Positions 1 to 64,000 are shown, numbered from the stretch's first letter. The stretch: 64,000 nucleotides of DNA from Geobacteraceae bacterium (GCA_009773645.1 WSYB01000001.1:224644-288643), one strand, 5' to 3'. The notes: generated by a model not told the origin, from the letters alone. Numbers and translations: made by a program.

Positions 1-775
1 TGTCTCCATCTTTCATAAGGTCCTTTATCTTTACGGTGATCTCCTCCCTTTCATTAGGACCTTTCCTCAGGATAAGGACACTATTCTCCTTGGCAAATTT
101 GGTGAATCCGCCTGCTTCCAAAATCGCATCCAGAATTTTAACACCTTGCCGGTAAAATATATATTTAGGAGTATTTATAGCGCCCATCAGATAGATTTTA
201 TTGGCTTCATTATCAGGTAAATAAAGAATATCTTCTGCCTGCAACATCACATCTTTTGATAAATCTCCTTTTATGAGAAGATCGTAGAAATTCACACTCA
301 GTTTTTTGCCTTCTCTCAATAAATACGAATGCTCCAAATCAATACCTTTAAAGCTGCCAAATCTGATCAGGAACTTGAGAAGAGTCGTCCTGCCAGGCAG
401 ATTGATCACTCCAGGGGGGACACCACCACCGAAAACATATATTTTGTTATTGGTAATTCCACCCACTATCACAGTTACTATCGGTTTCTTCACAAATTTG
501 GCCAGCTTCTCTGTAAGTTTTTCACTCAACTGTGCCGGAGAAAATCCTGATGCAACCACATCCCCAACCCCCGGGAGGGTTATTTTACCGTCAGGTCTGA
601 CAGTAGCCCCTGTGCTGAGCTGTGGGGTGTCCCACACGGATATTTGCAGGCCATCACCATCGCCGATCACATAATCCCCGTCCGTCGCAGCCTGTAGCGG
701 AACAGCAGCCAATAGAACGGACGAGAACAAAAATAAACTCCATAGTTTTACACTGTTTAAATGCCAAAACCGCAT
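1..775 (-). CDS. Wza-like polysaccharide export protein (3' end outside window)
   Basis: Periplasmic/outer-membrane polysaccharide export protein of the Poly_export/SLBB family, which forms the channel for capsule or exopolysaccharide release. Read by hand on the minus strand from ATG at 775; the frame stays open to base 1, so the C-terminus is missing. The first 28 residues form a signal peptide ending near LQA-A. Next comes a Poly_export domain (DYVIGDGDGLQISVWDTPQL, then VRPDGKITLPGVGDV), followed by two SLBB-like segments with the usual GAI-TPG-like turns. It starts 10 bp after the sugar transferase gene, so the two are probably co-transcribed. The neighbourhood identifies it as the PEP-CTERM/XrtA-associated export protein; the exosortase itself is not in the window and may lie further left. 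Confidence 0.88.
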   Translation of the reverse strand, partial: MRFWHLNSVKLWSLFLFSSVLLAAVPLQAATDGDYVIGDGDGLQISVWDTPQLSTGATVRPDGKITLPGVGDVVASGFSPAQLSEKLTEKLAKFVKKPIVTVIVGGITNNKIYVFGGGVPPGVINLPGRTTLLKFLIRFGSFKGIDLEHSYLLREGKKLSVNFYDLLIKGDLSKDVMLQAEDILYLPDNEANKIYLMGAINTPKYIFYRQGVKILDAILEAGGFTKFAKENSVLILRKGPNEREEITVKIKDLMKDGD

Positions 776-785
776 ACTTGTTCTC

Positions 786-2150
786 CTATCTGCCCCCTCT
801 GCCAAGAAGGACCACCTTCACAGTTTCCATCACTATCAGAATATCAAGGAAGAGAGATGAATTTTTTATGTAATACAGATCGTATCTCAACTTTTCAATG
901 GCATCTTCTACTGACGAACCATAAGGATATTTGACTTGCGCCCACCCGGTTAGACCCGGCTTGGCAAAATGTCGCTCCGAATAAAAGGGAATTGCCTCTA
1001 TCAGCTTTGCTACAAATTCAGGCCGTTCGGGTCTCGGTCCGACAAAACTCATATCCCCCTTAAGCACATTGTAAAGTTGGGGAATTTCATCAAGACGGGT
1101 TGCCCTCAAAAATTTGCCGGCTTTCGTAACCCTCGGGTCATCTTTTTGTGACCACACAGCCCCGGTTTTACTTTCTGCATCCTGGTTCATGGAACGGAAT
1201 TTATAGAGCACAAAATTCTTTTCCCTGTTACCGACGCGCGTCTGTTTAAAAAGAATCGGTCCGGGAGAATCATACTTGACTAAAAAAACGATTATCGGTA
1301 ACAGAGGGGCCGCCAGAACCATTCCGACAACAGAGAAGAGGATGTCCGTTAATCTTTTGCAGATGCCGTTAAAATTTGTAACCCTGAAGCCGTCTGAAAA
1401 TATAAACCAGCTGGGGGTTATGTTTTCGATGAGCAACTTCCCCGTCAGTTGTTCATAAAAAGATGGTGCATCTACTACTTGAATACCGCTGAATTTACAC
1501 TTCAGTACCTCTTTTAAGGGAAATGCCCCCCTCCTCTCGGACAAAGATACAACAATTTTGTGGGTTTTTTCTCTGATTGCAGTGTCGTCAAGACCTTCCC
1601 CTTCACCGATAACATGGTGTGAAGGAACAAATACCGTCTCATTGGCACAGTTATAGTAACCTGCCAGTACATGGTTATTATTTGTCGTCGTAATAAGCCC
1701 TCCGATCTGCTTTGCCAAAGGTCCTGTACCAAGGACAAGCACCCTGCTGGCAAGTCCAGCGAGATTCAGACATTTATTACAACCGATATGCCATAAAAAC
1801 TGGAGAGAACCAAAGATAGTCAGCGCCAGCGCTAATAATCCCCTACCGAACATAAATATCGGCATCATATAATAGATTGACGACAGAATAAAAAAAGACA
1901 GGATGAGAGATATGGCGATTTTTATCAGCATCTCCCTCTTTTTTAGGAGCTTCTCATGACTGTAAAATTCCATGAGGAATGATGTGGTAATCAGAACAAG
2001 AGAAAAAACAGATACTCTTACCCCTCCCATCAAACTGAACAGATCTTCATTCCCTAAAAAGGAGCCAAACCTCACCATAAATGCCGAAGAGACGGCAATA
2101 ACTGCTAAGGCTGCATCCCCGGCCATGAGAAAAAGCAAGGTCACTTGCAT
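786..2150 (-). CDS. PEP-CTERM-associated polyprenyl-phosphate sugar-1-phosphate transferase (EpsB/TIGR03013-like)
   Basis: Inner-membrane initiating sugar transferase that loads the first sugar phosphate on undecaprenyl phosphate for exopolysaccharide synthesis. The protein has 454 residues. The N-terminus carries about four to five hydrophobic helices (residues 1-120), followed by a nucleotide-binding-like middle domain (VLVLGTGPLAKQI) and a C-terminal bacterial sugar transferase domain (about 265-454). Signature stretches of that domain are KRLTDILFSVVG, DSPGPILFKQTRVG, KFRSM and SFVGPRPERPEFV. The length and two-part layout match the PEP-CTERM-associated family rather than the short WcaJ-type enzymes. 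It lies 15 bp downstream of prsT and 10 bp upstream of the export gene, in one operon. Confidence 0.9.
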   Translation of the reverse strand: MQVTLLFLMAGDAALAVIAVSSAFMVRFGSFLGNEDLFSLMGGVRVSVFSLVLITTSFLMEFYSHEKLLKKREMLIKIAISLILSFFILSSIYYMMPIFMFGRGLLALALTIFGSLQFLWHIGCNKCLNLAGLASRVLVLGTGPLAKQIGGLITTTNNNHVLAGYYNCANETVFVPSHHVIGEGEGLDDTAIREKTHKIVVSLSERRGAFPLKEVLKCKFSGIQVVDAPSFYEQLTGKLLIENITPSWFIFSDGFRVTNFNGICKRLTDILFSVVGMVLAAPLLPIIVFLVKYDSPGPILFKQTRVGNREKNFVLYKFRSMNQDAESKTGAVWSQKDDPRVTKAGKFLRATRLDEIPQLYNVLKGDMSFVGPRPERPEFVAKLIEAIPFYSERHFAKPGLTGWAQVKYPYGSSVEDAIEKLRYDLYYIKNSSLFLDILIVMETVKVVLLGRGGR

Positions 2151-2165
2151 AATGCCGATTCCTAT

Positions 2166-4814
2166 CTACCTTTTTAACTCGGAAAGTAAAAGTTTTGCAG
2201 AACCAGCCTCGGGAAAATCACCAAGCTCCAGGGACTTTTGAACACTCTTAAGAGCCCGGGCCTTATCCCCGCTTTCTTTATACGCCAAGGCCAGATGATA
2301 ATGGGCCGTAGGGTTATTGGGGATAAGCGTTACCGTCTTTTCAAGCAACTTCCTTGCATCATCTTTTTTACCATTTTTTACGAGGACATATCCCATGGTA
2401 TCCATCACGCCAGCGTTGTTCGGTTCGAGTTTATATGCAATGGTTGCCAGTTTAAGGGCTTCGGTTTTACTTCCATAACCGTCTGCGTAAAGATAAGCAA
2501 GGTTATTAAGCGCGGGAACATAACTACCCGACTTACTGAGTGCCTCCCTGTATTTGTTGGCGGCCTCCTTTTTCCTTCCTGTCTGGTCATAGACAGTCCC
2601 TTGGGCAAAAATTGCCTGGGAATATGCAGGGGTTCTTTTTACAATTTCTTCGTAGGTCTTTAATGCCGAAGAATAGTCTTTCTTTTTTGCATGGAGATTC
2701 CCCAGCATCATAGCCGCTTGGGCATTTTTCGCGTCAACCCGTAGCCCATTTTTCAGAGTTTCCGCTGCTTTGTTTAGATCATTCTGACTTTCATACACAG
2801 AGGCAAGGACCGTATAGCCGTAAGCAGAATTCGGTTTTTGATTGATAATTTTTTGGGCGTTATCGACAGCTTTTGTTAAGTCCTTCATTGTTACATAAGC
2901 GCCGACTTTCAACGGCAGTGCCCTGTCAGGGTCCAATGTCTCCATCTGTTCAAATACCTTGACCGCCTCTTTAAACTTTTTATCGTTCAAATAAATTCTT
3001 CCCTTCAGTTCCATGGCCGTAACATTGCGAGGATCCGCACTGATTGCCTCATTAAGCACTCCTATCGCCTTATTTGTTTCCTTCTTTCTGATATGGTAGT
3101 TTGCAAGTGAAAGGAAACCTTCAGCTTGCCTTGTCTCCTTTGCCTTCTGATAATAGGCTATGGCTTCACCATCTTTTCCCTTGGCCTCAAGGATCAATGC
3201 AATATTAATCAACGCGGTCAGGTTTTGCGGAGCACGCTTCAGCACGCCCTGGTATTCATTAAGCGCTTTTTCCAACTCCCCTTTTGACGAATAATAGGCG
3301 GCAAGGTTAAGAGAAGGAGCAAAAAAATCGGGGTTGGCCTCTTTGGCTTTTTGCAGATACTTGATCCCGTCCGCTTCTTTTTTCTCCGCAAATAGTGCGG
3401 AAGCCATGGAATTATATAAAAGCGCATCGCTCTTTTGCCCTTTAATCCCCTCTTTCAGGACGTTGAACGCCTTGGCATAGCTCTTCTGCCGCATATGGTA
3501 GGATGCTAAAACAAATCGTGTATTGAGGACATCCGGGGCGATCTGGACAGCGGTCTCCAGCTCGGTTTCCGCCTCCCTTGTCTTCCCTTTCACAAGGTTG
3601 AACAGCCCCTTTTTCATATGCGCATCCACAAGCTTGGGGTTAAGGGCGATTGCTTTATTTAGTTCCGCCATTGCCTCATCAGGCATCCCCTTCACCAGGT
3701 AAGCGCTGCCGAGAATATTATGGGCAAGAGCATTACCCTTATCCGCATCAATAACCTTCTTAGCCTCAGTTATTGAGTCATCGACCCTTTTCTGTTTAAG
3801 AAGAATCATTGATTTTAGCAGTCTTGCCTGGTTGAATGCCGGGCTGATGTCCAGGGCCTTCTGGAATTGGTTTAGAGCGAGTTCAAGTTCATCACGGTTG
3901 TAATGGCTTAGTCCTAGATAGTAATACGCCCCAAGGTTTTGTTGTATTTTCAAGGAGTTTTGAAAAGCTGTGACTGCTTCATTAAAGTTCTTTTTGTGGT
4001 AACAAACGAGCCCCTTAAGCCGGTAACCCTCAGGACGCTTGGGGAATTTCCGTATTAGGTCATCGGCCACTTTATCGGCCCTATCCATGTCCTTTTTCCC
4101 AATATATATCAAGCCGGATCGATACAGAGCGTTTCCGTCAGAGGGATTAATCTCCACTATCTTCCCATAGAGCTGCAATGCCTTATCGTTGTTGCCAAGT
4201 GAAGTCTCAAGGGCTGCCAGCATGTTATACGCCCTTGTGTTCTTGTTATCCTTGGCAATAACCTCATCGATCAATGCCTTGGCATCCCGTTCCTTGCCCT
4301 TTTGCGCATAAACTCCAGCCAGCTCAAGCTTGGCAGTGGCCCTACCCGGTTCGGCGCTAATAGCTTTCAGTAAGTATTTTTCCGCATCATTCGGCATATT
4401 CTTGATGGCGTAACCAATCCCGGTTATCTCCAATGCTTCCGCATGATCGGGATGGGACTTCAAATAACTCTCAGCTTCCCTCAAAGCCTGATCCGGCTTG
4501 TGGGTAAAGTTGTACAACTTTGCAAGTTCCAGTTGGATATCGGCTCGGGAAGGATATTGCCTCAGCACTTTCTGGAATTCCTTCTCTGCCTGATCATACT
4601 TCTGAGCTGCCATATAAGCCTTTGCCAGTTGATACCTGGCGTCAGAATAGTTCTGATCTTTCTCTATGGCATTTTTAAATAAGACAATCGCACCATTTGG
4701 ATTGTTCTCTTTAAGCATTTTAACGCCTTCATTAAAGAGCTCTCCCTTCGTTTTTCTGTCACACGCCGCGACAAAAAAAATAATAAATAGGATTGCGCAT
4801 AGTTTTCTAGACAA
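2166..4814 (-). CDS. prsT: PEP-CTERM system TPR-repeat lipoprotein PrsT
   Basis: An 882-residue, almost entirely TPR protein matching the PrsT family (TIGR02917) found with exosortase/EPS loci. It probably acts as a periplasmic scaffold for polysaccharide assembly or PEP-CTERM protein sorting; the exact role is unproven. A lipoprotein signal is clear: hydrophobic stretch, then VAAC with the lipid-accepting Cys at residue 18. Roughly two dozen tandem 34-residue repeats follow (for example AKAYMAAQKYDQAEKEFQKV). The start codon is TTG at 4814, preceded by a strong G-rich Shine-Dalgarno, and overlaps the upstream receiver gene by 8 bp, which suggests translational coupling. The gene is transcribed with epsB-like and export genes downstream. 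Confidence 0.92.
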   Translation of the reverse strand: MSRKLCAILFIIFFVAACDRKTKGELFNEGVKMLKENNPNGAIVLFKNAIEKDQNYSDARYQLAKAYMAAQKYDQAEKEFQKVLRQYPSRADIQLELAKLYNFTHKPDQALREAESYLKSHPDHAEALEITGIGYAIKNMPNDAEKYLLKAISAEPGRATAKLELAGVYAQKGKERDAKALIDEVIAKDNKNTRAYNMLAALETSLGNNDKALQLYGKIVEINPSDGNALYRSGLIYIGKKDMDRADKVADDLIRKFPKRPEGYRLKGLVCYHKKNFNEAVTAFQNSLKIQQNLGAYYYLGLSHYNRDELELALNQFQKALDISPAFNQARLLKSMILLKQKRVDDSITEAKKVIDADKGNALAHNILGSAYLVKGMPDEAMAELNKAIALNPKLVDAHMKKGLFNLVKGKTREAETELETAVQIAPDVLNTRFVLASYHMRQKSYAKAFNVLKEGIKGQKSDALLYNSMASALFAEKKEADGIKYLQKAKEANPDFFAPSLNLAAYYSSKGELEKALNEYQGVLKRAPQNLTALINIALILEAKGKDGEAIAYYQKAKETRQAEGFLSLANYHIRKKETNKAIGVLNEAISADPRNVTAMELKGRIYLNDKKFKEAVKVFEQMETLDPDRALPLKVGAYVTMKDLTKAVDNAQKIINQKPNSAYGYTVLASVYESQNDLNKAAETLKNGLRVDAKNAQAAMMLGNLHAKKKDYSSALKTYEEIVKRTPAYSQAIFAQGTVYDQTGRKKEAANKYREALSKSGSYVPALNNLAYLYADGYGSKTEALKLATIAYKLEPNNAGVMDTMGYVLVKNGKKDDARKLLEKTVTLIPNNPTAHYHLALAYKESGDKARALKSVQKSLELGDFPEAGSAKLLLSELKR

Positions 4815-5187
4815 TGTTCACTCCCCCCCGGTTATTAATATGACCGTTCATTAATTGGTTTACTACTGTCCTGAACTTTTGATAGTCAAGAGGTTTTATC
4901 ATGCAATAGGATTTTTCAAAGCCTTCAAGATAATTAATAAGATCTTCGCTGATATGGTCAGACAAAAGAATAATGGGAATATTCCTGCTTCGTATTTCTT
5001 CTTCTAACAAAAACATACCATACGGATAACTCGTTACTATAAGTCTAAACTCGTTATCATTCAACAATTGCGCAACATCATGGGAGTTCACGGCCATTTC
5101 CGCCTTGAATCCCGCAAATTCCAGGATAGCAGAACAAACCCTGGAAAACCCTGCCTCATCAATAATTAATATTCTATTCCCGTCCAT
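4807..5187 (-). CDS. degenerate response-regulator receiver protein
   Basis: Stand-alone receiver-like protein of 126 residues (start ATG at 5187; a longer TTG start at 5274 would lie upstream of the sigma-54 promoter). It shows the receiver fold pattern: RILIIDEAG at the N-terminus with an acidic pair, the beta-3 segment LIVTSYPYG, the LLSD segment and the conserved Lys in CMIKPLD. The usual phospho-accepting Asp in beta-3 (normally D-x-x-M/L-P) is replaced by Ser/Thr-Ser-Tyr-Pro. Phosphorylation by the standard route is therefore unlikely. It is the first gene of the prsT operon and overlaps prsT by 8 bp. It may act as a phosphorylation-independent binding partner; this is inference. Confidence 0.7.
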   Translation of the reverse strand: MDGNRILIIDEAGFSRVCSAILEFAGFKAEMAVNSHDVAQLLNDNEFRLIVTSYPYGMFLLEEEIRSRNIPIILLSDHISEDLINYLEGFEKSYCMIKPLDYQKFRTVVNQLMNGHINNRGGVNIV

Positions 5188-5201
5188 AGCCGAAAGTAAT
5201 G

Positions 5202-5217
5202 AGCAAGTCTGATGCCA
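5202..5217 (-). promoter_or_regulatory. sigma-54 (-24/-12) promoter of the receiver-prsT operon
   Basis: Reading the minus strand, TGGCAT-N5-TTGCT has GG and GC exactly 10 bases apart, a near-perfect RpoN promoter. The predicted start is near 5191, only about four bases before the receiver ATG at 5187, so that message would be almost leaderless. An NtrC-type activator gene lies immediately upstream. Confidence 0.75.
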
Positions 5218-5397
5218 GAAGTTTATGCACTGCAATAAGTCACGACTAATGAAAGGGATTCTAGTTGTAACCAATGAATTAACAAGGCGTATTTACTAAT
5301 TATTTCAAAGTTTTGAAAACTAATTATTTATTATTGGGCAGGCGTTTATTGAGTGGGAACCCATACTGATCAACGGTAAGTTCTTTGGGAGCAACAT

Positions 5398-5426
5398 CAA
5401 AACTGTTTCCGAGGGAAACAGTTTTG
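5398..5426. promoter_or_regulatory. 13-bp-arm perfect dyad, candidate activator-binding site (UAS)
   Basis: Perfect inverted repeat with 13-bp arms and a 3-bp centre; the core is GTTTCC-N3-GGAAAC. Its centre is about 220 bp upstream of the sigma-54 start near 5191, a usual enhancer distance. It could also serve as a weak terminator for the activator gene ending at 5524, but no long T-run follows. The rest of 5218-5523 holds nothing else I recognise. Confidence 0.5.
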
Positions 5427-5523
5427 CATTATATGCCCAAAAAGACATAAAATATGTATCCAATAGATACATTTATTGCGAATATTTTATAACAACCGAA
5501 TATTTGGCGCCAACGGAAACACT

Positions 5524-6888
5524 TCAAATGATCTGCAATTCTTTGAGTCTCTTGTAAAACGTCTTTCGCGATATTCCGAGCACCTTGGCTGCCTTTGACT
5601 TGTTACCCTTATGTTCCTGAAGTGCATCTTTGATCGCCTGGAGTTCCAGTTCCTTTAGTGTCTTGTATGAGCCGCAAGCACGCGGTTTCTTCTGTTCCGG
5701 AATAAAACCATCGGGGAGGTGACGCAAAGTGATCTTGTCTCCTTTTGCAAGGACAACGGCTCTCTCAATGACGTTTTTTAGCTGCCTGACATTCCCAGGC
5801 CATGGATGATTCCAGAACACATCCATTACCTCATCTGTTACCGTAAGCATCTTATTTTCCAGAATACAGAATTCTTTTACAAACTCTGAAACCAGCAAAG
5901 GAATGTCATCCTTTCTGTCTTTGAGAGTCGGCACTGTTATTTGAACGACATTTATTCTGTAAAACAGGTCTTCTCTGAAGTATCCGGATTGGATCTCCGC
6001 ATTAAGATCTCGATTGGTGGACGATACGAGTCTGAAGTTTACGTGAACTTTTTTATTGCTGCCAAGTCGTTCAATTTCTCGTTCCTGCAGCACTCTGAGG
6101 AGTTTTGCCTGGAGTGGAAGTTCAAGCTCTCCAATTTCATCAAGGAAAATTGTGCCGCCGGCAGCCTCCTCAAACTTTCCTACTCTTCTTGAAACGGCGC
6201 CGGTAAAAGCCCCTTTTTCATAGCCGAACAATTCCGACTCTATCAACTCTCTTGGTATTGCCGCGCAGTTAACGGCAACAAAAGGTTTCTCGCTCCTTAA
6301 GCTGCTGTAATGAAGCAACCTGGCAATCAGCTCCTTCCCCGTCCCTGTGTCTCCACATACAAGAACGCTGCTGGCAGAATCTTTGACTGCCTCGATAGTC
6401 TCGAATATTTTAACCATTTCGAGGGTATTCGCAAAAATACGGTTTGGGCCGTGCTGGGCAGAAAGTTTCCGTCTCAACGTTTCAAGTTCTCTTTTTAACA
6501 GCCGCTGTTCAACCGCTCTGGAAAGGATGCCCTTGAGTTTCTCATAATCCGGTGGTTTGATAAAATAATAGAAGGCTTTGTTGGTCATGGCATGGACAGC
6601 GGATTCGACAGTCCCGAATGCCGTCAGAAAAATCACCGGAATGTCGGGGCTATTCTCCTGAATATAGTCAAAAAAATGCATCCCGTCCTTGCCGGGCATT
6701 TTTAAATCTGTTATCACCGCATCTATATCCCTTTTATTCAAAACCCGAATGGCGCTTTCCACATCGTTTGACTCAAACACCCTGTAGGCATCTGCCGAAA
6801 GGATTGCGGAGAGCACTTTAACCGCATTGGGCTCGTCATCGACGATTAATACATTGCCGTTACTATTAACTCTCACCCTCTGCTCCAT
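5524..6888 (-). CDS. prsR: sigma-54-dependent NtrC-family response regulator (PrsR-like)
   Basis: Activator of RpoN promoters, 454 residues. It has a receiver domain with phospho-acceptor D61 in ITDLKMPG and conserved K111. An AAA+ domain follows with Walker A GDTGTGKE (about 179-186) and the sigma-54 contact loop GAFTGA (226-231). A C-terminal Fis-type helix-turn-helix ([18 protein letters not shown] region) completes it. The start ATG directly abuts the stop of the kinase gene, so the pair is a two-component system. PrsR/RpoN control of PEP-CTERM genes is known in other bacteria. Sigma-54 promoters before prsT and the PEP-CTERM gene support the same role here. The Prs name rests on context. 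Confidence 0.85.
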
Positions 6889-7902
6889 TTATAATTTGTT
6901 AGCAGGAAGAAATATTTTGATAGTGGTTCCGATGCCCTTCTCACTTTGGATTTCCATATGACCACCATGGTATTGAATTACCTCGCGAGTAATAAAAAGA
7001 CCAAACCCCTTGCCTTCCCCCTTTATTCTGACGTTTGAAAGGATATTAACATAGTTTTCACCGCTGTTAACCATTCCTGGGCCGGTATCCGAAATTTGAA
7101 TTACAATATAATCCTGCTCCGAACGTTTCTCTACGCTAGTCTCTACAAAAAGACGTCCTTCTGAAGGCATAGCTTCTATTGCGTTGTTGATGATATTGAG
7201 AAGGGCCTGCTCAACCTGAAAAGAACTCAGCATTATAGGAGGGACGTCACCGTATTTACATATTACATTGATGTTACAAGTACGTGCTTGGAAGGAAGTA
7301 AAAAGTTCGAGTCTTTTGATCATTGCATTCACGTCCGTTTCAGAAATTTCAGCATCAAAAAAGGACGTACAGAGGAATTTTGTGACAAAGTTATCGAGAC
7401 GCGAGATTTCCTCTTCCATAATTCCTGTAAACTCTACAAGAGTTTTTTCGTCGGCGTATTTATCTTTTATATAAACGACAGCTCCTTTTATGGCATTTAA
7501 GGGATTCCTCACTCCGTGGGCCAGCATTGGGGCAATATTCCCGATGTCTATAATAGGCTGCAACTGTTGAAGTTTCTTCTCCAATACGCAACTTTGGAGG
7601 TTTATTATTGTTACTCCGGCGCCTTTGACAATTCCTGCGTCATCTGTTATCGGATCAATAACAACATCCGCTCTAACCTCTTCGTAAACACATTCAAAAT
7701 TGTATCCATTAATCATTGCTGGCTTGCCATCTTCCAATACCCGAAGTATTGCATCTGCATCTCCTTTGCGAATTTTGGGAATCACTTCATAATAGATCAT
7801 ACCGCAGACATCGAGATAGTCCTTACCACTTAAAGTCCCCAAGTCTTTATTCCATGAGCTGATCCTTAACCGATCATCAACAGTAAATGTATAACTACGC
7901 AT
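6889..7902 (-). CDS. soluble PAS histidine kinase, partner of the NtrC-type regulator
   Basis: Histidine kinase of 337 residues without membrane segments. An N-terminal PAS-like domain (residues 1-105) is followed by a HisKA dimerisation helix with H129 in LAHGVRNPLNAIKG and an HATPase domain with N-box NNAIEAM (239-245) and the G1 motif DTGPGM. The layout resembles NtrB. It is clearly shorter than the membrane-bound PrsK kinases that usually accompany PrsR (commonly about 700 residues with TM and GAF domains), so the signal is probably cytoplasmic. It is transcribed between the acyltransferase gene (42 bp upstream) and the regulator gene (no gap). Confidence 0.85.
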   Translation of the reverse strand: MRSYTFTVDDRLRISSWNKDLGTLSGKDYLDVCGMIYYEVIPKIRKGDADAILRVLEDGKPAMINGYNFECVYEEVRADVVIDPITDDAGIVKGAGVTIINLQSCVLEKKLQQLQPIIDIGNIAPMLAHGVRNPLNAIKGAVVYIKDKYADEKTLVEFTGIMEEEISRLDNFVTKFLCTSFFDAEISETDVNAMIKRLELFTSFQARTCNINVICKYGDVPPIMLSSFQVEQALLNIINNAIEAMPSEGRLFVETSVEKRSEQDYIVIQISDTGPGMVNSGENYVNILSNVRIKGEGKGFGLFITREVIQYHGGHMEIQSEKGIGTTIKIFLPANKL

Positions 7903-7944
7903 GACATATCCCGCCCAATTATGTCAACAGGAAGCTATCAACTA

Positions 7945-8631
7945 TCAACCACCTAATCCTATCTCATAAGCTTCAAAAAATTCAGCCTTGTCACGGGAGA
8001 CTTTCATCGCAATTTCATCAATCGCCCCGATATAGGGTGTTCTTATCCCATGATAGTCGACTTCCGGCCCAATAGGTTTAAAGACTATACCCATCCGCTG
8101 CAGGAGGATATTCAGCCCTTTTGCCATGACCGCATACCATTTTGTCAGGCCTATTGCCAAACTTTCTTTATACATGCATGTGTAAAGTCCCGTTATGATA
8201 GCGTACTCGTTTTTCCTCCTTTCTTGCATGATACTATTAATTTCCAGATTGGCCGATTCGCCATCATCGTAAATCAATCTGTCGCCGGCTCTCCTTCTGT
8301 ATTCCTTGCTGACAGCCAGTCTGGATATCTCGCCGAGATGGTGCCTGTTTAGGCCTGTCAAATCCCCATCAATTTTACAGTGGTTCTCGATGGGAAAACC
8401 TAACTCCGAGTTAAGAATTATACGGATAGTGCCGATCAGCTCTCTGCCATCATTTGTCAACGCAACAAGATGTACCGAGTGCTTGTCGAACTCGTCATAT
8501 TCAATACCTCCGGGATGGTCTTCCGGCTTCTCAAATCCCCACTCATCGCAGTAGACCTTGTACCTTAGTTTATACACTTCATTAATCAAGGGGTCGTCTC
8601 TGGTTACTTTCTTGAATTCAAATCGACTCAT
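7945..8631 (-). CDS. PEP-CTERM/exosortase-associated N-acyl amino acid synthase, copy 1
   Basis: GNAT-fold acyltransferase of the TIGR03694 family (228 residues). Members of this family make long-chain N-acyl amino acids and are linked to PEP-CTERM/exosortase loci. The hallmark N-terminal pattern EVYKLRYKVYCDEWGFE and EYDEFDKHSVHLVAL are present, then IGTIRIIL, EISRLAVSKEYRRR and the C-terminal KPIGPEVDYHGIRTPY. The plus-strand protein at 9303 is a clear paralogue with the same ordered motifs. The gene is the first of a probable operon with the kinase and regulator. A sigma-70-like promoter with a perfect -35 lies about 60 bp upstream. Confidence 0.88.
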   Translation of the reverse strand: MSRFEFKKVTRDDPLINEVYKLRYKVYCDEWGFEKPEDHPGGIEYDEFDKHSVHLVALTNDGRELIGTIRIILNSELGFPIENHCKIDGDLTGLNRHHLGEISRLAVSKEYRRRAGDRLIYDDGESANLEINSIMQERRKNEYAIITGLYTCMYKESLAIGLTKWYAVMAKGLNILLQRMGIVFKPIGPEVDYHGIRTPYIGAIDEIAMKVSRDKAEFFEAYEIGLGG

Positions 8632-8688
8632 AGAGCACCATTTAAATGTATATTGTTTTTTCCCGAGGTAAAACTGCAGGGGAAGTTA

Positions 8689-8716
8689 AGAGTACAATAA
8701 CGTTCTCTTTTGTCAA
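8689..8716 (-). promoter_or_regulatory. sigma-70-like promoter of the acyltransferase-kinase-regulator operon
   Basis: On the minus strand there is a perfect -35 TTGACA (8716-8711), a 16-bp spacer and a -10 TACTCT (8694-8689). It is the best vegetative promoter match between the gene start at 8631 and the divergent control region. No sigma-54 match was found here. Confidence 0.5.
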
Positions 8717-8775
8717 GCTGCCATTACAAAGGATTTACGATACTTCATAATCTCCTTGCCGGAACAAAAAACCCT

Positions 8776-8820
8776 CGTTTCCGAATTGGAAACGTAATCA
8801 ACGCCCTTCCGAGTTTCGGA
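8776..8820. promoter_or_regulatory. two adjacent dyads in the divergent control region
   Basis: 8776-8794 is CGTTTCC-N5-GGAAACG, which shares the GTTTCC/GGAAAC half-sites with the dyad at 5398-5426 but has two more central bases. 8808-8820 is TCCGA-GTT-TCGGA. They lie between the two divergent acyltransferase genes, so a regulator bound here could act on either. The remaining 8821-9100 is AT-rich without recognised genes. Confidence 0.4.
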
Positions 8821-9103
8821 TGGACACCAGATAAGAAATATTTATCCTTTTTATCGGTAACTTCAGCAAAAAATTAAGTAATTTTATCGTGGCATCCAGA
8901 TGTAACAGTTTTTTATATACGAATGCAATCAAAAATACTGTCGAAATTTTTTCTCTCACGATCCTATTATAATTTACTGCCCCTAGATAAAACGAAGGGG
9001 AAATTTCAAGACGAGATATTTATACAAAATTCAATTTTTTCGCCAATAGGGCTTGATTACTGATAAATTTCATGTTATTTAATTTAAAGAAAATTGCCCA
9101 TAT

Positions 9104-9192
9104 AAGATAGACGATAATACTAAACTACCCGCGAGGGTAGGACGGAAAGCCTACAGGGTCTCCACGAGACAGCCGGGTCGCCGAAATATCTA
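9104..9192 (+). ncRNA. GEMM-I family riboswitch (c-di-GMP-I or cGAMP class)
   Basis: Cyclic-dinucleotide aptamer in the leader of the acyltransferase gene at 9303. Seen in order: a stem CTACCC-GCGA-GGGTAG (9125-9140) closed by a GNRA tetraloop, then the junction GGACGGAAAGCC (9140-9151), then a second stem around GTCTC-CAC-GAGAC (9159-9171), then the conserved 3' segment AGCCGGGTCGCCGA (9171-9184). A short P1 (AAGATA near 9104 with TATCT near 9187) closes the fold. The pattern matches the Vibrio Vc2 aptamer part by part. Geobacter genomes are known to carry GEMM-I variants that prefer 3',3'-cGAMP, so the ligand cannot be fixed by eye. Confidence 0.85.
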
Positions 9193-9220
9193 TACGATAT
9201 TCTGCCCCGGCTTTTTTTTG
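9171..9220 (+). terminator. riboswitch-controlled intrinsic terminator
   Basis: AGCCGGG (9171-9177) pairs with CCCGGCT (9206-9212), enclosing an inner ATATC/GATAT hairpin, and eight T residues follow. The 5' arm is also the conserved 3' segment of the aptamer, so aptamer and terminator are mutually exclusive: ligand binding should favour read-through into the acyltransferase gene. Confidence 0.85.
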
Positions 9221-9302
9221 CTTTGCACAGAACTGATGATATAGAGTTAATGTATATTTTCTTGGGGGTCCCGAGCAGACGCTCACCCAAAGGGAGGTAG
9301 AG

Positions 9303-10103
9303 ATGCTCAGCGTATCTAACACAATGATCAGCAAATCAATTGAAAACAACGTAAAGCTGATCGATGCTTACAATTACTGGTTCGATGTAGTCCCAGTCGA
9401 CACCATCAAATTGCTGGAGGAGGCATACCGATTACGTTATCAGGTCTACTGCAAAGAAAATAATTTTGAGACCCCTGACGCCTTTCCTGATGATTGCGAG
9501 ACGGATGAATTCGATACCCGTTCTGTTCACAGTCTGCTTTTTGATCGTTTGAGCAGGTCGTTTGTTGGGACGGTAAGAATAATTCTGCCGCAACGGTATA
9601 CCCCGGGAAGGAGTTTTCCGATTCAAAACATATGCAGCCACCCGTTGCTGGCAGACCGTAAACTCGGTTGCACACAAGCAGCGGCTGAAATATCAAGATT
9701 CGCCATTTCAAAGGAATACAGGAGAAAGGCAGAAGACTATCGGATAACCGGGGCTTCTTCCTCTTACCTGCACGAGAGGCTGCCTGTCAGTAAAGAGTTG
9801 ATAATGCCATGCATAACACTGGGTTTAATCAAGGCTATAATGCAGATGAGCGTCGAGCATGGGATAACCGAGTTGTTTGCGGTCATGGAACCGGCATTAC
9901 TGCGATTACTCTCCCGCTTCAGCATTTACTTCAGACCTATCGGGCCGTTGGTCGACTATCACGGCATGCGTCAGCCATGCTATTCAAATATCGAAACCCT
10001 AATGGACAGGGTCCGAAAAGAGCGGATTGATGTCTGGGAGGTTATAACCGACGAAGGGAGACTATTGAAAAGACAGGAAAGAGCAGTACATTTCTGTACG
10101 TAA
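9303..10103 (+). CDS. PEP-CTERM/exosortase-associated N-acyl amino acid synthase, copy 2 (riboswitch-controlled)
   Basis: Paralogue of the protein at 7945, 266 residues, same GNAT-type family. Shared motifs in the same order are EAYRLRYQVYCKENNFE, ETDEFDTRSVHSLLF, VGTVRIILP, AAEISRFAISKEYRRK, ELFAVMEPALLRLL and RPIGPLVDYHGMRQP. It has about 25 extra N-terminal residues and a longer C-terminus than copy 1. ATG at 9303 has a good GGGAGG ribosome site 5 bp upstream. The leader carries the cyclic-dinucleotide riboswitch and terminator, so production of its acyl-amino acid product probably responds to a second messenger. Copy 1 lacks such a leader. Confidence 0.88.
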   Translation: MLSVSNTMISKSIENNVKLIDAYNYWFDVVPVDTIKLLEEAYRLRYQVYCKENNFETPDAFPDDCETDEFDTRSVHSLLFDRLSRSFVGTVRIILPQRYTPGRSFPIQNICSHPLLADRKLGCTQAAAEISRFAISKEYRRKAEDYRITGASSSYLHERLPVSKELIMPCITLGLIKAIMQMSVEHGITELFAVMEPALLRLLSRFSIYFRPIGPLVDYHGMRQPCYSNIETLMDRVRKERIDVWEVITDEGRLLKRQERAVHFCT

Positions 10104-10219
10104 ACCATTGCGGAGTTTCCCCCCTCCATAAACCTGCAGTAAAAAGAGTTTTCTTGCCATTCAAACCGGTTTTGTATTATTCTGCGCAAAATTAGCACCT
10201 GTGAATAAAACCGGCACCC

Positions 10220-10906
10220 ATGAAAAGCACTGCGTTTCCCAGAATATTTCCATTTGCCCTCTTTATGGCCTTCATCGGAGTCGAGGAGCTTGCCCGTGTC
10301 CTTAAGGGTGCGGGGCTCATCCACTTTGAGGACCCAACCCTTTATCTCCTCTATCCCGTAAAGGCACTGTCGGTTTTTTTTACACTCCTGATTTTCAGGG
10401 CAAAATACTCCGAATTAAGGGTCAAGGACCTTACCAACCCCTCCCACGCTGTGGCCTCTGTCTTCACCGGCCTGCTTGTTTTTCTCCTCTGGGTAAATAT
10501 GGACTGGTCCTTCGGCACACTGGGTGCCCCAAAGGGTTTTAACCCAAACGTTTTCCAGGACGACAGTTTAAGAACGGGAATAGTCATTGCGAGGCTTGCC
10601 GGAGCGGCAATAGTTGTCCCAATCATGGAGGAGCTCTTCTGGAGGTCCTTTTTAATCAGGTATGTAATAAACAGTGATTTTGCAAAGGTTCCCATCGGCC
10701 TCTTCACATGGCCGTCTTTTCTCATCTCAACGGTACTCTTCGGACTGGAGCACAACCTCTTCCTCGCCGGCATGATGGCCGGCATAGCCTACAACCTCCT
10801 CCTCTATTATACGAGAAGCATCGCCCTCTGCATCGTGGCCCACGCCATAACAAACCTCGCCCTCGGGATATATGTTCTCCAGACCGGGCGGTGGTATTTC
10901 TGGTAA
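10220..10906 (+). CDS. CPBP-family CAAX protease-related membrane protein (TIGR03008-like)
   Basis: Integral membrane protein of 228 residues with six to seven hydrophobic helices. The metal-dependent protease motifs of the CPBP/Abi family are present: PIMEELFWRSFLIRY (EExxxR), LFGLEHN (FxxxH) and AHAITN (HxxxN). The family TIGR03008 is recurrently found with exosortase/PEP-CTERM loci, which suits its position between the N-acyl amino acid synthase and the PEP-CTERM gene. Substrate unknown. The ribosome site is weak. The 10104-10219 gap upstream contains only an 8-bp inverted repeat (CCGGTTTT / AAAACCGG). Confidence 0.85.
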   Translation: MKSTAFPRIFPFALFMAFIGVEELARVLKGAGLIHFEDPTLYLLYPVKALSVFFTLLIFRAKYSELRVKDLTNPSHAVASVFTGLLVFLLWVNMDWSFGTLGAPKGFNPNVFQDDSLRTGIVIARLAGAAIVVPIMEELFWRSFLIRYVINSDFAKVPIGLFTWPSFLISTVLFGLEHNLFLAGMMAGIAYNLLLYYTRSIALCIVAHAITNLALGIYVLQTGRWYFW

Positions 10907-11060
10907 GCCGTAATCGACTTTCTCTATCCTCTCACTTAATCCCACTCCGAAGTCTAAACTGTAAAGAATTCCCTAAATTGTTGTCGGTAAACTTTACAGA
11001 AATCACCTCATTCAACCAAGCCAATTTGTAAAAACAACAACATATCAATATGTTACAATT

Positions 11061-11076
11061 TGGCATATCAATTGCT
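11061..11076 (+). promoter_or_regulatory. sigma-54 (-24/-12) promoter of the PEP-CTERM gene
   Basis: TGGCAT-N5-TTGCT, with GG and GC exactly 10 bases apart, identical in its conserved bases to the promoter at 5202-5217. The predicted start is near 11087, giving a 5' leader of about 150 nt before ATG 11239. An 8-bp inverted repeat CTGTAAAG / CTTTACAG lies upstream between about 10960 and 11000. Confidence 0.75.
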
Positions 11077-11238
11077 GTATCAATCCACAAAGAATGAATA
11101 AGCCTGCATTTTGCTCTATGGGTTTGAATCCGTTAATAGAGGAACGGAATTAATAAAACTAAATTTGAAAGGAGGAGTAGGTTAATGCAAGGAGGATTTT
11201 ACACAAGTTTAAAAAAAGAAAAAAAGGAGGGTAAAAGC

Positions 11239-12069
11239 ATGAAGAAAATATTAATCTCAATGGCACTGGGGTTTGCTCTCACAGTGTCGGCAGGAAATGC
11301 CCAGGCCGTTTCCATTGGCTTTGATGAAAATGGGGCAGGTACGTTCCAGAACATCGATCTCTGGACCTATAGAACCGACACAGGCCTTGCAACCGGCTTT
11401 ATACCAGGGCAGTTTGTCCCCACGCCCAACCCTCCTTATGGAATCGACTTCACTCTCCAGGGACGAGTTGGCAGTTTTGATAACGGCGGAATACCGGTTA
11501 TTTTCCCCGGGATAGTTCTTAATACAAAGGAATTGACCTTTGTGACAAAGTTCGACGAAACCGTCGTCTCTCAAGGCTTCAATTCAGCTGGGCATCAAAT
11601 CGCCACTTTTTCCGCAGGTGAAGATATTAATTCCATTTTTAAAATGTATATTGATACCACCCCAGATGCAAACCCGAACAATGTTTCTGGTTACACCGAT
11701 GGCCTTGAGATTCTCTCCGGCCACCTTGCCGGCTTGACCAGCAGCTTCGAAGCCCAGGTTCCGGGTACTCTCGGCACGGGTTCGTTTGACGTAAAATTCA
11801 TTGTTGACTCCTTTGATTCTAACTATTTCAACCTCACCACCGATCTGTTGTTGTTCCGCCTCACGACGACCGGCACTCTCAATCAGCCTGAATTCTTTCA
11901 CCCAACAGTTATGTGGGATGGAACGAGTACCGAGGCAGGCGTGAACCCCCAGACGTTCAAATTTGATGGCTCCACCGGGTTCGAAGTCGTTCCTGAACCG
12001 TCAACCATCCTCCTGCTCGGAGCAGGTCTCCTGGGACTCGGCGTATTTGCCCGCAGGAAAAAAGCATAA
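11239..12069 (+). CDS. PEP-CTERM domain secreted protein
   Basis: Exported substrate of the exosortase system, 276 residues. A signal peptide (MKKILISMALGFALTVSA, cleavage near AQA) is followed by a beta-rich middle region with no recognised domain. The C-terminal PEP-CTERM sorting tag has VVPEPSTILLLGAGLLGLG (PEP motif plus hydrophobic helix) and then the basic tail RRKK. The start chosen is ATG 11239, with an AGGAGGG site and a normal signal peptide. An in-frame ATG at 11185, also with a good ribosome site, would add 18 charged residues and spoil export; it may be a leader. Driven by the sigma-54 promoter at 11061 and closed by a strong terminator. Confidence 0.92.
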   Translation: MKKILISMALGFALTVSAGNAQAVSIGFDENGAGTFQNIDLWTYRTDTGLATGFIPGQFVPTPNPPYGIDFTLQGRVGSFDNGGIPVIFPGIVLNTKELTFVTKFDETVVSQGFNSAGHQIATFSAGEDINSIFKMYIDTTPDANPNNVSGYTDGLEILSGHLAGLTSSFEAQVPGTLGTGSFDVKFIVDSFDSNYFNLTTDLLLFRLTTTGTLNQPEFFHPTVMWDGTSTEAGVNPQTFKFDGSTGFEVVPEPSTILLLGAGLLGLGVFARRKKA

Positions 12070-12091
12070 AAAATACCACATACTGCTTTTC

Positions 12092-12128
12092 AAAAAAAGG
12101 ACGTGGATACTATCCACGTCCTTTTTTT
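12092..12128 (+). terminator. intrinsic terminator after the PEP-CTERM gene
   Basis: Perfect hairpin GGACGTGGATA / TATCCACGTCC flanked by seven A on the left and seven T on the right, so it could also act on the other strand. It separates the PEP-CTERM gene from the glycosyltransferase gene. Confidence 0.9.
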
Positions 12129-12157
12129 CTATTCAATTATTTACAGAATCAAGTAAT

Positions 12158-13417
12158 ATGCGTTTTATGAAAATACTCTGCATCCCTTATACGCATACTT
12201 TGTCCCACATAAGCCGCCCTCTTGCCGTGGGAATCGAACTCAGGAAAAGAGGTCATGACGTCATTTTTGCAGGAGAAAGTCCGAAAAAGAACTTTATCGA
12301 GCGGGAATGCTTCCCTGTCTTGCCGCTTCATGAACCTGACCCTGACGAATTATTCGACAACATCCGTAGTGGGAAACTAAGATTTGTCAGGGAAGAAGAA
12401 ATCGAGCTTATGATTGAAGCCGACCTGGCGCTGTACAGGGATGTACGACCTGATATTGTTCTTACTGACGGCAGATTCACCGCCCCAATTTCTACGCATA
12501 TCGCAGGTCTGAAGCACGCTGCGATTGTAAATGTTTCTTCCACGGAATACAGGGCGTTACCCTATATTCCTTTCTTTGGCTGGGTCCCGGAATTTATTGC
12601 CGGAAGCGGTTCGTATTGGAAGGGAGTACTGAATACTTTGAACCTGAAGCTTGAAATGCTCACATTTAACAACAGTATGAACACATTCAGCAAACTGAGT
12701 AAAAAGTACAAAATCAGCAAGACTGTCACTGCAACAAACTGCCTTACAGGAAAGGATATTACGCTGCTAGCCGATATACCGGAGTATTTCCCCACAAAGA
12801 ACCTGCCGGAAGATTACCATTATATCGGACCATTGACCTGGAAGCAGAGCAACGTTTCAACACCACCCTGGTGGCCTCCAAAGAAAATAAATAACCCACT
12901 TGTGTATATCACCATGGGAACAACCGGCATAAGTAATTTTTTTACTTTAGTATATGATCTTTTCAAGAGCTCGGATTTTTCGGCTATTATTACCACTGGA
13001 GGACAAATCTCCGGGATTAAAAGTATTGAAGGCAAAATATTCGTTGAAGATTATATTGACGGTGATCTTGCAATGGAGGTATCTGATCTGGTTATCTGCC
13101 ATGGAGGAAACGGCACCATTTATCAGGCTCTTTCTCACGGCAAGCCGGTTATCGGTGTTCCAACCATACCGGACCAGGCATTCAACATGCGCAGGGTAGA
13201 AACGTTAGGCGTGGGAAAAACATTAACGTGGAAGGAGTTGTTGATAAATCCACAATCTTTATTAAAAATGTCAACAGAAATTATACGGAATATATCTTTC
13301 CATCAAAATTCTGCCAAATTACAAAATCTTATCGCGTCATACAGACCAGCCGAACAGGCCGCAGATATAATCGAAGGTGTCAAATTTCAGGAGGATGCAG
13401 GTGGATTGAATGTCTGA
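12158..13417 (+). CDS. GT1/MGT-family UDP-glycosyltransferase
   Basis: Glycosyltransferase of about 419 residues with the two Rossmann domains of the YjiC/macrolide glycosyltransferase family. N-terminal acceptor domain: ILCIPYTHTLSHISRPLAVG and RGHDVIFAGE. C-terminal nucleotide-sugar domain: VYITMGTTG and the signature DLVICHGGNGTIYQALSHGK followed by P-GVPTIPDQ. The start is ATG 12158 or 12167; neither has a strong ribosome site, and the frame is open upstream through the PEP-CTERM gene, which is not meaningful. It overlaps the next gene by 8 bp, so the two are co-translated. Likely acceptors are a lipid or small hydrophobic molecule; none can be named. Confidence 0.85.
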   Translation: MRFMKILCIPYTHTLSHISRPLAVGIELRKRGHDVIFAGESPKKNFIERECFPVLPLHEPDPDELFDNIRSGKLRFVREEEIELMIEADLALYRDVRPDIVLTDGRFTAPISTHIAGLKHAAIVNVSSTEYRALPYIPFFGWVPEFIAGSGSYWKGVLNTLNLKLEMLTFNNSMNTFSKLSKKYKISKTVTATNCLTGKDITLLADIPEYFPTKNLPEDYHYIGPLTWKQSNVSTPPWWPPKKINNPLVYITMGTTGISNFFTLVYDLFKSSDFSAIITTGGQISGIKSIEGKIFVEDYIDGDLAMEVSDLVICHGGNGTIYQALSHGKPVIGVPTIPDQAFNMRRVETLGVGKTLTWKELLINPQSLLKMSTEIIRNISFHQNSAKLQNLIASYRPAEQAADIIEGVKFQEDAGGLNV

Positions 13418-14231
13418 ACCAATAAAAGGAAAGAATCCGAAAGCATACGATGTACTTAACAGCAATCGCATTGCAAGGTCGTTTTGGACACTGAATGACG
13501 AGATGCGCCCTGTATATAATGTAACATTTGTCAGAGAGATCGACGCAACATCAATGGGCAATCTGAGGACTACAGTACAGAAGACAACCGGGATAAAACC
13601 TTCTTACACCACACTTGTTGTGAAGGCCGCTGCCATAGCTCTAAAGGAGTTTCCCACCGCCAACCGTGCAATACTTGGACTATCATTTTTCAAGCGGCTG
13701 GTTCAATTTAACTCCATAGATATCACTGTTGCGGTTGAAAGAAACGTACCCGGCGCCGAAGCTGTGGTCCTTGCAGACACAATTTACAACATACCAACTA
13801 AATCTCTTGAAGATATAACAAAGGAATTGCATGAACTGACAGAGGCTGATTTTGACTCAAATCCACGTTGGCGTCTTTTTTATTCACTACTCAGCCGATT
13901 GCCGGTCTTCATAACAAAATGGCTTATACGCCTGCCTCGTTATTTCCCCGGCATGTGGACAAAGCATAGGGGATGCGCCTGCTTTGTCAACTCGCCGGCC
14001 AAGTATGGGATTGACTTCATAGTGGCGGACATGCTCTGGCCTCTTACTGTTTCTTTTGGTTGGATTAAAGAAAGGCCTTTAGTTGTTAACGGAGAATTAA
14101 CTGTAAGGAAAACAATGCCGTTAATAATAATTTTTGACAGGAGAATTATGGCTGGCGCACCTGCCGCGAGATTTTTTAACAGACTTGCAGAGATACTTGA
14201 AAATGCAGAAAAAGAATTGGTGAGTCACTAA
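13410..14231 (+). CDS. E2-like (2-oxoacid dehydrogenase acyltransferase fold) protein lacking the catalytic His
   Basis: A 273-residue protein matching only the catalytic domain of lipoamide acyltransferases (CAT-like fold, PF00198); there is no lipoyl or E3-binding domain. Recognisable parts are TTVQKTTGIKPSYTTLVVKA, NRAILGLSFFKRLVQ and the C-terminal FDRRIMAGAPAARF. In true E2 enzymes the last stretch reads D-H-R-x-x-D-G; here the catalytic His is Arg and the Asp is Ala. Classic acyl transfer to lipoamide is therefore unlikely. The 8-bp overlap with the glycosyltransferase gene suggests a joint task, perhaps acyl decoration or binding of a glycosylated product. No function assigned. Confidence 0.75.
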   Translation: MSEPIKGKNPKAYDVLNSNRIARSFWTLNDEMRPVYNVTFVREIDATSMGNLRTTVQKTTGIKPSYTTLVVKAAAIALKEFPTANRAILGLSFFKRLVQFNSIDITVAVERNVPGAEAVVLADTIYNIPTKSLEDITKELHELTEADFDSNPRWRLFYSLLSRLPVFITKWLIRLPRYFPGMWTKHRGCACFVNSPAKYGIDFIVADMLWPLTVSFGWIKERPLVVNGELTVRKTMPLIIIFDRRIMAGAPAARFFNRLAEILENAEKELVSH

Positions 14232-14252
14232 TACAATGTTCCATTTATACAT

Positions 14253-15332
14253 TTACACCTTGTTGTCGTTGCGAGTGGTGCAATCATTAATCTCTTGGTA
14301 TTGAATCTCCACCCGCAGCGACCGCACAGTCGGCGGCCCACTCCGGCCCATTCGGAACATCACAACTATGGTTTCGCCTTTTATCCTGCAAAGCCGTGCT
14401 ATCTCATCATGCGCTTCCTTCACCAGCCCAACTTGCTCCTGCGACAGCCCACCAAAATCTCCATCCATGACCTTGCCCATCAAACACGTTATTCCAGTCA
14501 TGAGCTGGAAACTGATTCCTAGTCGTGTCGCCTCCAGCCAGACCCTTTCCATCAGGCGTCCGCCAGAGATGAAGTCTTCAGAGCTGTTTCCTGGAACGGT
14601 TATCATCCCTACCGCAGAGGCAGACATGGCAAGCTTTTTCGCATTCCCGGCAACTATCCGTGAGACACCAAAGATGTTCAGAGTTTTTAACAGCGGCCAG
14701 TTCTTCAACAAACGGAACGCAACAACATCGGATGACGCTAACTCCAGGGTCTTGATGTCGAGGCCATCTCTCGTTTTACTGGCCTCCCGGTCGTTCCATC
14801 TGATATGGTCAAAGAGGAAGGCATGGAGATTGGGGTTCTCAAAAACGAGCCGGTCGTTCAGAGCGATGATTCTCGTCAGGGCCTTTTTCCCCATCCCCTC
14901 AAAAAGTCTTAGTCTGCCGAAACCTGTTGATTCTGCCATTTCAAGCAATGCAGATCTCTGCTCGTCAGTCAGTGGGGCACCGTCATAGCGCTTTCTATTG
15001 GTGCACCGCAGGGAGATAAACGGATAGAGGGATTCATCAGGGGGGCTGTCATTCTTGAGCCGAATCGTTGCAATATGGTTCGGTTCCGCCTTGTCCGGGA
15101 AGAGCGCGGTTTCAGCCTTGTAACCTTGCGCGGACGCAGCAATCAGGAGATTTTCAAGGAGGGCTCCATGTGCCACGAGGGAAGCGTGCTGCCGGTAGTT
15201 AAAAAGAGAGTCGTCTTTCTCCGGCAGATTGAAAACACGGATTTCATCGTCACCGACCTCAAACCGCCAGGGTTGGCAGTTGTCACCGGATGGGGCCTGG
15301 ATCGCCGCTTCGAGTATCTTTTTAAACTTCAT
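14253..15332 (-). CDS. nitroreductase-family flavoprotein paired with ThiF
   Basis: FMN-dependent nitroreductase-fold protein of 359 residues. The N-terminal FMN-binding motif AIQAPSGDNCQPWRF and the C-terminal half with a GMITVP segment and MTGITCLMGKVMDG support this. It is longer than simple nitroreductases (about 200 residues) and resembles the two-lobed members found next to E1-like proteins. Its start overlaps the ThiF gene by 11 bp, implying coupled translation. The pair is the end of a six-gene operon with an ABC exporter. A role in oxidising or reducing an E1-activated peptide-like or amino-acid-like substrate is inference. Confidence 0.8.
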   Translation of the reverse strand: MKFKKILEAAIQAPSGDNCQPWRFEVGDDEIRVFNLPEKDDSLFNYRQHASLVAHGALLENLLIAASAQGYKAETALFPDKAEPNHIATIRLKNDSPPDESLYPFISLRCTNRKRYDGAPLTDEQRSALLEMAESTGFGRLRLFEGMGKKALTRIIALNDRLVFENPNLHAFLFDHIRWNDREASKTRDGLDIKTLELASSDVVAFRLLKNWPLLKTLNIFGVSRIVAGNAKKLAMSASAVGMITVPGNSSEDFISGGRLMERVWLEATRLGISFQLMTGITCLMGKVMDGDFGGLSQEQVGLVKEAHDEIARLCRIKGETIVVMFRMGRSGPPTVRSLRVEIQYQEINDCTTRNDNKV

Positions 15333-16218
15333 CAGGCACCCCCAGCGCAGCAGCGTTCTTTGCCTTTTTGAGAATCAACCACCGCATCAGCCGTTGGATT
15401 GGATTTTTCCCCCCCAGCCACACACGTCCCTGCTTGAACCTTCCCCGCAATAGATCTATCTGCAGATAGCAAGGCACAGCCCTCACCTCCCCTTTACCCG
15501 TTAGTATCTTCACCACCTCCGTGGCAATGAACGACGAAGCAAGGGTGCAGGCCGGCGAGACCGCAGGGCCGGTCTTTCGAGTCAGACTGACTTTGGAAAG
15601 GTCCAGGTATTTGATGTGGTAAGGGCGCGGGGCAAGGCCCGATGCAAAGGCGGCGACCTTTTCCAGATATTCCGTATCATCGGAAATGCCGAAGTAGTCG
15701 TCAAAACTCATCCCCTTTGGAGAAAAAACCTGCAGAGTCGCGCCGAAGCCGAGCGGCGCGGCGGTCAGTGCAAAGATATTTATCTCTTTGCACTTGTTGA
15801 AGATGAGCCGCCGGATGTCTATTTCAAAAAAATCGATGCCATCTATGAATATGTCCGCATCTTCGAGAAAACCATCCAGGTTATCCCCATTTACACCTTC
15901 CGGAAACACCCGCACATCGGCATAGGGGTTGATGTCCCGCACCATCTCCGCCAGAACGGCCGCCTTGTTCCTGCCAATGGTGCTCTGCATGGCGCCATAC
16001 TGGCGATTGATGTTTACTGCCTCAAAAATGTCGGGGTCCGCAATGGTGAATCTGCCGATACCGAGCCGTGCCAGGGTGAGGATATGGAGTCCCCCTACCC
16101 CTCCTGCCCCCGCCACGGCCACCCTCGCCGACAAGAGCCGTTTCTGCTCGTTCTCGTTAAGGAGTCCGATGTTCCGCGAGAATTCCTCCCGGATCAGCTT
16201 TTCCGCATCCATCCCCAT
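15322..16218 (-). CDS. ThiF/MoeB/HesA-family E1-like adenylyltransferase
   Basis: E1-like enzyme of 298 residues that activates a carboxylate with ATP. Rossmann glycine loop VAVAGAGGVGGLHILTLARLG near residue 35, followed by TIADPDIFEAVNINRQYGA with the catalytic Asn-Arg-Gln set, IGRNKA and IFIDGIDFFEIDIRRL. The zinc-binding CxxC pairs of MoeB are not evident. A Cys occurs in SPACTLASSFIATE, in the position near the usual thioester region, but its role is uncertain. Two start codons (ATG 16218 or 16212) are possible. It sits between the TolC-LysM gene (36 bp upstream) and the nitroreductase gene (overlap). Confidence 0.85.
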   Translation of the reverse strand: MGMDAEKLIREEFSRNIGLLNENEQKRLLSARVAVAGAGGVGGLHILTLARLGIGRFTIADPDIFEAVNINRQYGAMQSTIGRNKAAVLAEMVRDINPYADVRVFPEGVNGDNLDGFLEDADIFIDGIDFFEIDIRRLIFNKCKEINIFALTAAPLGFGATLQVFSPKGMSFDDYFGISDDTEYLEKVAAFASGLAPRPYHIKYLDLSKVSLTRKTGPAVSPACTLASSFIATEVVKILTGKGEVRAVPCYLQIDLLRGRFKQGRVWLGGKNPIQRLMRWLILKKAKNAAALGVPDEV

Positions 16219-16254
16219 TTCCCTTGATAAACCTGAAATTTTCGAATTTAACTT

Positions 16255-18030
16255 CTACCTTTTGAGAGCCAGGCGCAAAGAAGGAATTTTTATCTTTGCC
16301 CCGACCTTCAGCCTGCGGATATCGGAAATCCCATTGAGGCGTTTGATCTCCGGAATGAGCTCTGCTGCCTTGTCTGTACTAAGTCCATACCCCCTGACCA
16401 GGATTCTGAAGAGATTATCTCCTGGTTTAACAATATATTCGGTCCCGGTCGGAAAAGGTTGAACGGTTTTTTCGCCCGCATCCCGTCCATCGATTTTCAG
16501 GAGCTCTTCAAACTCCTTCTCCGGGGTTTTGGGTTCGAGCTCACCTGTGGGGGTAACGGCCGGGGACGGTACCGGAGTAACCGGTGGGAGCGCCCCCACC
16601 TGTTCGGGGTTTTGCGGCTGGGCAGATGAAGAGATGGGGCTTCCGTCCGGCTTCGGCCGGCCATTTCGGGGGAAAAACGGGGCTGCTTTAGGCGTGTAAA
16701 GTTCCCGGCTGGTGAACCAACCGGCCAGGTCGCCGGAGGTGGCCAGCTCAAGTGCCGCTGTGGCGCTGTTCAGGTCGCTGACGGCCGCGTAATACAGGTT
16801 GGCCGCCCGAACGAATTCAGCCTCCTTTTCGATCACGTCCACGAGCTTCACCATCCCTTCGGCGTATCGCTCCATGGACAGGTTAGCCGTGTATTCGGCG
16901 GACTTGACACCACTTTCGTGGGCCTCGACCCCCTTCTCCCTCTCCTTCACCTCCCGCCAGGCGCTCTCCGCCTCGAAGGCAAGGTAGCGCTCAAGTTCCT
17001 CCCGCTCAAGCCGGACCCGCTCCCTTTGCGCCTCCTTTTTCTTCACCTCGGAGTTCGTGCGGCCCCATTCAAAGATGGACCACTCCAGTTGGGCGGTAAG
17101 CATCCAGACCTCCGGCCTGGCGAGGTTGGTTTCCTGCTGCTGGATGTATTTCCCCAGGAGAGAGGCCTGGGGGTAGTAGCCGCTCCTGGCGACGGCAATC
17201 TCCTCCTCCGCCCGCCGCAGCCGCAGCCGGGCTTCCTTCAGCTCATCCCTGTTCCGGGCCGCGGTCGCCATAACTTCCTGGAGCGAGGTGGTCAAGACCA
17301 TATTGCGCGGGGCACCGACCAACTCCAGCTCCTCATCAGCCTGTAGATAGACGAGGTTTTTCAGGCGTCTGAGCGCCAGTGCCTCGCCGTTTCCCCTTTT
17401 AAGCAGGTCGAACTCCGCGAAGGTGATATCGGTCTCCTGCCGGAGCAGGTCCTCCCGCTTGACGTAACCTTCTCGGTACTGTTCTTCCAGCACCAGCAGC
17501 CGCTCCTTCTTCGCTTCCGTAATCGTTTCCTGCAGCTCTCGGTTCAATCCCGCGGTAATTGCGGTAAAAAACGCCCTTTTCACTTCAAAAACCAGGAGTT
17601 TTTTCTGCCGCTCCTCGTTGATGAGAGTTTCGTCGCTGACGGCTGCGGACCTGCGGAGGGAGTGGAAAAGCCTGCCGCCGGTGAAGAGGGGCTGTTCGAC
17701 AATGACGGCAAGGTCATACCTGTCATGCTTGCCGGTGGAGACCTCCACGTCCTGGGGGGGTATTCCCGGAGCAAAGGTATTGCGGTTGATGATCAACCGT
17801 TCGGGCCTGTCGATGAGGGAGTAAGTGGCCTTGAGTTTCAGCGACGGGAAGAGGGCGGCGCGCGCAATTCCCATCTCTGCCCCGGCCGCCGTCACGTCCG
17901 TGGCAAATGACTTGAGGCCGCTGTTGTTCTTCAGGGCGAGCTCAACACACTCCTCCAGCGTCAGCGTCACCGCATGGGCACCGGTAACCGGGAACAGGAA
18001 GATAAGTGCTATAAAGAGAATCCGACTCAT
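16255..18030 (-). CDS. TolC-family outer-membrane efflux protein with C-terminal LysM domain
   Basis: Outer-membrane channel for the tripartite exporter encoded upstream. A signal peptide (cleavage near AHA-V) is followed by two outer-membrane efflux domains (about 22-425) with the typical long coiled-coil helices (TLEECVELALKNNSGL at the start, ELATSGDL at the end). A Pro-rich linker (about 440-530) and then a LysM domain follow (YIVKPGDNLFRILVRGYGL ... RLKVGAKIKIPS). Standard TolC proteins end after the second domain, so the LysM peptidoglycan-binding extension is unusual. It overlaps the HlyD gene by 4 bp (ATGA). Confidence 0.9.
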   Translation of the reverse strand: MSRILFIALIFLFPVTGAHAVTLTLEECVELALKNNSGLKSFATDVTAAGAEMGIARAALFPSLKLKATYSLIDRPERLIINRNTFAPGIPPQDVEVSTGKHDRYDLAVIVEQPLFTGGRLFHSLRRSAAVSDETLINEERQKKLLVFEVKRAFFTAITAGLNRELQETITEAKKERLLVLEEQYREGYVKREDLLRQETDITFAEFDLLKRGNGEALALRRLKNLVYLQADEELELVGAPRNMVLTTSLQEVMATAARNRDELKEARLRLRRAEEEIAVARSGYYPQASLLGKYIQQQETNLARPEVWMLTAQLEWSIFEWGRTNSEVKKKEAQRERVRLEREELERYLAFEAESAWREVKEREKGVEAHESGVKSAEYTANLSMERYAEGMVKLVDVIEKEAEFVRAANLYYAAVSDLNSATAALELATSGDLAGWFTSRELYTPKAAPFFPRNGRPKPDGSPISSSAQPQNPEQVGALPPVTPVPSPAVTPTGELEPKTPEKEFEELLKIDGRDAGEKTVQPFPTGTEYIVKPGDNLFRILVRGYGLSTDKAAELIPEIKRLNGISDIRRLKVGAKIKIPSLRLALKR

Positions 18031-19055
18031 TTCTGAAACTTTACCGTTACGGTCATGCCGTTTTTGAGGCCTGTGTAATCATCGAGGACAATATGGATCT
18101 TCTGGGTGTTGATGTCGAAGGAGGCCATGGGGTCGAAGGTTTTCTGGGATTTTTTCTGGACCACGGAAAAGACCTTCGCCACTCTCCCTTTGAATATCTT
18201 ACCCTGATACGAGTCTATTGAAACTTCCACGGACTGCCCCTCACCGACCTTTCCCACATCGGTCTCTTCAAGCTCCGCCCGGATTCTCAGCTCAGATGGA
18301 TTCATCAATTTCAAAACGGGAGTGCCAACGTCCATGGTTTCTCCTGCGTCCTTCAACCATTCGACCACAAGGCCGTTAATCGGTGAATTTATGGTGTATT
18401 CCGCCAGGAGGGCTCGAGAAAATTGCAGTTCCGAAGCGGCCCTCTCAACCGCCCCCCTTGCCTGCTCGATTTCCTCCACCCTTGCGCCTTTCCGGTATTT
18501 TTGCAGATTTGCCTGTGCTTCACGTGCCTGCTCTCTTGCAACCTTCATCTTTTCCTCAGCCCTTTGCAGCTCGATCAGTGTGGTTGCATCCTTTTTGTAG
18601 AGCCTCTGCTCCCTCTCATACTCATCTTTTGCCTGATTATGGACGGCCGTTGTGCGACTCAGGTTGCTTTGTGCCATTTCTACGTCCTCCGGCCTGTAAC
18701 CGGCACTTAATTCCCTGAGTCTCGCCTGTGCCTCTGCAAGCCCTGCCTCCGCCTGTTTCACCTGAGCGGCGGCTTTAGTGGTGTCAAAGATCACCAGCGG
18801 TTCCCCTTTTTTTACCGTATCTCCCTCGTCTACCATCACTTTCCTGACCGTACCGGTGACCCGGCTGCTCAGTTCTATCTCTTCTCCGCTCTCCACTACA
18901 CCCTTTGCCGTAACGACCGTTCCATCTATTTTTTGAGCTGAAGGAAGGGGTACTGCCGGCTTCTTTTTGAACAACAGAGGAGTGCTAATGGCAAAAACAA
19001 CTGCCACGACGATGAGAAAAACAATTATCAGAATCCCGAAACGGCCGTTCCTCAT
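18027..19055 (-). CDS. HlyD/MacA-family periplasmic adaptor
   Basis: Membrane-fusion protein of 342 residues linking the ABC permease with the TolC channel. One N-terminal membrane anchor (FGILIIVFLIVVAVVFA), a split biotinyl-lipoyl-like domain (GVVESGEEIELSSRVTG and INGLVVEWLKDAGETMDVG), a long helical hairpin (about 90-190) and a C-terminal beta-barrel (VEVSIDSYQGKIFKG). It overlaps both neighbours by 4 bp, so permease, ATPase, adaptor and channel are made from one message. The set resembles DevBCA/MacAB exporters, which move lipids, peptides or small molecules. Confidence 0.92.
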   Translation of the reverse strand: MRNGRFGILIIVFLIVVAVVFAISTPLLFKKKPAVPLPSAQKIDGTVVTAKGVVESGEEIELSSRVTGTVRKVMVDEGDTVKKGEPLVIFDTTKAAAQVKQAEAGLAEAQARLRELSAGYRPEDVEMAQSNLSRTTAVHNQAKDEYEREQRLYKKDATTLIELQRAEEKMKVAREQAREAQANLQKYRKGARVEEIEQARGAVERAASELQFSRALLAEYTINSPINGLVVEWLKDAGETMDVGTPVLKLMNPSELRIRAELEETDVGKVGEGQSVEVSIDSYQGKIFKGRVAKVFSVVQKKSQKTFDPMASFDINTQKIHIVLDDYTGLKNGMTVTVKFQK

Positions 19056-19744
19056 GGTGATCTCCGCTTTTCCCGAACAATTTTCCCGTCTTCCATAAAA
19101 AGAATGCGGTCAAAGATATCCTCGATCCGGTTGTCGTGGGTTGCGACAACTACGCAACGCTTCCGTTCCGCGGCCAGATTTTTAAGCAACTCCATGACCT
19201 TTCTGCCATTCGAAAAGTCCAGATTGCCGGTCGGCTCATCGGCCAGGATCACGGGAGCATCTGCGGCCAGCGCCCGCGCTACGGCAACCCTCTGCTTCTG
19301 TCCGCCGCTCAGGTCTCTCGGGAGGAAATCAATCCTTTCCTCAAGCCCCACTTCAGTGAGCAACTCTGTTGCCCTTCTCTCCGCAACTTCGCCTTTGACA
19401 CCCTTCAGCTTAAGCACGAGCATGACATTCTCATGGACGGTGAGGGCCGGGAAGAGATTGAACCCCTGAAAGATAAAGGAGATGTACTTTTTCCTGATGA
19501 ACGGCAGATCCGCCTCACTCATGTCGCTTACTTCTTTCCCGTAAAGCATGAGAGAGCCGCTTGTCGGGCGAAGAATACACCCCAGTATGGAAAGGAGAGT
19601 GGTTTTGCCGCTGCCGGAAGGGCCAAATAATCCGACGACCTCCCCTTCACCCAAGGTGAGGTCGGCTGAGGAAACAGCCGTAACTTCGACACGCCCTTCC
19701 TGGTAAATTTTGCACAGATTTCTGGTGACTATCGGCTTATCCAA
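19052..19744 (-). CDS. ABC exporter ATP-binding protein (MacB/LolD/DevA type)
   Basis: Nucleotide-binding subunit with Walker A GPSGSGKTT, Q-loop FIFQGFNLFP, signature LSGGQKQRVAVARAL, Walker B VILADEPTGNLD and the H-loop ATHD. The start chosen is TTG 19744, just after the permease stop and behind a GGGG ribosome site. The frame extends further into the permease gene (TTG 19804), which is less likely. The LolD/MacB-type insertion and short length (about 230 residues) fit the permease with its FtsX domain. Co-translated with the adaptor gene through a 4-bp overlap. Confidence 0.9.
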   Translation of the reverse strand: MDKPIVTRNLCKIYQEGRVEVTAVSSADLTLGEGEVVGLFGPSGSGKTTLLSILGCILRPTSGSLMLYGKEVSDMSEADLPFIRKKYISFIFQGFNLFPALTVHENVMLVLKLKGVKGEVAERRATELLTEVGLEERIDFLPRDLSGGQKQRVAVARALAADAPVILADEPTGNLDFSNGRKVMELLKNLAAERKRCVVVATHDNRIEDIFDRILFMEDGKIVREKRRSP

Positions 19745-19748
19745 ATCT

Positions 19749-20876
19749 TTAACCCCTGAAGAGTATGGCAGGATCGATCTTCTTAATCTTTCGGATTGAG
19801 ACAAAGGCGGCAGACACGCACATAAGGAGGGTCAAGCCCAGCACAAGGAGGTTCACCCAGCCTTTCACAACCATGACCATATCGGTTGATTCGTATATCT
19901 TAACAGAAAGTATGGTTATAATAAGACTGAGGAGATAACCCGCAAGGGCATTGATGAGTGCCTGGGAAAAGATGATTTTATAGATTTCGAAATTGCTCGC
20001 CCCAAGCGCCTTGAGGGTGCCGAATTCCTTTATGTGTTCCACAGTGGAATTATATATGGTCTGCCCCACTATCAGCATGCCGACGAAAAAACTGATAAGA
20101 ATGGTCAGCATGAATGAAAACCCCACCCCCGTCTCGACTGCCCAGTATAGACGGGTTTTCATGCTGAATGCCTCCTTTGTATAGACATCGACCCCCTTCA
20201 ACCGCTTCTTGAGCCTCTCGACCACCGTAGCTACCGAATAACCAGGTGCTGCCTTGGCCACGACAAAAACTGTATTATCCGGACCAATCCATCCCACAAG
20301 CCCCTGAGCAAGCTTGTATGACGTAAAAACAAGGGGTGCGGTCGTAAATGATTTGGCCCCCCTGGAAATTCCCACAATTTGAAGCCTTCTAAAAAGAATA
20401 TCTCGATATTCACCAACCCTGATGTTACCGAGCCGCCTCATTGCAGACTCATCCACTATGGCAAAATTGCCATTCTTTACATTCCTTATATCACCGGCCT
20501 TCATCTCCCATGGACCGCCAACGCCGCTATCCGGATTGTAGCCGACAATCTCGATCTGTTCGGTACCCCCTTCTTTCTGTTTGATCAAGGCCCAGGTGAC
20601 TATTAATTTTTCAGCCCACTGGACGCCATCTTCAGAACGGACGTGGTGGTAAAGGTATTCCGGAAAAGGTTGGGAGAAATCGAAGTTCTTGCTGTTCTTG
20701 GATGTGACCCAGATGTCCCCCGGTGTGTGATCGATGATCACCGATGAGGTTTCCATCAGACCAAGAAAAATCCCCAACTGGGCAAAGATGAGGCCCACCG
20801 CAAAGACGACCCCAAGGAGCGTGATGAACGACCTGATCTTGTCATAAAGGAGTATTCTAAGGGCCACGTAAAACAT
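19749..20876 (-). CDS. ABC exporter permease, FtsX domain (DevC/MacB type)
   Basis: Permease of 375 residues with the four-helix MacB/DevC layout. The first membrane segment is at about 15-40 (SFITLLGVVFAVGLIFAQLG), a large periplasmic domain covers about 45-250, and three C-terminal helices form the FtsX domain (LISFFVGMLIVGQTIY, INALAGYLLSLIITILSV, LVLGLTLLMCVSAAFVS). EHIKEFGTLKALGASNFEI is the usual FtsX signature. First gene of the exporter-ThiF-nitroreductase operon. Upstream, 20877-20971 contains no clear promoter by eye. Confidence 0.9.
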   Translation of the reverse strand: MFYVALRILLYDKIRSFITLLGVVFAVGLIFAQLGIFLGLMETSSVIIDHTPGDIWVTSKNSKNFDFSQPFPEYLYHHVRSEDGVQWAEKLIVTWALIKQKEGGTEQIEIVGYNPDSGVGGPWEMKAGDIRNVKNGNFAIVDESAMRRLGNIRVGEYRDILFRRLQIVGISRGAKSFTTAPLVFTSYKLAQGLVGWIGPDNTVFVVAKAAPGYSVATVVERLKKRLKGVDVYTKEAFSMKTRLYWAVETGVGFSFMLTILISFFVGMLIVGQTIYNSTVEHIKEFGTLKALGASNFEIYKIIFSQALINALAGYLLSLIITILSVKIYESTDMVMVVKGWVNLLVLGLTLLMCVSAAFVSIRKIKKIDPAILFRG

Positions 20877-20971
20877 TGGGGGATGATATCACAGAAGTGC
20901 GGAGCCGACAATGTATAACATAAAGTGTCTTTAAGGTTGCGGATTACGTAACAATGTAAGAATTTGGCAAT

Positions 20972-21005
20972 AAAAAAGGGCTTACGATTTCTCGTAAACC
21001 CTTGA
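20972..21005 (-). terminator. intrinsic terminator behind tRNA-Pro
   Basis: On the minus strand AAGGGTTTACGA and TCGTAAGCCCTT form a 12-bp stem (one G-U type mismatch) with a GAAA loop, followed by TTTTTTA. It lies 7 bp after the tRNA-Pro 3' end. Confidence 0.85.
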
Positions 21006-21011
21006 AATTTC

Positions 21012-21091
<80 letters not shown>

Positions 21092-21128
21092 AGTGTTCTT
21101 ATGCTTCTTTGCAACTGATCAAATAAAT

Positions 21129-21485
21129 CTATAAAGATGCCTTGAATCTTTCAAGGTCTTCCCTTACTTCGCTGATGATGCTGAATATTTTCTCCCTGGC
21201 GCTTTCGGCGACAGCTCCCTGCGGCATTGCGCCCTTCCCTCTGTTGGCAATTTTTTTTCTGGCGCCTTCTATGGTGAGTTTCTCCGTATAGAGCAGTCTT
21301 TTAATTTCGAAAATTAAAGACACCTCTTTCCTTGTATAAAGGCGTTGACCAGAGCGACTTTTATTTGGTTTCAGCGTATCAAATTCGGTTTCCCAATAAC
21401 GAAGAACCGAGGGTCTCAGAGAAGTTAACCCGGCCACTTCCCCAATCTTGAAAAAAAGCTTGTCGGGAATTCCGGCTTCCATCAT
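21129..21485 (-). CDS. MerR-family transcriptional regulator
   Basis: Small DNA-binding regulator of 118 residues. The N-terminal winged helix-turn-helix ([23 protein letters not shown], then [21 protein letters not shown]) is followed by a short tail with no metal-binding Cys set. This type regularly follows ihfA behind pheT in many proteobacteria. The ATGATG start sits close behind GGAGGAGGG; either Met is possible. Its target is unknown. The downstream 21089-21128 stretch leads into tRNA-Pro. Confidence 0.9.
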
Positions 21486-21506
21486 CCCTCCTCCAGGGAA
21501 GGAGCA

Positions 21507-21782
21507 TCAGTTGTTAATTGAGGCTTTGAGTACCTGGCTCGGCTTGAAGGTGAGGATTTTTCTGGCGGAGATGGTGATCTCTTCGCCGGTCTGTGGATTT
21601 CTCCCACGGCGATCTGCTTTTTCCTTAACAACAAAGTTGCCGAAACCGGCAATCTTGATCTTGTCGCCCTTTTCCAACGTAGATTTTATGATATCAAAAA
21701 CCAACTCTACAAGTTCAGCCGACTCCTTCTTGGAAAAGCCGACCTTTTCATATATCCTCTCGACAATATCAGCCTTAGTCAT
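21507..21782 (-). CDS. ihfA: integration host factor alpha subunit
   Basis: A 91-residue HU/IHF-family DNA-bending protein. MTKADIVERIYEKVGFSKKES at the N-terminus, the core GDKIKIAGFGNFVVKEKADRRGRNPQTG with the beta-arm Pro, and a C-terminal FKPSQVLKASIN are typical of IhfA rather than HU. IHF helps sigma-54 activators loop DNA, which matters for the RpoN promoters in this window. It lies downstream of pheT and 21 bp upstream of the merR-type gene, the common proteobacterial order. Confidence 0.95.
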   Translation of the reverse strand: MTKADIVERIYEKVGFSKKESAELVELVFDIIKSTLEKGDKIKIAGFGNFVVKEKADRRGRNPQTGEEITISARKILTFKPSQVLKASINN

Positions 21783-21873
21783 AACTACCTCAATACATTG
21801 AAAATTCGGTTATCCCGCCGGTTCGTACAACGCGTGGTTTATAACACACGGGAAAAATATAATCAACCTCTTT

Positions 21874-24279
21874 TTACCTGATCGTGACATTTAATTTACT
21901 TATCAGTTTATCGATAATACGTTGATGAACAGGCGTCACCTCATCATCGGTGAGGGTTCTGTCCGGTGAGCGATAGCGAACCCTTACAGCGATGCTCTTC
22001 AGCCCGGCCGGAATATGCTCCCCCTTATACAGGTCGAAGACCTCAACCCCTTCAACTTCAGGGATCTTCAAGGTATATACGCATTTCAAAACTGCATCGG
22101 CAGGCGTTTCATCCGCAAGGATCATGGCGATATCCCTGAACGTGTCAGGAAACCGTGGAGGAGGAGAAACGGTTATAACCTCCCTGTTGCACGCCACCAG
22201 TTTTTCGAAGTTCAACTCGAAGTAATACAACGGCTTTTCCAGTCCAAAGTTTTCCTGGAGTGTCGGATGCACCTCACCCAGGGAACCGATGACCTCATCA
22301 CCGTGATATATATTGCAGGCCTTGCCGGGATGAAAGAAGTTCTCCATACCGTTTGCGGCAAAGGAGACGTCCGGTATGGATAGTTCTTCAAAAATATTTT
22401 CCACGACACCTTTGGCGTCATAAAAATCCACATCCCCTTTCTCCTGGTTCCACCCTTCAGGAGCCCGCTTTCCCGATAAAAGTCCCGCAGCGTACAAGGG
22501 TTCATCCGGAAGCTCCCGATCAGGCAGGGACAGATAAACACGGCGCAGTTCAAATATCCGCAGGTTCATAATCCTGTAACTGGCATTTCTGGCCGCCGTC
22601 TCAAGCAGTCCCGGCAGAAGAGTGGTGCGCATAACGGACTGCTCCTCCACCAAAGGATTGAGCAACCTTACAAAATTACGGCGCGGGTCGGTTTCCGCCA
22701 GCAGAATTTTGTCGCAGGCATCCGGAGCAATAAAACTAAAGTTGATTACCTCATTGAACCCCTGACCGGCAAGGAGGTCCCGCAATTCTTTCTCCAATTT
22801 CTGGTGGCGGGGGGGGCGATCGGAAAAAACACGGGCCATGGGCATGGTGGTCGGAATTTTATCGTAGCCGTTCAATCTGGCGACTTCCTCGACAAGGTCT
22901 ATCTCCCGTTCTATATCCACCCGGAATGACGGGACCCGTACCTCAAAAATGCCGGGCTCCACGGTCTCAACGGTAAATTCCAGGTTATGGAATATCGCGA
23001 TTACCTCCTCAGCCGGCAGATTAAGTCCCAAAAGCTTATTGATTCTGTCGAGGCGGGCCGTCACTTTCCTGGGCGCCGCCTTTACCGGATAAATGTCAAT
23101 AACGCCTTTGGCAACACTGCCGCCCGAGAGTTCAGCAATCAGGGACGCGGCACGGTCGAGGGCCCTGATCAGGATATTGATATCCGCACCCCGCTCAAAA
23201 CGATGGGATGATTCGGTATGGAGGCCTAAGCGCTTGCTGGTCAAACGGATGGCGGAGGGGTTAAAATAGGCGCTCTCCAGCAGGATGTCGGTGGTATTAT
23301 CCGATATTTCGGAGTTTCCCCCTCCCATGATACCGGCCAGGGCAACGGCCTTTTCCCCGTCGCGGATGGTGAGGTCTGAATGTTTCAGGTGACGTTCCTG
23401 TCCGTCCAGGGTGGTAAAGCGTTCGCCTTTCCCGGCGCGTCGCACGATTATCCTACCGCCGGCAAGCAGATCAAAGTCAAACGCATGCAGCGGGTGACCG
23501 TACTCCATGAGGACATAATTGGTGACATCGACCACATTATTGATGGAGCGCATCCCCACCGCTTTAAGCCTGTTCACGAGCCATTGCGGTGAAGGGGCGA
23601 TCCTGCAGCCCGATATGTACCTGGCCGCATAGCGCGGACAAAGCTGCGGGTCTTCGACTGTTACGGAAGCGACCTCATTAATGGATGTCCCGCTCTCGTT
23701 CAATTCATGGCCGGGAAACGTGACCTTTCCCCCCAGCTTTGCGGCGATCTCCCTCGCTATACCGATCACGCTGAGACAGTCGGCGCGGTTCGGGGTAAGA
23801 CCGATCTCGAAAATCGTGTCCTTGAGGCCCAAAGCAGAAAAGAGAGGCGCGCCCAGCGGCAGGTCCGCAGGAAGAATCATGATGCCCTCGGACTCTTCAG
23901 CAAGCCCCAGTTCCTTCTCGGAACAGAGCATGCCGCACGATTCCTCTCCCCTGATTTTTGATCTCTTTATCTTAAAGTCGCCGGAGAGAACTGCTCCGAC
24001 CTGAGCCAGAGCAACCTTGTCGCCCGCCCGGAAATTCTTTGCGCCGCAAACGACATTCAATATTTCCTTGCCGTTATTTACCCTGCAAAGGGTGAGCTTG
24101 TCGGCGTTGGGGTGCGGGACCTTTTCGTCAACCACAGCCACCACCACATCATCCAGCCCTTCAAAGCGGCGCTCCACTCCCTCAACTTCAAGACCCAGCA
24201 TGGTCAAAAGATGAGCCAGGGCGTCCGGGGAAAGGTCGAAATCGACAAATTCCTTTAACCAGTTATAACTTACAATCAT
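21874..24279 (-). CDS. pheT: phenylalanine--tRNA ligase beta subunit
   Basis: Beta chain of the (alpha-beta)2 enzyme that charges tRNA-Phe; it carries tRNA binding and editing functions. At 801 residues it has standard length. Domains: N-terminal tRNA-binding OB fold (about 40-150, MLCSEKELGL), B3/B4 editing domain (about 210-385, with EYGHPLHAFDFD), B5 (about 400-475) and the C-terminal ferredoxin-like anticodon-binding domain (about 705-801, PPRFPDTFRDIAMIL). Downstream of pheS with a 58-bp gap. Confidence 0.97.
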   Translation of the reverse strand: MIVSYNWLKEFVDFDLSPDALAHLLTMLGLEVEGVERRFEGLDDVVVAVVDEKVPHPNADKLTLCRVNNGKEILNVVCGAKNFRAGDKVALAQVGAVLSGDFKIKRSKIRGEESCGMLCSEKELGLAEESEGIMILPADLPLGAPLFSALGLKDTIFEIGLTPNRADCLSVIGIAREIAAKLGGKVTFPGHELNESGTSINEVASVTVEDPQLCPRYAARYISGCRIAPSPQWLVNRLKAVGMRSINNVVDVTNYVLMEYGHPLHAFDFDLLAGGRIIVRRAGKGERFTTLDGQERHLKHSDLTIRDGEKAVALAGIMGGGNSEISDNTTDILLESAYFNPSAIRLTSKRLGLHTESSHRFERGADINILIRALDRAASLIAELSGGSVAKGVIDIYPVKAAPRKVTARLDRINKLLGLNLPAEEVIAIFHNLEFTVETVEPGIFEVRVPSFRVDIEREIDLVEEVARLNGYDKIPTTMPMARVFSDRPPRHQKLEKELRDLLAGQGFNEVINFSFIAPDACDKILLAETDPRRNFVRLLNPLVEEQSVMRTTLLPGLLETAARNASYRIMNLRIFELRRVYLSLPDRELPDEPLYAAGLLSGKRAPEGWNQEKGDVDFYDAKGVVENIFEELSIPDVSFAANGMENFFHPGKACNIYHGDEVIGSLGEVHPTLQENFGLEKPLYYFELNFEKLVACNREVITVSPPPRFPDTFRDIAMILADETPADAVLKCVYTLKIPEVEGVEVFDLYKGEHIPAGLKSIAVRVRYRSPDRTLTDDEVTPVHQRIIDKLISKLNVTIR

Positions 24280-24337
24280 ATTCGCACACTTTAACCAGTT
24301 GGATTTTCGTACATCAAGCCCTGCTTTATATATCTGC

Positions 24338-25354
24338 CTAAAACTGCGAGAGAAAGCGGAGATCGTTCTCGAACAGGAGCCGCATATCGCTGATGCCGTA
24401 TTTCAGCATGGCAATCCGCTCGATCCCCATCCCGAAGGCAAAACCGGATACGCTTTCCGGGTCGTAATGGACATGCCGGAACACTTCGGGGTCGACCATG
24501 CCGGCACCGAGAATCTCCAGCCAGCCGGAATTCTTACATACACGGCACCCCTTCCCTTTGCAGATAACACAGGCAATATCCACTTCCGCGGACGGTTCGG
24601 TGAATGGGAAGAAACTCGGTCGTAAACGGACCCCTGTATCTTTGCCAAAGCACTGGTTCACAAAAATTGTCAGGATACCCTTCAAGTCACCGAAAGTAAT
24701 CCCTTTATCAACCATGAACCCTTCAATCTGATGGAACATCGGTGAGTGGGTCGCGTCGGAATCACAGCGGTATACGGTTCCCGGGCTGATTATACGCACA
24801 GGTGGCGCGTGCTTCAGCATGCTGCGAACCTGCACCGGTGAAGTATGGGTGCGAAGCAGGAGATTGTCGTCGATAAAGAAGGTATCCTGCATATCCCGGG
24901 CGGGATGATCCTTCGGGAAATTGAGCGCTTCGAAGTTGTAGTAATCAAGCTCTATTTCCGGCCCCTCCGCCACCTGGAAACCGAGCCCTGCGAAGATATC
25001 CGTAATCTCTTCGATGACCAGGGAAATGGGATGCCTGGTCCCAATGGGTTTTCTGCGCCCCGGCAGGGTAACATCGATTCGCTCGCTCTGCAGTCTTTCG
25101 GCCTTCCTGGCGGCGCGGATAGTTACAAGGGCACGTTCGATCCATTCTTCCAGTTGATCCCTGACCGCATTGACCACCTGACCGATAACGGGGCGCTCTT
25201 CCGGTTTCAGCGCCCCAATACCCTTCATTATGACGGTCAGAGCCCCTTTTTTCCCCAGATATTTTACCTTGAATTCCTGGAGCGCCTCTTCGCTGGATAT
25301 GCCGGCAAGTTCGGAACCGGCCTCATGTAAAAGCGCATCGAGTTGTTCTTTCAT
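24338..25354 (-). CDS. pheS: phenylalanine--tRNA ligase alpha subunit
   Basis: Catalytic alpha chain, 338 residues from ATG 25354 (MKEQLDALLHEAG); a longer in-frame start at 25396 lies inside the terminator hairpin and is not credible. N-terminal coiled-coil (1-90) for tRNA contact, then the class II catalytic core with motif 2 region GTVYRCDSDATHSPMFHQIEGF, LLRTHTSPVQVR, motif 3 GFAFGMGIERIAMLKYGI. An intrinsic terminator between rplT and pheS suggests attenuation or partial read-through. Confidence 0.97.
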   Translation of the reverse strand: MKEQLDALLHEAGSELAGISSEEALQEFKVKYLGKKGALTVIMKGIGALKPEERPVIGQVVNAVRDQLEEWIERALVTIRAARKAERLQSERIDVTLPGRRKPIGTRHPISLVIEEITDIFAGLGFQVAEGPEIELDYYNFEALNFPKDHPARDMQDTFFIDDNLLLRTHTSPVQVRSMLKHAPPVRIISPGTVYRCDSDATHSPMFHQIEGFMVDKGITFGDLKGILTIFVNQCFGKDTGVRLRPSFFPFTEPSAEVDIACVICKGKGCRVCKNSGWLEILGAGMVDPEVFRHVHYDPESVSGFAFGMGIERIAMLKYGISDMRLLFENDLRFLSQF

Positions 25355-25369
25355 AAGGGAGCCTTTGAT

Positions 25370-25408
25370 AAAAAAAAGAAATGAGATGACCGGCATCCCA
25401 TTTCTTTT
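25370..25408 (-). terminator. intrinsic terminator/attenuator between rplT and pheS
   Basis: On the minus strand AGAAATG-G-GATG pairs with CATC-T-CATTTCT, followed by eight T. It ends only about 15 bp before the pheS start, the position expected for an attenuator of pheST expression. I see no Phe-rich leader peptide. Confidence 0.8.
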
Positions 25409-25426
25409 TCCTGTTCGAGATATTGT

Positions 25427-25780
25427 TTAGAGATTGGCTTTGGCCAGACCTGCAATCTCTGCGAAACCGCCTGGATCGGACACGGCCAGGTCGGCAAGCA
25501 CCTTCCTGTCAATCTCAACCTTTGCCGTCTTGAGCCCATGGATGAGTTTGCTGTAAGACATGCCGTTGATTCTGGAGGCGGCATTGATGCGGGTAATCCA
25601 GAGAGCCCTGAAATCCCGCTTCTTGACCCTCCTGTCCCTGAATGCATAGTTCAAGGCGCGGTCTACGGCCTCGGTGGCGCTTCTGAACAGCTTGCTTCTG
25701 GCCCCGCGGTAACCCTTGGCCAGCTTTAATACCTTGTTTCTTCTGTGTCTCGCTTTAAATCCACGTTTTACCCTTGGCAT
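25427..25780 (-). CDS. rplT: 50S ribosomal protein L20
   Basis: A 117-residue L20 of standard length. [26 protein letters not shown]-type N-terminus is highly basic and the C-terminal half ([19 protein letters not shown]) is the conserved globular part. It binds 23S rRNA early in 50S assembly. Order infC-rpmI-rplT is the classic operon; here a 150-bp gap with an inverted repeat separates rpmI from rplT. Confidence 0.97.
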
Positions 25781-25866
25781 ACTTCTACTCCTTTACTGGT
25801 GGTTATTTTGCCGGATCCATAAGGGGAGACGTTTCCTCATGGTTCACGGACTTAAAGGCGTGAAAG

Positions 25867-25925
25867 GTGAAAAGTGAAGAAAGATCAAAGTTTGCCTCGT
25901 TCACCTTTCGCTCTTCACTTTTCAC
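25867..25925. repeat. imperfect nested inverted repeat between rpmI and rplT
   Basis: GTGAAAAGTGAAG (25867-25879) is exactly inverted at 25913-25925, and a shifted pair GTGAAAGGTGAA / TTCACCTTTCGC is nested across it. The arms look like a small intergenic repeat element or an L20-type leader structure; there is no T-run for termination. The rest of 25781-25930 holds nothing else. Confidence 0.6.
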
Positions 25926-25930
25926 TGTAT

Positions 25931-26128
25931 TTACATATACGGTATCAACCTTGCGATGTTCTTCTGGTCCACCGCCTCAACTATTCCTCCCTTACGGAGA
26001 TTGCGCTTGTTTTTCCTCGTCTTGGACGTCAGAATGTGGCTGGTGAATGCATGGCTCCTCTTGATCTTGCCGCTGCCGGTCTTCTTGAAGCGCTTGGCCG
26101 CACCCCTGTTGGTTTTGATTTTAGGCAT
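25931..26128 (-). CDS. rpmI: 50S ribosomal protein L35
   Basis: A 65-residue L35 with the typical start [21 protein letters not shown] and the very basic middle ([19 protein letters not shown]). Located 20 bp after infC, in its usual operon place. Confidence 0.97.
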
Positions 26129-26148
26129 CTTGCTTCTCCTCTATCAAT

Positions 26149-26661
26149 TCATTTTTTAGGGGCAACGATCATGAACATGCTGCGCCCTTCCATTTTCGGT
26201 TTTACTTCTATTATCGCAATATCCTGAAGGTCTTCGGCAAAACGGTCCAGGGCCTTCTGTCCCAAACTCATATGGGTAATCTCACGGCCGCGGAAAACCA
26301 GCGTGATCTTCGCCTTGTTTCCCTCTTCCAGAAAACGCCGCACATGCTTGATTTTAAACTGCAAATCATGCTCATCGGTCTTGGGGCGGAGCTTGACCTC
26401 TTTCAATTGCACCTGTACCTGCTTCTTTTTGGCTTCCTGCAGCTTCTTACTCTGCTGATACTTGAATTTGCCGTAATCCATAATCCGGCAAACCGGAGGC
26501 ACCGCAGTCGGAGAGACCTCGACAAGGTCCAACTGCTGACTTTCAGCCATAGCCAATGCTTCCTGTAACGAAAGAATGCCGATCTGCTCACTTTCAGGCC
26601 CGATTACCCTGACCTCTTTCGCCCTGATTGCCTGATTAATGTTAACTGTGGGTTTAGCTAT
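26149..26661 (-). CDS. infC: translation initiation factor IF-3 (ATA start)
   Basis: IF-3 of 170 residues. The homologous N-terminus (AKPTVNINQAIRAKEVRVIG) is encoded upstream of any ATG, GTG or TTG. The only start that fits is ATA at 26661, behind the strong AGGAGG site 7 bp away. E. coli infC likewise uses a rare codon (AUU), through which IF-3 controls its own synthesis, so the same autoregulation is expected here. N-domain about 1-75 (LDLVEVSPTAVPPVCRIMDYGKFKY), C-domain about 85-170 (VKLRPKTDEHDLQFK, ITHMSLGQKALDRF). thrS ends 11 bp upstream. Confidence 0.93.
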   Translation of the reverse strand: MAKPTVNINQAIRAKEVRVIGPESEQIGILSLQEALAMAESQQLDLVEVSPTAVPPVCRIMDYGKFKYQQSKKLQEAKKKQVQVQLKEVKLRPKTDEHDLQFKIKHVRRFLEEGNKAKITLVFRGREITHMSLGQKALDRFAEDLQDIAIIEVKPKMEGRSMFMIVAPKK

Positions 26662-26672
26662 GGTGCCACCTC

Positions 26673-28583
26673 CTAATGAAAACTTGCTACCTCTTCATTT
26701 ATAAATTCAGCAAATTCTAACGGCTTCATGGACGGCAGATTCTTCCCGTCACGGAATCTGGGGGTCAGCGTAGCCGACTCCACCTCTTTCTCACCAATTA
26801 CCAGCATGTACGGCACCTTCTGCAACTGGGCTTCCCTGATCTTGAAGCCGAGCTTTTCGTTCCGGAAGTCCTTCTGCACCCGGATTCCGCTGTTCCTGAG
26901 GGTGTCAAAAGCCTGCTGGGCATAGGGAATATGGCTATCGGTGACCGTCAATACGACGGCCTGGACCGGTGCGAGCCAGACGGGGAAATTACCGGCAAAA
27001 TGCTCGATGAGAACGCCGATGAATCGTTCGATGGCGCCGAGGATCACCCTGTGCACCATGACCGGCCGCTTTCTCTCCCCGTCCGCATCCACATAGGTGA
27101 GTTCGAAACGCTCCGGCAGGGTGAAATCGCACTGGATTGTAGCACACTGCCACCTTCTGTCAAGGGCATCGCGCAGTTTTATGTCGATTTTGGGACCGTA
27201 AAAGGCGCCATCACCTTCATTAATCTCAAATGCGCGCCCCGAATCCTTCAACGCGCCCAGGAGCGCATTGGTGGCACGCTCCCAGTCCTCATCGGAACCG
27301 ATCGATTTCTCCGGGCGGGTCGAGAGCTCCATTTCGTACTCAAATCCGAAGATCCCCATGACATCGCTGACAAAGGAGATCACCCCCTTGATTTCGTTGT
27401 CCAGCTGTTCCGGGGTACAGAGGATGTGGGCATCGTCCTGGGTAAAGCCGCGCACCCGCAGAAGGCCATGGAGCACGCCGGCCCTCTCGTGGCGATGGAC
27501 GGTTCCCAGTTCGAAAAAGCGGAGGGGGAGATCACGGTAGCTGCGCAGTTGGGATTTGTAGATCATCATGTGGGAGAGGCAGTTCATGGGCTTGATGCCG
27601 TACCCCTGCCCTTCCACCTCGGTGAAATACATGTTTTCCCGGTAATTGTCATAATGGCCGGAGCGCTGCCACAGTTCGGTCTTCAGTATCTGCGGTCCGA
27701 CCACGATATCATAACCGCGGCGGAAATGCTCCTTACGCTCAAAGTCTTCCAGGATGGTCCTGAGCATTGCCCCTTTGGGATGCCAGATCACCAGCCCGGC
27801 CCCAACTTCATCGGAAAAGGAAAAGAGGTCCAGCTCACGTCCCAATTTTCTGTGGTCGCGGCGTTTGGCCTCTTCAAGCCGCTCCAGATAAGCGTCGAGT
27901 TCCTTTTTATCGGCAAAGGCCGTCCCGTACACCCTTTGCAGCATCTTCCGCGTTTCATCGCCCCGCCAATAGGCGCCGGCTATGGATGTAAGCTTGAACG
28001 CCCTGCAAAAGGCAGTGGAAGGGAGATGGGGGCCGCGGCAGAGATCGACGAAATCCCCCTGCCGGTAGAGCGAAACGATGTCCGCGCCGAGGTCCTCGAT
28101 GAGCTCAACCTTGTAGGTCTCCCCCATATCCCCGAAAAGCTTTACCGCCTCGGCCCCGGAGAGTACCTCGCGCTCGATCTTTTGATTGGCCCTGGCCAGT
28201 TCCCCCATCTTCTCCTCGATCCTTTTCAGATCTTCGGGGGTAAAGGGGTGATCCACGTCAAAATCATAATAAAAACCGGTCTCGATGGCGGGACCGATGG
28301 TGACCTTTGCCTCGGGGAAAAGGCTCTTCACCGCCTGGGCCATCAGATGCGAGGTAGAGTGCCTGATGATCTCCAGCGCTTCCGGGCTTTTTTCGGTAAC
28401 GATCTCGACCCTGGCGCCGTCAGGCAACACGGCGGAAATATCCACCAGGTTGCCGTCCACCTTGCCGGCAATGGCTGCCTTGGCAAGGCCGGCGCCGATG
28501 GAGGCGGCGAGGTCAAAGACCGTCGCCCCTTCCTTGAGGGCCTTGATTGTGCCGTCGGGAAGCGTCACCTTGATGTCGCTCAT
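26673..28583 (-). CDS. thrS: threonine--tRNA ligase
   Basis: A 636-residue class II synthetase of normal length. TGS domain (1-62), editing domain with the zinc-type HxxxH in [12 protein letters not shown] (about 73-80) and the distal [12 protein letters not shown], then the catalytic core with motif 2 ([21 protein letters not shown]), the zinc-binding Cys in [14 protein letters not shown] and motif 3 ([20 protein letters not shown]). The anticodon-binding domain occupies the last 100 residues. First gene of the thrS-infC-rpmI-rplT group, downstream of tRNA-Val. Confidence 0.97.
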
Positions 28584-28605
28584 CGCATAACCCCTTTAAC
28601 GGAAA

Positions 28606-28628
28606 GAGGCATCGAACCTCGATGCCTC
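28606..28628 (-). other. perfect hairpin between tRNA-Val and thrS
   Basis: GAGGCATCGA and TCGATGCCTC, 10-bp arms with a 3-base loop, followed on the minus strand only by TTT. It may help 3' processing of the tRNA or act as a weak attenuator in front of thrS; it is not a T-box. Confidence 0.5.
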
Positions 28629-28655
28629 GTCAGATCCTTCTGCGGCATGTTTTCA

Positions 28656-28730
28656 TGGTAGGCGCGGGCGGTTTCGAACCGCCGACCCCTAGCGTGTCGA
28701 GCTAGTGCTCTACCCCTGAGCTACGCGCCT
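28656..28730 (-). tRNA. tRNA-Val (anticodon GAC)
   Basis: A 75-nt cloverleaf with encoded CCA. Acceptor AGGCGCG / CGCGCCT, D arm GCTC / GAGC, anticodon stem CTAGC / GCTAG with loop TCGACAC, T arm GGCGG-TTCGAAA-CCGCC. The anticodon reads GAC. Base 33, which is nearly always T, is C in this reading. Confidence 0.93.
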
Positions 28731-28771
28731 GCATAAAAACGTTGTATTTCTAACAGTTCAAACAAATGATG

Positions 28772-29668
28772 TCAAGGATTTTCTTGATTGCTCTGTGTCT
28801 TTTTCATGTCCCTGAGGTCACTGGTGGTCTTTATGGAACCGTCCTTGTCGATATAAAACTCTCCGCCATAAGGGTCAACGGGTAACCACTCAACGAGTCC
28901 CAATTCCTGCAACTTCGCGAGACTAGAGGGATTTCTCCCGGTTTTTTCTTTGTATGCAGCCACACCCTTTTCCAGGAAAAGTATTGCCTTCAACGCTTTG
29001 AGTCGGGTTTCATAATCCTTGCGCATCGTTTTATCATCGGTCTTCTCCAGCATATTCTCCAGGAAAATGATGGCATTTTCCACCTTATTGCTTTTATATG
29101 CCAGCCGGGCGGCCAGATGACCGTACAAAGGGCTGGCGCCCGGTTTTTTCGATGCCTCCATCAGATACTCGGCGCCTTTTTCATTATCCCCGAGAAAATA
29201 GAAATGATTGAACCCCAGAAAGAACGGCAACCAATAGTCCCAATCCCGATAATGGTTCCCTTTCTCTAAGAGCTTATTGGTTTCCCTTATCTTATTGGCT
29301 TCCCAAGTCAAAATCCCGTTGGCAAATAAATATGGGTCAAGAAAATATGGATCAAGATCGGTGGAGGCCTTTAACATATCGTATATCCAGTTAAATTCCG
29401 ATTCTTTCAACTTACGCTGTTGTTTGTTGGCATCTTTACCTACGAAAGTGCTGCCATAAAAAACGAGTGTCTTGAGATATAGAATATCGGATGAAAGGCC
29501 ATCAAAATCCAGGCTGGTGATCTTCAAGATGGGAGACGGCAGAACAACATTTACCTCGTCACCTTTGGGAAGCCTTTTGTTCATAAGGGATAAGGTCGAG
29601 AGAGTACTGAAATATAAAGGAATCAATGCCAATAACAATATGACAGGAAAAAACCGACCCATGTTCAT
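28772..29668 (-). CDS. membrane-anchored TPR-like protein of the pilA-linked ABC cluster
   Basis: Unnamed 298-residue protein. One N-terminal hydrophobic segment (FFPVILLLALIPLYFSTLS) looks like an uncleaved anchor or signal; the rest is helical with TPR-like repeats (YLMEASKKPGASPLYGHLAARLAYKSNKVENA). The C-terminus has NPSSLAKLQELGLVEWLPVDPYGGEFYID, a stretch often seen near the end of pseudopilin-like or type II secretion accessory proteins. It overlaps the permease gene by 4 bp, so it functions with the ABC transporter. Similar genes lie beside pilA in Geobacter. Function unknown. Confidence 0.7.
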   Translation of the reverse strand: MNMGRFFPVILLLALIPLYFSTLSTLSLMNKRLPKGDEVNVVLPSPILKITSLDFDGLSSDILYLKTLVFYGSTFVGKDANKQQRKLKESEFNWIYDMLKASTDLDPYFLDPYLFANGILTWEANKIRETNKLLEKGNHYRDWDYWLPFFLGFNHFYFLGDNEKGAEYLMEASKKPGASPLYGHLAARLAYKSNKVENAIIFLENMLEKTDDKTMRKDYETRLKALKAILFLEKGVAAYKEKTGRNPSSLAKLQELGLVEWLPVDPYGGEFYIDKDGSIKTTSDLRDMKKTQSNQENP

Positions 29669-30477
29669 GGAAATTCCTTTTTTCTGAAAATAAGACTGGC
29701 AAGCGTTAACACAATCAAGGTGTAGACAACGCTATACGCCACAACTCCAATGATGTACGAGGGGGGCACCGGCAAACCGTGGGCGGCTTGGATCTTGATA
29801 TCAAAGAATGAAAGATTGGGGAAGATGTAATAAGCCCCCTGCACGACCTTTACCGTAACCGGTGAAACCTTGATTCCGACCGCCTGTGGCGCCTCGACCA
29901 GGGCCTTGACGTCGCTCAACGATACACCTATGATATACGAAATGATGGTAAGAATAAACGTAACGAAAGAGGTACTGGTGAATGAGGCAAACAGGAAACT
30001 TAACGCGGATACAAGAATAAGCATTAGCGCAATGAAAGAAAACGACAAACAGACCAGGGGCCAGGAAAACCGCTGGAAATAATGCTGATGGCCCAATTTT
30101 ATCAATAACAGAGAAACTGCGGCGAAACAACTGAGGATTCCCAGACAAGTAATAATCAGCAGGGTTATACCGAGGAACTTCCCGAATATATACTGTGCTC
30201 GCGATATTGGTTTTGCCAGAACCATATATATTGTTTTGCGATCGAGGTCCTTTGCCATCAGGTTTATTCCCACAAAGAGCACAAGAAGCAACCCGGAAAA
30301 CGACACGGCTGATAGAGCAATGTCCACAGCAACCTTACCGACTTCGTGACCTATCATATCGGAAATGATAAAATTGGCTATCAACATTAAAAGCGCGAGC
30401 AATGAAATACCATAGATAGACCTGTTTCTGATCCCCTCTTTAAATGTTATCAGGGCAATCGGCCAGAGCAATTGCAT
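29665..30477 (-). CDS. ABC-2 type transporter permease
   Basis: Permease of 270 residues with six hydrophobic segments (for example SIYGISLLALLMLIANFIIS, AVSFSGLLLVLFVGINLMA, FVTFILTIISYIIGVSLS). The motif DLDRKTIYMVLAKPISRAQYIFGKFLG is typical for ABC-2/NosY-like permeases. Starts 3 bp after its ATPase gene and overlaps the TPR-like gene by 4 bp. Export substrate unknown; the association with pilA suggests an envelope role. Confidence 0.88.
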   Translation of the reverse strand: MQLLWPIALITFKEGIRNRSIYGISLLALLMLIANFIISDMIGHEVGKVAVDIALSAVSFSGLLLVLFVGINLMAKDLDRKTIYMVLAKPISRAQYIFGKFLGITLLIITCLGILSCFAAVSLLLIKLGHQHYFQRFSWPLVCLSFSFIALMLILVSALSFLFASFTSTSFVTFILTIISYIIGVSLSDVKALVEAPQAVGIKVSPVTVKVVQGAYYIFPNLSFFDIKIQAAHGLPVPPSYIIGVVAYSVVYTLIVLTLASLIFRKKEFP

Positions 30478-30480
30478 CGG

Positions 30481-31224
30481 TTACCTTACCTCCGTTAATC
30501 CAGCAGCATTAACCTCGCGTAAAAACACTTTCTCCAGTGTATCACCGTCTTTTAGCAAATTATCCACACCGTCGGTAAGTCGCAATTTGCCGCCGACTAT
30601 AATGCCTACCTTGTCACAAAAGCGCTCCACATCAGAAAGGATGTGAGAAGAGAAAAAAACCGTTTTCCCATCCCCTTTTAATTCGAGTATGATATCGCCG
30701 ACCATTTTTCTACCGATGGGGTCAAGGCCGCTCATGGGCTCATCCAGGATGACTACTTCCGGGTTATGGATTAGCGCAAGGGCAAGCCCGGCCCGCTGCA
30801 CCATACCTTTGGAATAGGTGCGCAAAGGGCGCCTGCGAGCCTCCAGAAGCTGCACTTTATTGAGCAGCAGGTTCGATCTTTCCATAATATCATTTTTCGC
30901 CATCCCGGAAGCTTTGCCACCAAACCAGAGTAGTTCCTCTGCGGTGAGGTAATCGTAGAAATAGGGGTTTTCCGGTAAATAACCTACAAAACGGCGAACA
31001 TTCTTATCCCCGACATCTGTATCCTTGATCGTTGCCTTTCCGCTATCAGGAAATATTAAATTTAGAAGGATCTTGATTGCCGTGGATTTACCGGCGCCAT
31101 TCGGGCCGAGAAAGCCGAATATCTCTCCCTGTTTAATGTCCAGTGAAAGGGTTTCCAAGGCCTTGACCTTTCTGGCGGTAACTCCCTCCTTGAACTCCTT
31201 TGATACACTGACAAAATTTATCAT
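30481..31224 (-). CDS. ABC transporter ATP-binding protein
   Basis: ATPase of 247 residues with Walker A GPNGAGKST, Q-loop YLPENPYFYDYLT, signature YSKGMVQRAGLALALIHNPE (LSGGQ-type variant SKGMVQ), Walker B VVILDEPMSGLDP and H-loop FFSSH. Typical partner of ABC-2 permeases (NosF/CcmA-like). First gene of the three-gene transporter cluster; the pilA terminator lies about 100 bp upstream of it. Confidence 0.92.
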   Translation of the reverse strand: MINFVSVSKEFKEGVTARKVKALETLSLDIKQGEIFGFLGPNGAGKSTAIKILLNLIFPDSGKATIKDTDVGDKNVRRFVGYLPENPYFYDYLTAEELLWFGGKASGMAKNDIMERSNLLLNKVQLLEARRRPLRTYSKGMVQRAGLALALIHNPEVVILDEPMSGLDPIGRKMVGDIILELKGDGKTVFFSSHILSDVERFCDKVGIIVGGKLRLTDGVDNLLKDGDTLEKVFLREVNAAGLTEVR

Positions 31225-31324
31225 ACTGCGTACTCCGATTATAATTTATCCGACACTATACAAAATAAACAAACACAACGCCTTGAGCAAGCAAAATGCT
31301 ACTATATTAAGAGAATAAATATAA

Positions 31325-31352
31325 AAAAGCCGGGTAAAAACCCGGCTTTTCT
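31325..31352 (-). terminator. intrinsic terminator of pilA
   Basis: On the minus strand AAAAGCCGGG-TTTTT-ACCCGGCTTTTTT, a stem rich in GC with a T-run. It is 22 bp beyond the pilA stop; the A-run on the other side would allow activity in both directions. Confidence 0.92.
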
Positions 31353-31373
31353 TGTAACATTTTCAGGCACAGA

Positions 31374-31988
31374 TCACATTTTTACCCAGTTAGCTACGCC
31401 TTCATACTGATCAGTATTATTGACTGGTAGAATGACAAAAGCAGCGGTCAACGGAAAACCAGCATTCAGACCTACAGGCCCAACAGCACTATACGTCATT
31501 TTGTAATTTGCAGTTGAATCGCTGTCAGCAGCATAAACCACATCACCCTGAAGATGCTTTGAAGCAAGTGTGAACGAACCGCCATCACCGGCACCAGCAG
31601 CAGAAGTATCAGCCCTTACAGTAACGTTGTTACCAACTGGTATCTGCAGGCCTCGCGCGGTGAGGTTGTTATCATCGGTTGTAATGATACATATCGGAAG
31701 AGCAGCCGTCGGAGTGACCAAGGCACCCGCTCCCCAGTTGCCACCACCTGGTAGAGCAGCGATGGCCGCAATCGCTTGTGTTAAACCATAATGTTGCCAC
31801 TCGGCATAGAGGCTCTCTTCTGATGTACGAATATTCCTCATGTCGGAATTTCCGCTGGAGTTGAATCCCTGGGTCCGGTACTTGGAGAACTGCGGGATGG
31901 CGATGGCTGCCAGGATGCCGATGATCGCCACGACGATCAAGAGCTCGATAAGGGTGAAGCCTTCATTACTTCTCAGTTTGTTTAACAT
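31374..31988 (-). CDS. pilA: type IV major pilin PilA (long form)
   Basis: Class III-signal prepilin: short basic leader MLNKLRSNEG cleaved before FTLIELLIVVAIIGILAAIAIPQF by the prepilin peptidase. The mature pilin has about 194 residues with a Gly/Ala/Thr-rich globular domain, far longer than the 61-residue e-pilin of G. sulfurreducens and like the pilin of G. uraniireducens. ATG 31988 has the ribosome site GAAAGGAG. An in-frame ATG at 32048 with its own GGAGGTG site would add 20 residues; two starts are also known for pilA of G. sulfurreducens. Driven by the sigma-54 promoter at 32100. Confidence 0.93.
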   Translation of the reverse strand: MLNKLRSNEGFTLIELLIVVAIIGILAAIAIPQFSKYRTQGFNSSGNSDMRNIRTSEESLYAEWQHYGLTQAIAAIAALPGGGNWGAGALVTPTAALPICIITTDDNNLTARGLQIPVGNNVTVRADTSAAGAGDGGSFTLASKHLQGDVVYAADSDSTANYKMTYSAVGPVGLNAGFPLTAAFVILPVNNTDQYEGVANWVKM

Positions 31989-32099
31989 TTTGATTCTCCT
32001 TTCACTGGTGTTAATTGTTAATAGTTGTGGGACGTGACATAATTTCATCTATCGGTTTTCACCTCCGGCTACTTTAATTTTTTATTTAATTTTTTATTA

Positions 32100-32115
32100 T
32101 GCCAGATATGTGCCA
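32100..32115 (-). promoter_or_regulatory. sigma-54 promoter of pilA
   Basis: On the minus strand TGGCAC-N5-TGGCA, with GG and GC exactly 10 bases apart; the -12 box has G for the usual second T. Predicted start near 32089, leaving 41 nt to the upper ATG and 101 nt to the lower. PilR, encoded next door, is the expected activator, as in G. sulfurreducens. Confidence 0.8.
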
Positions 32116-32236
32116 AGCAAGTCAATAACACCTATTACACAATCATATCAAAGCGTTACTGAGCAATATTAAATAATCAGGCGTGTTCTCATTGCAAATA
32201 TAATCAATTAAACGTCACATGAAGTGACGCATTTCG

Positions 32237-33610
32237 TCACTCTTCATCCATGCCAAATTTGGCCAGCCGGTAGCGGAACGAGCGGAAGGTCATGCCGAGG
32301 AGCGCCGCTGCCTTTTTCTTGACCCCGCCGCTCTTTTCCAGGGCCTGCAGCAGGAGCCGCTTTTCTATGCCGTCCAGGTAGGCTTCCAGATTCATCCCCT
32401 CGCCCGGAATTTCAAGGTGTTCTCCTGAAGCGGAGGGATGTTGGTAATGTATGACATGTGGCGGGAGGCTATCCAGGGCAATGGTTTTCCCGCCGATAAC
32501 CAGACACCGTTCAACAATGTTCTCCAGCTCACGGACATTGCCCGGGAAGGGATAGGACATGAGGACTTTCAACGCCTCGCCCGCAATGAGTTCGCCGTTT
32601 TCGAGGGGCGGGGCGAATTTCCCGTAAAAGTGCTCCACGAGGAGCGGTATATCCTCGGGCCTTTCCCGCAGGGAGGGCATCGTTATCTCCACCACGTTGA
32701 GGCGATAAAAGAGATCTTCCCGGAACGTCCCCTCCTTCACCTGCTCTTCCAGGTCGCGGTTGGAGGCGGCGACGATCCGCACATCCGCCCTTTTATCCTC
32801 GGTTCCCCCTACCCTCCTGAATTCCCGCTCCTGGAGGACACGGAGGAGTTTGGCCTGCAGTTGCAGCGGCACTTCGCCGATCTCGTCCAGAAAGAGGGTC
32901 CCCCCTTCCGCCTGTTCGAACAGTCCCGCCCGGTCGACAATGGCACCGGTGAAGGCACCTTTTTTGTGGCCAAACAGTTCGCTTTCCATGAGGGTTTCCG
33001 GAATGGCCCCGCAGTTTACCGCCACAAAGGGCCTTTCTTTCCGCGGGCTGTTGTAGTGAATGGCCTTCGCCGCCAACTCCTTGCCGGTGCCGCTCTCCCC
33101 GAGAATCAACACGTTGGCCGTGCTGACCGCGACCTTCTCGATGAGGGTGTAAATATCCCGCATTCTTTTGCTCTTGCCGATGAGTCCGCTGAAACTGTAA
33201 CGCTCCCGGATCTCCTGTCTCAAAAGGAAGTTCTCACGCTGGAGGTTCCGTTTTTCCAGCGCGTTTCTCACGAGGACCTTTATTTCCTCAACCTTGAACG
33301 GTTTGGCGATATAATCGTAGGCACCCCGCTTCATGGCTTCCACAGCCTGTTCAGCCGTAGAAAAGGCGGTGATCATCAACACGGCAGTATCCGGTGCAGA
33401 CTTCCTGATCCGCTCCAAAAGGGCCATGCCGTCCAGACCCGGCATATTTATGTCGGATATAACCAAGTCGTAACCGTCGGATTCAAGGAGCTTCAATGCG
33501 GATTCGGCGCTCTCGGCCGGGTCGGTCTTATACCCTTCCCTTTCGAGGAGGATCGACAGAAACTCCCGCATGCTCAGCTCATCATCTACGATCAGAATTC
33601 TTGCCTGCAT
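32237..33610 (-). CDS. pilR: sigma-54-dependent response regulator PilR
   Basis: NtrC-family activator of 457 residues that switches on pilA with RpoN. Receiver with D53 in ISDINMPG and K103, AAA+ domain with Walker A GESGTGKE (171-178), sigma-54 loop in ELFGHKKGAFTGA and Walker B GTLFLDEIGE, and a C-terminal Fis-type helix-turn-helix (KKKAAALLGMTFRSFRYRL). Its partner kinase PilS is encoded 285 bp upstream, an unusual distance caused by an intergenic repeat block. Confidence 0.95.
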   Translation of the reverse strand: MQARILIVDDELSMREFLSILLEREGYKTDPAESAESALKLLESDGYDLVISDINMPGLDGMALLERIRKSAPDTAVLMITAFSTAEQAVEAMKRGAYDYIAKPFKVEEIKVLVRNALEKRNLQRENFLLRQEIRERYSFSGLIGKSKRMRDIYTLIEKVAVSTANVLILGESGTGKELAAKAIHYNSPRKERPFVAVNCGAIPETLMESELFGHKKGAFTGAIVDRAGLFEQAEGGTLFLDEIGEVPLQLQAKLLRVLQEREFRRVGGTEDKRADVRIVAASNRDLEEQVKEGTFREDLFYRLNVVEITMPSLRERPEDIPLLVEHFYGKFAPPLENGELIAGEALKVLMSYPFPGNVRELENIVERCLVIGGKTIALDSLPPHVIHYQHPSASGEHLEIPGEGMNLEAYLDGIEKRLLLQALEKSGGVKKKAAALLGMTFRSFRYRLAKFGMDEE

Positions 33611-33655
33611 ATCGCCTCACAAAGACTTAAATAGCCGATTCTTGCGAAAACAATC

Positions 33656-33905
33656 ATATACGGAGCGTAGGCGTCTCGCCTGCGTTGGCGGCTGTGCCGC
33701 CATGACAGGCAGGATGCCTATCCTCCAGCAACCAGTTTAGTCCTTTGAAACCACTCTTACCCATAGTACCTTGTAACACCTGATACAACGCCCAATTTAA
33801 TTCCCTCCCCCCCTGGCGGGGGAGGGTTAGGGTGGGGGGGAAGTTGCCACAAAGACGCAAGGTTGCAGCCTCACCCACCCCCTGACCCCCTCCCGTCAAG
33901 GGAGG
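33656..33905. repeat. intergenic repeat block separating pilS from pilR
   Basis: Two kinds of element. At about 33661-33722 a compact imperfect palindrome with GTAGGCGTCTCGCCTGC and GGCGGC-TGT-GCCGCC. At about 33806-33840 and 33873-33905 two inverted copies of a C/G-rich unit (CCCTCCCCCCCTGGCGGGGG with GGTTAGGGTGGGG; then CACCCACCCCCTGACCCCC with CTCCCGTCAAGGGAGG), each able to form its own hairpin. No coding sequence. The block ends inside the last codons or just at the stop of pilS. Confidence 0.7.
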
Positions 33906-35557
33906 GGCCATTCGCCTGGCAGTTCAGCCGGGAGATAAATGGTAAATCTGGTCCCGCCCCCCTTGGCGCTTTCGACCATGATCCTTCCACCGTGGGCCTC
34001 GACAATACGGTAAACCGTGGCAAGGCCGAGCCCCGTCCCCTCTTTCTTGGTGGAAAAGAATGGCTCAAACACCCTGCTCATCTCGTCTTTGTCCATCCCT
34101 TTACCGGTGTCTGCCACTACGATTCTGGCCATCTTCCCATTGCGTGGAGCCCTGCTGTCACTGTTTACAACCTCCGCGTCCAAGGTGATCTCTCCACCAT
34201 CCGGCATGGCCTCCGCCGCATTGACCAGGAGGTTCCAGAACACCTGCTCCAACTGGTCGTGATCGCCCATGAGGGACAAATCCTCCCGGCAGCGGTTATT
34301 GATTACCACCTCATGGAAACGTGGGTCGGCCGCCGATAAAGACTCCACGACAGACAGAAGCTCTTTTAGCTGAACGGGCGATTTCGCCGGCCGGGTCGGC
34401 CTGGCGTAAGCGAGAAAACTCTTGATAAGCTCGTTTAACCTGTCCGTTTCGCGCACCACGATATCGAGGAGTTTCTTGTCCTTCGGGTCGATGCCTTCTC
34501 CCTGGGCAATCAGTTGTGCCGAGCCGCTGATGGAGCTGAGGGGATTTCTTATCTCATGGGCGATATGCGCGGAAAGTTCGCCGATTGCGGCGAGCCGGTC
34601 GGCCCTTTTAAGCTCTTCCTCCAACCTCTTTACCTGGGTCAGGTCTTGAAAAATGATGATGATGCCGTCACGACTTCCCTTATTATCCGTCAAAGGTGCG
34701 GATTTAAAGCCGATGGTCATTATATCACCGTTTTGTGCCCGGTAGTCGAACTCTCCCCTTTCCACCGAATCGATCTCCCCCCCAAACGAACGCAGGCTGG
34801 GTAATACTGCATACAGCGGCTTGTTGTAGGCTTCCGCCTGAGTAATGCCGGTCAATATCTCGGCATAGTGGTTGAACACCCGTATCTTCCCCTCATTGTT
34901 AATGGTCAGCAACCCGCTGTTCAGGTTGGAAACGATGGATCTGTTCAGTCGATCCAGCTCCTCATAGTCGATGACCTTTTCCCGGAGGGCGCGTTCGCTT
35001 CTCCTCATCCGCTCCGCCAGATATCCGGTGAGAAAGGCGGTCAGATAGAATGCCCCTATGTTGACAAAGATCGTGTAAAAGATGTAACCGGCCCCGGACT
35101 GGAGGGCAGGGAGCTGGCTTAAGCCGAAAGCGGTCAATTTCCCGTAATACTGCAGATCCAGCAGGGCGCCATAGAGAATCCCGCACAGCGAGGCGGTATA
35201 GATTGCCTGCCTGCGCGCCAGAAGTACACTTGCGTTGATGATGGAGAGCATATAGAGGAACGAGTAAGGGGAGCTGATGCCGCCGGTGAGAAGAAGAAGT
35301 AGGGTAACGAAAAAGATATCCCAGATGATCTGGGCATAGGTGAGAAGAGGCTGGAATTTCTCGGAAAATTTTATAACCAGGAGGGATATTATCGAAAAGA
35401 GATAGGTGGTTATTATCAGCTTGATCAAGCCTGCAAGCGCTGCAGGAGGGATACTTTGGGGCTCCTTGATGTTCAGGATGATGGTGGATGCGAGAAATAG
35501 GGATACCACCACCACCCTGACAAGGATAAACCATGCAAGTCTCTTCTTCTCATCCAT
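33896..35557 (-). CDS. pilS: PilS sensor histidine kinase
   Basis: Membrane-bound partner of PilR, 553 residues. Six N-terminal membrane helices (about 10-180), a PAS domain (about 225-325, IVSNLNSGLLTINNEGKIRVF), HisKA with the phosphorylated His in SAHIAHEIRNPLSSISGSAQ (about 340-355) and an HATPase domain with NLLVNAAEAM, DTGKGM and GTGLGLATV. It starts 4 bp after pilC. The C-terminus runs directly into the repeat block. Confidence 0.95.
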   Translation of the reverse strand: MDEKKRLAWFILVRVVVVSLFLASTIILNIKEPQSIPPAALAGLIKLIITTYLFSIISLLVIKFSEKFQPLLTYAQIIWDIFFVTLLLLLTGGISSPYSFLYMLSIINASVLLARRQAIYTASLCGILYGALLDLQYYGKLTAFGLSQLPALQSGAGYIFYTIFVNIGAFYLTAFLTGYLAERMRRSERALREKVIDYEELDRLNRSIVSNLNSGLLTINNEGKIRVFNHYAEILTGITQAEAYNKPLYAVLPSLRSFGGEIDSVERGEFDYRAQNGDIMTIGFKSAPLTDNKGSRDGIIIIFQDLTQVKRLEEELKRADRLAAIGELSAHIAHEIRNPLSSISGSAQLIAQGEGIDPKDKKLLDIVVRETDRLNELIKSFLAYARPTRPAKSPVQLKELLSVVESLSAADPRFHEVVINNRCREDLSLMGDHDQLEQVFWNLLVNAAEAMPDGGEITLDAEVVNSDSRAPRNGKMARIVVADTGKGMDKDEMSRVFEPFFSTKKEGTGLGLATVYRIVEAHGGRIMVESAKGGGTRFTIYLPAELPGEWPLP

Positions 35558-35560
35558 CTG

Positions 35561-36781
35561 CTAACCGCCGACTGCGCCGGCCAGCTTGAAGATCGGCAGA
35601 TACATGGCGACGACCAGTCCGCCGACCGTCGTGCCGAGAAACACCATCAGGAGCGGCTCCATCATGGAGGTCAAAGCCCCCACGGCATCGTCCACCTCAT
35701 CGTCGTAAAAGTCGGCGATCTTGTTGAGCATGGCGTCCATGGCGCCGGTTGCCTCGCCGACCGATATCATCTGCACCACCATGGGCGGGAACACCCCGCA
35801 CTCCTCAAGGGGTTCCGCTATGGTCTTCCCTTCGGAAATCGCCTGGCGCACCTTGTAGATGGCCTCTTCCACGATCTTGTTGCCGGCCGTCTTGGCGACA
35901 ATCTCCAGGCCGTCCATGATCGGCACGCCGCTCGAAATCATGGTCCCCAGAGTCCTGGTGAATTTGGCCACCGATACCTTTCTGATCAACGGGCCGACGA
36001 TCGGCGCCTTCAGGGCCAGACTGTCGATCAGCTTGCGCCCTTTCGCAGTGGCGTAATACTTTTTAAAGGCGGCGGACAAAACAAAAAAGCCGACGATCAT
36101 GACGATGAGGTATTTCTTCAAGAAATTGCTGAGGGCGATGACAAATTTGGTGGGCGCCGGCAGATCACTGCCAAAGTCGGCGAACATCTTGGCAAAGGTG
36201 GGAATGACGAACACCAGAATAACGCCGATCACGATGACCGCGATGGACATGATGGTGGCGGGGTAGACCATGGCCCCCTTAACCTGCTTCTTCAGCTTCA
36301 TCGCCTTTTCAATATAGGCGGCGAGCCGATTGAGGATGGTGTCGAGAATCCCCCCCACCTCACCGGCCGCCACCAGGTTGACGTAGAGCTGATCGAAGGC
36401 CTTGGGATGTTTGGCAAGGGCGTCGGCAAAGGTTGAGCCGCTCTCCACATCCTCTTTCACTTTGTACAGGATACTTTTAAAGGCCTGCTTATCCTGCTGC
36501 CCGGCGAGGATATCGAGGCACTGCACCAGCGGCAGACCCGAGTCGATCATGGTGGCGAATTGCCGGGTAAAGACGACCAGCTCCTTGGTTTCCACCTTTC
36601 CGCCGCCGAAGCTCGGCAGCTTCAGCTCCATGCTGAGGCCTTTCCCCTCCTCCTTGACGGAAATTCCGGTAAACCCGTATCTCTTAAGCTGTGCCTCGAC
36701 CAGAGCCGTACTTGTGGCTTCCATCACGCCCTTTTGCTGCGATCCGGCCTTGCTCCTGGCTTCCCAATTAAATTTTGACAT
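35561..36781 (-). CDS. pilC: type IV pilus inner-membrane platform protein PilC
   Basis: Platform protein of 406 residues with two type II secretion F domains (about 70-195 and 272-395). Hallmarks: FTRQFATMIDSGLPLVQCLDIL, AAGEVGGILDTILNRLA, a membrane span (ATIMSIAVIVIGVILVFVIP), then KFTRTLGTMISSGVPIMDGLEI and GEATGAMDAMLNKIADFYD. It couples the PilB and PilT motors to pilin extraction. Between pilT (26 bp) and pilS (4 bp). Confidence 0.96.
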   Translation of the reverse strand: MSKFNWEARSKAGSQQKGVMEATSTALVEAQLKRYGFTGISVKEEGKGLSMELKLPSFGGGKVETKELVVFTRQFATMIDSGLPLVQCLDILAGQQDKQAFKSILYKVKEDVESGSTFADALAKHPKAFDQLYVNLVAAGEVGGILDTILNRLAAYIEKAMKLKKQVKGAMVYPATIMSIAVIVIGVILVFVIPTFAKMFADFGSDLPAPTKFVIALSNFLKKYLIVMIVGFFVLSAAFKKYYATAKGRKLIDSLALKAPIVGPLIRKVSVAKFTRTLGTMISSGVPIMDGLEIVAKTAGNKIVEEAIYKVRQAISEGKTIAEPLEECGVFPPMVVQMISVGEATGAMDAMLNKIADFYDDEVDDAVGALTSMMEPLLMVFLGTTVGGLVVAMYLPIFKLAGAVGG

Positions 36782-36807
36782 TGTTCCTCCTCATAAAACC
36801 GGCCAAC

Positions 36808-37905
36808 CTACCTGAGAGGTCTTCCCGCCTGATGCGGCATGCCGCCTGACGCAATCATCTGCTTCAATTCATCAGGCTCCGTAGATCTCCCCATGGCTTC
36901 TTCCAGCGAAATAAAACGTTTTACGAACAGATTGAACAGGGACTGGTTCAAGGTCTGCATGCCGAACTTTTCCTGTCCGACCTGCATCTGGGAATAGATC
37001 TGATGGACCTTGTCCTCCCGGATCAGGTTACGGATTGCGGCATTGGGGACCATGACTTCCAGGGCGAGGACCCTCCCCTGCCCGTCGGCACGGGGAATCA
37101 GGGTCTGGGAAAGGACCCCCTCCAGCACGAAGGAGAGCTGGGTCCGCACCTGCGTCTGCTGATAGGGAGGAAAGACATCTATGATGCGGTTCATGGTCTG
37201 GGCGCACGAATTGGTATGGAGAGTGGCGAAGCAGAGATGTCCGGTCTCCGCCAGCGTCAGCGCAGCCTCGATGGTTTCCAGATCGCGCAACTCGCCGATC
37301 AGGACGACATCGGGGTCCTGGCGCAGCACGTACTTCAGGGCATTCTTGAAGCTCCTGGTGTCCGCCCCCACTTCCCGCTGGTTCACCAGACACCCTTTGT
37401 GGGGATGGAGATACTCTATGGGGTCTTCTATGGTCACGATGTGATCACGGCGGTCGGTGTTTATCTTGTCTATGATGGATGCCAGGGTCGTTGACTTGCC
37501 GCTGCCGGTGGGACCGGTAACCAGGACGAGCCCCCGCGGCTTGGCGGCCAGTTCCCTTACGACCGGCGGCAGCCCCAGTTCCTCAAAGGTGAGAATTTTG
37601 TAGGGGATGACCCTGAATACTCCGGCAACCGCTCCCCTCTGGACAAAGACGTTTCCCCTGAAACGGGAGAGGCCTTTCACGCCGAAAGAGAGGTCAAGCT
37701 CATTCTCTTCCTCGTATTTATGTTTCTGGGCGTCGGTAAGAACGCTGTAGCAGAGCTGTTTGGTGTCCACCGGCGTCAGGGGGGGCAGATCCATCGGGGT
37801 CAGCTTGCCGTTTATCCGTATCTGCGGGGGGGTGTTGGTCGTGATGTGCAGGTCGGACCCCCCCCTGTCCACGAGCTCTTTCAACAGTTGATGCAGATTG
37901 GCCAT
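36808..37905 (-). CDS. pilT: type IV pilus retraction ATPase PilT
   Basis: Hexameric retraction motor, 365 residues. Walker A GPTGSGKST, Asp box TIEDPIEYLH, Walker B VLIGELRD, His box FATLHT and the PilT-specific AIRNLIREDK motif needed for retraction. N-terminal domain begins MANLHQLLKELVDRGGSDLH. It corresponds to the PilT beside pilB/pilC in Geobacter (pilT4 position). Starts 12 bp after pilB. Confidence 0.96.
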   Translation of the reverse strand: MANLHQLLKELVDRGGSDLHITTNTPPQIRINGKLTPMDLPPLTPVDTKQLCYSVLTDAQKHKYEEENELDLSFGVKGLSRFRGNVFVQRGAVAGVFRVIPYKILTFEELGLPPVVRELAAKPRGLVLVTGPTGSGKSTTLASIIDKINTDRRDHIVTIEDPIEYLHPHKGCLVNQREVGADTRSFKNALKYVLRQDPDVVLIGELRDLETIEAALTLAETGHLCFATLHTNSCAQTMNRIIDVFPPYQQTQVRTQLSFVLEGVLSQTLIPRADGQGRVLALEVMVPNAAIRNLIREDKVHQIYSQMQVGQEKFGMQTLNQSLFNLFVKRFISLEEAMGRSTEPDELKQMIASGGMPHQAGRPLR

Positions 37906-37917
37906 AACAATTTTCTC

Positions 37918-39627
37918 CTAATCATCGGCGACGGTTACCCGCAACACCTCTTCAAATGAAGTAACACCCTCGGAGAGCTTAGTGAGCCCGGACTGGCGCA
38001 TGGTCTTAATCCCCAGGCGCATCGATTCCCGCTTTATTTCGGCGGTATTTGCACCGTTCAGGATGAGTTCCCTGATCTCCTCGATCATCGGCATGACCTG
38101 GTAGAAACCGACCCGCCCCTTGTAGCCGGTGCCGTTGCATTTCGGACATCCGGCGCCCCTGTAGCAGACGTATTCCGGCGCCGCTTCCGATGGCACGCCG
38201 GCGTCGATAAGGGCCTGGACCGGGATTTCTTCTTCCACCTTGCACTCACCGCAAACCCTCCTTGCCAGTCGCTGGGCGGTTATGAGATTCACGGCGGAGG
38301 CGACCAGAAAAGGTTCAATCCCCATATTGAGCAGACGGTTAATGGTCGAAGGCGCGTCGTTGGTATGCAGGGTCGAAAGCACGAGATGCCCGGTCAATGC
38401 GGCCTTCACCCCGATTTCAGCGGTTTCGAAGTCCCGTATCTCACCGATCATGATGATGTCCGGGTCCTGGCGGAGAAAGGCGCGCAGCGCCGCTGCAAAG
38501 TTAAGACCGATGTCTTCGTGCATCTGCACCTGGTTTATGCCGGCAAAGTTAAACTCGACGGGGTCTTCAGCGGTGGAGATGTTCTCGGAGACCTTGTTCA
38601 GTTCGGAAAGCGCCGAATAGAGGGATACTGTTTTACCGCTCCCGGTCGGCCCCGTAACCAGCACCATGCCGAATGGCTTATGTATTTCCTTCATGAAATG
38701 GGCAAGCGCTTCAGGCTCATAGCCAAGCTTGGTCATATCCAGTTGCAGGTTGGACTTGTCCAGGAGCCGGAGAACTATCTTTTCACCAAATAGAGTGGGG
38801 AGGACGGAGACGCGGAAATCCATGTCCTTTCCGCCACCGAGCTTGATCTTTATCCGGCCGTCCTGGGGGAGTCGGCGTTCCGCGATATCCAGTTCCGCCA
38901 TGATTTTGATCCGGGAGGTTATGGCATTTTTCAGTTTCATGGGGGGCTTCATGACTTCGTACAGCACCCCGTCAATGCGGTATCGTACCCTGAACGTTCT
39001 TTCATAGGGCTCGATATGGATGTCGCTCGCCTTTTTCTTGATGGCGTCCGTCAGAATCAGGTTTACCAGCTTTACAACCGGTGCATCTTCAGTGGCCCTT
39101 TCCAGGGAAGAGATATCTATGTCTTCCTCTTCATCGACCACCTCAAAATCTTCCAGATTCTCCAGGTCGCTCATGACATCGGCAAGGGACGCGGATTGGT
39201 CGTAATATTTGTCTATCGCCGCTTTTATGGCGGTTTCGGAAGAAACCACCACTTCCACATTGTAGCCGGTCATGAATTTTATGTCATCGACGGCAAAGAT
39301 GTTGGAAGGATCGCACATGGCGATGATCAGTGTTGAACCTGCCCTGTTCACCGGGACGAGTTGATATTTATGGGAAATCTCAACGGGTATTATCTTGATA
39401 ACGGCAGGGTCGATCTCATATTCGGCGAGGTTGATGGATGGTACGCCGTACTGCTTGGAGAGAAAAGAGGTGAGGTCGGGTTCACTGATCAGGTTGTTCT
39501 TGATCAGGATGGAGCCCAGCCGGAGCTGCCCGCCGGATGCTTTTTGTTCCTCAAGGGCCTGTGCCAGATGTTCCGGGGCGATCAAATTATTTCGAACCAG
39601 GAGTTCTCCCAGCCTGCTTACCTGCAT
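37918..39627 (-). CDS. pilB: type IV pilus extension ATPase PilB
   Basis: Assembly motor, 569 residues. N-terminal MshEN/GSPII_E N-domain (LGELLVRNNLIAPEHLAQAL), then the ATPase core with Walker A GPTGSGKTVSLYS, Asp box STAEDPVEFN, Walker B IIMIGEIRDFET and His box STLHTNDA. A tetra-cysteine zinc site (CGEC ... CPKC) lies near residue 465-500. First gene of the pilB-T-C-S run. Confidence 0.96.
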   Translation of the reverse strand: MQVSRLGELLVRNNLIAPEHLAQALEEQKASGGQLRLGSILIKNNLISEPDLTSFLSKQYGVPSINLAEYEIDPAVIKIIPVEISHKYQLVPVNRAGSTLIIAMCDPSNIFAVDDIKFMTGYNVEVVVSSETAIKAAIDKYYDQSASLADVMSDLENLEDFEVVDEEEDIDISSLERATEDAPVVKLVNLILTDAIKKKASDIHIEPYERTFRVRYRIDGVLYEVMKPPMKLKNAITSRIKIMAELDIAERRLPQDGRIKIKLGGGKDMDFRVSVLPTLFGEKIVLRLLDKSNLQLDMTKLGYEPEALAHFMKEIHKPFGMVLVTGPTGSGKTVSLYSALSELNKVSENISTAEDPVEFNFAGINQVQMHEDIGLNFAAALRAFLRQDPDIIMIGEIRDFETAEIGVKAALTGHLVLSTLHTNDAPSTINRLLNMGIEPFLVASAVNLITAQRLARRVCGECKVEEEIPVQALIDAGVPSEAAPEYVCYRGAGCPKCNGTGYKGRVGFYQVMPMIEEIRELILNGANTAEIKRESMRLGIKTMRQSGLTKLSEGVTSFEEVLRVTVADD

Positions 39628-39969
39628 ATAAACCTCAATTGGTGGATATGGACAACGCTAAACACCGTCTGGATTACAATGACGCGCACGTGCCGATGAA
39701 TTCCGCGACCATCATACTATTGAGAGCTGTCGGTTCTTGAATTACGTGCAAGCGTAATCTTTGACTGCACGGTTTATGGAAGGTCGTTGTCAAAAAGCAT
39801 AACGTGCGCGGAATATGAATATATTTACTTTACTGTAATTCGGCAAAAAGAGAAAAACCTTTACCGAATATTTTCATTGTGCATATTTATCAAACGTTGC
39901 TCATCAAAAACATGGGTAACTATACGAAATTATTGATATCGTTTTTGGCAAACACGGGTAATTCCGCCG
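39628..39969. other. intergenic region upstream of pilB
   Basis: A 342-bp AT-rich stretch between the pilB start and the end of the O-mannosyltransferase-like gene. I see no gene, no sigma-54 match and no strong terminator; only a 6-bp inverted repeat ATTCGG / CCGAAT around 39836-39872. The pilB promoter must lie here but I cannot place it. Confidence 0.4.
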
Positions 39970-41838
39970 TCATCTTATCCCGTACCCCGATAAAATACGG
40001 ACTATCTGGCCGTTCATCTCGGGCGCTATCCTTGCTGCCGTTCGCATCTCTTCCACCCCTTCACGCGTACGGCCGACGCGGAGGAGCGTTTCCCCCGCCT
40101 CCATGTGGCTGTTTGAGTAAATCAGGATGGCCTTCCCCGTATCCAGATCCCTGAAAAACATCTCCCCGCTCAGCCCTCTGCCGTTGTAAAGGCTCCAGAC
40201 AGAGATATCGGGGAGGAGGAGTGTGCGGCCATCCTTCTCCAGTTGATAGCATATCCCCTTTTGCCGCAGAGAGAACTCGTCAAACTGGATCGAATATCTG
40301 GTCGAAAAATCGATAAAAACCGGCCTGCGCTCTATCTGTTCGGCTATCGAGAGCTTCAGGACATTTTCAGGCGGCTGTGTCTCAAGCGGGAGTGCCCTCA
40401 GCATGCTGTAACGAAACAGATGGGGGAAGGAGTCCAGATACCAGGCGAAGACCAGATGCGGGGTGTGAAGGAGATCCAGGTCCTCACGCATCTTTTCCAC
40501 CCCCTGCAGATACCAGAGCGGAAAAGCGCCGCTGTCCCCCCAGGTGTAGAGGACGGCCCCCTGGGGAAGGGTCCGCAGGGTGTTGGTTGCATAGTCGTAG
40601 GCGATATAATTCTCATGCTGGTCGTTTTCCACGTAGTGCAAGGCACATACGGTCACAGGGAGCGCCAGTAGAAAAAATCCTGCAATCACCTTCACCGGCA
40701 GAGCGCGTAATTTTTCCGCAGCAAGGGTATCCAGGGCCTTTTTCAGCAGGAAGAACATCCCAAGTCCGATAAAGACCGCGGACAGGAGATAGAGGGGGGT
40801 AAAAAACTCTTCGGTCAGAAAAATGAGATCGGGAAGGGCGTTGAAATAACCGACTATAACCAACAGAAAGAATACCACACCGATCAGGTAGGCGAGAACC
40901 TCATCCCGCCGCTTCCTCAGGAACGCAACTATGCCGATCAACAGAAGGGCCAGACCGACCCAGGTGAATTCAAAGGGGATATTGAAGGCGTTCACCTGCG
41001 CCCATAAGAGCGAGAGGTCCCTGTTGGGCTTATCCACGGGATAACCTTTCCGCAGGAAATGCCAGAGAAACTGAGTCAGGGTCTTGGGGTCCCCCCAGTT
41101 CAACAGCGGGTTTTGCGTTGCCCTTATGGGCAGGTGGAGATGGACGGAGAAACCGAGAAGCGCAAAGGCTACGGCAATCACGATCTCTTTAACGCGGCTG
41201 ACCAGCCGCCAGTCCATGGAGAGGATGAGAAAGGCGCAAGAGGGGAGCAGCAATACCATTGTCTGATGGGCGCCAAAGGCCAGCCCGCAGAGAAACGCCC
41301 CGAGATAGACATAGGCGGGGCGCTCCTCTCCCTGACGATATTTATCGCGCCACAGGAGCAGGAGATAGAAAACCATCGCCGCCAGGAAAGCTATGAGCGG
41401 ATAAGGCTTGTCGTGATTGGACTGCAGCCAGAGCCTGGCTGAAAAGGCAAAAGAAAGGGCCGCGCAGAGCGAGATCGCCCGTTTGAAAAAATCGGAAAAC
41501 GCCTTGTCCTCCGCCAGTTCTTCCCCTTCCAGAAGGTGGGAAACCAGCAGATATACGCCGTAACAGGCGATCGCCGCAGAGAAGGCAGTGGCGATGTTGA
41601 CCCGGAAGGCGATGTTGCCGAACGGCAGATAGGTAAACGGTTTGGCATAATTGATAAAGAGCGGATAACCGGGAGAGTGGGCGGACCCCAGGGAATAGAT
41701 GGCGGTAAGGAATTCGCCGCTGTCAAAAAAAGTGACGGAAGGAGCCAGGGTCAGCAGGTAAACGACCATGGGGATGATAACCGCTGAAACGGCAAAAAAA
41801 TCAACCCGTTTTAAAGCATCGGCATACGCTCTTTGCAT
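39970..41838 (-). CDS. DUF2723 membrane protein, putative O-mannosyltransferase-like
   Basis: Integral membrane protein of 622 residues with about 11 to 12 hydrophobic segments in the first 420 residues. The DUF2723 start pattern is clear (PSVTFFDSGEFLTAIYSLG, then SPGYPLFINYAKPFTYLPFG); its D-S-G-E and the following H-S-P-G-Y-P occupy the place of the catalytic loop of GT-C glycosyltransferases. The C-terminal 200 residues are soluble (periplasmic). Probably transfers a sugar from a lipid carrier to protein or lipid. Followed 6 bp upstream by a methyltransferase and a flippase-like gene. Confidence 0.85.
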   Translation of the reverse strand: MQRAYADALKRVDFFAVSAVIIPMVVYLLTLAPSVTFFDSGEFLTAIYSLGSAHSPGYPLFINYAKPFTYLPFGNIAFRVNIATAFSAAIACYGVYLLVSHLLEGEELAEDKAFSDFFKRAISLCAALSFAFSARLWLQSNHDKPYPLIAFLAAMVFYLLLLWRDKYRQGEERPAYVYLGAFLCGLAFGAHQTMVLLLPSCAFLILSMDWRLVSRVKEIVIAVAFALLGFSVHLHLPIRATQNPLLNWGDPKTLTQFLWHFLRKGYPVDKPNRDLSLLWAQVNAFNIPFEFTWVGLALLLIGIVAFLRKRRDEVLAYLIGVVFFLLVIVGYFNALPDLIFLTEEFFTPLYLLSAVFIGLGMFFLLKKALDTLAAEKLRALPVKVIAGFFLLALPVTVCALHYVENDQHENYIAYDYATNTLRTLPQGAVLYTWGDSGAFPLWYLQGVEKMREDLDLLHTPHLVFAWYLDSFPHLFRYSMLRALPLETQPPENVLKLSIAEQIERRPVFIDFSTRYSIQFDEFSLRQKGICYQLEKDGRTLLLPDISVWSLYNGRGLSGEMFFRDLDTGKAILIYSNSHMEAGETLLRVGRTREGVEEMRTAARIAPEMNGQIVRILSGYGIR

Positions 41839-41844
41839 GGTATC

Positions 41845-42591
41845 TCACCTTATGTCAGGACATTTTCGTGCAGCGGCAAAATAGCCGTTACCCAAATCGG
41901 TTTTAAAGAACAGTTTCTGCAGCAGATAAAAGGGATACATGGTAACATCATTAAAAAGCAGCCGGAATAGACCTTTCATGCTCGGGAAAAGCCACATCCC
42001 ACTGCTTTTTCTGGTTCTTTCCTCGATCAACTCATCATGGGCAAGGCGTTTTCCAATGGCACGGTCGTAGAAAGGCTTCATCAGGTTGTAGATGGGGACC
42101 CCGTACGAATATATGCAGACCGGTTCCAACCCCGCCTGTTCCATCTTGCGCCGCAGCTCTTCCCTCTCGTAACGCCTGAGGTGGCCGGAAAATTCGTCAT
42201 TTGCACCCCATTTGCCCATGTGGGCGGGCACCGTAACAACCAGATACCCTCCCGGCCGGACCTTCGCCGCCAGTTCCTTCAGGAACCCGACATCATCCGC
42301 ACAGTGCTCGAGGACCTCGGAAGCTATGACCACGTCAAAGACACCGTCAACGTCTCCGACCATTTTCTGCTCAATGGATACCGCGCCGCTCTTCAATCTC
42401 TGTCTGGCGGCCTCAAGGGCTTCGGGAGAAATGTCGGTCCCTACCCCCCTGTAACCGTAACCGGCCAGAGCAGTCAGCAGATCCCCGGCCCCGCAGCCGA
42501 CTTCGAGGAAATCCTTGACGGGGATTTCCCGGAGAAAATCGAGAATCACCCTTTTTTTTACCAGGTAACTCGGTGTCGGATACCACTCCAT
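41845..42591 (-). CDS. class I SAM-dependent methyltransferase
   Basis: Methyltransferase of 248 residues with the SAM-binding motif LEVGCGAGDLLTALAGYG (about residues 27-45), the acidic end of strand 2 (GVGTDISPEALEAAR) and VIASEVLEH. The C-terminus carries a hydrophobic stretch. It is 5 bp from the flippase-like gene and 6 bp from the DUF2723 gene. It probably modifies a lipid-linked or cell-surface sugar; substrate not determinable. Confidence 0.85.
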   Translation of the reverse strand: MEWYPTPSYLVKKRVILDFLREIPVKDFLEVGCGAGDLLTALAGYGYRGVGTDISPEALEAARQRLKSGAVSIEQKMVGDVDGVFDVVIASEVLEHCADDVGFLKELAAKVRPGGYLVVTVPAHMGKWGANDEFSGHLRRYEREELRRKMEQAGLEPVCIYSYGVPIYNLMKPFYDRAIGKRLAHDELIEERTRKSSGMWLFPSMKGLFRLLFNDVTMYPFYLLQKLFFKTDLGNGYFAAARKCPDIR

Positions 42592-42596
42592 CGCGC

Positions 42597-43616
42597 TCAG
42601 CCGCCTTGCCGGGAAGATTTCTCCCCAACGGCACGGAGAGAGATGTTACCCTGCCAGAGATAGTATAACCCCAGGAAAATCACGGGGAAGAAGCTGATGC
42701 CGTGTATTACCAGGGCAACGCTCAAGGCCTTTTCCTTTTGGATATTGAACGCCATGAGCCCGTAAACGCAGGCCGCATGGTAGGTCCCCACATAGCCGGG
42801 GGACGCGGGGACCATAACCGCAAAAACCAGGAATACCATGATGAACATGGAGGCGGTAATGGGAAGAACTATGCCGAAGGCGCGGAGCAGCATGTCTACC
42901 GGCCAGACCGCAGTGGCCCATATGAGAAGGGATAACAAGACCAGGGCAATAAGCTCCGAAGGCTTGGAGGAGAGGCGCAAGCCTTCGATGAAGGAGCCGA
43001 GCATGGGGATGGCCTTCTCGCTGACCCTGGCAGGAAAAGGCTTCAGCAGTTTTCCGATCAGGTGAAGGGTGCGGGCCGGCCGGGATTTCAGCGCCATGAG
43101 GAAAGCCACGACCCCCGCGTAGATGGCCAGGGTAACATACCCGCCCACCACCAGACCGTGCTGCACTTTTTCCATGCCCGCAGGGAGCCTGACGGTAAAA
43201 AAGGTGGCAAGAAGGATGAGAAGCACCGTAAAGCCGTCGAAGAGGCGGTCGAGGACAAGGGTGGCGAAGACGGAGCTCTTGTCGATCCCTTCCTTTTCTC
43301 CCAGCACATACGCCCGCACGAATTCACCCAGTCTCGCGGGAAGGAGATTATTGGCCATATAGCCGATTATGGTGGAGGGAAAGAGGTTGCGCAGCAAGGT
43401 TTTTTTGATCGGCAACAGAAGGAACCGCCAGCGCACCGCCCGGAAAAAATAGCTGATGAAGGTCACAAGCACCGCCGGCCAGAGATAGCGGTAGTCCATT
43501 GCCCTGAAGGCGGCCTGGAGTTTGTTGAAATCTATCTTGCGAAACAGGAGGAAGATAAAGAAAAGGCTGATGCCGATACCGATCCAGAGCTTCTTGTCCC
43601 AGCATTTTTTTGCCAA
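42597..43616 (-). CDS. lysylphosphatidylglycerol synthase TM/AglD-like membrane protein (UPF0104)
   Basis: Membrane protein of about 339 residues with eight or so helices of the LPG_synthase_TM family (PF03706), here without a soluble synthase domain. Family signatures: FRAVRWRFLL, GYMANNLLPARLGEFVRAY, LDRLFDG and VPASPGYVGTYHA. The start is TTG 43616 with an AAAGGA site, just after the ribF stop; the frame extends farther upstream inside ribF but that part (start 43682) is unlikely. Such proteins sit with glycolipid synthesis genes and may move lipids across the membrane. Confidence 0.85.
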   Translation of the reverse strand: MAKKCWDKKLWIGIGISLFFIFLLFRKIDFNKLQAAFRAMDYRYLWPAVLVTFISYFFRAVRWRFLLLPIKKTLLRNLFPSTIIGYMANNLLPARLGEFVRAYVLGEKEGIDKSSVFATLVLDRLFDGFTVLLILLATFFTVRLPAGMEKVQHGLVVGGYVTLAIYAGVVAFLMALKSRPARTLHLIGKLLKPFPARVSEKAIPMLGSFIEGLRLSSKPSELIALVLLSLLIWATAVWPVDMLLRAFGIVLPITASMFIMVFLVFAVMVPASPGYVGTYHAACVYGLMAFNIQKEKALSVALVIHGISFFPVIFLGLYYLWQGNISLRAVGEKSSRQGG

Positions 43617-43618
43617 AA

Positions 43619-44581
43619 TCAGTCCTTTGTCAGATACTCGTGATATTCGATAATGGTTGCCGTGCCCAGAATCTCTCTGCATCGCGCCACATCGGAGCTG
43701 ATCGCCTTTTGCAGGGCATCCGCATCTGCAAATCTCTTTTCGTCACGGATCCTGTCCACAAAATAGATCCGGATCTCCCGTCCGTAAAGGTCGCCCGAGA
43801 AGTCAAATATAAACACCTCGATGGCAATCGCCTCATCCCCGAAGGTCGGGTTGTCGCCGATGTTGCACGCCCCGTCGTAGGTAGCCTCGCCGACCTTGAC
43901 CTTAACGGCGTAAACGCCGTTCTTGGGGAGCAGGTCTTTCTCCGTTTCAAGATTGGCCGTCGGGAAACCGAGCCCTTGGCCCCTGTGGTGGCCGTGAACC
44001 ACCCGGCCGCTTATGGAATAATGGCGGCCCAGCAGGGGGACAACACCCTTAACGTCGCCATTGGCAATCATGCTCCGTATGGTGGTACTGCTGAACACGG
44101 TCTCGCCTGTTCCGATCGGCTCCAGCACCTCGACATCAAAGCCGCATTCAGCGCCCAACCGCCGTAATAACGCCGCGTTCCCTTCTCTGTTGCGACCGAA
44201 GGCGTAGTCGTAACCGATGATGAGCTTTTTCGTCCCGATTCTCTCAACCAGGATTTTACGGACGAACTCCTCTGCGGAGATGGCGGCAAATTCACCGGAA
44301 AAGGGGATTTCGACCAGATAATCGATGCCAGATGCCTCGATAAGGGTCTCCTTTTCGGTACAAGTATTGATGAGACGCAGTTTTTTCCCGGCTGGGAGCA
44401 CCTTGAGCGGATGCGGCACAAAGGTTATCACCGCCGATACCCCGCCTAGCGCGGCGGCGGCTCGCCTTACCCGGCGGAATATCTCCCGGTGCCCCAGATG
44501 CACCCCGTCAAAGTTACCGATGGTGACAACGGCATTGGGGAGTTTTTCCCGGATTTCTTCCAGACTTCTGAAAATTACCAT
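43619..44581 (-). CDS. ribF: bifunctional riboflavin kinase/FAD synthetase
   Basis: Makes FMN and FAD from riboflavin, 320 residues. N-terminal nucleotidyltransferase with VVTIGNFDGVHLGHREIF and SSTTIRSMIANGDV; C-terminal flavokinase with GHHRGQGLGFPTANL (PTAN) and NIGDNPTFG. Standard length. Starts 20 bp after tatC. Confidence 0.96.
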   Translation of the reverse strand: MVIFRSLEEIREKLPNAVVTIGNFDGVHLGHREIFRRVRRAAAALGGVSAVITFVPHPLKVLPAGKKLRLINTCTEKETLIEASGIDYLVEIPFSGEFAAISAEEFVRKILVERIGTKKLIIGYDYAFGRNREGNAALLRRLGAECGFDVEVLEPIGTGETVFSSTTIRSMIANGDVKGVVPLLGRHYSISGRVVHGHHRGQGLGFPTANLETEKDLLPKNGVYAVKVKVGEATYDGACNIGDNPTFGDEAIAIEVFIFDFSGDLYGREIRIYFVDRIRDEKRFADADALQKAISSDVARCREILGTATIIEYHEYLTKD

Positions 44582-44601
44582 GGCAGCAAGTTCCCGCTTC
44601 C

Positions 44602-45483
44602 CTACTCCCGGTCCCCAGGTTCCGGTTCCTGTTTCCCGGCTCCCAGTTCCTCGACCTCTGCCACTGCCGGCTTCTTCTTTCCGAATATGAGCGCCACCCA
44701 GATGCTCACCTCGTACATGAGGTAGAGCGGCACCATGATCACAAACATGGTGATCAGGTCGGCGTGGAAGGCGGCAACAATGGCACTCGCCAGAACGGCG
44801 TACTTGCGGTTTCGGGCCAGCAGGCCGTAGTTGACGATCCCGAAGCGGGCGAGGAGGAGGGCCAGGATCGGCAACTCAAAGATGAGACCGAAAACCAGGA
44901 TGAGGCGTAGACAGAAATTTATGTAGGCGCTCAGGTTGAACCAGCTTCGCAGTCCTTCCGCCTCATAGGAAAGGGAAAAATTAATGATGACCGGCCAGAT
45001 GACGATGAGGAAAAAGAGCGCCCCCACGCAGAAGCTTACGGTGCTGACCGTCACGAACGGGACAGCCAGCCGCTTTTCCTTGCGGGTCAGGCCGGGAGCT
45101 ATGAAAAGCCATAGTTGATGAAAAACCACCGGGAGGGAAAGAATAAAGCCGGCGATGACCGAGATCTTGCACTGAATAAAAAAAGGCTCTAACGGCGCAC
45201 TGTAGTTGAGTTGCCTGTCCTTTACGGTCTGGGTCAGCTCCTTGTCCAGCTTATACCGGAAGTAGACGGAAGGATAGCGCTCCTTAACCTTCTGATATAC
45301 CTGTTTTTTCAATTCGGTCAGATAGGTCTGACCGGTCAGCGGTTTTTCCACAAAAGAGAGCAGGTCATTGGAAAAGTTCCATGACACCCCCATGCCGATG
45401 ACTATGGCAACGATGGACACGATCAGCCGTTTTCGCAGTTCGATCAGGTGCTCAATAAACGGCTGGACTTTTTGTTCTCCCAT
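44602..45483 (-). CDS. tatC: Sec-independent protein translocase TatC
   Basis: Six-helix core of the twin-arginine translocase, 293 residues. N-terminal HLIELRKRLIVSIVAIVIG, first periplasmic loop much longer than in E. coli (about 45 extra residues, TGQTYLTELKKQVYQKVKER...), then FILSLPVVFHQLWLFIAPGL, FELPILALLLARFGIV and YAVLASAIVAAFHADLITM. The C-terminal tail is charged and Pro/Glu-rich. tatA/B are not in the window. Confidence 0.95.
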   Translation of the reverse strand: MGEQKVQPFIEHLIELRKRLIVSIVAIVIGMGVSWNFSNDLLSFVEKPLTGQTYLTELKKQVYQKVKERYPSVYFRYKLDKELTQTVKDRQLNYSAPLEPFFIQCKISVIAGFILSLPVVFHQLWLFIAPGLTRKEKRLAVPFVTVSTVSFCVGALFFLIVIWPVIINFSLSYEAEGLRSWFNLSAYINFCLRLILVFGLIFELPILALLLARFGIVNYGLLARNRKYAVLASAIVAAFHADLITMFVIMVPLYLMYEVSIWVALIFGKKKPAVAEVEELGAGKQEPEPGDRE

Positions 45484-45557
45484 AAAAACTCCGGATTAAG
45501 AATTTAACCCAAAACCTTGTAACGATAACACAGCATTCATCCGATACGCAACAGCTT

Positions 45558-47843
45558 TCACCCCTTTTTCCGGGGGCCGTGCCGCCTGCCGCCCTTTCCT
45601 CCCCTCTTCTCCGGGCCGTCCTCTTTTTTCGATCCTTTAAAAGCCGGCGGCCTCTTCCCCCGGACCGGAATCCGCGGGTACTCCTCCTGCTCCATCCCAG
45701 GAGAAATTGTGGCAGAGGATTCATGGGGCGCTGCGAGGACGAAGTCGATCTGCTTCTTCTCAAGGCTGACGCTTGCCACCCTGACCCTTACCCGATCGCC
45801 GATTCTGAAAAGCTCCCGGGACCGATCCCCCAAGAGGGCATGCTGTTTTTCCAGGTAGCGGTAAAAATCGTTCGGGAGGGCGGATACGTGGACCATTCCC
45901 TCCACGAAGAGTTCCACCAGCTCCACAAAAAAACCGTACGAGGCAACGCCGGTAATGAAGCCGTCGAACTCTTCCCCCACCTTGTCCCGCATGAACTGCA
46001 TCTTCTTGAGATCGACGATCTCCCGCTCCGCTTCCATGGCCACCCGTTCCCGCCTGCTGGTATGGGCGGCCGTCTCGGGGAGGGTTGCAACGAGCTTTTC
46101 CATCTCCCGTTCTTTCAGTTTTCCGGTAATGACCCCCTTGAGGATCCTGTGCACCACCAGGTCGGGATACCGGCGAATCGGCGAGGTGAAGTGGGTGTAA
46201 CAGGGAGCTGCCAGGCCGAAGTGGCCCAGGTTTTCCGCAGCATAACGGGCCTGCTTCATGCAGCGGAGCAACACCTCGTTAATCATCCGCTCCTCCGGTT
46301 TTCCTGCCGCCTCCCCAAGCAGGCGCTGGAATTCGACCGGATCGACACTCTCCTCCTTCATCCGCAACTCGTAGCCGAAATTGTAGATGAATTCCCTGAA
46401 ATCGTTCAGTTTTACCGGGTCGGGAGGCTCGTGGACGCGGTAGAGAGAGGGGATGTTGCGCTCCTCCAGGTACGACGCCACCGCCTCGTTGGCGGCCAGC
46501 ATGAACTCCTCGATAATCCGGTGGGCCAGGTTCCGCTCGGAACGGATGATGGCAAGGGTGCCACCCTGCAGGTCGAGGACGATCTCCGGTTCAGGGAGGT
46601 CAAAATCGATGCTCCCCCTCTTTCGCCGCTTTTCCATGAGCCGGAGCGCCAGCTCTTCCATCACTAAAAGGTCGGCGATCAATTCGCGGTGGGCGTTTGT
46701 CGCCTCCTTATCCTTATCCACCAGTATCCTTTTGACGATCGTGTAGGTAAGCCGGGCGGAGCTTCTGATCACGCTCGGGTAGAACGATGCGTGCACAAGG
46801 CTGCCGGCCTTGTCAAAAAGCATTTCGGCCGTGACGGTCAAGCGGTCGACCGCCGGGTTTAAAGAACAGATGCCGTTGGAAAGCTCTTCCGGAAGCATCG
46901 GGACGCAGCGGTCGGGGAAATAGACGGAGGTGCCGCGTGCATACGCGTCGCCATCCAGCGGAGAGCCGGGCTTTACATAATGGGAGACATCGGCGATGGA
47001 AACCCACAGGCGGATCCAACCCTTATCCTCCCTTTTTACCGCAACCGCATCATCGAAATCCCGCGCCGTTTCACCGTCAATGGTCACCGTAAGGCTTCCA
47101 CGGAGGTCAACCCGCCCCTTCAGGTCGGCGTCACCTATGGACTGGGAAACCGAACGGGCAGAGGCCAGGGTCTCGGCGGAAAAAAGGAAGGGGAGATCGT
47201 ATTTCCTGATGATGGTCTGGACTTCGACCTCCGGCTCCTCCGGCCATCCCAGCACCTCCACGATCCTCCCCTCGGCCTTGCGCCGGCCGGTCGGGTATGA
47301 GGTGATTTCCGTCACCACCACCTCCCCGCTTCGCGCCGCACCTTTCGCCTTGGAGGGGATGAGGATATCCTGGGTGATGCGCACTTCGTCCGGGATCACG
47401 AACCCTGCGCCTTTTACCTCCTCAAAACGGCCGACAACCCTGGTATGGGCACGCTCCAGGGTTCTCACTATGCGCCCCTCCCGCTTCCCGTCCCGCCTGG
47501 AGGAGGCAATGCGCACCTCGACTCGGTCACCGTGCATGTTTTCCGTAAGATAGCGTGCCGGAATAAAGATATCTTCACCCCCCTCATCGGGAGCGACAAA
47601 CCCGTAGCCGTCGCGATGAGCCATGAGTCTCCCCGTGATCAGACCGGCATCTGCGGGAATGGCGTAGAGGTTTCCCTTGAGTTTTACCAGTTCTCCCCCA
47701 TCAACCAGCCTGTCCATAAACTCCTTGAACTGCGGGCGCCGGGCCTTGTCTATCCCGAAATGATGCATGAGCTCCCTGAACTGGCGCGGCGCCCCGGCAT
47801 TCTCCCGCAGAAGTTTAAGGACAGCCTCTTTCTTGATTTTCAT
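45558..47843 (-). CDS. rnr: ribonuclease R
   Basis: Processive 3'-5' exoribonuclease of 761 residues. N-terminal winged helix (1-60) and cold-shock domains (about 65-225, TGRLMAHRDGYGFVAPDEGGE), RNB catalytic domain with LTVTIDGETARDFDDAVAV holding the Mg-binding Asp set, and a C-terminal S1 domain (about 635-715). A basic Lys/Arg/Gly tail ends the protein (GGKGGRRHGPRKKG). A large antisense frame lies opposite and is a shadow. Confidence 0.96.
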   Translation of the reverse strand: MKIKKEAVLKLLRENAGAPRQFRELMHHFGIDKARRPQFKEFMDRLVDGGELVKLKGNLYAIPADAGLITGRLMAHRDGYGFVAPDEGGEDIFIPARYLTENMHGDRVEVRIASSRRDGKREGRIVRTLERAHTRVVGRFEEVKGAGFVIPDEVRITQDILIPSKAKGAARSGEVVVTEITSYPTGRRKAEGRIVEVLGWPEEPEVEVQTIIRKYDLPFLFSAETLASARSVSQSIGDADLKGRVDLRGSLTVTIDGETARDFDDAVAVKREDKGWIRLWVSIADVSHYVKPGSPLDGDAYARGTSVYFPDRCVPMLPEELSNGICSLNPAVDRLTVTAEMLFDKAGSLVHASFYPSVIRSSARLTYTIVKRILVDKDKEATNAHRELIADLLVMEELALRLMEKRRKRGSIDFDLPEPEIVLDLQGGTLAIIRSERNLAHRIIEEFMLAANEAVASYLEERNIPSLYRVHEPPDPVKLNDFREFIYNFGYELRMKEESVDPVEFQRLLGEAAGKPEERMINEVLLRCMKQARYAAENLGHFGLAAPCYTHFTSPIRRYPDLVVHRILKGVITGKLKEREMEKLVATLPETAAHTSRRERVAMEAEREIVDLKKMQFMRDKVGEEFDGFITGVASYGFFVELVELFVEGMVHVSALPNDFYRYLEKQHALLGDRSRELFRIGDRVRVRVASVSLEKKQIDFVLAAPHESSATISPGMEQEEYPRIPVRGKRPPAFKGSKKEDGPEKRGGKGGRRHGPRKKG

Positions 47844-48041
47844 ATGGTTTTTTCCTTTTCACCGCGCATAAAGCCGGTGCAATGGATGAATATGCATAAA
47901 AGAACGCCCCGTTGTCAAACAGTTTACACCTTTTGGGGAAAAACCTTTTGATTTTTCCGGAACGTTGCGGTTAGTATGGGCTTGAAAAGCATTAGTTTCA
48001 GCATTGCATTAACTTTGTATGTAATATACCAAGGAGTTCCC

Positions 48042-50222
48042 ATGTTTCTCCGCTTCACCGCCTGTGCCGCGTTCTTTCTCCTCCTCTCCGTGCCCGCTGC
48101 AGGGGTAAACCTCTACCAACTCCCGGACGATGCCCTTGCCACAGCGGCCGCGAAACTTAAGGCCAAAGAATACAAAGGCGCTCGGGATGCGGCGTTGAAC
48201 GCCATACAGAGCGGCGCTCGCGATTTTCTGGCCGGGATTGCTTCTTCGAAACTCGCCGACTGGGAAGTAGCCGCCACATATCTCGGCCGGGCTGCCGAAG
48301 GATTTCCGCTTCTGGCCGATTACGCCCTCTACCATCAGGCACAGGCCCTTTACAAACTCGCCAGGTATAAAGAAGTCCCCATCCCGCTGCAAGTTCTCCT
48401 GAAACAGTATCCCGACAGTCCCCTGGTGCGCTCCGCATCTCTCCTTATTGCCGATGCGCTCTATGAAAACAGGGAATTTCAGGAAGCGCTCACTACCTAT
48501 CTGAAATTCATTGAGAAATACCCATCCGGCTCCGACTCCCTGTCGGCCCTCTACAGGACAGCCCTCTGCCGCGAACAGCTGGGGGACGCTGCCGGTGCCG
48601 TCACAACATGGAGAACCATCTGGCTTACCTACCCTGCTTCAGCGGTGGCGGTCAATGCAGCGACGGACCTGCAAAGGATGGCCGCGAAAGGGGTTACGGC
48701 AGCACCTTACTCTTCCGAAGAGTTGTTTCGGCGCGGTGTCACGTTATACGACCTGAACAAATTCGGCCAGGCCGTCACGGCCTTTACCGGCGTACCCAAA
48801 GATGGCCAAGCCGATGAGTTCGCATGGCGGCTTGCATTAAAAACCGGGCAGGCCCTGTTCAAGGCACGCAGGTACAAAGAAGCGGAACAGACCTTTGCCG
48901 AACTCGCGGCAAAAAACCCCAAAAAAGGGATTGCCGTCGAGGCCCGTTACTGGCTGGCCAGGAGCATGGATAAAAACGGCAGGGAAGATGAGGCCGCAGC
49001 AGCCTACCTCAAGCTGGCGGAATCGTCTCCAGAATCCGACCTGGCCGACAACGCCATATTTGAGGCGGCCTTTATCAGGAAGTTCCAGAAAAAGAGGGAT
49101 GACACGCTATCGCTATTGAAAAGGCTTTTGACCGCTTACCCGCAGTCAAGCCTGACACAAGGAGTCGTCTGGCAAATCGCCTGGGAGAATTACCAGGGAG
49201 GGGACCCGAAATCGGCGGCGGAATATTTCAGGAAGCTCGTGGACCAGGAAAACACCCGGGAAAAGGCACTCTACTGGTACGGCCACGCGCTGACGGCAGC
49301 AGGGGATACTAAAGGCGCAGAGGCTGCCTTTTCCAGCCTTTTGTCCGAATACCCCCTGGGCTTTTATGCACTGTCGTACAGGAAAGAAACTAATACAGAG
49401 GAAACCGGGCACCCTCCCCTCCCCCAGGACCCGAGAGAGCTTCTCCCCATCCCTGCCGGCCATGAGAGGGCAAAGGCCCTGATCGCCTTCGGGCTTTATG
49501 ATGAGGCAAGAAAAGAGATAGCTGCGTGGAAAAAGAAGCCCGCTTACAAGAACAAGACGTCACTGGGTCTGGCGAGGCTTTACCTGGAAATGGGGGATTT
49601 CCACGGCGCCTTGGCGCTGTTGCGGCAGGAGCGACCCCGCAAGCTCGAAAAAGACACCCTCTATGCATGGGGAATCCACTATCCGTTGGCCTACAGTGAG
49701 TTTGTCGCCAAAAACGCGGCAAAAAGCGGGATACCGGCAAGCCTTATCTATTCCATCATCCGCGCGGAAAGCAGTTTCTCACCCGTTGCTCTTTCGCCTG
49801 CCGGCGCTGTCGGCCTCATGCAGCTCATGCCGGCCACTGCTGCAATTGTCAGCCAGGGTGGAACCGGTTCATTCGACCCCGACCGCCTCACCCAACCGGC
49901 CGTGAATATCGATTCCGGCGTAAGGCACCTGAAAGACCTCCTGGCAACCTATAACGGCGACCTCGTCTGTGCAGTCGCCGCCTACAATGCCGGAGCAGGG
50001 AACGTCAACCGCTGGCGGAAAAACTTCGGGGAAAAGCCCGCCGATGAATTCATCGAAAATATCCCCTTTGCCGAGACCCGCGAATACGTGAAAAAAGTGC
50101 TGGCCGGCGCCGAAATTTACAGAAGACTCTATGGTCTGGACACCCCGCCCGCGCAGCCACCTACTTCTCCGATGGTTGAATCCCGACCCCATCACGATGC
50201 TCCTGTCACCGGAAGCAACTGA
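48042..50222 (+). CDS. soluble lytic murein transglycosylase with TPR-like repeats
   Basis: Periplasmic peptidoglycan-cleaving enzyme of 726 residues. ATG 48042 (AAGGAG site) gives a good signal peptide MFLRFTACAAFFLLLSVPAAG; the longer frame from 47976 would bury it. A helical superhelix of TPR-like repeats (about 25-560) precedes the Slt catalytic domain. That domain has IRAESSF with the catalytic Glu, SPAGAVGLMQLMPATA, AVAAYNAGAGNVNRW and FIENIPFAETREYVKKVL. The N-terminal doughnut and C-terminal domain order is that of E. coli Slt70. Confidence 0.93.
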   Translation: MFLRFTACAAFFLLLSVPAAGVNLYQLPDDALATAAAKLKAKEYKGARDAALNAIQSGARDFLAGIASSKLADWEVAATYLGRAAEGFPLLADYALYHQAQALYKLARYKEVPIPLQVLLKQYPDSPLVRSASLLIADALYENREFQEALTTYLKFIEKYPSGSDSLSALYRTALCREQLGDAAGAVTTWRTIWLTYPASAVAVNAATDLQRMAAKGVTAAPYSSEELFRRGVTLYDLNKFGQAVTAFTGVPKDGQADEFAWRLALKTGQALFKARRYKEAEQTFAELAAKNPKKGIAVEARYWLARSMDKNGREDEAAAAYLKLAESSPESDLADNAIFEAAFIRKFQKKRDDTLSLLKRLLTAYPQSSLTQGVVWQIAWENYQGGDPKSAAEYFRKLVDQENTREKALYWYGHALTAAGDTKGAEAAFSSLLSEYPLGFYALSYRKETNTEETGHPPLPQDPRELLPIPAGHERAKALIAFGLYDEARKEIAAWKKKPAYKNKTSLGLARLYLEMGDFHGALALLRQERPRKLEKDTLYAWGIHYPLAYSEFVAKNAAKSGIPASLIYSIIRAESSFSPVALSPAGAVGLMQLMPATAAIVSQGGTGSFDPDRLTQPAVNIDSGVRHLKDLLATYNGDLVCAVAAYNAGAGNVNRWRKNFGEKPADEFIENIPFAETREYVKKVLAGAEIYRRLYGLDTPPAQPPTSPMVESRPHHDAPVTGSN

Positions 50223-50301
50223 GCCGGGAGGGAGCCTTTAGCTCCCAATCCCCACTCCTCCTTCATCGCTCATCGCTTCTCGGTCCCAACCATTAAAACC
50301 G

Positions 50302-50330
50302 TTGACACGAAAGCCGCAAGGGTGTAATTA
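50302..50330 (+). promoter_or_regulatory. sigma-70-like promoter of a short transcript
   Basis: TTGACA (50302-50307), 17-bp spacer, TAATTA (50325-50330). Predicted start near 50337. No protein gene follows before the terminator at 50454, so it may drive a small RNA. The 50223-50301 stretch upstream has only a GGGAG / CTCCC hairpin that may end the transglycosylase message. Confidence 0.45.
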
Positions 50331-50336
50331 AATCCG

Positions 50337-50499
50337 TATCAATTGGCATGACTTTTAGTGAAGGCAGAATGGTTTTTACCATTCATTTTTCACTGTTTTC
50401 GGGGGGATGTAATGGTTTCACAAAGGTGGGACCGTTTTCGGAGTTTAGGCAAGAGCCACTCGGGTCAGCTGTGAGCTGATGGGGTGGCTTTTCTTTTTT
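50337..50499 (+). ncRNA. candidate small RNA or leader
   Basis: About 160 nt between a promoter-like site and a strong terminator. It contains a nested hairpin (AGTGAA...GAATGG-TTTTTA-CCATTC...TTCACT, 50358-50394), then a G-rich single-stranded stretch (GGGGGGATGTAATGGTTTC), then the terminator. No open frame of note. It matches no RNA family I can name with confidence. Confidence 0.35.
50454..50499 (+). terminator. intrinsic terminator
   Basis: AGCCAC (50454-50459) pairs with GTGGCT (50484-50489) around an inner CAGCT-GTG-AGCTG hairpin, followed by TTTTCTTTTTT. It ends five bases before the ATPase pseudogene fragment. Confidence 0.8.
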
Positions 50500-50503
50500 A
50501 ATT

Positions 50504-50695
50504 GTGGCCGAGTACGCGGCCGACGCCGCCACCCGGTCACAGGTCATCATGACTACCCATTCGCCCCAGTTCCTCGACGCATTCAAGGAAGCGAGTCCGA
50601 CGACCACGGTGGCGCGATGAGAAAACGACGAGACGACGCTGCATACCCTGAGCGATGAGAAGCTCAACTACTGGCTGGAAATCGCCGTATTATAA
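50504..50695 (+). pseudogene. 3' remnant of an AAA_21/OLD-like ATPase gene
   Basis: One frame reads AADAATRSQVIMTTHSPQFLD, KEASPTTTVAR, then a TGA stop, then ENDETTLHTLSDEKLNYWLE up to TAA at 50695. The first part is the conserved C-terminal D-loop/H-loop region (TTHSP) of the RecF/OLD-like ATPases; the TGA replaces the Trp codon TGG that relatives have in V-x-R-W-E. No Walker A part remains. Such ATPases are commonly followed by a DUF4276 gene, whose remnant lies at 51370. Function lost. Confidence 0.8.
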
Positions 50696-50804
50696 AGCCC
50701 GTGGTGTTTGTTTAACGGGTGAGGGAGAGCGGAGAATAGGAAGTTGTGAAATATGGGGATACGATCCTTAAAGTTTGGTCTTCGTTTATAATTGAGGCCT
50801 TTTA

Positions 50805-51086
50805 GTGTATATTCGAATAATGAAAAGGATGCGGGAGGCGGTTCGACTGCGTCAGTATGTCATGACACTCCATGCCGCTGAGGAGATGGAAGATGACGGT
50901 TTCACGATATATGATGTCGAGCGTTGCATCCTCAACGGAACCATAACAGAACGCCAAAAGGAAATCTCGATCGGCGAATGGAAATATCTTGTTCAAGGAA
51001 TGACGTTCACGGACAGGGGAATCTGCGTGGCTGCGAAATTCAGCGTTACCGGCAAGTTGGTAATCATAACGGTTTACGCGGCGTAG
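50805..51086 (+). CDS. DUF4258 protein, putative toxin of a DUF4258-YgiT pair
   Basis: Small basic protein of up to 93 residues. DUF4258 pattern: VMTLHAAEEMEDDGFTIYDVERCIL, then KYLVQGMTF, ICVAAKFSVTGKLVIITVY; this is a RelE/MqsR-like fold expected to act as an RNase toxin. Start GTG 50805 or ATG 50820; neither has a good ribosome site. The zinc-finger gene starts 13 bp downstream, the usual toxin-antitoxin layout. Inserted between two decayed genes. Confidence 0.8.
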   Translation: MYIRIMKRMREAVRLRQYVMTLHAAEEMEDDGFTIYDVERCILNGTITERQKEISIGEWKYLVQGMTFTDRGICVAAKFSVTGKLVIITVYAA

Positions 51087-51099
51087 AGGGGAGAACGAA

Positions 51100-51327
51100 A
51101 TGATTTGTGATATATGCGGGCATGACGGAATCATGACCAAGAAAGTAACGCGCAGTTTCGGCAAGGGGAAGGATCTGCTCGTTATCGAGGATATTCCCGT
51201 GCAAAGCTGCCCCCACTGCGGTGAAAGCTACATGACAGCGGAGACGCTTCTTGAGATAGAACGGATAAAGATACACCGGCACAGCTTTGCCGTAAAGCGG
51301 CCGATTGAGGTTACGGTATTTGCTTGA
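51100..51327 (+). CDS. YgiT-type zinc finger protein, putative antitoxin
   Basis: A 75-residue protein with two CxxC knuckles (MICDICGHDG and QSCPHCGESY), as in the zinc domain of MqsA. TAETLLEIERIKIHRHSF follows. No helix-turn-helix is present, so unlike full MqsA it may not bind its own operator. Ribosome site GAGGGAGAACGA before ATG. Pairs with the DUF4258 protein. Confidence 0.85.
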   Translation: MICDICGHDGIMTKKVTRSFGKGKDLLVIEDIPVQSCPHCGESYMTAETLLEIERIKIHRHSFAVKRPIEVTVFA

Positions 51328-51369
51328 ATCGGATTAGAAGTCAAAATAATATCGACAAGTTATGAATGT

Positions 51370-51813
51370 TTTTTGGATTTTGTAGACGCGACCCATACAT
51401 ACCATATGGTGATTGATCTTTATGGGCCGACATTCTACCCGAACACGATGAAAACGGCGGATGAGCGTTTTGACTGGGGGAAGAAAGAACTTGAAAAGAA
51501 GGTCAACCATCCGAAGTTTTATCAGTTTTTCGCGGTCCACGAAACCGAGGCATGGCTTCTGGCCGATCCGGACCTTTTCCCGATTGAAGTAAAGAAGGCC
51601 TTGCCTGCTAAGGCCGTGAACCCGGAAACGGTCAATTTCGACGAGCCGCCGGCGAAGCTCCTGGAACGGCTTTATTCCCAGAAGACCGGTCGCAGGTACA
51701 AGAAAGTCACCAACGGCAGGGAGCTTTTCGGGAAGCTTGACCCGAATCTTGCCTACGGCAAGTGTCCCCGGCTTAAGGAGTTGTTGGATAAGATGCTGGA
51801 GCTAGCCGAATGA
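51370..51813 (+). pseudogene. DUF4276 gene lacking its 5' part
   Basis: The frame encodes about 146 residues of the DUF4276 (TOPRIM-like) family, including FFAVHETEAWLLADPDLFP and the C-terminal RELFGKLDP. Full members are about 200 residues and begin with a conserved V-x-x-E-G-x stretch, missing here. Only a TTG with no ribosome site is available as start. It ends with an ATGA overlap into the SMEK gene. Together with the ATPase remnant at 50504 it forms a broken ATPase/DUF4276 pair split by the toxin-antitoxin genes. A shortened functional protein cannot be excluded. Confidence 0.65.
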
Positions 51814-52775
51814 ACAGATCGCACTATTTCAACTACATCGAAGATAGACTATCTTACCTCGCCACACGAATTGAAGTCCGCGGCAAGCTGAACATTCTCG
51901 ATCTTCACCTACACTCCGAGAATTTCTACCTCCATTTCTTCAACGAGTTGTTTGGCTGGCAATTGCAGAATTTAAACACCGTCAAACTGAATGCAGAAGC
52001 AATTGACCTGATAGACCACAAAAACAAAATTGTTGTGCAAGTCTCCGCGACGGCGACCAAGGAAAAGGTGGATTCGGCGCTTGTAAAAGACCTCTCCTCC
52101 TATGCCGGATATGCCTTCAAATTCATATCGATCTCCAAAGACGCAAGCGCATTGCGCGGCAAGAGCTTTGTCAATCCGCACAATCTGAGCTTCGATCCCC
52201 AGAAAGATATCTACGATGTCACCTCAATTCTGAAAGTTATAAGTGGTCTCGGCGTTGACGACCAGCGGCGTATTGCTGGTTTTATCAAGAAGGAATTGGA
52301 AGCAGAAGTCGATCCGATCAAGCTGGAGTCGAATCTTGCCGCCATCATCAATATCCTTGCCAAGGAAGACTTGAGCAAGGACGCTACACCTGTTGAAACG
52401 ATTCCTTACGATATAGACAAAAAGATTGACCATAATAACCTTGATGCCGCCCGCGGCATTATCGACGACTACAATGTCCACTATAGCCGGGTTGCCAGGA
52501 TTTACACCGAATTCGACAAGGAAGGCAACAACAAGAGCATGTCCGTGCTGGATGCGATACGCCGTGATTATCTGGCACACAAGGCTCGGCTGAGTGACGA
52601 CGATCTGTTCTTCAGGGTTGTCGAATGCGTGGCCGAAAGGATTCAAAACAGCACAAATCATGAGCCCATGCCTTACGAGGAACTGGAGCTTTGTGTGAAC
52701 ATTCTGGTGGTGGACGCGTTTATTCGCTGCAAGATATTCAAAAATCCGGTAGGATACGCCCATGCTGCTTCCTGA
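51810..52775 (+). CDS. SMEK-domain protein, effector candidate of a three-component ABC (ABC-3C) system
   Basis: Protein of 321 residues. The N-terminal 110 residues match the SMEK-domain pattern: LNILDLHLHSENFYLHFFNE, then AIDLIDHKNKIVVQVSATAT and KEKV, which reads like a restriction-endonuclease-type core (D-x(n)-V-Q-V-S). The rest is helical. In ABC-3C conflict systems such a protein is the effector, held by a small middle component and a DUF2326 ATPase, both of which follow here with overlaps of 14 and 10 bp. Nuclease activity is inference. Confidence 0.75.
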   Translation: MNRSHYFNYIEDRLSYLATRIEVRGKLNILDLHLHSENFYLHFFNELFGWQLQNLNTVKLNAEAIDLIDHKNKIVVQVSATATKEKVDSALVKDLSSYAGYAFKFISISKDASALRGKSFVNPHNLSFDPQKDIYDVTSILKVISGLGVDDQRRIAGFIKKELEAEVDPIKLESNLAAIINILAKEDLSKDATPVETIPYDIDKKIDHNNLDAARGIIDDYNVHYSRVARIYTEFDKEGNNKSMSVLDAIRRDYLAHKARLSDDDLFFRVVECVAERIQNSTNHEPMPYEELELCVNILVVDAFIRCKIFKNPVGYAHAAS

Positions 52776-52989
52776 CAACGTCCACCCGGAACAGAGTATC
52801 TACTATAACGGCGCCTTCGTGCTGCAGGCGCTCCGCGAGCGTCGCGTCATGGATTTGCTGGATTTGTACATGAGCACCCAGACGTACCGGCAGATGACCA
52901 TGCCCGTCTTCGTATTGTGTTTGGACTGGCTGTTTTTGTTGAATCTGGTCAGCTTGAACGAGCAGGGGGGCGTTGAGCTATGTTCCTGA
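52762..52989 (+). CDS. ABC-3C system middle component (MC6-like)
   Basis: A 75-residue helical protein: MLLPDNVHPEQSIYYNGAFV, then LYMSTQTYRQMTMPVFVLCL and DWLFLLNLVSLNEQGGVEL. The size, the Q-S-I-Y-Y-N-G start and the position between the SMEK protein and the DUF2326 ATPase match the small middle components of ABC three-component systems. It overlaps both neighbours, so the three proteins are made in step. Confidence 0.75.
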   Translation: MLLPDNVHPEQSIYYNGAFVLQALRERRVMDLLDLYMSTQTYRQMTMPVFVLCLDWLFLLNLVSLNEQGGVELCS

Positions 52990-54710
52990 AGTCCCTGACC
53001 ATTTCAAGCCATGCCGAGGTAATCCGCGAGATCGTATTCCACAACGGCATCAACCTGATTGTCGATGAGACCCCGAACATCCAGGGTACGGAAACCGGTA
53101 ACAACGTGGGGAAGACCACGGTGCTCATGCTGGTGGACTTTTGTCTGGCTGGGGATGCAAAACAGATATATACCGATCCCGAGCATAAAAAGCAGGAGTA
53201 CAAGCTGGTAAAGGATTTTCTGTTCGATAATGGGGTATTGATTACTTTGGTGCTCAAGGAGGATTTAGCCAGGGAAAGCTCCCGGGAAATCCGCATCGAG
53301 CGCAACTTTCTGCCGAGAAAGCGGAAGATCCAGAGAATAAACGGCGAGGCCAAGACCGACGACGAATTTGAAGAGGCGTTGACCGACCTCCTCTTTCCCG
53401 GCCATTACGGCAAAAAGCCGACCTTCAGGCAGATCATCTCCCACAATATCCGTTACAAAGACCTGAGCATCACCAATACCCTCAAGACCCTGGATCGCTA
53501 CACCAGCGACGCCGAGTATGAAACTCTCTATCTCTTTTTGCTGGGGTGCGAATTCGATCAGGGAGATACCAAGCAGGAGTTGTTGACGCAGATTCGCCTG
53601 GAAGAAAACTTCAAAACCAGGCTGGAAAAGAATCAGACGAAATCGACGTTTGAAACGGCGCTCGCCATCCTGGATGGGGAAATAGAGGCCCTGAACCGGC
53701 GTAAGTCGAATTTCAATCTGAACGAAAACTTCGAGGCTGACCTGGACAAGCTGAACCAGGTTAAATATCAGATCAACCTGGTAAGCTCGGAAATCGGCAG
53801 GCTGAACATTCGGCGCGATCTGATCACCGAAGCGAGGCAGGACCTGGAAAAAGGCGCATCCCACATCGACCTGCGGCAACTGGAGCAGATTTACCGGCAG
53901 GCGACCGACCGGATAGCAGGCATTCAGAAGACCTTTGAGGACCTCTGCACCTTTCACAACCGGATGATTGCGGAAAAGGCCCGGTATATCGCCAAGGACC
54001 TGCCGAGGCTTGACGCGGATACCAAGGCCAAGTCGGAGCATTTGAGCAGGCTCTTGGAGGATGAGGCTGTGTTGTCAGCGTCGATCACCCGCAGTGAATC
54101 GTTTGAGGAGCTGGAAAAACTGATCTCCGAACTTAACGAGAAGTACCGGAAGAAAGGGGAGTATGAAAATATTATTCAGCAGTTGTCCGAGGTGGATGCG
54201 GATTTGCAGTCGCTCAACAGACGCCTGGATGCTATCGACAATGCGCTCTTTTCGGAAGAGTTTGAGCAGAGAATCAAGGATCAAGTCAATAAATTCAACC
54301 GCTATTTCGCATCCATTTCCCAGACCCTCTATGATGAACAGTATGCTCTGAAGGTCGATCCGACCGAAAACAAAAAAGGTCAGCGTTTGTACAAGTTCAG
54401 CGTTTTTGACACCAACTTTGCGAATCTCAGTTCGGGGAAAAAACAGGGGGAGATTTCATGTTTTGATATTGCGTACACCCTGTTTGCCGATGAGGAGAAT
54501 ATTCCTTGTCTGCACTTTTTGCTGAATGACAAGAAGGAATTGATGCATGACAATCAACTCCTAAAGATTGCCCAGTTGGTGGACCAGAAAGGGATTCAGT
54601 TTGTGGCGTCGATTCTGAAGGATAAGCTGCCGGAAGAGTTGAACAAGGAAGAATATTTTGTGGTGAAGTTGTCGCAGGGGGATAAGTTGTTTAGGATCGA
54701 AAGGTTTTGA
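52980..54710 (+). CDS. DUF2326 ABC-type ATPase of the ABC-3C system
   Basis: SMC/Rad50-like ATPase of 576 residues. Walker A GTETGNNVGKTT (36-47) at the N-terminus, long coiled coil (about 190-430, many Leu/Glu/Lys heptads), signature NLSSGKKQGE (483-487 core) and a C-terminal Walker B-like CLHFLLNDKKELM region. The usual acidic pair after Walker B is not obvious. Its last 249 bp are repeated at 58775-59023 with about 88% identity. Codon use is like the chromosome core, unlike the AT-rich genes after it. Confidence 0.85.
   Translation: MFLKSLTISSHAEVIREIVFHNGINLIVDETPNIQGTETGNNVGKTTVLMLVDFCLAGDAKQIYTDPEHKKQEYKLVKDFLFDNGVLITLVLKEDLARESSREIRIERNFLPRKRKIQRINGEAKTDDEFEEALTDLLFPGHYGKKPTFRQIISHNIRYKDLSITNTLKTLDRYTSDAEYETLYLFLLGCEFDQGDTKQELLTQIRLEENFKTRLEKNQTKSTFETALAILDGEIEALNRRKSNFNLNENFEADLDKLNQVKYQINLVSSEIGRLNIRRDLITEARQDLEKGASHIDLRQLEQIYRQATDRIAGIQKTFEDLCTFHNRMIAEKARYIAKDLPRLDADTKAKSEHLSRLLEDEAVLSASITRSESFEELEKLISELNEKYRKKGEYENIIQQLSEVDADLQSLNRRLDAIDNALFSEEFEQRIKDQVNKFNRYFASISQTLYDEQYALKVDPTENKKGQRLYKFSVFDTNFANLSSGKKQGEISCFDIAYTLFADEENIPCLHFLLNDKKELMHDNQLLKIAQLVDQKGIQFVASILKDKLPEELNKEEYFVVKLSQGDKLFRIERF
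54462..54710 (+). repeat. left copy of the 249-bp direct repeat flanking the kinase cassette
   Basis: Inside the DUF2326 gene, covering its last 83 codons including the stop. The partner is 58775-59023, in the same direction, 4.3 kb away. The sequence after each stop codon is unrelated, so the repeat covers only the coding end. Confidence 0.85.
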
Positions 54711-54799
54711 ATAATTGAGATAGGGCGAACAGGGGAATGGCAGAAACAAACCTGACACTGAGACTTCTCCTCAGATGCTATCGTGGGAGCTATGAATAA

Positions 54800-56203
54800 A
54801 TGGACTCAGTTCGTGCAACAAGAATGACAAATGAACTGCTTAACCAGTTTATTAACGACTGGCAGCTCGTTGAGTATTGTGGCGCCGGGAAATCTGCACT
54901 TGTTTTTAAAGCTGTACGTGGTGACACAACCGCAGCAATCAAATTATTCGATCCAGAGCTTGTAGAAAAGTTTGGGAAAGAAACACAAAAAGCAAGAATT
55001 GAACGAGAGCGTGAGTTAATAGGCAAGGGCCATCCTCATCTAATTAATATTATAGATGGAGGCGAGGATATTGATAAGCAATTACTTTATGTGGCAATGG
55101 AGTACATTGATGCTCCAAATCTTGCAGATGTCATTGAGGATATCCCCCGAGAAAGAATCCGACCAATTATTGCACAAATCGCAAGTGCTGCGAAGTTTTT
55201 GGAAGAATTAAACCTGGTTCATAGAGATATTAAACCTGATAACATCGTTATTGATGAAAAATTTGAAACAGCTATTCTTCTTGACTTGGGCGTTATAAGG
55301 CCGTGCGGCGTTAGCGGTTTAACTGATGGTAGTGGAAAATTCTTTGTGGGGACCTTGCAATATAGCTCACCAGAATTTTTGTTTCGCACAGAAGAGGATT
55401 CTACAGAGGGATGGCGTGCTGTTACATTCTATCAACTCGGTGCAGTTCTTCATGATTTAATAATGCGAAAAAGGATTTTTACAGAGTTCCAAGACCCATG
55501 GGCAAGGCTTGTTGAGGCAGTAAAATATGAAGTGCCAAAAATTGAAGCTCCAGATGTATCTCCAGAGCTTATTTTGCTATCTCAAAACTGCCTTCAAAAG
55601 GACGTTAATCTGCGGAAAAGGCTGGTAACATGGGATGATTTTCAGCAGCATGATAAAAACCTATCCTCGGTAGCTGGGTCAAAAGAAAGAATCAGAAAAC
55701 GGCTACTTGTTGCTGCTGAGGCACCTAGTTTTGATGATGCTGAGGCAGAGCAGAAGGAACGTCTAACCAGAAGGGTTGCAAATGAAATTCAGGCAAAGCT
55801 ACAAGAAATTGTGAGGCAAGAATGTCTGGAAAGCGGTCTTTTCCCTCCGCTGGTTATTCACGAATTTGTGTCAGAATCCCCTAACACGACAGGGTTTGCA
55901 ATTCGATTCTCTGCTTCAAAAAAATTCGGTCTGCATCACGATTTGTGTGTTAATTTCAGAGTGCAGATTCTTGACTATCAGTCGAAAGCTATAGAAATCG
56001 GTTCTAGTGCTCATTTGTGTAATAGCGGAGCAAGTTCGACGCTTGAAAATTTAAACACTATATTTGAAGGCGGTTATTTAGAGGCTGTCGTAAAGGAGCG
56101 CCTTCAGCAGGTATTGTATTCTTCACTAGATTGTGCTCAACTCCTTCAAATTCCTGATAATGCTCCAGATGGCGTTGTTGTTCTTGCCTTGGAAGAGGGG
56201 TAG
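54800..56203 (+). CDS. serine/threonine protein kinase with unknown C-terminal domain
   Basis: Eukaryotic-type kinase of 467 residues with an apparently intact active site: Gly-loop GAGKSALVFKA (28-38), K48 in AAIKLF, catalytic HRDIKPDN (141-148) and DLG (162-164) in place of DFG. The kinase domain ends near 295. The rest (about 310-467) has a charged helical part and a beta-rich end (GFAIRFSASKKFGLHHDLCVNFRVQ) that I do not recognise. No membrane segment. First of three tightly packed genes with low GC content; the helicase gene starts 2 bp after its stop. Probably signals with the other two in a defence-like module. Confidence 0.82.
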   Translation: MDSVRATRMTNELLNQFINDWQLVEYCGAGKSALVFKAVRGDTTAAIKLFDPELVEKFGKETQKARIERERELIGKGHPHLINIIDGGEDIDKQLLYVAMEYIDAPNLADVIEDIPRERIRPIIAQIASAAKFLEELNLVHRDIKPDNIVIDEKFETAILLDLGVIRPCGVSGLTDGSGKFFVGTLQYSSPEFLFRTEEDSTEGWRAVTFYQLGAVLHDLIMRKRIFTEFQDPWARLVEAVKYEVPKIEAPDVSPELILLSQNCLQKDVNLRKRLVTWDDFQQHDKNLSSVAGSKERIRKRLLVAAEAPSFDDAEAEQKERLTRRVANEIQAKLQEIVRQECLESGLFPPLVIHEFVSESPNTTGFAIRFSASKKFGLHHDLCVNFRVQILDYQSKAIEIGSSAHLCNSGASSTLENLNTIFEGGYLEAVVKERLQQVLYSSLDCAQLLQIPDNAPDGVVVLALEEG

Positions 56204-56205
56204 AA

Positions 56206-57360
56206 ATGGATACATGGTGGAAAAATCTAGCAGATCTCAACGAAGAACAAACAGAAGTAATCGGGCTTCCTCTTGAGGGGAGCTATTTAATTCAAGGACC
56301 ACCAGGATCAGGGAAAACAAACCTTCTGGTCCTTCGTGCCAACTACTTGACCATGGCTGGCAAGGATAATCTATACATAATTGTCTTTACCAGAACGTTG
56401 CAAGATTTTATTGCTATGGGAGGTGGTAACTACAAGTTCCCTTCATCAAAAGTTGTCACTTCTACTAAATTCTATCAGGACCTTCTTTATCAGTACGGCG
56501 TAGAATGCAATGCACCTGATAATTTTACCGATGCTCGCACGTATTACATTGAAATGGTCAACGATCTCATTTTAAAGAAAAAGTTGAGCAAAATTATTGA
56601 TGTAATTCTACTTGATGAGTCTCAAGATTACCTTCCTGAAGAGGTGGGTATTTTCCAACGGCTCAGCAACTCCATATTTGCGGTTGCAGACTCTCGTCAA
56701 AAAATTTATCGAGGTGAAGATTCAGTAAGCTTATTAAAAAGCATCGTAACAAAAACCTGCAATCTTCAATTCCATTATAGGAACGGTCGTAAAATTTGCA
56801 ATCTTGCCGATGCAATAGCAAAAGATTCCAGTGAATTTAAATTATTAACTCCAACATCAAATTATAACGAAGCAGCTAGGCCATCATCAGTAGAACAATA
56901 TTGCCTAGATAGCATTAAGGCTGAGGCCAAGGAGATAATCAAACGGTTGGACATTCAACTGAAGGCGTACCCTGGTGAAAAAATAGGTATTGCATGTCCA
57001 AGGATTGAAGAGTTAAATGAAGTTTGGGAGGAAATCGCAGCATCACCATTTGGTCCCATGTCAATTCTACAAAAAGTCCCAACAAATTCTCCTTTTGAGC
57101 CTGAAAAGAGAATATGTGTATGCACATTTCATTCTATGAAGGGCTTGGAATTTAGAGCCCTGCACCTAGTAGGATGCGAATACCTGAAGAAATTTCAACA
57201 CCAGCGAAATATGGCCTACACTGCAGTCACTAGAGCAAAGACCTCGCTTTCGATCTATCATTCTGATACTCTCCCTGGATACTTTCAAGGCGCCTTAAAC
57301 TCACTTTTACCACTACCCGATCTTCCAAAACTAGAAGATGTATTTAAAGGTAAATCCTAA
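56206..57360 (+). CDS. minimal SF1 (UvrD/Rep-like) helicase-type ATPase
   Basis: A 384-residue P-loop protein with the SF1 motifs: Walker A GPPGSGKT (31-38), motif Ia VFTRTLQDF, Walker B VILLDESQD (133-141), motif III-like VADSRQKIYR, HYRN, then motif V TFHSMKGLEF and motif VI YTAVTRAKTSL. The long 1B and 2B insertions of UvrD are missing, so it is about half the usual length. DNA unwinding is doubtful; a nucleic-acid-dependent ATPase switch is more likely. It overlaps the third gene (TAATG). Confidence 0.85.
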   Translation: MDTWWKNLADLNEEQTEVIGLPLEGSYLIQGPPGSGKTNLLVLRANYLTMAGKDNLYIIVFTRTLQDFIAMGGGNYKFPSSKVVTSTKFYQDLLYQYGVECNAPDNFTDARTYYIEMVNDLILKKKLSKIIDVILLDESQDYLPEEVGIFQRLSNSIFAVADSRQKIYRGEDSVSLLKSIVTKTCNLQFHYRNGRKICNLADAIAKDSSEFKLLTPTSNYNEAARPSSVEQYCLDSIKAEAKEIIKRLDIQLKAYPGEKIGIACPRIEELNEVWEEIAASPFGPMSILQKVPTNSPFEPEKRICVCTFHSMKGLEFRALHLVGCEYLKKFQHQRNMAYTAVTRAKTSLSIYHSDTLPGYFQGALNSLLPLPDLPKLEDVFKGKS

Positions 57361-58718
57361 TGTGGATTCTTCGGATAAACAGAAGTCAGTTAGTTGAGAT
57401 TTTTAAGGACGGTGGCGGTAGCTGGCTCAATAGCTATGCACCCTCTTATGTTGATATTCTGCCAGGTGAACCATGCGATAGTAATAATTTTTACCTTGTA
57501 TGGAACTCTCAACCTTCCAAGAATTATTGCATCCCAATTGCAATAATTGTGGATAAAGAATTTCAAAAGGATTTTTTCGCCTGGTCATTGACTTATCTTT
57601 CTCACATATCTCCCCTATCGTCTTATTGTAGAATTATTGATTCAAATACCTTTAACAGTTTGGTTGGGTGTACGCCTACAAATATTAAGCTTCCAGAAGC
57701 TGCTTATGTCTCAGTCATTGCCGCCGAACTTCTTGGCTATGTTGACGGAAATCTTGGGAATATAAATATAACTCACGGTAACGCTTACTCCAGCACGTTT
57801 TCTTTTGCTAGGGTAAGAGCAAAATTTTATCAATACCGAAACGCCTTCCCTGATGACCTCTCAAATGTTTGGTGGAGAACAAGAGCCCTCTCAAACAAGA
57901 AAATTAGTAGGGACTATTTAGGGACATTGAGTGAGATTTGGACGTGCCTAGATGCTTTTGATAACGATCTTCAATGCACGAGTTTGATTAGTGTTGTAGA
58001 ACCTAGTGTTATCTCTGCCCTCGAAGAATACTCTATTAAGGGAGTTATTTCTCCTGCCACCATAAAGAAGCTTTATAAAAATCAAATCATTCTACATGAG
58101 CCCGAATTAGGTATAAATGGAACCTTAGAAAGCAGGGTTACATCCGTTGAAAAGATACTTTCTCAACTCGGCAATCGTCGCACAAACGATAAGAATATTT
58201 CTTTTATTTCTGCCTATATTGTTTCACAGATCAGTCCTGGGACACTTGACCATTTTGAAATTTTGAAACCTTACTCAGAAAACTTTTCATCTGCATATTT
58301 GTGGTTAGGCGTCTTTGCTGGATTACATCCGCAAAGCCGTGTTTTTCAGAGTTTGGGCAATTTATCTAATCGAATATTTAGGGATTTACATCGAGACGAA
58401 CATATACTAGAACGGCCACAATCTGATATTTCATACGTTGAACTTGATATTATTTCGAGTCACATAAAAGACCTTCGTTCTATACCATCACGACACCACG
58501 GATATCTTGACATTGAAATAGCACCATTTATTGTTTCTACTATAAAAATATCACGTAATGACGACAACATACAACCTGATCTTTTTTCAAAAGAATCTCT
58601 TTCAAACAAGGATATTCAATTCGCACTCTATGAGCTAGAAGATTCCTTACGTCGTGCTGAGCAAGTAAAAAAGCGCCTATTTTCTTTTTTGGGGGGATCG
58701 ACCAGGGGTAGAAGATAG
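57360..58718 (+). CDS. unknown protein of the kinase-helicase cassette
   Basis: 452 residues, no domain I recognise, no signal peptide or membrane span. The N-terminal 120 residues are mixed alpha/beta (VDILPGEPCDSNNFYLVWNS), the middle is rich in hydrophobic and Ser residues, and the end is helical and basic (RRAEQVKKRLFSFLGG). It starts inside the stop region of the helicase gene, so it is translationally coupled. Codon use and GC content are like the kinase and helicase genes and unlike the chromosome core. It may be the effector of the cassette. Confidence 0.7.
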   Translation: MWILRINRSQLVEIFKDGGGSWLNSYAPSYVDILPGEPCDSNNFYLVWNSQPSKNYCIPIAIIVDKEFQKDFFAWSLTYLSHISPLSSYCRIIDSNTFNSLVGCTPTNIKLPEAAYVSVIAAELLGYVDGNLGNINITHGNAYSSTFSFARVRAKFYQYRNAFPDDLSNVWWRTRALSNKKISRDYLGTLSEIWTCLDAFDNDLQCTSLISVVEPSVISALEEYSIKGVISPATIKKLYKNQIILHEPELGINGTLESRVTSVEKILSQLGNRRTNDKNISFISAYIVSQISPGTLDHFEILKPYSENFSSAYLWLGVFAGLHPQSRVFQSLGNLSNRIFRDLHRDEHILERPQSDISYVELDIISSHIKDLRSIPSRHHGYLDIEIAPFIVSTIKISRNDDNIQPDLFSKESLSNKDIQFALYELEDSLRRAEQVKKRLFSFLGGSTRGRR

Positions 58719-58774
58719 TAACCAAGTTTTACCAATTTCTTTCACCCAACATAGATTTGGAGACGCGACCCCTA

Positions 58775-59023
58775 TTCGATATTGCGTACACCCTGTTTGC
58801 TAATGAGGAGAATATCCCCTGTCTGCACTTTCTGTTGAATGACAAGAAGGAGTTGATGCATGATAATCAGCTCCTGAAGATTGCCCAGTTGGTGAACCAG
58901 AAAGGTATTCAGTTCGTGGCGTCTATTCTGAAGGACAAGCTGCCGGAAGAGCTAAATCGGGAAGAGTATTTTGTGGTGAAGTTATCGCAGGGGGATAAGT
59001 TGTTTAGGGTTGAGGGCTATTAA
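58775..59023 (+). pseudogene. second copy of the 3' end of the DUF2326 ATPase gene (249 bp)
   Basis: Aligns without gaps to 54462-54710: 219 of 249 bases identical by my count (about 88%). The encoded 82 residues differ at six positions and most base changes are silent. It starts abruptly at TTCGATATT, preceded by AGACGCGACCC (58761-58771), and keeps its own stop TAA. The frame can be read from ATG 58757 (88 residues) but has no Walker A part. It is either the displaced original end or an end brought in by the inserted cassette. Confidence 0.85.
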
Positions 59024-59083
59024 TCTCTGCTGCTATAAATGTGTACCTTTTTGGGCACTGATTAACAATTTCAGGAGGTAGCC

Positions 59084-60217
59084 ATGAAGAAATTTTTGAA
59101 GGGACCTGTTTGCACCACAATTTTCATTGCAATCTCAATTGTATTTACTTCAATTATAAGTTCCGCCGCGAATACTGGCTCTGCAATAAAAATTGGTGCG
59201 GTATTACCTTTGACTGGTGATGGGGCGGTTTATGGATTGAAAGAAAAGGAAGGAATAGACTTAGCTGTCCATGAAAAAAACAATTCAGGTGGCGTAAAAG
59301 GACGCAAAATTGAAATCATCTATGAGGATTCAAAAGGAGAACCGGCTAGCGCCGTTTCAGCAACTCAGAAGCTCATCGCTCAGGATAAAGTAAATGTCAT
59401 TATTGGCGATGCGTTTAGTTCTCCAACGCTTGCAATGGTCCCGATAATAGACAAGAGCAAGGTGTTACTTATGTCGCCCACTGCATCAAGTCCTAAGCTT
59501 ACGAATTCAAGCAAATACTTTTTCCGTGTCTGGCCTTCTGATATCGCAGAAGGTTCAGTGGCGGCAGAGGTAGCCGTTAAGCGGCTGAAACTTAAGAGAA
59601 CTGCCATTCTTCACGGTAACAATGATTACTCAATTGGCTTAAGAGATGTATTCAAAAGTGCTGTTATAAAGTATGGTAAGGAAGTTCCTGTTGTCGAAAG
59701 CTATAATGAAGGTGACACGGACTTTAGAACCCAATTGTTAAAGATCAAATCAAATAATCCCGACGGTATATACCTTGCCGGTTATGCTAAGGAGTTCGCC
59801 AAGATCCTTGTTCAGGCGAAAGAATTAAACATAAAAACGAAGTTCATCAGTTGCGGCACCTTCCATGAGCCGGAAGTTTTGAAAATTGCAGGCAACGCGG
59901 CAGAAGGAGTGGTGTTCGTTCAGCCATTTTTCGATAAAGACAGTAATGATAAGAATATTGTTAAGTTTGTAAAGAGTTATGAAGCAAAGTTCAAAAGCGA
60001 AGCAGGTGTTTACGCTGCACATGGATATGATGCCGCACTTGTTGTTCTATCTGCGATGCAAGGTGGCCTAAGTTCTGATGACGTAAGAAAATCGCTAATA
60101 AAATTAAAGAACCTTCAAGGTGCAACAGGTAAAATTACCTTTGAAAAGGGTGGGGATGTTATTAAGCAGTTTCGAATAATGACCGTTACAAATAACACGT
60201 TTGCAGAATATAAATAG
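59084..60217 (+). CDS. LivJ-like periplasmic branched-chain amino acid/amide binding protein
   Basis: Periplasmic binding protein of 377 residues. Signal peptide (KKFLKGPVCTTIFIAISIVF..., cleavage near SSA-A) and a full type I periplasmic-binding fold: KIGAVLPLTGDGAVYG at the start, NVIIGDAFSSPTLAMVPI, RTAILHGNNDYSIGLRDVF, DGIYLAGYAKEFAKIL and GYDAALVVLSAM. No ABC permease or ATPase gene is near, so it is not an ordinary uptake system here. Good AGGAGG site. It is 8 bp from the membrane protein gene, which suggests it presents a ligand to that protein or serves as a sensor. Low GC content. Confidence 0.88.
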   Translation: MKKFLKGPVCTTIFIAISIVFTSIISSAANTGSAIKIGAVLPLTGDGAVYGLKEKEGIDLAVHEKNNSGGVKGRKIEIIYEDSKGEPASAVSATQKLIAQDKVNVIIGDAFSSPTLAMVPIIDKSKVLLMSPTASSPKLTNSSKYFFRVWPSDIAEGSVAAEVAVKRLKLKRTAILHGNNDYSIGLRDVFKSAVIKYGKEVPVVESYNEGDTDFRTQLLKIKSNNPDGIYLAGYAKEFAKILVQAKELNIKTKFISCGTFHEPEVLKIAGNAAEGVVFVQPFFDKDSNDKNIVKFVKSYEAKFKSEAGVYAAHGYDAALVVLSAMQGGLSSDDVRKSLIKLKNLQGATGKITFEKGGDVIKQFRIMTVTNNTFAEYK

Positions 60218-60225
60218 GGCTTTAT

Positions 60226-61821
60226 ATGTCAATATTTCGTGATGCTTATAAGAAGATCCGCTTTAGAGTAACACAGAAATTCTATGAGCTGGCGTTTTGC
60301 TTTACATTATGTATAAGCTCTTTTGTTTTCTTATGTTCACCTATTGACATACCTCCTGATTTGAAGATAGTTTTGTTCTCTATTTTATTGTTTACATCAG
60401 TAATAGCTGTTGTTGTAACCGTATTTGAAACCGGATGGACAATCATATCTTTGACAATAATACTTGCATCAAGCATAGCGATGGTTTGTTTTATGTATCC
60501 CCAAAATCAATCTTTTACTAGAGTTAGAGTTTCTGCGATATTGCCATCCAATTCCCTTCCAAACCAATCACGAAAGCAACATATTGTATTTGATGTAATA
60601 TCCACTACTGCCCTTTCACCGCATATTGGTAATCAGGCAGCAGTGAAATCATTTGAGGATCACGGAAAAGTTGTAATAACTTTCATTGGCTTAATCATAA
60701 CAATACTCGCGCTGCTATACGGCGAAAAAATGAAGAATTTGTTTCAAATGGACAAAAAGGTGGACGAAATTTCACGACTAACTATTGCAAATGCCGAACT
60801 TGCATTGACTCACCTTCCAGATGTTTCAGAAAGTCATCAAGTGTCAAAATGTGCTTATGATACTATAAAATTAATTGACAATATTGTATTTACTGAAGGC
60901 AGTTATGTTTTAGATTATTTAGACAAAATAGGTAACGGCGCAACCCTGCGTTTTTCACGCGCAATCAAATACTATGCTGATGGACGTTTTGGCGAAACTA
61001 TAACTGAATTAGAGGACTTAATAAAGCATAGAAAAATTAATCCTAATTTGTTGTGTGAAGTGTATTATTGGCTTGGCATTGCTTATAGGCAGAATGGAGA
61101 AGGAGATAAGGACAATTATCCTAAATCAATAAAAGCATTTACTGCTTTATATGCACAAAAAAACAGTGTTCAAAAAATTAATGCAAAATATGGTATTGCG
61201 TTAACTTTATTTTCTTTGCACAAAACCAACATATGGTATGGTTCAGATTCAAAGTATCAGAATAATGTATTGAATAAATTGATAACGATACGAAATTTTG
61301 CGGATAATAAATTCACTTGGCCAACATTACAGAATGAGAACTTTTGTTTGGAAGGAGCTAAACTACTTATAAATGACGTACTCGAGTCAAATCCATTCCA
61401 CTATTCAGCAATACTTTATTCTATACTACTTGACGGGTTCAAAAAATATAACGGATGCAATGAAAAGCCTCCTGTAATTAAATTAACCGATATGTCTAGC
61501 GATGAAGAACGTACCAAGACAAAAATGAGGCTTGTAACGCTACTAACTTTTTTGAGAAAGGAGGGGCATAAAAATTATAATATTAAGGCAAACTACTTCG
61601 TCGTCGAGGCATTAGTTCTATATTCACTAGGACAAAGTAAGCAGATAGAGGCATTGCTCAAACATGCTGCCTCATCTTCCAACCTTTTTAAGGAAGTTAT
61701 GAAAAATAAGGCGACTATTTTTTCAGACATAAGCATTAAACAAATACAGATTGATGAATTCAATAAACAAATAGATAACTTGAAGAAAACACTTTTGCCT
61801 GAGGTTGTTTGTGCCAGTTAA
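60226..61821 (+). CDS. membrane protein with helical repeat (TPR-like) cytoplasmic region
   Basis: Unrecognised 531-residue protein. Three membrane segments lie in the first 85 residues (LCISSFVFLCSPI, VLFSILLFTSVIAVVVTVF, ISLTIILASSIAMVCFM) and a fourth near 145-160 (VVITFIGLIITILALLYG). The remaining 370 residues are helical; ALTHLPDVSESHQ, RFGETITELEDLIKH and LLCEVYYWLGIAYRQNGEGD look like TPR units. It overlaps the radical SAM gene by 11 to 17 bp, so the two are coupled. Possible receptor for the binding protein upstream. Very AT-rich. Confidence 0.65.
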   Translation: MSIFRDAYKKIRFRVTQKFYELAFCFTLCISSFVFLCSPIDIPPDLKIVLFSILLFTSVIAVVVTVFETGWTIISLTIILASSIAMVCFMYPQNQSFTRVRVSAILPSNSLPNQSRKQHIVFDVISTTALSPHIGNQAAVKSFEDHGKVVITFIGLIITILALLYGEKMKNLFQMDKKVDEISRLTIANAELALTHLPDVSESHQVSKCAYDTIKLIDNIVFTEGSYVLDYLDKIGNGATLRFSRAIKYYADGRFGETITELEDLIKHRKINPNLLCEVYYWLGIAYRQNGEGDKDNYPKSIKAFTALYAQKNSVQKINAKYGIALTLFSLHKTNIWYGSDSKYQNNVLNKLITIRNFADNKFTWPTLQNENFCLEGAKLLINDVLESNPFHYSAILYSILLDGFKKYNGCNEKPPVIKLTDMSSDEERTKTKMRLVTLLTFLRKEGHKNYNIKANYFVVEALVLYSLGQSKQIEALLKHAASSSNLFKEVMKNKATIFSDISIKQIQIDEFNKQIDNLKKTLLPEVVCAS

Positions 61822-63856
61822 GACATTATTAATATTTCCGCCTAATTTCTCAATTGATCAACCATACCTTAGCACTCCAATGCTCAAGGCATTTCTTCGT
61901 ACTAATGGGCAAAAATCAGTCGATCAATTTGATGCTAACATTGATGCCTTTTATTTTTTTACGAAAGTACAATTTATAAGAAAATGTCATAGTACAGTAG
62001 TTAAAAAAATTGAAAAGTTGGAAAGTGGGCTTTTCAGTTCAAGCAGAGCAAAGAAAGAAATATACAATTTCCTGTGCGAGGCAGACCTTTATTTCACTGT
62101 TGTCATCAAAAATATTAACAAATCTATCTCTTATTTCACAAGCAATGTATTTAGTGATATTGAAGAATACAACTTCCACAAAAACGTCATCGAACGTGCA
62201 TTTGATATAATATCTGCCGCTTATTACCCTACACAGATAAATACCAAAGATTTTGCTATGCGATTCTCTAATCAAGTCTTTAAAGAAATTATACAAGCGA
62301 CTAAATCAAAAGAAAATCCATATATCGAATATTACAACGAAGCATTAATCGGCAGGATCGGGGATAAGGGTTACAGTGTGGTTGGTGTTTCAGTCACAGC
62401 ACTGTCTCAGATTATACCTGCGCTCACCCTTGCCGCCCTACTTAAGAAACAACTCCCACGGGTTAAAATTATTTTTGGCGGGCAGGTTTTTAATCGGCTA
62501 GAAGAAAACATAAAACAATTACCTGTATTTTTTAGGTATGTGGATTACCTCATTCTCGGCGAAGGAGAAACTCCCCTTCTTGAATTACTCGGCCACATTG
62601 AAGGCATAAAAACCATTTCAGAAGTACCCAACCTCATGTACTTCGACAAGGGAAAAAAGCTTGTTGTAGAAACGGAAGCAAAGAGCCAGGAAGATGTTTC
62701 TCAATTTCCCTCACCTGACTATGATGGACTACCGCTTTCTCGCTATCTTTCTCCAGCGCCTGTATTGTCGTACCAGCCCGCTCGTGGTTGTTATTGGAAT
62801 AAATGCACGTTTTGTAACCAATATCTTATCGCAGGCAAAGGTTTGCGAAGTAAAAATGCTCAGAATATAGTTAAGGATCTGAAGTTTTTGTCGAAAAGAT
62901 ATAATACCAGCTATTTCTCCATCGTAAACGAATCACTTCCGCCAGCGACACTGCGAAGCATGTCTGAAGTGCTGATTAAGGAACAACAGAATATTAAGTG
63001 GTATGCCGGGGCACGATTTGACAACGCCTTTGATCGACAGACGTTGGAATTGATGAAAAAAAGTGGTTGTGAAAAGCTTTATTTAGGTCTTGAAAGCGGT
63101 TATCAGGCAACACTTAATGAAATGAATAAGGGTATTATCCTTAAAAATGTAAGGCAGATATTGCATGCCTCATCTGAGATTGGCATAGGCATTCATCTAT
63201 TTATAATGATAGGTTTCCCGACGGAAACTGAGGCGGGGTTCGAATATTCCAGACAATTTATCAGAGAGATTGTTAGTCTCGTTGATAAAAATAAGTTTTC
63301 TCATTATATAAGTGTCTACCAATTGAAGCCGCAAACCCCTGTGATTAAACAGCCAGATCAGTTTAACATAAAAACCGTCTTTAAAAGAGAAGGTTATGAC
63401 CTTGAATACCTATATGGTTATGATCGTTTGGATTCGCCGTTAAATGTCGATTACGAACGGGCTAGGGGTGAATTAGAAATGATGATAGACGACCTAGTTG
63501 GCCCTAAATCGTATCCGGAAAATATCAGCCACTTCCTAACGTTTAACAACACTCAGGTTGAACGGAAAGAAAGTAAACCTACTGCTTATTATATAGGCCC
63601 CCATTTGGCAGGGAAATTATTTAAAAATTACGCTGGGTTAGCTGTGACATTCTTGATTTATGATTTCTGCTGTGATAATCTATTTACTACATCTAGCGAG
63701 GCAGTTATGCGCTACCTGCTGTCGTTAAAAGAGGATTTTACAGACGATGAATTCGTTGCCAAGCTTGTCAACGAATTCAAAATAGAGGCAGATGATGTGA
63801 ATTTATTTTTTAATGATTTGAAAAGAAATCACATAATAAAAAGGAGATTGTCATGA
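61811..63856 (+). CDS. B12-type radical SAM protein with possible PqqD-like C-terminal domain
   Basis: Radical SAM enzyme of about 681 residues (GTG 61811; TTG 61805 also possible). A helical N-terminal region is followed by a cobalamin-binding-like Rossmann domain (about 190-270, VVGVSVTALSQ, KIIFGGQVF, LILGEGETPLLELL); the DxHxxG cobalamin motif is not seen. The radical SAM core has the cluster-binding set C-x4-C-x2-C (GCYWNKCTFCN, Cys 327, 332, 335), one residue longer than usual, and KLYLGLESG. The end (about 630-681, SLKEDFTDDEFVAKLVNEF ... LKRNHIIKRR) resembles a PqqD-like peptide-recognition domain. Its stop overlaps the peptide gene (ATGA). Confidence 0.8.
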   Translation: MPVKTLLIFPPNFSIDQPYLSTPMLKAFLRTNGQKSVDQFDANIDAFYFFTKVQFIRKCHSTVVKKIEKLESGLFSSSRAKKEIYNFLCEADLYFTVVIKNINKSISYFTSNVFSDIEEYNFHKNVIERAFDIISAAYYPTQINTKDFAMRFSNQVFKEIIQATKSKENPYIEYYNEALIGRIGDKGYSVVGVSVTALSQIIPALTLAALLKKQLPRVKIIFGGQVFNRLEENIKQLPVFFRYVDYLILGEGETPLLELLGHIEGIKTISEVPNLMYFDKGKKLVVETEAKSQEDVSQFPSPDYDGLPLSRYLSPAPVLSYQPARGCYWNKCTFCNQYLIAGKGLRSKNAQNIVKDLKFLSKRYNTSYFSIVNESLPPATLRSMSEVLIKEQQNIKWYAGARFDNAFDRQTLELMKKSGCEKLYLGLESGYQATLNEMNKGIILKNVRQILHASSEIGIGIHLFIMIGFPTETEAGFEYSRQFIREIVSLVDKNKFSHYISVYQLKPQTPVIKQPDQFNIKTVFKREGYDLEYLYGYDRLDSPLNVDYERARGELEMMIDDLVGPKSYPENISHFLTFNNTQVERKESKPTAYYIGPHLAGKLFKNYAGLAVTFLIYDFCCDNLFTTSSEAVMRYLLSLKEDFTDDEFVAKLVNEFKIEADDVNLFFNDLKRNHIIKRRLS

Positions 63857-63960
63857 AAACGAAAGAAATCCAAAAAATCAAGCTGGAAGTAAAGAAGATC
63901 GAAAAACACTCTCCCCAGAATATGAAGAATGAAATGGAACATCCTAAAGTCCAAAGGTAA
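63853..63960 (+). CDS. 35-residue peptide coupled to the radical SAM gene, candidate precursor
   Basis: Short frame from ATG 63853 to TAA 63960, overlapping the radical SAM stop by ATGA, with AAGGAG 8 bp upstream. The peptide is Lys/Glu-rich (N-terminal MKTKEIQKIKLEVKKIEK, C-terminal HSPQNMKNEMEHPKVQR) and has no Cys, Gly, Ser/Thr-rich core or membrane segment. An amphipathic helix followed by a short polar tail is compatible with leader plus core of a modified peptide. A further precursor beyond the window is possible; 63961-64000 holds only an 8-codon frame. Confidence 0.5.
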   Translation: MKTKEIQKIKLEVKKIEKHSPQNMKNEMEHPKVQR

Positions 63961-64000
63961 TCATGATTAATTCAATTCAAATTCCTTAAAGCTGTTTCGG

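Follow-up and report, generated by a model that had tools for sequence, protein, structure and literature searches.

A gene for a cobalamin-type radical SAM enzyme was identified in the genome of a Geobacteraceae bacterium (GCA_009773645.1), inside an apparent operon for an amino-acid-type importer and coupled at its stop codon to a 35-codon frame. The leading, unproven reading of this arrangement, put forward tentatively from the sequence, is that the enzyme modifies the coupled 35-residue peptide. The enzyme itself is an orphan, real and otherwise unseen. The window is the whole stretch of DNA analysed (64,000 nucleotides, WSYB01000001.1:224644-288643), and all positions are counted from its first letter.

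Table 1. Positions of the features discussed in the text.
Feature	Position	Strand	Remarks
livJ-like periplasmic binding protein gene	59084..60217	+	377 aa; opens the apparent operon; Peripla_BP_6 E = 1.4e-64
Orphan membrane protein gene	60226..61821	+	531 aa, with four hydrophobic segments; about 360 residues lie outside this part
Radical SAM enzyme gene, cobalamin-type (class B)	61814..63856	+	680 aa; Pfam B12-binding and Radical_SAM
B12-binding domain	62339..62587	+	Residues 176-258; PF02310 E = 7.6e-9, above cut-off
Radical SAM core, C-x4-C-x2-C	62774..63259	+	Residues 321-482; PF04055 E = 1.3e-13, above cut-off
C-terminal extension of the enzyme, about 100 residues	63551..63853	+	The nearest relatives lack it; may be a winged-helix/PqqD-like tail
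Ribosome-binding site of the small frame	63841..63846	+	AAGGAG
35-codon frame MKTKEIQKIKLEVKKIEKHSPQNMKNEMEHPKVQR	63853..63960	+	ATGA-coupled to the radical SAM gene (4-nt overlap)

The enzyme and its apparent operon

The enzyme frame starts at a GTG (61814), with a TTG at 61805 as the alternative. Its product carries the B12-binding domain N-terminally, followed by the radical SAM core. Both domain matches (Table 1) agree with the preliminary description, which had proposed a radical SAM protein with C-x4-C-x2-C ligands and a cobalamin-type domain lacking the His motif. The cysteines C326, C331 and C334 were invariant among 13 aligned sequences (the enzyme and 12 relatives, alignment A3), all of which have the x4-x2 spacing in common, and no DxHxxG motif was read in the B12 domain of the enzyme. 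Judged by sequence and predicted fold, this is certainly a real cobalamin-type (class B) radical SAM protein, beyond chance. Its B12 domain is shown by homology to be of the type carrying methylcobalamin and its core to be of the [4Fe-4S]/SAM type, and the predicted chemistry is most likely that of a methyltransferase.

In the AlphaFold model (mean pLDDT 66) the body is usable and the tail is not. The best structure matches of the model were OxsB (Z 19.0 over 399 residues, 3.9 Å), TsrM (16.9), AprD4 (16.7) and TokK (15.8), and the nearest solved proteins by sequence were OxsB, AprD4 and 9ccb (MgmA methylase). The fold of residues 1-590 is thus like that of OxsB, TsrM and TokK, but these are only 14-18% identical to the enzyme and their substrates differ. 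The top NCBIfam match was TIGR04479, the PhpK family radical SAM P-methyltransferase, at 137.6 bits against a cut-off of 600; no phosphinate pathway genes are present at the locus. The second-best match, TIGR03975 (RiPP maturation radical SAM C-methyltransferase, rSAM_ocin_1), covered residues 111-527 with 136.9 bits, far under its cut-off of 281.85 bits. A relative associated with a molybdoenzyme reached 137.6 bits on TIGR03975, so the model cannot separate the two and gives no pointer to RiPPs.

The genes from livJ to livF, in the order livJ, membrane protein, enzyme, peptide, livH-livM-livG-livF, form one apparent operon for an amino-acid-type importer. The first three junctions are an 8-nt gap, an 8-nt overlap, between the membrane-protein and enzyme frames, and a 4-nt overlap. 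The livHMGF genes lie on the contig directly past the end of the window and are followed by a MarR-like regulator, so named from reading its sequence. Approximately 130 bases separate the peptide from the start of the LivH-type permease, which is spread over two frames (BPD_transp_2, 4.4e-9 and 7.8e-30). Between the peptide frame and livH no terminator-like site was found, and the search for RNA elements there returned only implausible sub-threshold matches to animal families. The match to Peripla_BP_6 supports the binding protein as the LivJ-like operon mate named earlier. The second proposed mate, a four-helix membrane protein, does have four hydrophobic segments (residues ~22-40, 48-66, 72-90 and 149-167), but the remaining residues, which give a weak TPR/ARM hint, had gone unmentioned. 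No relative of this protein was found among 141 genomes of the order, 395 genomes sampled from the phylum and 72,556 plasmids.

Just past the end of the window (L009:734-1605), a frameshift divides livH in two. It falls within or close to a stretch of nine T, and the G+C content climbs there from approximately 0.38 to 0.6; either a sequencing error or a genuine break could explain it. When a recombination junction within livH was looked for, neither half had a close match in the family. None of the livJ, membrane-protein, enzyme and livH genes had a close match in the other 47 family genomes (for livJ, none at E <= 1e-60), which suggests from sequence comparison that this DNA was acquired or is long-diverged. 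Directly upstream, at 51373-58718, is a defence-type run with HEC-01B-like, Aga REase/PDC-M68A-like and PDC-M68B (DUF2326) genes, a Ser/Thr kinase like PD-T4-6/MAD6, a UvrD-like helicase and an orphan protein of 452 aa. Immediately 5' of livJ, at 58775-59008, lies a second, truncated copy of the 3'-end of the DUF2326 gene; its 234 bases match 54462-54695 at 90% identity, and it may be the border of an insertion or of a recombination. As candidate defence genes, the enzyme, the membrane protein and livJ gave no match in PADLOC.

The position of the enzyme gene between livJ and livHMGF, uninterrupted by a terminator-like site between peptide and livH, would fit an enzyme that modifies an amino-acid-like small molecule imported by LivJ/LivHMGF, the small frame being a regulatory or accessory protein or untranslated. 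The closest solved structures point the same way, as they include enzymes of small molecules or carrier-bound substrates (OxsB, AprD4, TokK and CysS). Such a role leaves the tightly coupled peptide start and the extra tail unexplained, however; the livJ-enzyme-livH arrangement was seen in no other genome and the transport link is putative. We consider it nearly as likely as modification of the peptide.

The coupled small frame and the C-terminal tail

The claim that a 35-residue peptide is coupled at the stop codon of the enzyme was confirmed: the frame overlaps this stop as ATGA, and AAAAGGAG stands approximately 7 nt 5' of the peptide ATG. At the local base composition, the chance of at least 35 open codons from a given ATG is approximately 0.06. 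The codon score of the frame lies within the range of true genes (27% of the windows taken from genes fall below it), and it is reached by 18% of stop-free windows read out of frame. The peptide is therefore probably translated, but the statistics alone are not decisive; the coupled start and the ribosome-binding site are better evidence for the frame than length or codon score. The same figures, together with the lack of any homologue, could also mean that the frame arose by chance and that the substrate of the enzyme is not readable from the locus. The strong and well-spaced ribosome site, the ATGA coupling and a codon score in the range of real genes argue against this, and we regard a chance frame as improbable.

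No Pfam or NCBIfam family fitted the peptide, with one NCBIfam match at E = 1, and a search of 395 phylum genomes gave no relatives of it. The preliminary description had expected a conserved small frame behind homologous radical SAM genes. None similar was found at 22 loci of the phylum and the own genome (one of which ends at a contig edge), at the 14 of 80 genome-contig loci checked, or at the 2 plasmid loci checked. All of these homologues are at most 36% identical to the enzyme, and the comparison is therefore a weak test.

The end of the enzyme had likewise been described as resembling a peptide-recognition (RRE) domain, to be checked by HMM search, and this could not be substantiated, as no match was significant. 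The last 101 residues scored 12.4-12.6 bits against PqqD (PF05402; E ~0.2, 0.21 over all Pfam), where the cut-off is 23.4. PqqD was one of just two Pfam matches to the tail and ranked behind an unrelated family, and nothing in NCBIfam matched. The thresholds of RRE-Finder are 15, 25 and 35 bits with its own models (PMC7470986), whereas the tail was scored here on Pfam PF05402. A home-made profile, built from six tails and PqqD proteins, gave the tail 3.4 bits, which is not significant by HMMER yet beats 4,960 of the 5,000 shuffled sequences and every one of 81 real decoys; a profile-profile comparison returned a probability of 4.6%. Modelled alone, the tail contained helices only and no beta strands at low confidence (pLDDT 50), and it was similarly poorly modelled in the full-length enzyme. 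Among tails from RiPP-type clusters, that of L031 had the same PqqD score (E = 0.2), and two other RiPP-associated tails matched different winged-helix-like or unrelated models. A PqqD-like RRE at the end of the enzyme is accordingly worded here as suggestive, not established.

Relatives of the enzyme and their neighbours

Strict peptide patterns found no close relatives of the enzyme, either in the genomes of 84,980 species or among viral contigs. Among 277 genomes of its class, and again in its family including the 47 other genomes, only the window gene and a copy on contig C44 of the host assembly were found. This copy was considered as a paralogue and rejected, since the tree shows it and a Nitrospirae FW300 gene to be almost the same (branches 0.005 and 0.021); by sequence, contig C44 is probably contamination. 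The 6.5 kb contig (L010) carries its Nitrospira-type radical SAM gene together with NarJ- and EB_dh-type genes.

In an alignment-based scan, the best relatives were 33-36% identical over residues 2-542, and nearly all of the best 80 matches were Nitrospira-type enzymes with 31-36% identity. This clade (for example Nitrospira moscoviensis NZ_CP011801, L065), alignable over approximately 540 residues, shares with the enzyme the N-terminal region, the B12 domain, the radical SAM core and the C-x4-C-x2-C motif. Its members differ in being approximately 590 residues long, without the C-terminal tail, and those checked are followed by other genes and no small frame. Molybdopterin, iron-sulfur, NarJ-type and ethylbenzene-dehydrogenase-type (EB_dh) genes adjoin the relatives in L118, which was read fully, and in L010, read partly. 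The B12 radical SAM gene is widespread in the Nitrospirota (L033-L112, L118:22-12035), where the neighbours read belong to nitrite-oxidoreductase/type-II DMSO-reductase-like operons, and it is found in such an operon also in genome G136. Nothing relevant was found in the literature on a radical SAM gene linked to liv or nitrite-oxidoreductase genes. The best-scoring relatives and their molybdoenzyme neighbours would agree with an enzyme that arrived at the locus by chance and modifies a protein or cofactor as these linked relatives would, but this is the least probable of the alternatives, as the window gene lacks molybdoenzyme neighbours, forms a long branch without supported sister and has the extra tail.

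Some more distant relatives possess a tail. Two of them (L012 and L031) lie beside a nif11-type radical SAM/SPASM gene and a Gly-rich peptide of 65 aa; the locus (L115:5245-10903, genome G282) contains tandem B12 radical SAM genes with PqqD-like tails, the peptide ends in GGGGGVGIA, and the whole is likely a RiPP cluster. A further tailed relative (L018) has as neighbours a radical SAM gene and genes for a UPF0489 protein and for a PqqD protein (E = 7.7e-18). Its locus, L116:2548-7488, encodes UPF0489 and PqqD proteins, the B12 radical SAM enzyme, a further radical SAM protein and a peptide of 54 aa. In L117:458-3766, where the proteins were named by eye, UPF0489 and PqqD-like proteins adjoin a B12 radical SAM gene. 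UPF0489 is presumably the peptide-arginase family, and both loci are likely RiPP clusters. Peptide arginases are described as RiPP enzymes in two papers (PMC10028609, PMC12703449). The tandem genes of G282 and the Rhizobium phaseoli protein WP_081284283.1 (L122) have the domain order of the enzyme plus a PqqD-like tail, but are only 30-31% identical to it, are adjoined by a different peptide or by none, and have no adjacent liv genes. On the R. phaseoli plasmid (NZ_CP013525.1, L122:1278-7094), genes for an ATP-binding protein, an S8 peptidase and the B12 radical SAM protein with a PqqD-like tail (by eye) are consecutive.

Peptide modification as the leading reading

Modification of the coupled peptide was placed first because the small frame is coupled and well initiated and because the enzyme has an extra tail; we hold it at somewhat under even odds. 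Beyond the class of the enzyme, we infer both the peptide step and the link to the transporter. The C-terminal tail would grip the helical, Lys/Glu-rich N-terminal half of the peptide (residues 4-18), and the enzyme would methylate a residue of the second half (SPQNMKNEMEHPKVQR), or modify it otherwise by radical chemistry. Encoded on the same apparent transcript, LivHMGF, the LivJ-like protein and the membrane protein with its four segments would then sense or import the product or the amino acids from its breakdown.

The enzyme class, the apparent operon, the ATGA overlap, the well-spaced AAGGAG, the coding-like codon score and the scores of the tail against shuffles and decoys speak for peptide modification, and the tailed relatives in RiPP-type clusters weakly favour a RiPP. 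Against it stand the peptide without relatives, the tail match under all cut-offs, the frame-length chance of approximately 6%, and nearest enzyme relatives that are tail-less, peptide-less and, where read, beside genes of the type-II DMSO-reductase family. No obvious leader peptidase or exporter was found among the genes adjoining the enzyme (livJ, membrane protein, livHMGF, MarR-like and defence-type genes). The missing protease and exporter, the lack of a conserved precursor and the different setting of the nearest relatives weigh against labelling the locus a RiPP system. Of the candidate RiPP system first proposed, the anatomy stands, with tailed relatives in RiPP-type clusters on its side, but neither a conserved small frame behind the homologues examined nor a significant RRE match was found. 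A new kind of RiPP-like system within the importer operon, in which the enzyme with its highly divergent fused recognition tail modifies the Lys/Glu-rich peptide and the product works with the LivJ-type receptor, the membrane protein and LivHMGF, is unlikely; such a product may, for example, serve in scavenging or signalling and be re-imported.

For genome mining, the scores on TIGR03975 call for caution, as similarity to this model alone does not predict a peptide substrate. Should the enzyme act on the 35-residue peptide, this would be a further class of precursor, one in which neither leader nor core motifs can be recognised, and RiPP-type chemistry would here be tied to an importer instead of an exporter.
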